Shown here piece after piece: positions 1 to 29,620 of a DNA stretch of 29,620 nt. The notes under the pieces were generated by a model that saw only the letters and a list, made by a program, of their open reading frames with translations, was not told the DNA's origin and searched no databases. This DNA is from a virus, in IMG/VR virus record IMGVR_UViG_3300020185_000187, positions 1 through 29,620 of that record; one strand, written 5' to 3'. The position numbers were made by a program, and so were the translations under genes. Numbering within the stretch: the first letter of the stretch is position 1; the number at the start of each line of letters is the position of its first letter.

Positions 1-22
1 CTACCAACTGAGCTATTGCGGC
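1..22 (-). tRNA. tRNA, 5' part only (cut by window edge)
   Basis: On the minus strand the sequence gives a 7-nt acceptor strand (GCCGCAA), then TA and a typical D-arm (GCTCAGTTGGTAG). This is the first 22 nt of a class I tRNA. The anticodon lies outside the window, so the identity is unknown. Confidence 0.8.
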
Positions 23-23
23 G

Positions 24-98
24 TTATCTTTTTACTCTACAAATTGGACAAAAGTCGTTGTGATCCAATTCAAATTTACATTCAGGACATTTATTCAT
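24..98 (-). CDS. 24-residue zinc-ribbon-like microprotein (candidate)
   Basis: This short ORF lies between two tRNA genes. It encodes a 24-residue peptide starting MNKCPECKF and ending CPICRVKR. The two CPxC motifs are 13 residues apart, the pattern of a minimal zinc ribbon. An AGGA sequence lies about 11 nt before the ATG. The stop codon is 2 nt from the 5' end of the next tRNA downstream. The reading frame stays open upstream through tRNA-Ser, but that part is tRNA sequence and is not counted. Function is unknown. Chance occurrence of two CPxC motifs in 24 codons is unlikely but not excluded. Confidence 0.4.
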   Translation of the reverse strand: MNKCPECKFELDHNDFCPICRVKR

Positions 99-119
99 AT
101 TAATACTTATCCTGTATCT

Positions 120-210
120 TGGCGGGCAGCCAGGGATTCGAACCCTGGGAACGCTATTAACGTTCGTCCGCTTAGTAGGCGGGTGCTTTAAACCACTCAG
201 CCAACTGCCC
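120..210 (-). tRNA. tRNA-Ser with ACU anticodon, CCA encoded
   Basis: This is a class II cloverleaf. The acceptor GGGCAGT pairs with GCTGCCC (one G-U), followed by discriminator G and an encoded CCA at 120-122. The T-arm is CAGGG-TTCGAAT-CCCTG and the variable arm is long. The anticodon loop CTACTAA gives anticodon ACU (AGU serine codon). The anticodon stem has one C-A mismatch at its outer pair. Bacterial tRNA-Ser for AGY codons normally has GCU, so A34 is unusual. The 5' end overlaps the last codons of the upstream HNH gene. Confidence 0.85.
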
Positions 211-601
211 GTAAACCGTCCCAACCTCCAAGTATTGCATGTTCTTCTGCATGACAGTTTGCACATAACAATGCGCACTTATCTACTTCTTCTAAAAAGA
301 CCTGTAAGTTTTTAGATCTTCTAAACGCTTTTGGGTCCTTCTTAGTCGGGTCTTTGTGATGAAACTGTAATGCTCCTGTGTAGTTGTTATATCCACACTT
401 TTCGCAACAGCCACCTTTATGTTTAATCGCTTGCAACCTAACATCTTTTTGTGTTTGGTGCGTTAATTTAATGTGACAACTTTTACACCGGATCTTCTGA
501 CCACCATAAAAGTTGTCTGGATTAGTTTCGTTACAAGTCTTACACAAGTATGGCTTTACCACACCTTTCTTACCTGAACTGCCTATGCCTTCTAAGTTCA
601 T
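197..601 (-). CDS. HNH endonuclease, probably a free-standing homing enzyme
   Basis: This 134-residue protein carries two zinc-binding parts. The N-terminal half has CKTC (20-23) and CKSC (39-42). The HNH core has CEKC (66-69), then FHHKDP (HH at 81-82) and CANCHAEEH (113-121), the arrangement of zinc-bound HNH nucleases. GGAGAG precedes the ATG at good spacing. The gene sits inside the tRNA array. Its stop codon and last codons lie in the 5' end of tRNA-Ser, and a diverged copy of that tRNA 5' end lies just upstream at 642-670. Free-standing homing endonucleases in T4-like tRNA clusters are known (T4 SegB, a GIY-YIG enzyme), so a homing role is the natural inference. A weak late-promoter-like GCTAAATA lies upstream. 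The cleavage target is unknown. Confidence 0.85.
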   Translation of the reverse strand: MNLEGIGSSGKKGVVKPYLCKTCNETNPDNFYGGQKIRCKSCHIKLTHQTQKDVRLQAIKHKGGCCEKCGYNNYTGALQFHHKDPTKKDPKAFRRSKNLQVFLEEVDKCALLCANCHAEEHAILGGWDGLRAVG

Positions 602-630
602 CTTACTCTCCTATACTGTTATTTAGCATA

Positions 631-650
631 TTAAAGTAAATTTACTTTAA
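631..650. repeat. 20-bp perfect palindrome at the HNH/tRNA-fragment junction
   Basis: TTAAAGTAAATTTACTTTAA equals its own reverse complement. It lies between the HNH gene leader and the tRNA 5' fragment, and shares its outer bases with the fragment's D-arm end. It could be a recombination or insertion scar, a protein-binding site or chance in AT-rich DNA. Confidence 0.6.
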
Positions 651-670
651 GCCACTCAGCCACCTGTCCG
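642..670 (-). pseudogene. 5' fragment of a class II tRNA (tRNA-Ser-like remnant)
   Basis: Read on the minus strand, this 29-nt stretch matches the 5' end of tRNA-Ser (starting at 211) at about 24 of 29 positions, including the whole D-stem GGCTGAGTGG. After the D-arm the similarity stops at the palindrome and no anticodon or T-arm follows. It begins 5 nt after the CCA of tRNA-Asn, where an array member would start. I read it as the remnant of a tRNA gene broken by arrival of the HNH gene. Confidence 0.7.
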
Positions 671-675
671 TATTC

Positions 676-751
676 TGGCTCCCTCTGCTGGGCTCGAACC
701 AGCGACAAATTGATTAACAGTCAATTGCTCTACCAACTGAGCTAAGAGGGA
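676..751 (-). tRNA. tRNA-Asn(GUU), CCA encoded
   Basis: A full class I cloverleaf: acceptor TCCCTCT/AGAGGGA, D-arm GCTCAGTTGGTAGAGC, anticodon stem-loop ATTGA-CTGTTAA-TCAAT giving GUU, T-arm GCTGG-TTCGAGC-CCAGC, discriminator G and CCA at 676-678. The length is 76 nt. Confidence 0.95.
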
Positions 752-754
752 ATA

Positions 755-862
755 AAGACTGCTTATTGCTAACACACCTATCAACACTTCCTCCCTCACC
801 TAGCCTTATTGACATTGCTAGTTACGTTTGGTTGCTACTTGTGTGTAGCAATAAGCAGTCTT
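755..862. repeat. Long inverted repeat between tRNA genes (22-bp stem)
   Basis: The arms 755-770 and 847-862 are perfect 16-bp inverted repeats (AAGACTGCTTATTGCT). Six further pairs (ACACAC/GTGTGT, 772-777 and 841-846) continue the stem past one bulged A at 771. A nested CTAGC/GCTAG hairpin lies at 800-821. The element fills the space between tRNA-Asn and the next tRNA 3' half. There is no T-run, so it is not an obvious terminator. It could be a processing structure, a small structured RNA or a MITE-like insertion with terminal inverted repeats. Confidence 0.75.
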
Positions 863-871
863 CCTTATTCT

Positions 872-939
872 TGGTGCCCTCTCCCGGACTCGAACCGGGA
901 CGCTGTGAAGACTGAGGATCCCCATTCTCCATCACTAGG
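872..939 (-). pseudogene. Chimeric tRNA: 5' part of the CAU-type tRNA joined to a tRNA-Leu-like 3' half
   Basis: The 3' part (872-905) is a perfect tRNA end: T-arm CCCGG-TTCGAGT-CCGGG, acceptor strand AGAGGGC, discriminator A and CCA. The 5' part (939-912) closely matches the first 28 nt of the tRNA at 1405-1489, with a compensatory D-stem change (GGA/TCC against GGC/GCC). The two parts do not pair as an acceptor stem, and only 15 nt lie between D- and T-arms, so no anticodon stem can form. The missing partner GCCCTCT lies at 1192-1198. The piece is either a recombination product or one half of a split gene. Confidence 0.65.
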
Positions 940-948
940 GTTATTCTT

Positions 949-1042
949 TGGTGCGGGCGGTGGGACTTGAACCCACAACGTGATCATTAATCTGTGAAGG
1001 ATTTTAAGTCCTTTGCGTTTCAACCAATTTCGCCACGCCCGC
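949..1042 (-). tRNA. tRNA-Leu(UAA), CCA encoded
   Basis: A class II cloverleaf of 94 nt: acceptor GCGGGCG/CGCCCGC, anticodon stem-loop AAGGA-CTTAAAA-TCCTT giving UAA, a long variable arm, T-arm GTGGG-TTCAAGT-CCCAC, discriminator A and CCA at 949-951. Confidence 0.95.
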
Positions 1043-1175
1043 TTATTAACTTTTTAACTCTGGAATAGTTGCCCCCTTTTGGAGCAAGTCCAACTTCTAA
1101 CAACGTTTGTCTTATATTACTATGATTATCGTATGCTGTCAATAACTCATTGTCAGAAACTTTAACTTAAACAAT

Positions 1176-1198
1176 GTCTACCATTCCACCAAGAGGGC
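1176..1198 (-). pseudogene. 5' half of a tRNA-Leu-type gene (acceptor and D-arm)
   Basis: On the minus strand from 1198 the sequence reads GCCCTCT, TG, then GTGGAATGGTAGAC, a tRNA-Leu-type acceptor strand and D-arm. The acceptor strand is perfectly complementary to AGAGGGC at 876-882. A second, poorer partner (AGGGGGC, with one G-U) lies at 1071-1077 but is preceded by a T-loop that does not match the consensus. No normal anticodon arm follows; CATTGT and ACAATG could pair around a 17-nt loop. Confidence 0.6.
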
Positions 1199-1404
1199 AC
1201 TTTATTCTAATTACTGTGTATGTGTGGGAGGTTCTCAACGCTTTCGCTCCGCCTATCCACACTAACGACAAACACTTGCCGGCATACTTGCATCGAGCCT
1301 TTTGTTGTGATTGCGACATCACTTCTCATCATATGGGACTTGCTAACCCATACTAGCTGAGGAGCAACCTCAACACGTCTCTTGGTACTCCTAAGGAGTA
1401 CTAT
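1199..1404 (-). other. Noncoding, hairpin-rich stretch between tRNA pieces
   Basis: I see no credible gene here. At least five hairpins occur in about 200 nt: 1222-1262 (GTGTGG/CCACAC base), 1307-1322 (GTGAT/ATCAC), 1332-1352 (TATGGG/CCCATA), 1358-1372 (TGAGG/CCTCA) and 1385-1401 (GTACTCC/GGAGTAC, right after the CCA of the CAU tRNA). A structured RNA co-transcribed with the tRNAs is possible. I found no group I intron core or hammerhead core in it. Confidence 0.4.
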
Positions 1405-1489
1405 TGGTCCTAGCGGTTGGAATCGAACCAACTCGGTCATTACAACAAAGCGTTATGAGCGCTGAGGCTCCCCATTTGCCATCACTAGG
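1405..1489 (-). tRNA. Class II tRNA with CAU anticodon (Met or Ile2), CCA encoded
   Basis: The acceptor CCTAGTG pairs with CGCTAGG (one G-U). The D-stem is 3 bp (GGC/GCC), and the anticodon loop CTCATAA is closed by AGCG/CGCT. The T-arm is GTTGG-TTCGATT-CCAAC, followed by discriminator A and CCA at 1405-1407. The anticodon is CAU (1455-1457). The variable region is 15 nt, the class II pattern seen in Leu, Ser and Tyr tRNAs but not in normal Met or Ile tRNAs. It could read AUG, or AUA if C34 becomes lysidine. Confidence 0.7.
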
Positions 1490-1496
1490 TGTATTC

Positions 1497-1573
1497 TGGC
1501 GGTCCCTGCAGGATTCGAACCTGCAACCTACTGCTTAGAAGGCAGTTGATCTATCCAGTTGATCTAAGGAACC
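1497..1573 (-). tRNA. tRNA-Arg(UCU), CCA encoded
   Basis: Class I cloverleaf of 77 nt: acceptor GGTTCCT/AGGGACC (one G-U), anticodon stem-loop ACTGC-CTTCTAA-GCAGT giving UCU, T-arm TGCAG-GTTCGAA-type, discriminator G and CCA at 1497-1499. The end of the upstream protein gene overlaps its first 23 nt. Confidence 0.95.
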
Positions 1574-1820
1574 TTAATTCTATTGTTTTTAGTTTTAACA
1601 TGATAGCATTAACTGAGTCTGGTGTCAAGCCTGGAATAACATCATCATTGTCATTTATGCCAGGTAGTTGTACAAACATATTGTCGTCAAAAACTGCCGC
1701 TTCATACTTTGCTTTTCCAGGCAAAAGTACTACACTAAGCTGATACTTTCCAAACTGCTGTTTAGCTTGAAAGTGACCAGGACCAACTTCATTAAACTTG
1801 AGTGTATTGAAAAGTTGCAT
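1551..1820 (-). CDS. Hypothetical protein, 89 residues
   Basis: I do not recognise this protein. It begins MQLFNTLKFNEVGPGHFQ and looks like a small soluble beta-rich protein. The ATG at 1820 is chosen because GGAGGT lies 7-8 nt upstream; an earlier in-frame ATG at 1865 lies inside the preceding gene and lacks such a site. The last residues (LRFLRSTG) and the stop are read through the 5' end of tRNA-Arg, so coding sequence and tRNA overlap by 23 nt. The upstream gene ends at 1825 and the two are probably co-transcribed. Confidence 0.7.
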   Translation of the reverse strand: MQLFNTLKFNEVGPGHFQAKQQFGKYQLSVVLLPGKAKYEAAVFDDNMFVQLPGINDNDDVIPGLTPDSVNAIMLKLKTIELRFLRSTG

Positions 1821-1824
1821 CAGT

Positions 1825-2232
1825 TTACACCTCCAATGTATATGGTTTATTCCACTTACCAACATTAACGTCAGTGTAGTGTGAACGACTAAAGTAATCA
1901 GTCATTGCGTCATCGTTGTTAAAGTACTTTGGACCTTTCATAGCATCTACAAGCTCTTCTAAAAAGTCACTAGCGGCACCGTATGTTTCAGGATAGTAAG
2001 GGTTTACTTGAATGTATCCATCATTTTCATAGTATGGTGTACCACGGCGTTCTGCGATCTCCTGGTTCTTTTTATTGGCTTCACCAATAAAGTCAATTGG
2101 ACCACTCTTAATGTTTACACAAATTGTTGAGTGATTATTAACACTAATGCTGGCTTTCATACGATACTTTTTTAGTACTGCTTTGATGCCTGGTGCTAAT
2201 TCTTTTTTCATTGCTTGTGATACATACGCCAT
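1825..2232 (-). CDS. Conserved phage protein of unknown function (135 residues)
   Basis: The protein starts MAYVSQAMKKELAPGIKAVLKKYRMKASISV, and the segment KYRMKASISVNNHSTICVNIKSG resembles a small domain that recurs in phage proteins, possibly the LPD29 family (recalled, not verified). The rest contains a Tyr/Pro-rich stretch (YIQVNPYYPETYG) and no catalytic motif that I can name. AGGAG lies 10 nt before the ATG. A sigma70-like TTGACA box lies 57-62 nt upstream. No signal peptide or membrane segment is visible. Confidence 0.75.
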   Translation of the reverse strand: MAYVSQAMKKELAPGIKAVLKKYRMKASISVNNHSTICVNIKSGPIDFIGEANKKNQEIAERRGTPYYENDGYIQVNPYYPETYGAASDFLEELVDAMKGPKYFNNDDAMTDYFSRSHYTDVNVGKWNKPYTLEV

Positions 2233-2265
2233 TTGCTAACTCCTGTTTGCTTAACTTATACATAA

Positions 2266-2294
2266 TGTCTAGCAGTTCTAGACCAAGATGTCAA
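2266..2294 (-). promoter_or_regulatory. Possible sigma70-type promoter (weak -10)
   Basis: TTGACA (2289-2294) is followed after 17 nt by TAGACA (2266-2271), a poor -10. The -35 and spacing match the stronger promoters in this window, which is why I list it. It would drive the 1825-2232 gene. Confidence 0.45.
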
Positions 2295-2302
2295 TAGCTA
2301 AT

Positions 2303-2677
2303 TTAACTTTTTTTATATTTTTTTAACATTTTTTCTTGTTCAGCATATGCTTCAATTTCCCACGGACGTTCAAAGTAAGGAATATCACTAGGCTCAAACA
2401 TAGGAAACTCACCACGTACATCTTGTTTAATGTGTACAAACTCATGGAAGATAGCAGTAATAAGGTCTTCAGTTTTCAGACCTTTGCGAACACGGATCTC
2501 ATACTCACGATCATCATCGCCTTCTAAACAGTCTGCTTCGGCGGCCAATCCTGGCGCAATCTCTACATCAACTGCTAGTTTACGGTGTCGTGGTAACCAG
2601 TAATCTTTAGCAAACCATAATGCTTCTGTTACTAGTTGTCGTTCTTTTTTAGTACCGCCGATTACACTATAAAGCAT
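2303..2677 (-). CDS. HExxH zinc metallopeptidase-like protein
   Basis: The 124-residue protein has a gluzincin-type zinc site: HEFVH at 78-82 on a predicted helix (DLITAIFHEFVHIKQ), and downstream ERPWEIEAYAEQ (103-114), which offers the third glutamate ligand (Glu107 or Glu109). Small HExxH proteins of this kind are common in phages but their substrates are mostly unknown. AGAGGA lies before the ATG at 2677. The gene has its own strong sigma70-type promoter (2705-2733), so early or middle expression is likely. Peptidase activity is inferred from the motif only. Confidence 0.75.
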   Translation of the reverse strand: MLYSVIGGTKKERQLVTEALWFAKDYWLPRHRKLAVDVEIAPGLAAEADCLEGDDDREYEIRVRKGLKTEDLITAIFHEFVHIKQDVRGEFPMFEPSDIPYFERPWEIEAYAEQEKMLKKYKKS

Positions 2678-2704
2678 TGTGATCCTCTTTTAACTTATAC
2701 ATAT

Positions 2705-2733
2705 ACTATAGCACCAATACGTCTTGGTGTCAA
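2705..2733 (-). promoter_or_regulatory. Sigma70-type promoter, TTGACA-N17-TATAGT
   Basis: TTGACA (2728-2733) and TATAGT (2705-2710) are separated by exactly 17 nt. The predicted start lies about 20 nt before the ATG at 2677. The spacer holds a CACCAA/TTGGTG inverted repeat (2712-2729) that could bind a regulator. Confidence 0.8.
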
Positions 2734-2742
2734 GCCGGTTTA

Positions 2743-2901
2743 TTAAAAAAATGCCATTAAAATTAGAATTAATATTAGCCAGCCAACCCAGTTAAATCCG
2801 CCACCAATTAAGCCCTTACTTTTAGCACAATCGTAGCAGTAACGATACTTCTTTGGTGTCTTTTTTGTACAAAAAAATGCGTCACATGTTTTTTTACTCA
2901 T
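2743..2901 (-). CDS. Small membrane protein, 52 residues, Cys-rich N-terminus
   Basis: The ORF starts MSKKTCDAFFCTKKTPKKYRY and holds four cysteines in its first 25 residues (two widely spaced Cys, then YCYDC), followed by a single hydrophobic segment (FNWVGWLILILILMAFF) that runs to the C-terminus. This looks like a tail-anchored membrane protein with a possible metal-binding cytoplasmic part. Its ATG overlaps the TGA of uvsY (ATGA), so translation is probably coupled. The host-takeover role that such proteins often have is speculation here. Confidence 0.7.
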   Translation of the reverse strand: MSKKTCDAFFCTKKTPKKYRYCYDCAKSKGLIGGGFNWVGWLILILILMAFF

Positions 2902-3353
2902 AATGAAATATCTTCTAATCCTGCTGATCTTAATTTTACAATGTTATTAATCTGAAATCCTTTAGTATCCAGTGCTTTGATAAGCCCCATATACTTGTTA
3001 CGGATCAAGGCAAACTCATTACAAATGTGTTGCTGGTCGATAACATCAGGTTCACCTTCAGCATACTTGTCAGCGTCACGGCTACTTAGAGCACGATTAT
3101 AATGCTCTAAAAACTTTTTATATTTTTGTGTTTTTATTTTACGAAGTTCAATATTCAGATATTCCAGAATTGCTTCTATCTCCTGTAATTGATTAAAACG
3201 ATATTCAATTATACCAGGCATGTCTCGTGAATGTCTTTCGACACTGCCTTTAAGGCCACACTCTTTACGTGCTTCGTCTAATTGTTTTTCGTAATAATCA
3301 ATTGCAGGGATAATGTTACTGATATCTTTTCGTATATCGTTAAACCAGCTCAT
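2898..3353 (-). CDS. uvsY: UvsY, recombination mediator
   Basis: UvsY loads the UvsX recombinase on gp32-coated single-stranded DNA. The 151-residue protein is close in size to T4 UvsY (137). It is largely helical, with charged, coiled-coil-like segments. The C-terminal part LIKALDTKGFQINNIVKLRS resembles the T4 UvsY end (LDAIKSRGFAIKHIQDMRA), which I recall from the T4 protein. The context agrees: uvsX and gene 32 are upstream on the same strand. The ATG directly abuts the TAA of the preceding 82-residue gene, and the stop overlaps the next gene. Confidence 0.85.
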   Translation of the reverse strand: MSWFNDIRKDISNIIPAIDYYEKQLDEARKECGLKGSVERHSRDMPGIIEYRFNQLQEIEAILEYLNIELRKIKTQKYKKFLEHYNRALSSRDADKYAEGEPDVIDQQHICNEFALIRNKYMGLIKALDTKGFQINNIVKLRSAGLEDISL

Positions 3354-3602
3354 TTACCATTCTTCATCATCTTCGTTAAACTCGTCCAAATCTACATATT
3401 CAGTATATTTGTCTCGGATAACTTTGTCAATAGTTCCGTCAAAACCAACTAGTTCATCAGATACTTCTTCAATATCAATTGAATCTTCTAGGGTCATTAA
3501 GAACTTTTGACAAGCGTCATATTTGTCCTTTGCTGTAATGTATGGCTTTACTGCCATCCAAAGATTCACGAACTGTTCAATTTCGTCTTCACTCAGTTTC
3601 AT
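3354..3602 (-). CDS. Small acidic protein between uvsX and uvsY (82 residues)
   Basis: I cannot assign a function. The protein is helical in its first half (EDEIEQFVNLWMAVKPYITAKDKYDACQKF is the region, residues 5-34) and ends in a strongly acidic tail, DLDEFNEDDEEW. Its start lies inside the 3' end of uvsX (14-nt overlap) and its stop abuts the ATG of uvsY, so the three genes form a coupled recombination operon. An acidic tail ending in an aromatic residue could suit binding to a clamp or polymerase partner, but this is only a guess. Confidence 0.75.
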   Translation of the reverse strand: MKLSEDEIEQFVNLWMAVKPYITAKDKYDACQKFLMTLEDSIDIEEVSDELVGFDGTIDKVIRDKYTEYVDLDEFNEDDEEW

Positions 3603-4707
3603 ATGTATCAGTTTCCTCAGATAATGTGTTCTCGTTATTTAGTTCATCAGCATCTTCAGTAACGTCATCTACTTTTTGGTCGTCCCATTCGCTCATAATA
3701 AGGTCTAATGCGCCATCTTTATTAGCATTCCAAGGCTTACGGAACATTTTAATTACTTCACCAGTTACGTGACTAGTGTATTCCAAACTGTTACCGCTCT
3801 TCTTTAGAATATCTTTGGCTTCAAAGAACTCTACAAGTCCACTGTATGGACTCATACCTGTTTCATATGGAATCTCCACTTGTACACTTTCAAACGGTTT
3901 AGCATAACGTGTTTTCATTACCTTACACGCCGCTCTAATACCATGTACTTGTGAAGTCTTGTTGCCGTCTGCGTCTACTTTTAGTTTAAGTTTACGCATA
4001 GCAACCACAATACTACTTGCGTAGATAAAGCCTTGCCCACCACTAATCTTATCATCTGGATCAAACATATCCTGTGATGCGTATGTGTGGTTAGTTGCCA
4101 TTAGTCCTACGTTGTATTCGCCCAACATGTTAACAGTATTACGAACCAGTGATGTTAGTGCTTTAGGCTTACGGCCCAAGTCACCCTTCATATCACCTGC
4201 TTCAAACTGTTTAACATCAGTTGGTGTCAACATCATACCTAATGAGTCAATCACAAACAATACTTTAGGACGTTCGTCCTTTTCCTTGTCTGCCCATTCC
4301 TTTTTGTAGTCTGTCATGAAATCACTCATAACTTTGGCTACATCGTCAATCATTGCTAAGTTAAGTTTTAGCAACTTATCTGGACTTGTATCTACATCTA
4401 ATGCGTGTAGCCAAGTCTCATCTAGTGCGTTTTCAGTATCAATTAGTACAACAAAAATGTTTTGATCCTGTGCTTGTTTAACAATATTACCAGCCGCAAT
4501 ATACGATTTACCTGCGCCTGATTCACCAGCTAGTACTGATACTTTGCCAAGTGGAATACCCTTTTCAAAGTCTCCACTAATTAATTTGTTTAGTGTATAA
4601 TTACCTGTTGAAATCCATGTATCTGGATCATTAAACCCAACACTTAGTCCGGGCACCGCTTTAGTAATACTCTTGCGGAATTTACTTACATCAAATGGTC
4701 TTGCCAT
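3589..4707 (-). CDS. uvsX: UvsX, RecA-like recombinase
   Basis: UvsX is the T4-type strand-exchange ATPase used in recombination-dependent replication and repair. The 372-residue protein has the Walker A motif GESGAGKS (61-68), a Walker B strand VLFVIDSLG (149-157) and the loop-containing segment MATNHTY (about 204-210) typical of UvsX. T4 UvsX has 391 residues, so the protein is full length. AGGAGA precedes the ATG. The leader holds a GGGCG/CGCCC hairpin (4733-4752). It lies directly downstream of gene 32 and upstream of uvsY. Confidence 0.95.
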   Translation of the reverse strand: MARPFDVSKFRKSITKAVPGLSVGFNDPDTWISTGNYTLNKLISGDFEKGIPLGKVSVLAGESGAGKSYIAAGNIVKQAQDQNIFVVLIDTENALDETWLHALDVDTSPDKLLKLNLAMIDDVAKVMSDFMTDYKKEWADKEKDERPKVLFVIDSLGMMLTPTDVKQFEAGDMKGDLGRKPKALTSLVRNTVNMLGEYNVGLMATNHTYASQDMFDPDDKISGGQGFIYASSIVVAMRKLKLKVDADGNKTSQVHGIRAACKVMKTRYAKPFESVQVEIPYETGMSPYSGLVEFFEAKDILKKSGNSLEYTSHVTGEVIKMFRKPWNANKDGALDLIMSEWDDQKVDDVTEDADELNNENTLSEETDTYETE

Positions 4708-4732
4708 TATTATCTCCTAGAAAGAAAGTGTC

Positions 4733-4752
4733 GGGCGACATATTTGCCGCCC
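4733..4752 (-). other. Hairpin in the gene 32 / uvsX intergenic leader
   Basis: GGGCG (4748-4752 on the minus strand) pairs with CGCCC (4733-4737) around a 10-nt loop. No T-run follows, so it is not a clear terminator. It may protect or separate the gene 32 message from uvsX. Confidence 0.45.
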
Positions 4753-4771
4753 TTAACTATATGTTATGGAT

Positions 4772-5788
4772 TTATGCTCTTGAGCGGATTGCCGCTAAGA
4801 TGTCCTGCGCACTTGGCTTGTCACCTTCAGCTGCTACTGGAGCAGGTGTTGGTGCAGGCGTTGGTGCCGCTTCTGCTACTGGAGCAGGTGTTGGCGTAGG
4901 TGCTGTTGCTACTGGTTGTGGCGTTGGCGTTGCTACTGGAGCAGGTGCCGCTGCTGGCGCACTACCATTATTTGGTGCGCTGTTTGATGTATCAATTTGT
5001 ACACCTGATGGGCGATAAAAATTACCCCAACGTGATGGATCATACATTTTACCATCAACACTTGCTTCAAACATTTCAGCAATTACTGCCAACTCTGCTT
5101 CGCTTGGTTGCTTTGGTAGATAATCATTTAGATTATACAATCCATGTGTTTCGATAGCTGCACGTTCATTGCTATCTAAGCTACGTTCTCTACGAGCCCA
5201 ACCACTAGTTGAGTAATCTGCGTATTGACCTTTTGTTGTCTTAGTAAGACGGAAGTCTGTACCACCTTCGTAATCTGTAGGAAGTTCTTCAAAGTCACTA
5301 CTCATTAGAGCACCTTTAATAATATTGAAGATACTTGGATTAATTACAAATCTACGAATTGGATTTTCTGGAGACTCTTCTTCCAAAGAGTTTTCAGTTA
5401 CAAAACCTTGGAATACGTATGAACGTTTCTTCCAATACTTACGACCCATGTCTTCTAGACTTGGATCCTTAAACCACTGACGTACCTCTGATAGTACTGG
5501 ACAGCTTCCAACTGGTCCCCACATTTCATTACATGGAACGTTTACAACACAACGACGACTGTCTGGTTGTCCTTCGATTCCTTGAAACTCCATGCGAATC
5601 ATTTGACGCTCACGCCAAAAGAAAGTGTTTCCTGTATCTCCATCTGGAAGGAAACGAATTACACTTGTTGAATTTTCTGGGATGTTCCAAAACGGATAGA
5701 TTGCGTTATCGCCTCCGCCGCTTTGCTTGCCTGGACCGCTGTTGTCCTGTGCTTGTAGTTTTGCTTTAATTTCTGCCAATGATGCCAT
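4772..5788 (-). CDS. 32: gp32, single-stranded DNA-binding protein
   Basis: Gp32 coats single-stranded DNA during replication and recombination and recruits UvsY and replisome proteins. The 338-residue protein has the T4-like core: PFWNIPENSTSVIRFLPDGD (32-51), an aromatic-rich binding region and a zinc-region analogue with three cysteines (CVVNVPCNEMWGPVGSC). The C-terminal quarter is a Pro/Ala/Thr/Val-rich linker (about 275-319) built from PTPAPVA-type repeats; GCTACTGGAGCAGGTG occurs three times in the DNA (4833, 4875, 4932). A short helix-like tip (PSAQDILAAIRSRA) follows. T4 gp32 instead ends in an acidic domain. AGGAG precedes the ATG. Confidence 0.92.
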   Translation of the reverse strand: MASLAEIKAKLQAQDNSGPGKQSGGGDNAIYPFWNIPENSTSVIRFLPDGDTGNTFFWRERQMIRMEFQGIEGQPDSRRCVVNVPCNEMWGPVGSCPVLSEVRQWFKDPSLEDMGRKYWKKRSYVFQGFVTENSLEEESPENPIRRFVINPSIFNIIKGALMSSDFEELPTDYEGGTDFRLTKTTKGQYADYSTSGWARRERSLDSNERAAIETHGLYNLNDYLPKQPSEAELAVIAEMFEASVDGKMYDPSRWGNFYRPSGVQIDTSNSAPNNGSAPAAAPAPVATPTPQPVATAPTPTPAPVAEAAPTPAPTPAPVAAEGDKPSAQDILAAIRSRA

Positions 5789-5806
5789 AGTTATTCTCCT
5801 AATATG

Positions 5807-5855
5807 TTTGCCTATGTGTGTTGCTCTAAGAGCAACTTTTGCCTAAGTTTGCCTA
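5807..5855 (-). promoter_or_regulatory. Gene 32 leader: three TAGGCAAA repeats and a hairpin
   Basis: The untranslated leader of gene 32 carries TAGGCAAA three times (complement TTTGCCTA at 5807-5814, 5838-5845, 5848-5855). The last two form an exact 10-bp tandem repeat. A 7-bp hairpin with a 3-nt loop (GTTGCTC/GAGCAAC, 5820-5836) lies between. T4 gp32 represses its own translation by binding its mRNA leader, so an autoregulatory role is a reasonable inference; a DNA operator is an alternative. Confidence 0.6.
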
Positions 5856-5879
5856 AGTGACAATGTACTTATTATCACT

Positions 5880-5908
5880 AATATATAATACATGCGTTAG
5901 TTTGTCAA
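5880..5908 (-). promoter_or_regulatory. Sigma70-type promoter of gene 32, TTGACA-N17-TATATT
   Basis: TTGACA (5903-5908) overlaps the TGA stop of the upstream gene. TATATT lies at 5880-5885, exactly 17 nt away. The predicted start near 5873 gives a leader of about 85 nt. Confidence 0.85.
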
Positions 5909-7269
5909 CTAAAAAGTTTATTAATATCATAAGATTCGAATACTTTATTGATATCCGCTTCCCATTGATCACTTTCTGCATGTACTGGTGTCTCATTGTG
6001 TGTTGGCTGTAGCCTAGGCATCAGCGAAGCAAGTGCTTTTGCTGATTTACCCAGTATAGCATCGTCGTTGATGCTGTCAACCAATTTACTTGCTTCTGCA
6101 AGACAATTTGACATTGTGCTTTCGCTCTCATCAAGAACGTTAGCAATATACTCCATCACTGCGCCTAATTGGGCTCGTGCTGAAGAATTCTCAAATGTGT
6201 GGTTCATTGGATTTTCAGGATCGCCGACAATGTCAGTTCCTTCTTTAACCCAAACTGTTTTACCACTATTTTCAACAACACTTACAAGGTTGTTGATTGT
6301 TTCTGCTACTTTTGTATTGTGTTCACGTACTGCTTGCATTTCTTTTACAAGTGACTGAACATAAGGTAGTGCGCCTTCTACATTTTCATCAAAGTGATGT
6401 ACTGTAAATTTTGTTTTGATATCATCTAGTCCATTTTCGTCCAGTTGCTCATCGCTGGCTTCAAATGCTTCAATCATTGATGAATAGGTTCTTGCGCCCT
6501 TCATACGGTTAAGTGTTTCACGTATACTGTTAATACGTCCAATAACTGCTTCTACAATATCTGCTGTATCTTCGTTAACAAGTCCATTCTTTTCACTATA
6601 ACGTCTAAACTCTTTAAGTTTCTTTAATTCTGAACATTGTTCTGCGATATGTTTGCCGAAGTCATCCATTGGATTACCACCAGCTTGTACGTGACGTAGC
6701 ATAGCTCTGCCGCCTGCTAAGTTGTTACTTGGAAACTTGTAACGTTCACCTTCGCTGTTTTCAATATAGATGGCTTGAATGTTTCTACTACGTGATCCAC
6801 GTTGTTCTTCATTCACTGCTTTGTTATGTTTAATAACAAGTCTAGCACTTTCTAATTTTTGGTAGCTACTTTTGCTACTCCCGTATGCGGCTCCGATGCC
6901 TTCATTTACTTTATCTTGATTCATGTCTTTTACCTTTTGAGCTTGGTAGTCGAAATCTTTTGGTTCAATTGACTTGGTGAAATTCTTTAGTGTGTATTCA
7001 ATAATACTACGGTTGGCCAAAGTTTTAATCTGTCCTAGCGTTTCTTTTATTGATTGATGATCTACATTTGATCCTAAACTTACTTTTATATTACGAGTAT
7101 TTTCAGTTTCATCTAAACTAATCATAGTTCCAGTGTCTATCATAAAAAATCGTCTAGCTTCTGCAGGGTCTACTGTATCAGCACCCTCATCAGTATACAA
7201 TTTTAAATCGTGACCGTTGCCTTTGAGTATTTTAAACATCTTTTCTGCAACTAATTCTGAACTCAACAT
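5905..7269 (-). CDS. Conserved late protein of unknown function, 454 residues
   Basis: I recognise this as the kind of long, helical, soluble protein found near gp17 in marine T4-like phages, but I cannot name it. It has no membrane segment, signal peptide or clear catalytic motif. Residues 75-200 are charged and basic in part (GSRSRNIQ). The rest is rich in long amphipathic helices, and the C-terminus reads ADINKVFESYDINKLFS. A perfect TATAAATA late element overlapping the gp17 stop drives it, so a virion or assembly role is likely. AAAGAG precedes the ATG closely. The gene 32 promoter starts at its stop codon. Confidence 0.8.
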   Translation of the reverse strand: MLSSELVAEKMFKILKGNGHDLKLYTDEGADTVDPAEARRFFMIDTGTMISLDETENTRNIKVSLGSNVDHQSIKETLGQIKTLANRSIIEYTLKNFTKSIEPKDFDYQAQKVKDMNQDKVNEGIGAAYGSSKSSYQKLESARLVIKHNKAVNEEQRGSRSRNIQAIYIENSEGERYKFPSNNLAGGRAMLRHVQAGGNPMDDFGKHIAEQCSELKKLKEFRRYSEKNGLVNEDTADIVEAVIGRINSIRETLNRMKGARTYSSMIEAFEASDEQLDENGLDDIKTKFTVHHFDENVEGALPYVQSLVKEMQAVREHNTKVAETINNLVSVVENSGKTVWVKEGTDIVGDPENPMNHTFENSSARAQLGAVMEYIANVLDESESTMSNCLAEASKLVDSINDDAILGKSAKALASLMPRLQPTHNETPVHAESDQWEADINKVFESYDINKLFS

Positions 7270-7293
7270 ATCTCTTTAACTTTCTATATAATG

Positions 7294-7301
7294 TATTTAT
7301 A
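7294..7301 (-). promoter_or_regulatory. T4-type late promoter element TATAAATA
   Basis: A perfect TATAAATA overlaps the TAA stop of gp17. It leaves a leader of about 20 nt with AAAGAG before the 454-residue gene. Confidence 0.85.
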
Positions 7302-8853
7302 CCAAAAACGTAAATGGCATAGGTGCTAAATCTTCTTCATCACTAAAACTATCTTTAAGCTCGTTATATGTAACTTCATCATACTGTGCTACTTGTTGTG
7401 CGACTCTAACCACCAGCAATGCTGACATTACTAAGTCATCAGTTTCGCCTTCTTTTGCGCTGTAACTAGCACCACGAGCAACAAATGTTTTTGTTTCACG
7501 TAGTAGTGTACTACTGGCTATTTCCATTTTATCAGTTTCAATCCAGTTTTTAAATTTACTACATGCTGCTAACTTACTTTTGTTTGTAGTAGTAAACCCT
7601 TTTCTATAACCTCTGCTTGATCCAGCACGTCTAGGTTCAGATATAAATGTGCCAGGTAAGTTTTCCTCACCCATTTCATTAATAACAACTAGTGCCGCTT
7701 CTCCTAGTGTATTGTTTTCTACACTCCAATATATTTCAGATTCAGGTGCTCCTGATTGTATTTCAGTAAGCATTCCACGTAATATTCTTATTTGCTCTTG
7801 TATAGGAGTTTTATTGTGCATCCACTCTCCTACTTGTCGCATACCAGGAAGCTCGTATATTTGTATTGCGCTGTTGTCGCCACCTGTACCCAAACTTGGA
7901 TCCAATCCAGCAATATAAGTTTTTCCATTTTGGAATGGCCTATACCAACGTACTTGTCCAGTTTTCTTGAGTACATCTTTAGTTTCCATTAACGATAACT
8001 TTACACTGTCAATAAGTGTTTCATCAAAGGCAATGAATTCATTTAGGTGTTCACGACGGAATCGCTCCTCACCAATTTTACCTGTTTCTTCATCTGCCCA
8101 TTTTTGGTCACGGTCTGGATGATGTTTCCAATCAGCACTGTATGCTTTAAACCCATTTTTACCAGTTTCTTTTTCATTACCATATGCGTCAGTTGTCTTT
8201 AGTGCTTCTCGCCAAATACGAGCAAATTGGTCATCGTCTTGGTTTGGTGTACTTGTAATAATACATTTACCACCTGTACTAAGTGTTGGTGACAATGCTG
8301 TCCAGAATTCACGAGCAATAGTAGGTCTTACAAACGCAAACTCGTCTAAGTACGCTAACGATATACTTAAACCACGTCCAGTATTGTCTGTAGTTGCTTG
8401 AGCAATAATACGGCTACCATTGTCAAACTCTAGTGATCCTTTATTATATGCTGTAACACCAGCACGTATAAAGTTTGGTAAAAGTTCGTAAGCAAAACGT
8501 ATACGCTGCATAATCTCTTGTGCGCCACTATACTTGTGCGCCGCAATTAGAATAGTTTGGTCTGGAATAAACATACTATACCACAGCAAGTATGCGCCCG
8601 CCGCAGTTGATTTACCCATCTGTCTACTAATAAGAGCAATACTGTATCTGTGATTGTGATACGAATTTAATAGTTCTCTTTGGTAATCAAACAACTCAAA
8701 TTTAAGTCTACCCTTGGTAGGGTGTTGAATCCAAACATATTCAGTTATAAAGTACTGCGGATCCATAGCACATTTAGCAAGTTCTTGTAACTCATGCGTT
8801 GTGTATTTTTCTTTTGTGTACGGGGTTTTAGTTAATTTTGTATCTACTGACAT
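7297..8853 (-). CDS. 17: gp17, large terminase subunit
   Basis: Gp17 is the ATP-driven DNA packaging motor and headful nuclease, acting at the portal of the prohead. The 518-residue protein shows Walker A SRQMGKST (76-83), Walker B LAYLDEFAF (166-174, with the catalytic Glu), coupling motif TSTP (200-203), and an RNase H-type nuclease domain starting with GLDPSLGTGGD (first catalytic Asp near 318) and ending around KEGETDDLVMSALL. Size and order match T4 gp17. The ATG has no Shine-Dalgarno sequence and sits 5 nt after a late element (CATAAGTA). A terminator separates it from the upstream block. Confidence 0.97.
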   Translation of the reverse strand: MSVDTKLTKTPYTKEKYTTHELQELAKCAMDPQYFITEYVWIQHPTKGRLKFELFDYQRELLNSYHNHRYSIALISRQMGKSTAAGAYLLWYSMFIPDQTILIAAHKYSGAQEIMQRIRFAYELLPNFIRAGVTAYNKGSLEFDNGSRIIAQATTDNTGRGLSISLAYLDEFAFVRPTIAREFWTALSPTLSTGGKCIITSTPNQDDDQFARIWREALKTTDAYGNEKETGKNGFKAYSADWKHHPDRDQKWADEETGKIGEERFRREHLNEFIAFDETLIDSVKLSLMETKDVLKKTGQVRWYRPFQNGKTYIAGLDPSLGTGGDNSAIQIYELPGMRQVGEWMHNKTPIQEQIRILRGMLTEIQSGAPESEIYWSVENNTLGEAALVVINEMGEENLPGTFISEPRRAGSSRGYRKGFTTTNKSKLAACSKFKNWIETDKMEIASSTLLRETKTFVARGASYSAKEGETDDLVMSALLVVRVAQQVAQYDEVTYNELKDSFSDEEDLAPMPFTFLV

Positions 8854-8858
8854 ACTAA

Positions 8859-8866
8859 TACTTATG
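8859..8866 (-). promoter_or_regulatory. Late promoter element CATAAGTA before gp17
   Basis: This is a one- or two-base variant of TATAAATA. It ends 5 nt before the gp17 ATG, the same spacing seen at gp13 and gp14, so the transcript should start at or next to the ATG. Confidence 0.65.
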
Positions 8867-8871
8867 TTAAG

Positions 8872-8911
8872 TTAAAAAGGGGAAGCGACAAATTGTTTTG
8901 TCAGCTTCCCC
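8872..8911 (-). terminator. Rho-independent terminator between the core-protein genes and gp17
   Basis: GGGGAAGC (8879-8886) pairs with GCTTCCCC (8904-8911), extended by GACAAA/TTTGTC. On the minus strand the hairpin is followed by TTTTT (8878-8874). It ends the transcript coming from the 8949-12553 genes. Confidence 0.9.
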
Positions 8912-8948
8912 AAATGTAAACCTTAAGCCTGTAATTAAGGGTTGTATA

Positions 8949-9755
8949 TTATATACCCGCTAGTTTGCGCAAGTAATCTAATTCTTCGTGTGCGTGTGTA
9001 TGCGCATCATTATTGCATTCACATCCTGTTTCTGGTTGGCCAATTGTACATCCACAATCTTCACATGTTGCTGTTGCTTCTTCGCCTAAGCCTTCGCCCA
9101 TTCTTGACAACGCATCTTGAATAACATCTGCGTCTAAGGCAGTTAATAGTTCGTGCATTACTTTTTCAATACCATGTTGTTCGATCATATCGTATACTGG
9201 TTTTGTATAATAGCCGCCTGCTTCGTTAGTTTTAGCTCTAGCGTTAGCTCTTTCTTCAGCAGCACATTCATCACATGTATCAATTTCACCATCAGTTTCG
9301 TCTTTCATGTATTCACAATCTGAACAACCTTTGGTTTCTTCTCCTAATTCATCTCTACCCCATACAAACTTACCATCTGCGCCAGGTTTCATACGCTTAA
9401 TAATCTCCGCATTTTTACCTAGTCCATCATTTTTACGATCATCTGCTTTTTTTTGATAAAATGGATTATCTGCATGTGTATATGAACTATCGCCTGATAC
9501 TTTACGTACTGCGTCTTGTGGCATTGAAGCATTGCTTTTACCTACTTTAATAGCGTTTGCTGTACTTGCTACTGCATTGTAACGATCTTGATAGTTTTCT
9601 ACATATACTTCTACCATGTCATCGCCATTACGTAGTCCGCCTTTTTTAACTTTTACGTTTTCTTTGCCGTATTCTTTCATAGCTTTTGCTGGAGACATTG
9701 ATGTTTGTTTCCAACTCTTTTCGCCTTCTTTTAAATATTCAGTAAATGTTTTCAT
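8949..9755 (-). CDS. Putative internal head protein with capsid-targeting-like N-terminus and zinc-ribbon motifs (268 residues)
   Basis: The function is unknown. The N-terminus MKTFTEYLKE-GEKSW closely resembles the T4 capsid-targeting sequence of internal proteins (MKTYQEFIAE, recalled from T4), with Glu at position 10 and LKE-G fitting the prohead protease rule of hydrophobic-x-Glu before a small residue. Two cysteine clusters, CSDC/CDEC (about 143-163) and CEDCGC/CEC (about 229-245), could bind zinc. The C-terminus is YLRKLAGI, shared in form with the next two upstream products. The composition is acidic. It starts on the stop of the 225-residue gene (TAATG) and is last before the terminator. 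Confidence 0.75.
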   Translation of the reverse strand: MKTFTEYLKEGEKSWKQTSMSPAKAMKEYGKENVKVKKGGLRNGDDMVEVYVENYQDRYNAVASTANAIKVGKSNASMPQDAVRKVSGDSSYTHADNPFYQKKADDRKNDGLGKNAEIIKRMKPGADGKFVWGRDELGEETKGCSDCEYMKDETDGEIDTCDECAAEERANARAKTNEAGGYYTKPVYDMIEQHGIEKVMHELLTALDADVIQDALSRMGEGLGEEATATCEDCGCTIGQPETGCECNNDAHTHAHEELDYLRKLAGI

Positions 9756-10432
9756 TATTCTAGTCCTGCTAATTTTTTCATATATTCAATAGCTTCACCA
9801 AATCCACTATCACGACCAATACGACTATCTAAGTCACGTGCTACTTGATCTCTAACATCTGTATCGCCTGCTTCAGCAAAATTATCGTTATCATCTGCTA
9901 AGTTCATTAAGTCTGACATAGCGGCATCAATAGCACGCTCTGGACTATCAAATTCACCTGCTTCGTGTCTTTTAACAATATCGTCTACAACTTCAGCAAC
10001 TTCAGCATTGCCTTCGTCACTAAACATACCGTATTCACGGTTGCTATCATACTCGCCACGTGATGGGTTGTAGTCTGGTGCGCCTGCTTCTTGTACGTCT
10101 TCGTTCATGCTTTTCCACATTTCGTCACATTCTTCTTTGCTAACGCCTTGTGCCATATACTCTTGACAAAAATCATCATGGTCCATGTTTTCAGCATCGT
10201 CCATCATTTTGTCTTTCATGCCGCCTTCATTTATTGACTCTTCCATGGTTGCTTCTGTATGTGCTTCACGCATTGCTCCCATTAATTCTTCAAAAGCAGA
10301 TCTTACATCTCCTAAATCACAATCATCGCCACAAGCTGCTTCTAGCTTGCCGCCATCACGGAATACACTATTAAGTTCTTTTAGTTTATCCATTGCTCCA
10401 TTAAATGTATTATCTATTTTTGAATGTGCCAT
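9755..10432 (-). CDS. Acidic protein, possible prohead core component (225 residues)
   Basis: No family is recognised. The protein is strongly acidic and helical, with Met/Asp/Glu-rich stretches (KDKMMDDAENMDHDDF), a composition seen in scaffolding and core proteins. It ends in EAIEYMKKLAGLE, the same C-terminal motif type as the flanking proteins. The ATG follows the upstream stop by one base, with GCAGG as the ribosome site inside the upstream gene. A core role is inferred from composition and from its place between gp16 and gp17. Confidence 0.7.
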   Translation of the reverse strand: MAHSKIDNTFNGAMDKLKELNSVFRDGGKLEAACGDDCDLGDVRSAFEELMGAMREAHTEATMEESINEGGMKDKMMDDAENMDHDDFCQEYMAQGVSKEECDEMWKSMNEDVQEAGAPDYNPSRGEYDSNREYGMFSDEGNAEVAEVVDDIVKRHEAGEFDSPERAIDAAMSDLMNLADDNDNFAEAGDTDVRDQVARDLDSRIGRDSGFGEAIEYMKKLAGLE

Positions 10433-10433
10433 A

Positions 10434-11054
10434 TTAAATACCTGCGTTTCTTCTAAGTACTGCTAGTTCACTGTCTATGCTATCTGATAGTTTGTGTGCT
10501 GTATCTTTTTTCATTGTAGTTTTATGTGTCTTACCACCAAACTCAAAACTGTCTTTACCAGATCTTGATGCTGCAGCAGCCGCTTGATTAAAAGCATTTT
10601 CGTCAATATCATCTTCTTCAACTTTTGCTTCGTCTACTTTATCATCGTCGTCTTTTTCCCATGGTGCTTTTTTAAGAGATACTTTTTTTCTTTTCTCGCC
10701 ACGCTCTGGTTCGTCTGCTTTATCAAAAGCACGTCTTATTGCTTTCTCATCTTCAGCACTACCTTCTTTAAATGATGCATATGCTTCACTTACACTTTCT
10801 ACAGTGTGGTCTGGATACACAGTTTCATCTACACTAACATGATCGCCTTTTGCTTTCAAGTAACGGCGTAAACTTGTATCTACATCACTACCCATTGATT
10901 GCATTGGGTCGTCCATCATTTGTTCATCTGGGGCTGTTGTTGCTTGCTCGAATCCTGCGCCCTCTGCTTCTTCAACTTCTGCTGTTGTTTCAATTCTGTT
11001 AAGAAGTTCTGGGTTTACAATTCCTGCTAATTTTACTAAGTCTCTTAAATCCAT
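10434..11054 (-). CDS. Acidic/charged protein with two KLAGI-type motifs (206 residues)
   Basis: Function unknown. The N-terminus MDLRDLVKLAGIVNPELL and the C-terminus SELAVLRRNAGI both carry the (L)xKLAGI-like motif of the neighbouring proteins. The middle is low-complexity and charged (WEKDDDDKVDEAKVEEDD). Near the end, AFNQAAAAASRSGKDSFEF followed by GGKTHKTTMKKDTAHKL looks like a compact domain that I recall from other phage proteins without a known role. AAGG and a TATAAAAA stretch precede the ATG. A prohead core or internal protein role is inferred. Confidence 0.7.
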   Translation of the reverse strand: MDLRDLVKLAGIVNPELLNRIETTAEVEEAEGAGFEQATTAPDEQMMDDPMQSMGSDVDTSLRRYLKAKGDHVSVDETVYPDHTVESVSEAYASFKEGSAEDEKAIRRAFDKADEPERGEKRKKVSLKKAPWEKDDDDKVDEAKVEEDDIDENAFNQAAAAASRSGKDSFEFGGKTHKTTMKKDTAHKLSDSIDSELAVLRRNAGI

Positions 11055-11058
11055 TTTT

Positions 11059-11559
11059 TTATACCTTATATTCTTTATTTAATTCTGATTTAGGTAAGTT
11101 CTTAACAAAGTTTGAAACAAATTCATTTCCAAAGTTGTCTTTATGTTCTACTTTTTCAGCTTCGCTATAATCAGCATCTGCTAATACACTTTTGCTTTCA
11201 TCATCAGTAGCGTTCTCTAAATCCTCTTCTTCGTCGATAAACTCACCTTCATTATATACTCTAATTGCTCCAATACTAATACCAGTTGACGCCGCAACTT
11301 CTTCTTGCATTACATTTGGAGTACATGGTAGGTGTGTTACGATTTCCAAAGTAGACACTGCGCTCGGGCCAATGTCACCAAACCCGGCTGGGCTTCTTTG
11401 AATAATACTAGTCTTAGGTGCGCTTACGCTCTCTACATTGTATCTTGCTAAGTGCTTCTCTAATTTATCTAGTTGATCATCTGACATTTCAGCCACAGTA
11501 CGTAGTCTGAAGTTGTATGTTTTCTCAGATTCTGCCAAATATTGCTTTAAACTTTTCAT
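11059..11559 (-). CDS. Putative internal head protein with capsid-targeting-like N-terminus (166 residues)
   Basis: The N-terminus MKSLKQYLAE-SEKTY parallels the 268-residue protein (MKTFTEYLKE-GEKSW) and the T4 capsid-targeting sequence. Glu is again at position 10 after Leu-x. Residues 15-110 look like a folded domain of mixed alpha/beta type; the segment after about 107 is acidic (FIDEEEDLENATDDE). If cleaved after Glu10, the mature protein of 156 residues could be carried inside the head and delivered with the DNA. AGGA precedes the ATG. This role is inference from the N-terminus and from the location between gp16 and gp17. Confidence 0.7.
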   Translation of the reverse strand: MKSLKQYLAESEKTYNFRLRTVAEMSDDQLDKLEKHLARYNVESVSAPKTSIIQRSPAGFGDIGPSAVSTLEIVTHLPCTPNVMQEEVAASTGISIGAIRVYNEGEFIDEEEDLENATDDESKSVLADADYSEAEKVEHKDNFGNEFVSNFVKNLPKSELNKEYKV

Positions 11560-11579
11560 AATATTATCCTATCTTATAG

Positions 11580-12107
11580 TTATTTATCACCGTTCTTAGA
11601 TTCTGCCACTTTTGCCATAATGTCGTTAATAAGGCTAGAACGGTCAAATTCTTCAGCAGCTCCTTCAATAGGACCGCCATCAATCGGGGTGTCATTGAGC
11701 TTGGCAATTTGCATTTCAACTTTCTTTTCTTCTAAATCAAGTTTACGTTTGCGCATTTGCATCTCAATCATCTTTAATTTTTTGTCCATCTTTGCTGTTT
11801 TAGCTGTAATGGCATTTGTCATCATTTTACTTGCGCTATCAAACACTGGAGCAGCATGTCTGTCTTCTACGTTTTGTCCAAGATCCATAAGATCTTTAAA
11901 CGCATCCATTGCTTGTTGAGCATACTCATCCATGTCTTTATCAAGTGACTCTAAATCACGCACTGCTGGTAATGCTTGGTCAATTTTATCAGCAGTGTCT
12001 AATGCTTGTTGCATTGATTCTAAATCAAACCCAGTTTCTTCTGCTGTAGTTTGTGCTGGCGTTTCTGGACTAGCCATGTTAAAAACTTCTTCAATTTTTT
12101 TACTCAT
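11580..12107 (-). CDS. 16: Probable gp16, small terminase subunit
   Basis: The small terminase recognises phage DNA and stimulates the gp17 motor. The 175-residue size is close to T4 gp16 (164). The central region (about 90-140) is a long basic helix, SASKMMTNAITAKTAKMDKK followed by LKMIEMQMRKRKLDLEEKK, which fits the coiled-coil oligomerisation core of small terminases. The N-terminus is acidic and the C-terminus short. The start overlaps the stop of gp4 by 4 nt. In T4, 16 abuts 17; here four other genes and a terminator lie between. A different helical scaffold-type protein remains possible. Confidence 0.6.
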   Translation of the reverse strand: MSKKIEEVFNMASPETPAQTTAEETGFDLESMQQALDTADKIDQALPAVRDLESLDKDMDEYAQQAMDAFKDLMDLGQNVEDRHAAPVFDSASKMMTNAITAKTAKMDKKLKMIEMQMRKRKLDLEEKKVEMQIAKLNDTPIDGGPIEGAAEEFDRSSLINDIMAKVAESKNGDK

Positions 12108-12553
12108 TTTTTTCTCTTCTTTGTTTTCTTAGGATTATTAAAAAGTTCATTCTCAGTTAGCACTCTAAATCCTACGCCTTGTTTTGAAGCAAATAACTTT
12201 GCGGCTTGCCATTTAGCTTCGTTTACTACTGCGGCGGCTTTTTGAGCTGGACTTCTAGCATTGCCAAGTATTTGTCCAGCAGGCTTAATTTCTATAAACT
12301 CAGCATGTCTTTTTTTGTTTACATCTTCATACACTATAAAAAAGTCTGGCACATACATTGTTTGCTTATTTTTAACTGGATGAAAATATGGTATGCGATG
12401 ACTTTCACTTGCCCAGGCTACTACACTAGGATGTGTATCACAAAATCTCATAAATTTTAATTCCCATCCACTACGATATCTCGGTGAATGTTTACCAATA
12501 TACCTAGATAAATTTCTAGGTGTGAATATTCCTTGTTGAAACTTAGATGCCAT
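12104..12553 (-). CDS. 4: gp4, head completion protein (PD-(D/E)xK-like fold)
   Basis: T4 gp4 (also called gp50) acts late in head completion and prepares the packaged head for tail joining. The 149-residue protein has the features of this family and of TnsA-type nuclease folds: YRSGWELKFMRFCD (26-39, with Glu31), VAWASESHRIPY, YVPDFFIVYED (67-77, Asp70) and AEFIEIKP (84-91, Glu88 and Lys90). The basic tail is KKTKKRKK. The late element CATAAATA lies 8 nt before the ATG and no Shine-Dalgarno sequence is seen. Confidence 0.88.
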   Translation of the reverse strand: MASKFQQGIFTPRNLSRYIGKHSPRYRSGWELKFMRFCDTHPSVVAWASESHRIPYFHPVKNKQTMYVPDFFIVYEDVNKKRHAEFIEIKPAGQILGNARSPAQKAAAVVNEAKWQAAKLFASKQGVGFRVLTENELFNNPKKTKKRKK

Positions 12554-12561
12554 TATATACG

Positions 12562-12569
12562 TATTTATG
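12562..12569 (-). promoter_or_regulatory. Late promoter element CATAAATA before gp4
   Basis: It matches TATAAATA at 7 of 8 bases. It ends 8 nt before the ATG, so any leader would be only a few nucleotides. Confidence 0.7.
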
Positions 12570-12574
12570 TTTAA

Positions 12575-13255
12575 TTAAAAGTTTTCAAAAGCAACGTGTT
12601 CTGGTTGAAATTGTGCTGTAAAAGTAACTGGTGCGCTGTCTGAATAGTCTAGTCTATCATGAGTAACATTTGTCATCATACAGTTAGACATAATAATCCT
12701 TCGTCCACGACCATCACCAGCAGCTGCTGGAGTATTTGGTGGACCAGCAAAAACTGATTCACGTGTGTCAGTAGTAGTTATAATAATTCTATTAAAGAAA
12801 AATCTACCTAACGAATTTATTGCGTTAAGACCGCTTGGTGTATTAATTACACCAGTAGTAGCATTTGAAGCAAACGGAGATTTAAGTTTACTTAATCCTT
12901 GTGAGTAATAATAAGAAGCATAAGAAGTAAGTAAATTTTGAAAGTGACCATCAACAGTATCATAAAATGTTATTGATGATGGTGAAATTTCCTGTCTAGT
13001 TGTCACAAATCTTTGATGATTGTATTGATTTAATCGTGTTACATTGTATTGATAGTCAGGCAGTTCAACTCCTGATACTCTATCAAATACAAATGATTTT
13101 CCATAACTTTCATCAGATAGTGTAGCAGCATCGTCAATTTCCATAAACACAGAAAAGTTAAATTTCTGTCTTGGCTTCTTGAACATTACGAGATCGTCGA
13201 CTCCGTAAATCGATGCTGCTGCATTAAGTGGACCAGTGCTAGAGGTTATTCCCAT
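12575..13255 (-). CDS. Second gp19-like tail tube family protein (226 residues)
   Basis: This protein follows gp19 after 6 nt and shares its layout: an N-terminal strand set (FKKPRQKFNFSVFMEI), a GVELPDYQYNVTRLNQYN segment matching the tube-protein loop, and a closing part MTNVTHDRLDYSDSAPVTFTAQF (residues about 194-216) that parallels NIQYGDMAYSASDQVQVTVQIQY of gp19. I read it as a paralogue that could form the end of the tube or sit at the baseplate (T4 gp54-like role possible). It shares the gp19 late promoter. Confidence 0.75.
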   Translation of the reverse strand: MGITSSTGPLNAAASIYGVDDLVMFKKPRQKFNFSVFMEIDDAATLSDESYGKSFVFDRVSGVELPDYQYNVTRLNQYNHQRFVTTRQEISPSSITFYDTVDGHFQNLLTSYASYYYSQGLSKLKSPFASNATTGVINTPSGLNAINSLGRFFFNRIIITTTDTRESVFAGPPNTPAAAGDGRGRRIIMSNCMMTNVTHDRLDYSDSAPVTFTAQFQPEHVAFENF

Positions 13256-13261
13256 TAGTTA

Positions 13262-13852
13262 TTAGCCTGTTGCGTTAACTAATGTGTTGTCTACTGTGCC
13301 GCCTGTAAGTGTGGCGTTTCCAGCAGCGTCATAAATCTCTGCGTTGTCGTATTGAATTTGTACTGTAACTTGTACTTGGTCACTTGCGCTATATGCCATA
13401 TCGCCATACTGAATGTTTGTGATGTAGCAACCGCTAAGTTCAAACTTGTCTAGTACACCTGGTGTTGGATTTGCTCCGTCAAGTGTTTCTATTGAAGTTG
13501 AAAATTTATAACCAGCACCTGCTCTTACACTACTTTGGTTAGCGTGGTCTACTTGTCTGTTAAGTTGGTTATTTAATTCTCTTAGTGTAACGCCATCAAT
13601 GTCGTCACGTAATACAATACTTACAGGTTCCCATGTGTGTTTGCCTGCTAAGTAAATTCTACTATTGTACGCATCTACTGGGATTTGTTCGTGTGTTAAT
13701 CCAGGTCTGCTTGTACTAATAACGTTTCTTGTTGGGGTAGCACTAAAGCCTTCACCCTCAAAAGTAACTCTGAAACGGTACTGTAGTTTTGGCATAATAG
13801 TAGTGGTGTTTCCTGAATTGTCTGGAACACCTAGTGTTGTTAATACTGCCAT
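13262..13852 (-). CDS. 19: gp19, tail tube protein
   Basis: Gp19 hexamers stack to form the inner tube through which DNA passes. The 196-residue protein is a little longer than T4 gp19 (163). It has the family pattern: LQYRFRVTFEGEGF near the N-terminus, the RPGLTHEQIPVDAYNSRIY loop (49-67), HTWEPVSIVLRDD and the closing CYITNIQYGDMAYSASDQVQ. GAGGAG precedes the ATG, and a TATAAATA late element lies 28-35 nt upstream, directly after a terminator for gp18. Confidence 0.92.
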   Translation of the reverse strand: MAVLTTLGVPDNSGNTTTIMPKLQYRFRVTFEGEGFSATPTRNVISTSRPGLTHEQIPVDAYNSRIYLAGKHTWEPVSIVLRDDIDGVTLRELNNQLNRQVDHANQSSVRAGAGYKFSTSIETLDGANPTPGVLDKFELSGCYITNIQYGDMAYSASDQVQVTVQIQYDNAEIYDAAGNATLTGGTVDNTLVNATG

Positions 13853-13879
13853 GTTAGTCTCCTCTATACTAGCTAATAC

Positions 13880-13887
13880 TATTTATA
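13880..13887 (-). promoter_or_regulatory. T4-type late promoter element TATAAATA before gp19
   Basis: A perfect TATAAATA, followed by a leader of about 20 nt containing GAGGAG. Confidence 0.88.
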
Positions 13888-13898
13888 AGAAATCAGTG

Positions 13899-13926
13899 AA
13901 AAAAAATGGACGCACTAGGCGCCCAT
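13899..13926 (-). terminator. Rho-independent terminator after gp18
   Basis: On the minus strand ATGGGCGC (13926-13919) pairs with GCGTCCAT (13913-13906), with one G-U pair, around a 5-nt loop. A run of eight T follows (13906-13899). Confidence 0.9.
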
Positions 13927-13951
13927 TAAGTTTGTAGTTATTTTAGTCTTT

Positions 13952-16330
13952 TTATGCGTTAGACAGTGTACCACTGTTAACGATACGGATTGGAATGTAA
14001 ATAAATTCTACTGATTTAGTTGGCTCAATTGCCACATCAATATATAATTCGTTACGGTCAATACGTGCTGGTGTGTTGTTGCTTGTATCACACACAACAG
14101 CAAAGTCTGTTACACCTCTGCGGCTTAAAATATCTGCCAAGAAACGTTCAAACACTTGTGCTGCTCTTGCTCTAGTCTGTGTATCGTTTTGTTCAAACAA
14201 GAATGGTCTAGCAATCTCATCAAAACGTTCACGTAAGTAAGCCACCAAGCGAGCAACGTTAACACGGTCAAGTGCTGTTGTTGTACTTGCTAATGTTTTC
14301 TGTCCAAATATAACTGTACCTTGTCCAATAAATGTTGTAATTGGATTTAGTTTGTTTTGATACATTTCATCACGTTGTCCTTGTGTAAGGCTAATTGCTT
14401 TAAACTCATTCTCACTAGTAATGTAACCAACTGAGCTTGCGTTTTGTACAACACCACGTGTTAATCCTGCTGGAGCAAACCATGGGAAACTAATGTTGTC
14501 GTTATAAGCAAATGTGTATAGTGCCATGTGACTTGCTGGAACAACTACTGTTTTACCTGTAACTGGCTCTGTTGAGTTGCCTGATGGATAGTATGCGGCA
14601 CTGTAAGTATTATTTGTTACTAAGCCATCTTCTCCATTTTCAGTAGCAACGTTACTATTTTTAACCCAACTAATTGCTTCAGTTGCAGTTTTGCGCATTG
14701 GTGTATCAATAATAATAAATGCTGTTTCACCACGGTCACTGTTTAGTGTTACTAATTCGTCTGTTAGTTCAGGATAGTTAGGTGCTGCTAGTAAACTATA
14801 TGCGTACTGCTCTTCACGTAAATCTGCTCCTGCTACTACTGCTTGCATGCCAGCCGCTACAACTTTACGTTGAGCAAATCTACCAAATGCGCCACTGCCA
14901 TCTGAATGATTAGTTGCCGCATTTCTCCATGCTGTGCCGTTCCAACTACGTACTGTATTTCTACTTTGTGCCATATTAACTACAAGCATTCCATCTGGAT
15001 AAATTGTCGCATCTGGAGCACCTGCAATACCAGCACCGCCGCCGAAAGTGTCGTCAATGTCAGCAAACAATACACCGTTTGCGCTTGTTTGGTCACTATT
15101 TGAATGTTTAACCCAAGCAGAACCATTATGCTGATAAATTTTAGGATAGTCACGGGCATTAGCACCGCTTGCTAATGTTGTGTCGACCCAAACATCACCA
15201 TCCGCTAATGCGGCGCCTAAGGTGTCTGTTGTTGGTGCTGTTGTGCTATATTGTACATCAGCTGCTGCGGTCCATGCAGAACCATTACTAGTATAAATGT
15301 CTAAACTATCAACTGTGTTATCAAACCAATATTGACCAGTTGATGCTGTTGCTGTTGGTGCTGCAATTTGTGCTAATAATGAAGAAGCTAATGCCAACGG
15401 TGCGCCTGCGCCGCTTACTACTAAGATATCAATTTGATCTACTGCTTCACCTAAAAGTATACCGCCTGCTGTGGCACTTGATGTTAGTGCTGTTGCGCTT
15501 GCGCCATCTTGTGGTACAAATGTAGTAATATCAGCATTATCTGAACCATCACTTACACCTACTACTGATTGTGGATTCCATGCTGTAGTAAATTTACTAA
15601 TAGCAATACTTACACCGTTACCTGGGCTTGTTGTTTTAACCCAAACATCGCCATTACTTGGTCCTACTGGTACGCTATAGTGTGGTGCTAGTGTTGCGCC
15701 TGCTGTTACCCATGCCGCTCCACTTTCTTTATAATATTCAATACTATTACTTAAAGTTGAAACTACGACGTGATATCCGCCAGTTACAACTGCTGCCGCT
15801 GGTGCTGTGCCTGCCGCTGTACTAATTACTTCTACTGTTGGTAGTTTGTTTTCCCATAGTCCACTTGTACTGTTATATACGTGGATACCATACTTACTAG
15901 CGTCTGTGTCTAACCAGTATGTATTTGCTGTTGAAAATGTACTTGTTGGTTGAATTGTTGTTGAATCTAATTCTGCTAGGTCAATATTAGCACGAACGAT
16001 AAAGGCTCGTGATCCTTGTCCTAGATAACTGTATGCGGCTAATAAGCCGTATTCACTTGTTTCGCTACCTTGTACAATAGCTGTTCCGCTTGTAGTGAAT
16101 GTTGGATTACCAAAATATTGTGTAAGCTCACGCTGTGATGTAACTGAAATTACATTACCAGCTTGTGTTGCTTTTGTAAATTTTGCGATACCATCTGATT
16201 CACTACCAGTTGGATCTGTTTTATTTTCTCTTGTTGCTACAACAATTAGTGGTACTGTTCCGTTTCCGGCGGCGCCATATGCGCTTTCATCAGTTACACT
16301 AACCTGTACACCTGGTGATACTAAAGCCAT
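13952..16330 (-). CDS. 18: gp18, tail sheath protein with inserted beta modules
   Basis: Gp18 forms the contractile sheath. The 792-residue protein is longer than T4 gp18 (659). The conserved ends are clear: MALVSPGVQVSVTDESAYGA with YFGNPTF and GQGSRAFIVRA at the N-terminus, and from about 485 the inner domain ending FERFLADILSRRGVTDFAV...VEFIYIPIRIVNSG. Between about 137 and 470 lie six short modules with an aromatic start and an NGSAW-like end (137-160, 186-208, 227-252, 332-354, 378-407, 445-469). These are probably exposed on the tail surface. GAGGAG precedes the ATG and AATAAATA lies upstream. Confidence 0.95.
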   Translation of the reverse strand: MALVSPGVQVSVTDESAYGAAGNGTVPLIVVATRENKTDPTGSESDGIAKFTKATQAGNVISVTSQRELTQYFGNPTFTTSGTAIVQGSETSEYGLLAAYSYLGQGSRAFIVRANIDLAELDSTTIQPTSTFSTANTYWLDTDASKYGIHVYNSTSGLWENKLPTVEVISTAAGTAPAAAVVTGGYHVVVSTLSNSIEYYKESGAAWVTAGATLAPHYSVPVGPSNGDVWVKTTSPGNGVSIAISKFTTAWNPQSVVGVSDGSDNADITTFVPQDGASATALTSSATAGGILLGEAVDQIDILVVSGAGAPLALASSLLAQIAAPTATASTGQYWFDNTVDSLDIYTSNGSAWTAAADVQYSTTAPTTDTLGAALADGDVWVDTTLASGANARDYPKIYQHNGSAWVKHSNSDQTSANGVLFADIDDTFGGGAGIAGAPDATIYPDGMLVVNMAQSRNTVRSWNGTAWRNAATNHSDGSGAFGRFAQRKVVAAGMQAVVAGADLREEQYAYSLLAAPNYPELTDELVTLNSDRGETAFIIIDTPMRKTATEAISWVKNSNVATENGEDGLVTNNTYSAAYYPSGNSTEPVTGKTVVVPASHMALYTFAYNDNISFPWFAPAGLTRGVVQNASSVGYITSENEFKAISLTQGQRDEMYQNKLNPITTFIGQGTVIFGQKTLASTTTALDRVNVARLVAYLRERFDEIARPFLFEQNDTQTRARAAQVFERFLADILSRRGVTDFAVVCDTSNNTPARIDRNELYIDVAIEPTKSVEFIYIPIRIVNSGTLSNA

Positions 16331-16364
16331 TTTATTCTCCTCTGGTCATATCTATCGATGTTAG

Positions 16365-16372
16365 TATTTATT
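16365..16372 (-). promoter_or_regulatory. Late promoter element AATAAATA before gp18
   Basis: One base differs from TATAAATA. A leader of about 30 nt with GAGGAG leads to the gp18 ATG. Confidence 0.7.
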
Positions 16373-16424
16373 AGAATAGCTATATATCAGGGGGGAAACA
16401 GGGGTTAACTACGTAGTTATTTAA

Positions 16425-16937
16425 TTAATTAGCACTATATGAGTCAATATGTGAGATAAGAGCATGTACATTAAACTCAAGATCTTTTAGTGTACCATTG
16501 TTACAAATAGTAAAGTCTGACATCCACTGTTCTAAACTCATACTATTTTTATTCTCTGGAGGTAAATGATCACTACGGTCAACCCAAATACAGTAATCAA
16601 ACACACCTGTATTTTTCATGGCATGGAATTCTTTTTTGTTTCTTAGCCCACAATAGATGTCATAAGCGTTAAACATTTCTCTACCTAGTGTAGCAGGATC
16701 CGGTACATTGTAATCACAGATAGCTTCATACCACTCTTGTCTGTGGTTATGTCGGTCAGCATAACATTCTTCTTCAGATTTATATCCATACTTGTCTTTA
16801 AGATCGTTGTATATAAATTGTAGACTACAAAATTTTGAACTGCTTTCAAAACTGTATCCATACGTGTCTCTGAGTATCTCACAGACAGTATCTTTGCCAT
16901 GGCGTCCATGACCTATTACTAGTAATTTTAATTTCAT
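16425..16937 (-). CDS. Deoxynucleoside monophosphate kinase-like P-loop protein
   Basis: Phage dNMP kinases supply dNTP precursors (T4 gene 1 is an example). The 170-residue protein starts MKLKLLVIGHGRHGKDT, a P-loop (GHGRHGKDT, 9-17) of the type seen in phage dNMP kinases, and continues with TVCEILRDTYGYSF, a DRHNHRQEWYEAICDYN segment and GLRNKKEFHAM, which fit the lid and substrate-binding regions. The ATG is fixed by the P-loop position. A strong TTGACA-N17-TATTAT promoter ends 6 nt before it, with no Shine-Dalgarno sequence, so the message is probably leaderless. An early metabolic gene here splits gp13 from gp18. Confidence 0.8.
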   Translation of the reverse strand: MKLKLLVIGHGRHGKDTVCEILRDTYGYSFESSSKFCSLQFIYNDLKDKYGYKSEEECYADRHNHRQEWYEAICDYNVPDPATLGREMFNAYDIYCGLRNKKEFHAMKNTGVFDYCIWVDRSDHLPPENKNSMSLEQWMSDFTICNNGTLKDLEFNVHALISHIDSYSAN

Positions 16938-16943
16938 GTTTAT

Positions 16944-16972
16944 ATAATAGCAAACCTAGTTGTAGTTGTCAA
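16944..16972 (-). promoter_or_regulatory. Sigma70-type promoter, TTGACA-N17-TATTAT, at the ATG of the dNMP kinase gene
   Basis: TTGACA (16967-16972) overlaps the end of gp13. TATTAT lies at 16944-16949. The expected start site falls on or beside the ATG at 16937. Confidence 0.85.
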
Positions 16973-17709
16973 CCGATAATTATACCTAAGCCAGCTTGGC
17001 CATCAGTATAAGTTTTAAGTTCATCATCTAGTTTGTCAATTGCCATTTGCGCATCACTACGCAATGCGTCAGCATTAAGACTAGTACCACCTTGTGGACC
17101 AGCAATAGTATTAAACTTACCACGAGCTTCTGCTAACATTAGTTTACTATATGCTAGTGCCAATTCTTTAATCCATGGCATGGCATATGTATCACTTAGT
17201 AATTCTTCTTCACTGCGCTGTTTATAAGTGTGTAAGTATACAGTGTCAGCGGCTTTAGTTCTGCGATGAATTGTTATTTTTTTACTAACAGTATTCCAAG
17301 TAAACAATAACTCTTTACCAAAAATACGACCAAGTGTTTCACGATGTTGTGATAAAGCATCAAATGTTGCTAGTCCGCCAGCTCTACCGCCGTGTAACAA
17401 ATAGTTGTTTAAATATGCTGCTTCGAATGGTTCCATATCAGCACCACCACTACCATTAAGTGTGCCACTTGCTCGTCTGTAAATGGTATAAACATCTATA
17501 ACTTCATCAGGTAAAGTATAGTCAGCAACATCAATTACTAAGTCTAATGTAATGAAGCTTTCTTCGACAGCGTTTTCACTACGCTGTCTATATTTTTCTA
17601 ATGCCTTGCGAATGGAAAGATCGTAGTGCTCTGGGTCGAGCTCTACGTCTACCATTTGTCCGCCTAAGCGAAGTTCGATTTCTTTAATTAATTCATCACG
17701 TTTTGCCAT
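16969..17709 (-). CDS. 13: gp13, neck protein
   Basis: Gp13 and gp14 close the filled head and join it to the tail. The 246-residue protein matches the gp13 pattern of marine T4-like phages: MAKRDELIKEIELRLGGQMVDVEL, DLSIRKALEKYRQRSENAVEES, a mid-part FGKELLFTWNTVSKKITIHRR, and a helical C-terminal part with PWIKELALAYSKLMLAEARGK followed by GGTSLNADALRSDAQ. T4 gp13 has 309 residues. A perfect TATAAATA element ends 5 nt before the ATG and no Shine-Dalgarno sequence is present. Confidence 0.88.
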   Translation of the reverse strand: MAKRDELIKEIELRLGGQMVDVELDPEHYDLSIRKALEKYRQRSENAVEESFITLDLVIDVADYTLPDEVIDVYTIYRRASGTLNGSGGADMEPFEAAYLNNYLLHGGRAGGLATFDALSQHRETLGRIFGKELLFTWNTVSKKITIHRRTKAADTVYLHTYKQRSEEELLSDTYAMPWIKELALAYSKLMLAEARGKFNTIAGPQGGTSLNADALRSDAQMAIDKLDDELKTYTDGQAGLGIIIG

Positions 17710-17714
17710 GTAAG

Positions 17715-17722
17715 TATTTATA
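17715..17722 (-). promoter_or_regulatory. T4-type late promoter element TATAAATA, 5 nt before the gp13 ATG
   Basis: A perfect late element starting directly after the TAG of the upstream gene. The 5-nt spacing to ATG points to a leaderless transcript. Confidence 0.85.
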
Positions 17723-18877
17723 CTATTTGAAGGCTTTTAGTAAAATAGTATCTTCATTAATCCTACCGTTCATTTTAATATCAGTAGTTTTCAGATATCC
17801 GAACTGTGTTTTAAGTTTATGATGTGTTACCTTTTTCCACTGTGGCAATATTTCACTTGGCTTACGTACTGTTTTTTGTCGGCTTGTCTTCTCATCAAAG
17901 AACTGAAGTGTAGTACCTTTAACTTGTAGTGTAGCTTCGTGTTGCGCATAGTAGATACCAAGTTTACGTGTTTTAGTATTAAACACAACTAGCGCACTAG
18001 CACCAATGATGTCTTGTGGAGGAATACTGCTAATACCGTAGTCTGGATCACTTGGCTTAAACTTCATCTTCTTAACTAAATCAACAGCACTTTTTTGTTT
18101 AGGCTTACGCACAGCTCTTGTTTGTTTCTTCTCAGCACGTAAAATGTCAAGTGCTTGAAAGATACGTTGGTAAAAACCATGTAGCTCTTTCTTTTCTTTT
18201 GTACTCAAGTGATTAAAACCTTCAGCAAGTTGCTGTTGCATATCGTCTTGTTTTTTAGGAGCAGGCAAGTTAATAAGTTCTTCTAGCTCTTGATACGCAC
18301 CTTCATAAAACTGCTGAATAAATCGAGCATGTCCTAGATTAACTTCTAACTTGCGGAATAGTTGTAGAGGTTGCTTGTCTTTAAGTGGATTCTTTTTAGG
18401 ATCACGAAGCCAATCATCTGCCCATTGATCAATCTCTTCCATTTTATCAATGGTTGCTTCTTGAAGTCTTTCCTGAATTGTAGGAACATACTTTACTTTT
18501 TTTGTAGTTAATTCAATCTTTTTAAGCTCAACAATCTGACGTCCTTCTTCTGCTAGACTCTTGATCCACGCATCTAGTTTACCTACATAATCAGGATGAA
18601 TTTTATCTGGAGCATTTTCTTCAATAAATGCGGCTGTTGCCCAATGGCTTTTACCACCAACTTTGTGGTCTGGTAACTTATTAATAGCTACTTGTACTTC
18701 TTTATCGTAGTTTTTCTTAATATAGTTCTTAACTTGATTTAACCACTCTTTTGACTCCATCATATAATGAATATGATATTGTGCTGTATGCCAATCCTTT
18801 GTAGGAACCATATCCCAAGCGCCTTTGCGTCTTGTAGCACGTACTGTTTTTTTCTTACGAGTTGATGTTTTAGCCAT
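17723..18877 (-). CDS. Basic protein of unknown function, 384 residues
   Basis: I do not recognise a family. The protein is lysine-rich, with a basic N-terminus (AKTSTRKKKTVRATRRKG), helical middle segments and a more folded C-terminal part (about 285-384: DIIGASALVVFNTKTRKLGIYYAQHEATL...). The first part around residues 25-80 (WHTAQYHIHYMMESKEW) could be a small globular domain. The composition suits nucleic-acid binding, but this is inference. The start at 18877 is chosen for AGGAG before the ATG. A strong sigma70-type promoter drives it, so it is probably early, although it lies between the neck genes 13 and 14. Confidence 0.8.
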   Translation of the reverse strand: MAKTSTRKKKTVRATRRKGAWDMVPTKDWHTAQYHIHYMMESKEWLNQVKNYIKKNYDKEVQVAINKLPDHKVGGKSHWATAAFIEENAPDKIHPDYVGKLDAWIKSLAEEGRQIVELKKIELTTKKVKYVPTIQERLQEATIDKMEEIDQWADDWLRDPKKNPLKDKQPLQLFRKLEVNLGHARFIQQFYEGAYQELEELINLPAPKKQDDMQQQLAEGFNHLSTKEKKELHGFYQRIFQALDILRAEKKQTRAVRKPKQKSAVDLVKKMKFKPSDPDYGISSIPPQDIIGASALVVFNTKTRKLGIYYAQHEATLQVKGTTLQFFDEKTSRQKTVRKPSEILPQWKKVTHHKLKTQFGYLKTTDIKMNGRINEDTILLKAFK

Positions 18878-18912
18878 GTTATTCTCCTGAACTATATTGC
18901 CGTTACTTATAA

Positions 18913-18941
18913 ACAATACACTATTTAAAAACCTTTGTCAA
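18913..18941 (-). promoter_or_regulatory. Sigma70-type promoter, TTGACA-N17-TATTGT
   Basis: TTGACA (18936-18941) and TATTGT (18913-18918) are 17 nt apart. It faces away from the gp14 late element, which starts 3 bp behind its -35 box. Confidence 0.85.
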
Positions 18942-18943
18942 GC

Positions 18944-18951
18944 CATAAATA
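18944..18951 (+). promoter_or_regulatory. Late promoter element CATAAATA, 5 nt before the gp14 ATG
   Basis: It matches TATAAATA at 7 of 8 bases and ends 5 nt before the ATG at 18957, with no Shine-Dalgarno sequence. It is the only clear promoter for the plus-strand block. Confidence 0.8.
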
Positions 18952-18956
18952 TACGT

Positions 18957-20099
18957 ATGCCACGTTTAACATTATATAAACCAACTAAAACTAACGATTT
19001 TCACTTTATGGATCGCCAGATCCGTGAGCAATTTTGGATTGGAGGCACAGGAGTTAACGTACACAAGTATGTAGGGCCAGCCGCACAGCCCAATCAAAAT
19101 GATCCATCACAGCCCAATTATATTGACGGACGTGAAGTGGATCCACTCAGTGGAGATTTTATTAATGTAGATAGTCTCATTAATGAAACTAAAATACAAG
19201 ACTTATTATTCTTGGAAAACAGAGATAGAAAATACGATCCAGACATTTACGATCTGCGTGGTATATATAATGTACAAGACAATGATTTTGACCTAACACA
19301 ATTTGGTATGTTTTTAGCAAACGATCAATTTTATATGACATTCCATACTAATGATATGGTTGAATTACTTGGAAGAAAACTATTACCTGGTGATGTACTA
19401 GAATTACCTCACTTACGTGATGATTTGTTATTAGATGCTAATAAAGCACCTATAAGCAAGTATTATGTAGTAGCAGACGGCAACCGTGGTGCTGAAGGAT
19501 TTAGTCAAACTTGGTATAGTCATATTTGGAGAGTAAAACTTAATCCACTTACAGACTCACAAGAGTTTAATGATATACTTGGCAATGCCAGTGACAGTGC
19601 TACAGTAAATTACGATATAAGCACATATAAGTCAGAGTTTAATGTTAGTGATGCGATTGTAGCAAGTGCTGCGCAAGATGATCCAGATGGTACAAGTTTA
19701 CTAGATCATTTATATGGTTTTGAACACGCAACTGCTGGTGGTGTTGTAATACAAGATAATACATATAACCATGGCGAAACAATAGCAAGTGGCAGTGCTT
19801 TTCCAGCAGATGCCAATGAAGGCGAATATTTTATTAGAACAGACTTTAGTCCGAACCGTATGTTTGTGAGAAGAGGTTCTAAGTGGAACAGAAGTTACGA
19901 CAACGTAACTGACAAGACTTGGGTAGACCGTACATATAACGCAAGTGATTATATTACAGAAGATGCCAAGTCAATGGTAAACGATGAAGAATTTAATAGG
20001 AAGCAAGCAATAAGTGATGTCATTATGCCACGTCCAGACAATAAAGTTAATAGCGAATATGTTGAAGACGGGTATACGGATGACGATTACGTGCTGTAA
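18957..20099 (+). CDS. 14: gp14, neck protein
   Basis: Gp14 works with gp13 in the neck of the virion. The 380-residue protein is longer than T4 gp14 (256) but has the family segments: LYKPT near the start, DRQIREQFWIGGTGVNVHKYVG (19-40), DLLFLENRDRKYDPDIYDLRG (82-102), FDLTQFGMFLANDQFYMTFH (111-130) and FSQTWYSHIWRVKLNPLTDSQEF. The added C-terminal part holds one aromatic beta module (288-314: EGEYFIRTDF...VRRGSKW) like those in gp18 and gp15. The start at 18957 is chosen because the protein begins MPRLTLYKPT and the late element lies just upstream. Confidence 0.92.
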   Translation: MPRLTLYKPTKTNDFHFMDRQIREQFWIGGTGVNVHKYVGPAAQPNQNDPSQPNYIDGREVDPLSGDFINVDSLINETKIQDLLFLENRDRKYDPDIYDLRGIYNVQDNDFDLTQFGMFLANDQFYMTFHTNDMVELLGRKLLPGDVLELPHLRDDLLLDANKAPISKYYVVADGNRGAEGFSQTWYSHIWRVKLNPLTDSQEFNDILGNASDSATVNYDISTYKSEFNVSDAIVASAAQDDPDGTSLLDHLYGFEHATAGGVVIQDNTYNHGETIASGSAFPADANEGEYFIRTDFSPNRMFVRRGSKWNRSYDNVTDKTWVDRTYNASDYITEDAKSMVNDEEFNRKQAISDVIMPRPDNKVNSEYVEDGYTDDDYVL

Positions 20100-20110
20100 G
20101 GATAAAAAAC

Positions 20111-22609
20111 ATGGCAATAACTAAAAGACTAGTAAAAGGTAGCGCATTAACGCATACAGAGTTAGATAGTAACTTCACCGATTTAGATGGTCGAGTAACT
20201 ACTCTCGAAAGTACACCAGGTAGTGACAGTCAAACATTAACATTAGCAGGTGATGATTTAACTATTACCGGCGGCAACACTGTTAGTTTAAGTACATTAA
20301 GCACAGAGGTAGTTGATGATACATCACCACAACTTGGTGGCAATTTAGATTTAAATGGCAACGAGATTACTGGTAGCGGTGGTTCTGCGATATCAGAGGT
20401 ATTAAACGTATTAACACTAGTGGGTGGTAATAATGGTATCATTATGCGTACAACAACTGGCGCAGGTAAAATTGTAATTGGCGACCAAGCAGGTTCCGTT
20501 GTACTTGGTAACTCTGCCAATTCAATAGAATTTGTAGACAATGTAGATGTTGACTTTACAAATACTAATGTTGACTTTACTAGCGCAACTGTAACAGGAT
20601 TAACAGTATCACAAAGCATCGATAGTTTAACTGATGTAGATACAAGCACTACACCACCAGGTGTTGGTCAAGTACTTAAATGGGATGGCGCACAGTGGGA
20701 GCCAGCAAACGATTCATCTGGAAGCGGCGGAATTACATTAACAGCATTAAGTGTAACAAGTGCTAGTGCTAGTGCTAGTTCAAGTTTAGTTTATAACAAT
20801 ACAACTGGAGTATTCACATATACTCCTGCTCTTAATACTTGGGCATCTATTACTGGAAAAGATGACGCAAATGGTCCAAATGAGGTTACTATTGGAAGAC
20901 TTGCAGGTTCAGGCGGCGACAGTTCAGTAGCAGTTGGCCAACTTGCAGGCGAGACATCTCAAGGTGATTATTCATCAGCATTTGGTCCCCTCGCAGGCCG
21001 GACAAATCAAGGTTCAAACTCAGTTGCGATTGGTAACCAAGCTGGGTTAAGTAACCAAGGTGACTACGCAGTAGGAATAGGTACCTTGGCAGGAGTGCTC
21101 ACCCAAGGCGAGCGTGGAATAGCAATTGGTTATGAATCTGGCAGATCAAGCCAAGGCGCAGACTCAATAGCAATTGGTACGAAAGCTGGCAGAGGATCCC
21201 AAGGCAACAACTCAATTGTACTTAATGCGACTGGGGTAACTTTGGAAAACACAACAGCAAGTAGTTTAGTAATTAAGCCAATTAGAAATGCAAGTGGTAC
21301 ACATAGCATGGAATACAACCCAACTACAGGTGAAGTTACATATGACACACTTGGTGGCGGCGGTGGTGGTGGTATTGATTTAACAGCATTAAGTGTAACA
21401 AGTACTAGTGCTAGTGCTAGTCCAAGTTTAGTTTATAACAATACAACTGGAGTATTCACATATACCCCACCTAATTTAACAGAGCTAGGAAGCAATTTAG
21501 ACCTAAACAGCAATGATATTACTGGAACAGGAAATATTAATATTATTGGTTCGATTACATCAACTGCGGTAGGTACACCAACTATTACTAGTAGCACTGA
21601 TATCATTCTTTCAGCTAACAGTGGAAGTGGAATAGTTAATGCTAGTGGAAGTAAAATTACAAACTTAGGTACACCAGTAGCGGGAACAGATGCTGCAACT
21701 AAAGCGTATGTTGATGCTAACGGAGGAGGATCATTGTCGTGGGCAACTTTAGCTGATAAAAATAATGCCAGCGGACCTACTAAAATAGCATTAGGACTAG
21801 ACGCCGGTTCAGTAACTCAAGGTCTCAACACCATAGCAATTGGTGAAACTGCTGGCCAAACTAATCAAGGCGTCTCCGCCGTAGCAATTGGCACTGGTGC
21901 GGCTACAACCGATCAAGGCGGTGCCGCAATAGCAATTGGCAACGGCACTGCGGTTACTAATCAAGGTGCAAGCGCAGTAGCAATTGGTAATGTGGCTGCC
22001 TTAGCTGGACAAGGCGACAACGCAATAGCGATTGGGAACAGGGCAGGCGGATTTGTAAATCCGCAAGCAGCAACTTCGATTATATTAAACGCAACTGGTG
22101 CCCAATTAGAAAATACAACAGCAGATAGTTTTGTAGTTAAGCCAGTACGTAATGCTAGTGGTACACATAGTATGGAATACAATCCAACTACAGGTGAAGT
22201 TACATATGACACACTTGCTAGTGGTGGCTTACCTAGCAGATCCCCTCCAATCGGCGCAACAAGCAGTTTAGCTGATGCCGCACAAGCAGACTTGGATATT
22301 ACAGGATTCAAATCATACACATTAATGGCTATCACAACAGACAAAGCGGCCCGTGTAAGATTGTATGTGAATGCTGCAACAAGAACAGCAGATGCGGCAA
22401 GGGCAGAGGGTATTGATCCAACATCAGACGCAGGTGTTATTGCTGAAGTAATTACCACAGGCGCAGAAACTGTTATTATTAGTCCAGGTGCTATTGGATT
22501 TAACTTAGAAAGTTCGCCAACTACAAATATACCATGTAGAGTTACAAACAAAAGCGGTAGCACAGGTACTGTACAAGTAGGCTTAACCATACTACAACTG
22601 GAGGCGTAA
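20111..22609 (+). CDS. Large tail fibre/virion protein with YadA-like beta-roll repeats
   Basis: The 832-residue protein starts with a phage-fibre entry motif (GSALTHTELDSNFTDLDGR, residues about 10-28). Two blocks of 16-residue repeats of the form xVAIGNxAGxxxQGxx follow (about 265-370 and 555-660), similar to the left-handed beta-roll heads of YadA-type adhesins. Each block is followed by a matching GTHSMEYNPTTGEVTYDTL segment, and each is preceded by LTALSVTS...SLVYNNTTGVFTYTP or related sequence. A separate C-terminal domain begins about 705 (SLADAAQADLDITGFKSYTL). It is probably a trimeric fibre or neck whisker. AAGGA precedes the ATG. Host binding is inferred. Confidence 0.85.
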   Translation: MAITKRLVKGSALTHTELDSNFTDLDGRVTTLESTPGSDSQTLTLAGDDLTITGGNTVSLSTLSTEVVDDTSPQLGGNLDLNGNEITGSGGSAISEVLNVLTLVGGNNGIIMRTTTGAGKIVIGDQAGSVVLGNSANSIEFVDNVDVDFTNTNVDFTSATVTGLTVSQSIDSLTDVDTSTTPPGVGQVLKWDGAQWEPANDSSGSGGITLTALSVTSASASASSSLVYNNTTGVFTYTPALNTWASITGKDDANGPNEVTIGRLAGSGGDSSVAVGQLAGETSQGDYSSAFGPLAGRTNQGSNSVAIGNQAGLSNQGDYAVGIGTLAGVLTQGERGIAIGYESGRSSQGADSIAIGTKAGRGSQGNNSIVLNATGVTLENTTASSLVIKPIRNASGTHSMEYNPTTGEVTYDTLGGGGGGGIDLTALSVTSTSASASPSLVYNNTTGVFTYTPPNLTELGSNLDLNSNDITGTGNINIIGSITSTAVGTPTITSSTDIILSANSGSGIVNASGSKITNLGTPVAGTDAATKAYVDANGGGSLSWATLADKNNASGPTKIALGLDAGSVTQGLNTIAIGETAGQTNQGVSAVAIGTGAATTDQGGAAIAIGNGTAVTNQGASAVAIGNVAALAGQGDNAIAIGNRAGGFVNPQAATSIILNATGAQLENTTADSFVVKPVRNASGTHSMEYNPTTGEVTYDTLASGGLPSRSPPIGATSSLADAAQADLDITGFKSYTLMAITTDKAARVRLYVNAATRTADAARAEGIDPTSDAGVIAEVITTGAETVIISPGAIGFNLESSPTTNIPCRVTNKSGSTGTVQVGLTILQLEA
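20738..20823 (+). repeat. Direct repeat A, copy 1 (86 bp, inside the fibre gene)
   Basis: Matches 21380-21465 at 84 of 86 bases. It encodes LTALSVTSxSASASxSLVYN and the following TTGVFTYT segment. Confidence 0.9.
21293..21353 (+). repeat. Direct repeat B, copy 1 (61 bp, inside the fibre gene)
   Basis: Matches 22157-22217 at 59 of 61 bases, with both differences silent. It encodes SGTHSMEYNPTTGEVTYDTL. Confidence 0.9.
21380..21465 (+). repeat. Direct repeat A, copy 2
   Basis: Second copy of the 86-bp repeat at 20738-20823. The two differences change one Ala to Thr and one Ser to Pro. Confidence 0.9.
22157..22217 (+). repeat. Direct repeat B, copy 2
   Basis: Second copy of the 61-bp repeat at 21293-21353, at the end of the second beta-roll block. 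Confidence 0.9.
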
Positions 22610-22610
22610 C

Positions 22611-24359
22611 ATGGAATTGTTCCAAGTAACACTAAAGCATGGCGAAGACATTAATGCTTTCTATGAGGATATGGAAACACCAGGTGGTGCTCTAACTATT
22701 CCAGATCGTAAAGTAGAGTGTGCCGCAAGACGCCCAACTTCAAGAACCACAGGCTATATGCTTACTATGGAAGAAGCAATGGAAGTAGCTGATGACGACA
22801 GAGTTGAACAAGTTATACCACAAAGTGTTTTAGATAGAAACATAGATAAACCAGCAAGTACTTTCACAGGCAGGTTTGACAAAGGTGTTCCAAGCGGTTC
22901 AGCGCCGTTTACAAAAGCAAATGGTCAAACAGGAATGAAGTATACTGTTGATCACAAAAATTGGGGCATACTAAGACACAGTGAAGGCGCAAACAGAACC
23001 AATTGGGGATCAAATGCTTCATTATCAGATAGATATGTTGATGACAGTGTAACATATTCAGCAAGTGGTAAAAATGTAGACATTGTTATTGTTGAAATAA
23101 AAACATTAAGCGACCACGCAGACTATTCAAGTAGAGTAGTGGACTACAACTGGGGTCAACACTACAACACAATCACAGGTGGTACTAACTATACATACAG
23201 CAACGCAGACGCTCGTGACAACTATGGCGCAGAAGACAAACATCCCACAGCAGTCACAAGTTATGCGGCAGGCACACTATACGGACTTGCCAATGATGCA
23301 AACATATACATGTTTGACAAGACTTACGAAAAATCAAAGTCAGGCGGCAGTAGTGATGATAGAACTTATGCCTACATCAGAGAGTTTCACGCAAACAAAA
23401 GTATAAATCCAGCAACAGGTAGAAAAAATCCTACTATTGTTAATATTAGTTTGGGAACACAGACCCTAGTAGGCGGCGGGGCCGCTTTAATTCACTTCCA
23501 GGGTGTAACTACAGACAACGGCACAGGCAATGATCTATTAGCCGCAGAACTAAATGCAAGAGGTATATATGCAAGTGATCCTGAGTGGACAGACAATCAA
23601 CAATTTAGTGTAAATTCGCAAGTCCTACTAAGTGATATGCAAGATGCTATAACAGATGGAATTATTATTGTAGCATCGGCAGGCAACGAAAACAGATACA
23701 CTGATGTGTCAGATGGCGACAACTACGATAACTATATTGTTAGTGAGGGGGCATATTTCTTTAAAGATTACTACTTTGGCGGTAATTATCCATTTAGATA
23801 TTACTATCATCGTGGCTCCACTTATACGTTCAATGGTGCTATTTGTGTAGGTGCGTTAGGAGTTAACACAAATCAAGGCAAAGCAGGTTTCAGCAGTTGG
23901 GGACCAGGTGTCGATGTATATGCCGCAGGAGTTGGTTGTTTTGGCGCAGGAGAAAGTAGCAATATTATGTTTGGTGTTCCGTATCCAGGACAAGAAGCAA
24001 ATACATCAAACTGGGACACAGTACAGTCTGGATCAGGAACAAGTTATAGTGCGCCGTTCGTAACAGGTATGTTAGCTTGTTTAGCAGAAATATATCCTAA
24101 CCTTACACACGCACAAGCAAGAACATATTTACACGACAATGCTGTAACAGGATTAATGGTAGACACAGCAGACGCAATAGATGTAGACACAGACACAAGA
24201 ACAAGCATAGACGGTAGCAGCATTGATAGAATAGCATTGTGGAAGAATCACAGAGCCACATCAGGCAATATGGCGTTCAACACATATAACAAAGATGTTA
24301 ACAATAAGCCTACAACTGGTGCTATCTATCCTCGTACAAGAATACGCAAGCGTGGGTAA
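22611..24359 (+). CDS. Subtilisin-like (S8) serine protease or pseudoprotease in the virion gene block
   Basis: The 582-residue protein has the S8 fold landmarks: the strand VDIVIVEIKT (156-165) where subtilases have VIDTG, the His motif DKHPTAVTSYAAG (209-221, His211), the oxyanion Asn in IIVASAGNEN (351-361, Asn359) and the Ser motif GSGTSYSAPFV (474-484, Ser478). The expected catalytic Asp is Glu162. There is no signal peptide; an N-terminal domain of about 150 residues precedes the catalytic part. GGAGG lies before the ATG, and the start is 2 nt after the fibre stop. The location among fibre and neck genes suggests a virion-associated or assembly protease. No target is visible. Confidence 0.88.
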   Translation: MELFQVTLKHGEDINAFYEDMETPGGALTIPDRKVECAARRPTSRTTGYMLTMEEAMEVADDDRVEQVIPQSVLDRNIDKPASTFTGRFDKGVPSGSAPFTKANGQTGMKYTVDHKNWGILRHSEGANRTNWGSNASLSDRYVDDSVTYSASGKNVDIVIVEIKTLSDHADYSSRVVDYNWGQHYNTITGGTNYTYSNADARDNYGAEDKHPTAVTSYAAGTLYGLANDANIYMFDKTYEKSKSGGSSDDRTYAYIREFHANKSINPATGRKNPTIVNISLGTQTLVGGGAALIHFQGVTTDNGTGNDLLAAELNARGIYASDPEWTDNQQFSVNSQVLLSDMQDAITDGIIIVASAGNENRYTDVSDGDNYDNYIVSEGAYFFKDYYFGGNYPFRYYYHRGSTYTFNGAICVGALGVNTNQGKAGFSSWGPGVDVYAAGVGCFGAGESSNIMFGVPYPGQEANTSNWDTVQSGSGTSYSAPFVTGMLACLAEIYPNLTHAQARTYLHDNAVTGLMVDTADAIDVDTDTRTSIDGSSIDRIALWKNHRATSGNMAFNTYNKDVNNKPTTGAIYPRTRIRKRG

Positions 24360-24362
24360 ATA
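24355..24362 (+). promoter_or_regulatory. Weak late-promoter-like GGTAAATA before gp15
   Basis: Six of eight bases match TATAAATA. It ends exactly 5 nt before the gp15 ATG, as at gp13, gp14 and gp17, and no Shine-Dalgarno sequence is seen. Confidence 0.4.
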
Positions 24363-24367
24363 GTAGT

Positions 24368-25735
24368 ATGACAAATATAACCGCAGTACCATACTTTTAT
24401 GACAAACAATTTAGACGCTATATTCAGCAATTTATTCGTATCTTTGCGGGCTTTCAGTATGTTAAAGGATACACTGAGCAAGGCGAGCCAGTGTATCATA
24501 CAACACCCGTTCGTTATGGTGATATTAGTCGTATGGCGGCACATATACAAAGAGAGAACAGTGAGAATACATTAAGCACTGTGCCTTTTATTAGTTGTTA
24601 TGTTACTGATTTACAACCAGATGTAAACAAACGAGTGTTTCCTCAGTTTGAAGAAAAAATGACTGTTATTGAAAAAGAGTATAATACTACTACTAACAGT
24701 TATCAAAATAAACAAGGCAGTGTGTACACAGTAGAACGTCATATGCCAGTACCTTATACGTTAAGAATGCAAACTGACATATGGACAAGTAACACAGATC
24801 AAAAAATGCAAATGCTAGAACAAATACTAGTATTGTTTAATCCAAGTCTCAACATACACACAACAAACAACCCACTAGACTGGAGTAGTTTAAGTGTTGT
24901 TGAACTTGTTAATACACAGTGGACAAACCGTGGTATACCCAGTGGTGTTGATGATATAATTGATATTAGTACTTTAACATTTGAGTTACCAATCTTAATT
25001 AATCCTCCAGCAAAGGTAAACAAAAGTAGTATGATTCATACTATCATTACTAACTTACATGAAGTTGCTACTGGAGATGCTGATAGTATCAAGGTGTTAA
25101 ATGATATTAATGCTATCACTACTAGCTATACAGTAGTAGCAGTTGATAATAAAGTAAAACTAGATGTATCAGGCGGAGTAGCAACAGCACAAATACTAGG
25201 TAAAACTGGTGCTGTTGAAGCTGGGCTAAGATGGGATACTATTTTTAAACAATACGGTGCTGAACTCAGAGAAGGCACTAGTCAAATAAGATTTAAACAA
25301 ACAGACGATCCTGGAGATATGACTACTGATATTATTGGTAAACTTAATGGTGACAGTTCATCAGATACATTAACAGTAACATTAGATAATAGTACTATAA
25401 CCGCAGATTCACAAACGGCAGTAGATGCTGTAATTGATCCACAAACAAGTTATCCAGGCGATGGAACATTAACTGCTGCTGTGTCTGGCGACCGTTACCT
25501 TATACTTAATGACGTACCTAGTGGCGGCTCTTGGGGTACTATATCTGCTAAGAAGAACGACATTATCAGCTATAATGGCACTACATGGAGTGTCTCTTTT
25601 GACGCCAGCACTGTTAGTACTACCGAGCATACAACAAACACAACTACTATGGATAAACTTAAATGGAATGGTTCACAATGGGTCAACGCATACGAAGGTA
25701 CATACAATAGTGGTTTTTGGAGAATATACTTATAA
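24368..25735 (+). CDS. 15: gp15, tail sheath terminator, with extra C-terminal domain
   Basis: Gp15 caps the tail tube and sheath at the neck. Residues 1-215 match the family: YDKQFRRYIQQFIRIFAGFQ (11-30), TPVRYGDISRMAAHIQRENS (46-65), a VPFISCYVTDLQPD segment, RHMPVPYTLRMQTDIWTSN and a closing FELPILINPPAKV. T4 gp15 has 272 residues; this one has 455. The added part ends in two aromatic modules (374-410, with NDIISYNGTTWSVSFD; and 427-455, LKWNGSQWVNAYEGTY) like those in gp18 and gp14. The next gene starts on its stop codon (TAATG). Confidence 0.88.
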   Translation: MTNITAVPYFYDKQFRRYIQQFIRIFAGFQYVKGYTEQGEPVYHTTPVRYGDISRMAAHIQRENSENTLSTVPFISCYVTDLQPDVNKRVFPQFEEKMTVIEKEYNTTTNSYQNKQGSVYTVERHMPVPYTLRMQTDIWTSNTDQKMQMLEQILVLFNPSLNIHTTNNPLDWSSLSVVELVNTQWTNRGIPSGVDDIIDISTLTFELPILINPPAKVNKSSMIHTIITNLHEVATGDADSIKVLNDINAITTSYTVVAVDNKVKLDVSGGVATAQILGKTGAVEAGLRWDTIFKQYGAELREGTSQIRFKQTDDPGDMTTDIIGKLNGDSSSDTLTVTLDNSTITADSQTAVDAVIDPQTSYPGDGTLTAAVSGDRYLILNDVPSGGSWGTISAKKNDIISYNGTTWSVSFDASTVSTTEHTTNTTTMDKLKWNGSQWVNAYEGTYNSGFWRIYL

Positions 25736-26193
25736 TGCTAACAGCTAGTGGTTGTTGCTTTTTAGCTCTCAATACAGGACGGTTAATGCTACAACAACGT
25801 AGTAAGACAGTAAGCCATCCACTTACTTGGAGTTTTTGGGGCGGTAAGTCTGAGAAAAAAGAACGCCCTATAGAAACATTGCTACGTGAATGTAATGAAG
25901 AAATGGGCGACTTACCTGATATTGAAAAGGTATATCCCATACACACATTTGTAAGTAATGACAAAAATTTTACTTACCATACATACTGTGTTACTGTATT
26001 TGAAGAATTTATCCCAGTTACTAATAATGAAACAGCAGGCTATGCTTGGGTAGAAGTAGACGCATGGCCTAAACCACTACATCGTGGTGCTCGTGTAGTA
26101 CTGGAAAAGGCAGACATGGTTGATAAAATTGTCGCTATATGGGAAAGACAACGCTATAAAGAAGACTTGCCCAATTGGCTTGATAGTTTTTGA
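25735..26193 (+). CDS. Nudix hydrolase
   Basis: Nudix enzymes hydrolyse nucleoside diphosphate derivatives. The 152-residue protein carries the Nudix box at 37-60 (GKSEKKERPIETLLRECNEE, then MGDL), with the RE and EE residues of GX5EX7REUXEEXGU in place. The ATG overlaps the gp15 stop; GGAGA lies 10-12 nt upstream, and a TTG at 25717 is a weaker alternative start. The substrate cannot be told; ADP-ribose, NADH or oxidised nucleotides are all possible. Its 3' end overlaps the convergent gene on the minus strand by 40 nt. Confidence 0.88.
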   Translation: MLTASGCCFLALNTGRLMLQQRSKTVSHPLTWSFWGGKSEKKERPIETLLRECNEEMGDLPDIEKVYPIHTFVSNDKNFTYHTYCVTVFEEFIPVTNNETAGYAWVEVDAWPKPLHRGARVVLEKADMVDKIVAIWERQRYKEDLPNWLDSF

Positions 26194-27251
26194 TACTCAT
26201 CACTATCCTCACCATAAATTTTCTTAACACGAATCATACGTTTGTTTGATAACTGTGTTTTTTCATCTGATGATTTTGTATTCCATTCAGTAAACCTTTT
26301 TAGTATGTGATCCCAATTAACAAACGTATCATAATCAAATTTTGGATTTAGTATATCAATTTCAGCTTGTTGTACACCAGCCTTAATTAAAGTGTTTACT
26401 CTTGAAGGTTCTAATCCAGTATATGCTGTAAGAATTTTATTTTTCTTCTTTTTAATATTGTTATCATTACCGTGCTGTACATGCAAACATGTATAATATG
26501 CGTTAGCCCATGCTTTAAATGGATCTATAGTGTCATTGACATGCCCAATTGTTTCTTTAGCAATCTCAATATTACAAGGAATACTTACTTTTGATTTAAT
26601 AAATTTTTTAATATAATCTATATTAAGTAGTAATACTGAATCATCTGCATATGTTAGTCCAGTACTTTGGTGTGCTACAGGAAATTTAACTATATCAGCA
26701 TCTCCCAATGGATAATTTAGACCAGTAATATTATCAATTTTAACATCAGCATTTATTAACCAAATATGTTTATCAGTAATATCACTTAGTGATTCAAATA
26801 CTTCAGTCATTGTTTTTTTATTATTAATCAGATGACATGACCGCTCAGTAATATTAGCTAATCTATATTTTTTCATAACAAACTTATCATTGAACGCATA
26901 GATATACATTGGGATTAAATTTACTTTATAAGCTGCAATTTGATTACTACGTATTACATTAAGAGGATCAGGCGAATGCGTTGGTACAAGATACAGTGCT
27001 TTCCATGATACTGGTCTTTTGCTGTGCGGATTACAACTTGGAAAAGAGTGTATACTATTTTTATTGTGCTGTTCTGGATAAAAGTTCCAGTTAAAATTAG
27101 GTTGTATATCATAATCTTTATTTTTTAACCAAACGTAAGGATAGTTATTTTTATATTTTTCTATAACTGACAAGTCTGTAACATCTGATGTTTCAATCAC
27201 AGGATATCTTTTCCATTGGGAACGTGTAATACTAAATGCTGTTTTAATCAT
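26154..27251 (-). CDS. Glycosyltransferase-like protein (365 residues, tentative)
   Basis: The match is weak but suggestive. The segments HIWLINADVKI (about 162-172), FPVAHQSTGLTYADDSVLLL (residues about 190-210) and an aromatic N-terminal region (WLKNKDYDIQPNFNWNFYPE) resemble a group of phage GT-A-like proteins that I recall from marine T4-like phages. A true DxD motif is not obvious. It overlaps by 8 nt the end of a clearer glycosyltransferase-like gene upstream, which supports a joint sugar-modifying role, perhaps on phage or host surface glycans. The tail overlaps the Nudix gene on the other strand. The function is inference. Confidence 0.55.
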   Translation of the reverse strand: MIKTAFSITRSQWKRYPVIETSDVTDLSVIEKYKNNYPYVWLKNKDYDIQPNFNWNFYPEQHNKNSIHSFPSCNPHSKRPVSWKALYLVPTHSPDPLNVIRSNQIAAYKVNLIPMYIYAFNDKFVMKKYRLANITERSCHLINNKKTMTEVFESLSDITDKHIWLINADVKIDNITGLNYPLGDADIVKFPVAHQSTGLTYADDSVLLLNIDYIKKFIKSKVSIPCNIEIAKETIGHVNDTIDPFKAWANAYYTCLHVQHGNDNNIKKKKNKILTAYTGLEPSRVNTLIKAGVQQAEIDILNPKFDYDTFVNWDHILKRFTEWNTKSSDEKTQLSNKRMIRVKKIYGEDSDEYQKLSSQLGKSSL

Positions 27252-27840
27252 TTATATTTTCCATTTTTATTGCTATACTTCCTATATGTCCACAATTTTT
27301 ACTTAGGTCAAAATCAACATATAACTTGTATTCATAATTGTGTAGTTGACTACAGAAGTATACATCTTCTCCTGTAAACGTTTCGTGCTGTTCACTCCAA
27401 GTTACCTGAAACCATGGACGTGGTATTGTCTTAAAGATACTTATGTCTATTAACATTAGTCCCATGCCAACAGCATATACTGAATGTAACCCACTGTTGT
27501 TATCCACAGTATCAAATTTATCAGATTTAAAAGCAGTATTGCGATAAGGCTTTGTTCTAGTACTGTATGTTGCAGCAACTGCCATTTTGTTGTGGTTGTT
27601 TAGTCGTTCGTATATACTTACTGGAAACAACATATCACTATCTAACCAAAGTATTTGTGTACACTTATCACTCATTGCGCTTGTTGTCAAGCGGTAACGT
27701 TGGTCAGATATTATACTGCCGTTTTCAAAATATAATTTGTAGTCTATATTATTTTTTGTTAGATGAGACGTTAGTTGTACTAAGCAATAAGCAAATCCAG
27801 TGTGTAACGTATCTCTAACCGGAACACATATACCAAGCAT
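27244..27840 (-). CDS. GT-A fold glycosyltransferase (198 residues)
   Basis: The protein begins with a nucleotide-sugar-binding strand (MLGICVPVRDTLHTGFAYCL). It has a clear DxD motif in TQILWLDSDMLFP (61-73, Asp67 and Asp69) and a later acidic site in ETFTGEDVYFC (about 154-164), followed by a C-terminal NCGHIG. This is the standard order in small GT-A transferases, which need a metal ion held by DxD. The donor and acceptor are unknown. The ATG comes one base after the upstream stop, with no Shine-Dalgarno sequence, so translation is probably coupled. Confidence 0.75.
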   Translation of the reverse strand: MLGICVPVRDTLHTGFAYCLVQLTSHLTKNNIDYKLYFENGSIISDQRYRLTTSAMSDKCTQILWLDSDMLFPVSIYERLNNHNKMAVAATYSTRTKPYRNTAFKSDKFDTVDNNSGLHSVYAVGMGLMLIDISIFKTIPRPWFQVTWSEQHETFTGEDVYFCSQLHNYEYKLYVDFDLSKNCGHIGSIAIKMENIND

Positions 27841-27841
27841 A

Positions 27842-28279
27842 TTACATCATGTTTAGTGGCACAACGTCATCTTGCTGTACTGTTTTTTCAGCATTTTGTA
27901 CTTCGTTGTTAAGTTGAGAAGAAATAATAGTTGCTTTACGTACACAGTCAATAAAGTAATCATTACCTAAACAAGTCATATCTTCCATTGTTTCTGTGCT
28001 TACTTTACCGGTTGCTAATAATTCAATAGCACTGCGTTTAGCTAGTCTTTCTACATAGTATTCAACTTGCTCAACATTATTTTTAAATTGTAATTCATCT
28101 GATTTATATTCTTTTTCTAAATTACTTTTAACTTTTTTTAGCATCTTGATATGGCTACGATTCTTTCTCCAGAATGGTGTAGCTTTTGTATCAGTAATAT
28201 CTTGGATAACTTTCGCATACTTAGATGCGGGTGTTGAACATCTGCCCAAGACAAATGTACTATATTCAAATTCAGACAT
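27842..28279 (-). CDS. Hypothetical helical protein, 145 residues
   Basis: I do not recognise this protein. It is mostly helical and charged, with a basic middle (FWRKNRSHIKMLKKVKSNLEK) and a coiled-coil-like second half; there are three cysteines and no membrane segment. AGGAG lies before the ATG. It lies between a fibre-associated gene and two glycosyltransferase-like genes on one strand, with gaps of 1-17 nt, so it belongs to that operon. Confidence 0.7.
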   Translation of the reverse strand: MSEFEYSTFVLGRCSTPASKYAKVIQDITDTKATPFWRKNRSHIKMLKKVKSNLEKEYKSDELQFKNNVEQVEYYVERLAKRSAIELLATGKVSTETMEDMTCLGNDYFIDCVRKATIISSQLNNEVQNAEKTVQQDDVVPLNMM

Positions 28280-28296
28280 TATTTTCTCCTATGAGT

Positions 28297-28461
28297 TTAT
28301 GGTTGTCCACCGAAACTAGAACTTAGCAAAACTGTATTGCCAGCAGTAATACCTACTTGTGTACCAAGAGCACTCATTGTTCTAGTAGTACCACTAGTAA
28401 ACCCATAGTGTATTTGCACTTGGTTTATTGATATTTGACTACCTGTTGCTGGTAATGCCAT
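28297..28461 (-). CDS. Small fibre-associated protein, 54 residues
   Basis: The sequence MALPATGSQISINQVQIHYG has the N-terminal motif that opens many phage fibre and structural proteins (MALPxSGQISxxQVN, recalled from other phages). It is followed only by a short Gly/Ser/Thr-rich part ending SSSFGGQP. It may be a stand-alone version of that domain or a truncated fibre protein. CAGGA lies before the ATG, and a late element CATAAATA is upstream. Confidence 0.7.
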   Translation of the reverse strand: MALPATGSQISINQVQIHYGFTSGTTRTMSALGTQVGITAGNTVLLSSSFGGQP

Positions 28462-28483
28462 AGTTTCGGTCCTGTTTCATTCT

Positions 28484-28512
28484 ATACTACTATATTTATG
28501 TATCATTGTCAA
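28484..28512 (-). promoter_or_regulatory. Combined early/late promoter before the 54-residue gene
   Basis: CATAAATA (28493-28500) is a late element with a leader of about 25 nt. It lies inside the 17-nt spacer of a sigma70-type pair, TTGACA (28507-28512) and TAGTAT (28484-28489). The two signals would start transcription a few nucleotides apart. Confidence 0.7.
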
Positions 28513-28525
28513 TACTATTTTATTA

Positions 28526-29620
28526 TTATCGACTCATTAAATCCTTGACAAGTTTTTTTAGTTCGTCAATTTCTGTTTGCTGTTCTTTTACTGCTTCAAT
28601 AAGCAATGCTGTTAGTTTTTCATACTGTACAGTTTTATAATCAGTACCTTTTTCAGTATTAATAGCTGCTTCTTTAACTATTTCAGGAAGTACTGCCTCA
28701 ACTTCTTGTGCGCTAACACCAACTTGTGTACTATCATTATTGTATCCCAAATCTTTTGCTAGTTGATTTTCTGTAAAGTAATATCCATTTAGTTGTTTTA
28801 CTTTATCCATAGCGTTTGGAATAGTACCATGGAAGTCTTTAAGTCTTTCATCTGAGTAATACGCTACCACATCACCAGCTGATCTTATTGTGCCACCAAA
28901 GTAACTTGTTACAGCATCAGCAATATAAACACCGTAAGCAGTTGTAGGCAGTACACCTGCGTAGTTACCGTAGTACAAGTATGTAGTATTTGTTTGCGCT
29001 ACAGTATCGTTATTGTCGTATTGTGCTTGGAAGACATGTGAAGTACCGTAATGATCGCCTGTGCCGGCTGCTATTTCTATTTCACCGTAAACAGCACTTG
29101 CCGTAGTAACGTTGCCTGTATCTGCTATGTTAGTTGTTTTAAAGTATCCACCAATTAACGTATTAGTATCAGAAGTTGCGTTGTCGCTTTGTGCTAAGCC
29201 TTGAACTCCAAACACACTACTAACAGCGCCAGCACCACCGTTATCTTCTGCTTTAAAGTAACCACCTGTAACCTGAGAGGTTTGGCCTGTGCTTGGTGTA
29301 ACTGTCGCATCAGCAAAAACGCCGTAAACCATATCAGCATCACCTGTGGAATCTACATCTAAGTAGGCTCCGTAGACTCTGTGTTCGTGATTAGTACCAC
29401 CGCCTGTCGCTGTACTATTAAGGTCTATCCAAATGCCACCTTGCTCACGGTCTGCTGTAGTAACAGTTGCGCCTGAAAGGGTTGAAACGATTTCTTGAGC
29501 AAAGTAGAAGTCTTGCTCAGGGTTCGTTTGGTTTACAAGAAGACGAAGACCACCGTTGGCGTTGTTGTCTGTATCAATGGTTAGCGGACCAGTCATAGTA
29601 CCGCCAGCTTTAGGTAAAGC
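28526..29620 (-). CDS. Tail fibre with C-terminal S74 chaperone domain (partial, 5' end outside window)
   Basis: The C-terminal part is a peptidase S74 intramolecular chaperone: YYSDERLKDFHGTIPNA, VKQLNGYYFTENQLAKDLGY, VGVSAQEVEAVLPEIVKEA and a closing coiled coil (LLIEAVKEQQTEIDELKKLV). Such domains trimerise the fibre and cut themselves off; the catalytic Ser is in SDER. The upstream part is a Gly/Thr-rich beta fibre with repeated GGYFK and VYG segments. The frame is open to the window edge and reads LPKAGGTMTGPLTID, a common internal motif of phage fibres, so the ATG at 29596 is internal and the gene continues to the right. Confidence 0.9.
   Translation of the reverse strand, partial: ALPKAGGTMTGPLTIDTDNNANGGLRLLVNQTNPEQDFYFAQEIVSTLSGATVTTADREQGGIWIDLNSTATGGGTNHEHRVYGAYLDVDSTGDADMVYGVFADATVTPSTGQTSQVTGGYFKAEDNGGAGAVSSVFGVQGLAQSDNATSDTNTLIGGYFKTTNIADTGNVTTASAVYGEIEIAAGTGDHYGTSHVFQAQYDNNDTVAQTNTTYLYYGNYAGVLPTTAYGVYIADAVTSYFGGTIRSAGDVVAYYSDERLKDFHGTIPNAMDKVKQLNGYYFTENQLAKDLGYNNDSTQVGVSAQEVEAVLPEIVKEAAINTEKGTDYKTVQYEKLTALLIEAVKEQQTEIDELKKLVKDLMSR

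Follow-up and report, generated by a model that had tools for sequence, protein, structure and literature searches.

Candidate prohead-core proteins with T4-type leaders and gp22-type tails in a fragment of a marine jumbo myovirus

A locus of four genes on the minus strand of a 29.6-kb virus fragment (the whole stretch analyzed, 29,620 nucleotides, is called here the window) probably encodes prohead-core proteins, docked by an N-terminal leader, a C-terminal tail, or both, and trimmed by a gp21-type protease. The reading is built on the leader, its conservation, the co-occurrence with gp21 in relatives, a shared tail, the enrichment of cleavage-type sites, and the exchange of modules, all of which are observed; docking, cleavage, packaging of the 268-aa protein, and any ejection are steps that we infer.

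RESULTS AND DISCUSSION

Gene order and phage group

The window, which has a T4-type gene set on its minus strand, comes from a marine jumbo myovirus of the Rak2/Atu_ph07 type; among annotated phages, the jumbo phages Atu_ph07 and Phosso are closest to it. The minus-strand genes encode UvsY, UvsX, a gp32-like protein, a virion protein (PHROG 13484), gp17, the 268-, 225-, 206-, and 166-aa proteins, a 175-aa coiled protein, gp4, two tail-tube proteins, the tail sheath, and a neck protein (UvsX, gp32, gp17, the tubes, and the sheath being named from sequence and gene order). The order tail sheath, tail tubes, gp4, coiled protein, and 166-aa homologue occurs also in CBB, RaK2, 121Q, GAP32, and Vibrio phage 2.275.O. 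The 166- and 268-aa genes, which are the subject of the earlier note on this DNA, are not neighbors but are separated by the 206- and 225-aa genes, members of the same set (Table 1).

Table 1. Positions of the locus, its leaders, and its flanking genes in the window
Feature	Position	Strand	Basis or remark
Conserved 166-aa head protein with a predicted ferredoxin-like domain; virion structural family PHROG 14802	11059..11559	-	Profile match; virion mass spectrometry of homologues CBB_210 and phAPEC6 gp270
First ten residues of the 166-aa protein (MKSLKQYLAE), a leader resembling a capsid-targeting sequence; cut predicted behind Glu10	11530..11559	-	T4 code (PMC9026906)
206-aa acidic protein, LAG-type motif at both ends (MDLRDLVKLAGI ... 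LRRNAGI), 4 [LIVMF]xE-[AGS] sites	10434..11054	-	
225-aa very acidic protein (pI 4.1), C-terminal YMKKLAGLE tail, 6 [LIVMF]xE-[AGS] sites, AGAPDYNP module after VQE	9755..10432	-	
268-aa modular protein: leader MKTFTEYLKE-G, swappable modules including Zn-ribbon, C-terminal YLRKLAGI tail	8949..9755	-	
First ten residues of the 268-aa protein (MKTFTEYLKE), a leader resembling a capsid-targeting sequence	9726..9755	-	
Coiled protein of 175 aa, encoded between gp4 and the 166-aa protein at the place of CBB_209/121Q_556; in the conserved gene order	11580..12107	-	
gp4-type head completion protein, synteny anchor	12104..12553	-	PHROG 218, E 1.2e-38
Large terminase of the gp17 type; anchors the synteny and bounds the variable interval downstream	7297..8853	-	Neighborhood alike in Atu_ph07 and Phosso

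A T4-type leader on two proteins of the locus

Both open reading frames reported in the earlier note are present on the minus strand, with the starts MKSLKQYLAE-S (166 aa) and MKTFTEYLKE-G (268 aa) as claimed. These starts had been likened to those of all three T4 internal proteins. The match is real for ipII and ipIII, since both start with MKTYQEFIAEA, but not for ipI, which starts with MKTFKEFTST, without LxE at residue 10; in T4 IPI, an ITE-A is found at residue 19. The likeness to ipII and ipIII lies at M1, K2, a hydrophobic or aromatic residue at 4, an aromatic residue (or Y/F) at 7, I/L8, and E10, and the T4-type pattern proposed earlier is thus present. In the T4 leader, residues 4 and 7 direct targeting and residues 8 and 10 direct processing, as mapped by mutations; with Asp at position 10, processing is blocked but targeting is not (PMC9026906).

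Positions 2, 4, 7, 8, and 10 of the 166- and 268-aa products conform to the T4 capsid-targeting code. Written as MKx[FLYIM]xx[FYW][LIVM]xE, the code is matched by 8 of the 2,451 ORFs in six related IMG/VR contigs and the complete genomes of Atu_ph07 and Phosso (0.04 expected from residue shuffles), and all eight are orthologues of the 166- or 268-aa genes. The hydrophobic residues 4 and 7 of the leader would dock the two proteins onto the scaffold core, and L8-x-E10 would be cut by a gp21-type prohead protease, giving mature proteins that start with SEKTY and GEKSW. A literature search on targeting sequences in marine phages found nothing relevant.

M1, K2, L8, and E10 are four of the ten residues that do not vary among 20 marine homologues of the 166-aa protein, which share as little as 27% identity with it. 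The earlier note had taken homologues whose first ten residues are not conserved as a refutation of its reading, and some distant homologues are of this kind. E10 is replaced by S in Phosso and by D in RaK2, Kaldavass, and XbC2, and it is gone in two of seven jumbo contigs; in the other five, [LI]xE followed by S or A is found at the same place. Cleavage would therefore not be essential across the family, and, by the T4 rule, the forms with D10 would be targeted and not cut. The hydrophobic pattern of the leader is mostly kept in the distant homologues without E10. The specific code match and the invariance of L8 and E10 in the 20 marine homologues support, at the level of sequence, a targeting leader of the T4 type in which a cleavage site is probable.

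At the leader codons, synonymous divergence is low, so that the conservation of the leader is partly at the DNA level. As a measure of codon-level selection, pN/pS in the leader is not below that in the rest (0.24 vs. 0.16), because synonymous change is also low there.

The 166-aa protein as a conserved head gene

The 166-aa protein falls into PHROG 14802, whose annotation is virion structural protein (E 1.9e-8, with residues 1-152 aligned to 1-153 of 179); in Rak2-like jumbo phages, this head gene is conserved and present as a single copy. Its gene follows gp4, the syntenic place of the PHROG 14802 homologues. With the Atu_ph07 homologue as query, tblastn reached 46 phage records, nearly all Rak2-like (RaK2, 121Q, and CBB among them). 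That the protein belongs to the head, as had been proposed, agrees with literature data from two phages, in which homologues were detected in virions by mass spectrometry: CBB_210 in CBB (13 unique peptides, 60.5% coverage; PMC5259590) and gp270 in phAPEC6 (4 peptides, 41.1% coverage; PMC7247149). After maturation, the 166-aa protein would be retained in the virion, where it is perhaps a component of the inner body that the Rak2-like group has. The annotated starts of the homologues are too late, by 29 codons in Atu_ph07 (record positions 85062-85148) and by 37 codons in phAPEC6 gp270 (6001-6111 of the stretch examined), and the leader is therefore hidden from proteomic searches. With the start corrected, the Atu_ph07 homologue begins with MKTLQDYLTE-SKKCY; the sequence from residue 11 onward is LTPEYSYR in CBB_210 and KKPVYEYR in the corrected ORF of 121Q_557 and phAPEC6 gp270.

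In the AlphaFold model of the 166-aa protein, the leader forms a helix, and the domain behind it has the topology beta-alpha-beta-beta-alpha-beta, with a block pLDDT of about 71-85 there. With this model, a fold search of the PDB returned generic ferredoxin-like matches only (ribosomal S6, PII, HPPK), none below E 0.001. A search of BFVD returned homologues and a match to Ip7 of the T4-like phage MX01 (E 1.1e-3, TM about 0.3) that is too weak to be used. A likeness to sortase in a profile search of PDB sequences (E 0.1-0.8 over 30 residues) is attributed to chance.

The gp21 protease in relatives

The gp21 protease (PF03420) is present in Atu_ph07 and Phosso and is annotated in CBB. All seven jumbo contigs returned by a search for gp21 relatives (290-608 kb) carry exactly one 166-aa homologue. 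On the window contig, gp21, gp22, and gp23 were not found (gp21 and gp23 by Pfam model), and neither gp21 nor gp23 was found by Pfam model on six larger related contigs; the marine contigs are without the head cluster. The protease of the window's own phage is, therefore, one that we infer. In the gp21 homologues, LTE or LRE occurs at residues 5-7 of the N-terminus, like the LIE-9 site of T4, which is consistent with self-trimming.

A tail shared with gp22 and the protease-type sites

The 206-, 225-, and 268-aa proteins end in an [LN]AG[IL] tail. The same tail is found on 62 of 63 complete gp22 scaffolds adjoining gp21 (six more gp22 matches, cut by contig ends, are left out of this count). 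In its wider form, [LIVM]xx[LN][AS]G[ILVM], the motif occurs in 43 of 50 representative proteins from the interval between the 166-aa gene and gp17, C-terminally in 35; eight of 991 ORFs in six contigs end in it, seven of them from the interval. With hhalign against gp22, only the tails of the 206- and 268-aa proteins align (E 0.014), and no alignment to the gp22 body is obtained outside the tail. No published mention of the C-terminal motif of gp22 was found. The tail probably docks the 206-, 225-, and 268-aa products to the same partner as gp22.

Complete gp22s of marine and jumbo T4-type phages nearly all end in [LN]AG[IL] plus 0-6 residues.

Sites of the prohead-protease type, [LIVMF]xE-[AGS] (the hyphen marks the cut), number 12 in the 206-, 225-, and 268-aa set vs. 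3.8 expected, with no excess in off-register controls. The ratio is 1.1-fold in 740 control ORFs (691 vs. 627 expected) and 4- to 5-fold in gp22s (14-17 vs. about 3 expected). T4 gp22 is cut by gp21 and, as a positive control, has 10 sites vs. 3.0 expected. Such sites are so numerous in the 206- and 225-aa proteins that the protease would probably cut these two products into pieces. In the 268-aa protein alone, two sites vs. 1.2 expected are present, which is not significantly raised.

Two other virion-type proteins of the window may be prohead-protease substrates: the product of 5905-7269 (minus strand), with seven [LIVMF]xE-[AGS] sites vs. 2.5 expected, and that of 17723-18880 (minus strand), with four vs. 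0.9 expected. The Phosso homologue of the former ends in RLRKLAGI.

Module exchange in the hypervariable interval

The interval between the 166-aa gene and gp17, which holds the 268-aa gene, is hypervariable. A conserved leader followed by a diverged remainder, as expected in the earlier note, is seen for the 268-aa gene but not for the 166-aa gene, which is conserved throughout. In the 268-aa orthologues, the leader is kept and the next module differs right after Glu10, with six modules observed (junctions E-GEKSW, E-GTKGC, E-AYSPG, E-AGAPD, E-NEEVT, and E-GDQSD). The leader-bearing second protein is absent from some related contigs. The AGAPDYNP module follows the leader in two related loci (L017 and L019), and it occurs inside the 225-aa protein of the window. 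The Zn-ribbon module TKGCSDCEYMKDETDGEIDTCDECAAEER is found in several different protein contexts; the zinc-ribbon motif pointed out earlier in the 268-aa protein is present, but as a module that moves and not as a permanent component.

Of 209 module starts, 115 are no more than three residues away from an [LIVM]xE site (47 +/- 6 at random positions), as are 79 of 200 module ends (41 +/- 6 at random positions); these 409 unique contexts are related to each other, so that the significance is overstated. At the E-A/G junctions, P3 is mostly hydrophobic, with T and Q also occurring at several. The 268-aa protein is one of a modular set, with modules exchanged at or near cleavage-type sites. One copy of a module is present per genome, and no intragenomic copies were found. 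For the 268-aa protein, the AlphaFold model (pLDDT 44) is not interpretable, and an identity as HNH endonuclease, from a PHROG match on a Cys-rich stretch (E 0.002), was rejected, Pfam giving no support.

While moving between proteins, the modules keep 80%-100% identity, which suggests selection on the modules. This near-identity favors a selected function and speaks against a reading that we consider possible but doubtful, namely that the 206-, 225-, and 268-aa proteins are disposable scaffold fillers, functional analogues of T4 gp22, gp67, and gp68, diced and mostly expelled before packaging, their variability reflecting relaxed constraint. Several observations agree with such fillers: the acidic composition (all four proteins of the locus have pI values of 4.1-4.9), the multiple hxE-A/G/S sites of the 206- and 225-aa proteins at gp22-like density, the gp22 tail on all three, the same site excess in T4 gp22, and the cutting of T4 core proteins into multiple fragments. 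Composition and site density favor core-type proteins for the 206- and 225-aa products. On the other hand, CBB_213, CBB_214, and gp267 and gp268 of phAPEC6, which are matched to these proteins by syntenic place only, are present in mature virions.

Beyond docking and trimming of core proteins, we suggest tentatively, and as a rather improbable extension, that the locus is a head-loading cassette. Cargo with a leader and/or a gp22-type tail would consist of exchangeable small modules joined at prohead-protease sites, which recombination would swap and the protease would free for storage or delivery.

It is unlikely that the proteins are injected counter-defense effectors like T4 IPI*, packaged through the leader, trimmed, ejected with the DNA, and acting on host restriction or other defenses. 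The leader is of the T4 IP type, the interval is hypervariable with swapped modules, as an arms race predicts, and Zn-ribbon-like Cys clusters occur among the modules. But across jumbo phages there is a single, conserved copy of the 166-aa gene, the composition of all four proteins is acidic, and the modules of the 225- and 268-aa proteins have no match in isolate phages. PADLOC gave no match for the four proteins, and NCBIfam and Pfam gave no model above cut-off; there is no sequence evidence for a counter-defense role. For these reasons, the earlier suggestion that both leader-bearing proteins are fast-diversifying and defense-countering is not retained.

Finally, the leader might be a mere N-terminal amphipathic helix of a structural protein, with an incidental LxE that is never cleaved and, in the 268-aa protein, an N-terminus borrowed by recombination, as the loss of E10 in several homologues and the conservation of the leader codons at the DNA level could indicate; this is improbable given the invariance of E10 in 20/20 marine homologues, the [LI]xE of five of the seven further jumbo contigs, the presence of exactly the residues important in T4 on two different proteins of one locus, and the exchange of modules directly after E10 in the 268-aa orthologues.

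Comparison with known systems

The 166- and 268-aa proteins share with T4 IPI, IPII, and IPIII a ten-residue leader (K2, a hydrophobic or aromatic residue at 4, an aromatic residue at 7, I/L8, and E10) followed by a small residue, and, in the 268-aa orthologues, a conserved leader with different remainders. However, they are acidic whereas the T4 proteins are basic (without residues 1-10, the pI is 4.5 and 4.9 for the 166- and 268-aa proteins vs. 9.0 and 9.6 for IPI* and IPII*), and no sequence similarity was found in the mature part; for these two reasons they are not filed as members of IPI-III. In addition, the 166-aa protein is conserved across jumbo phages, and the 268-aa protein has a second, C-terminal signal, the gp22-type tail.

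The PHROG 14802 family (CBB_210, GAP32_204, 121Q_557, phAPEC6 gp270, and RaK2 gp047) has a homologous full-length domain, the same gene order, and a leader MxxLxxxLT[E/D]. The Rak2-like leaders differ in having I, and not an aromatic residue, at position 7, and D10 in some cases. The annotations of the family mention neither a leader nor a link to T4 targeting sequences. In Rak2-like jumbo phages, the family becomes a named candidate for an inner-body or internal protein whose mature N-terminus can be predicted, and the T4 capsid-targeting code would extend beyond the close relatives of T4 to jumbo phages.

With the T4-type gp22 scaffold, the common features are the [LN]AG[IL] tail (in marine and jumbo gp22s), acidity, and dense prohead-protease sites; the differences are the lack of likeness outside the tail and the absence of the tail from T4 gp22 itself. 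A C-terminal motif common to gp22 scaffolds and neighboring proteins could help in the search for further core proteins. Should the modules be delivered, new head-delivered effectors of uncultured marine phages might be sought in the interval that separates gp17 from the 166-aa gene.

In phiKZ and SPN3US, the propeptides of inner-body and ejection proteins are cleaved after Glu (S/A-x-E) by the prohead protease (PMC9026906). These, too, are head proteins of jumbo phages with propeptides cut after Glu, but the cleavage motif is different. An inner body is present in phAPEC6 and 121Q, and the phAPEC6 proteins have no match to the phiKZ inner-body proteins (PMC7247149).

Other features of the window

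Three further ORFs are characterized by their sequence. The product of 22611-24359 (plus strand, 582 aa) looks like a subtilisin-type protease and lies among tail or fiber genes. At the low end of the window, 197-601 (minus strand) is a Cys-rich, HNH-like ORF of 134 aa. At the other end, the ORF at 28526-29620 (minus strand), open at the window end, has a fiber-like C-terminus that resembles an S74-type intramolecular chaperone (SDERLKD ... EVLPEIV).
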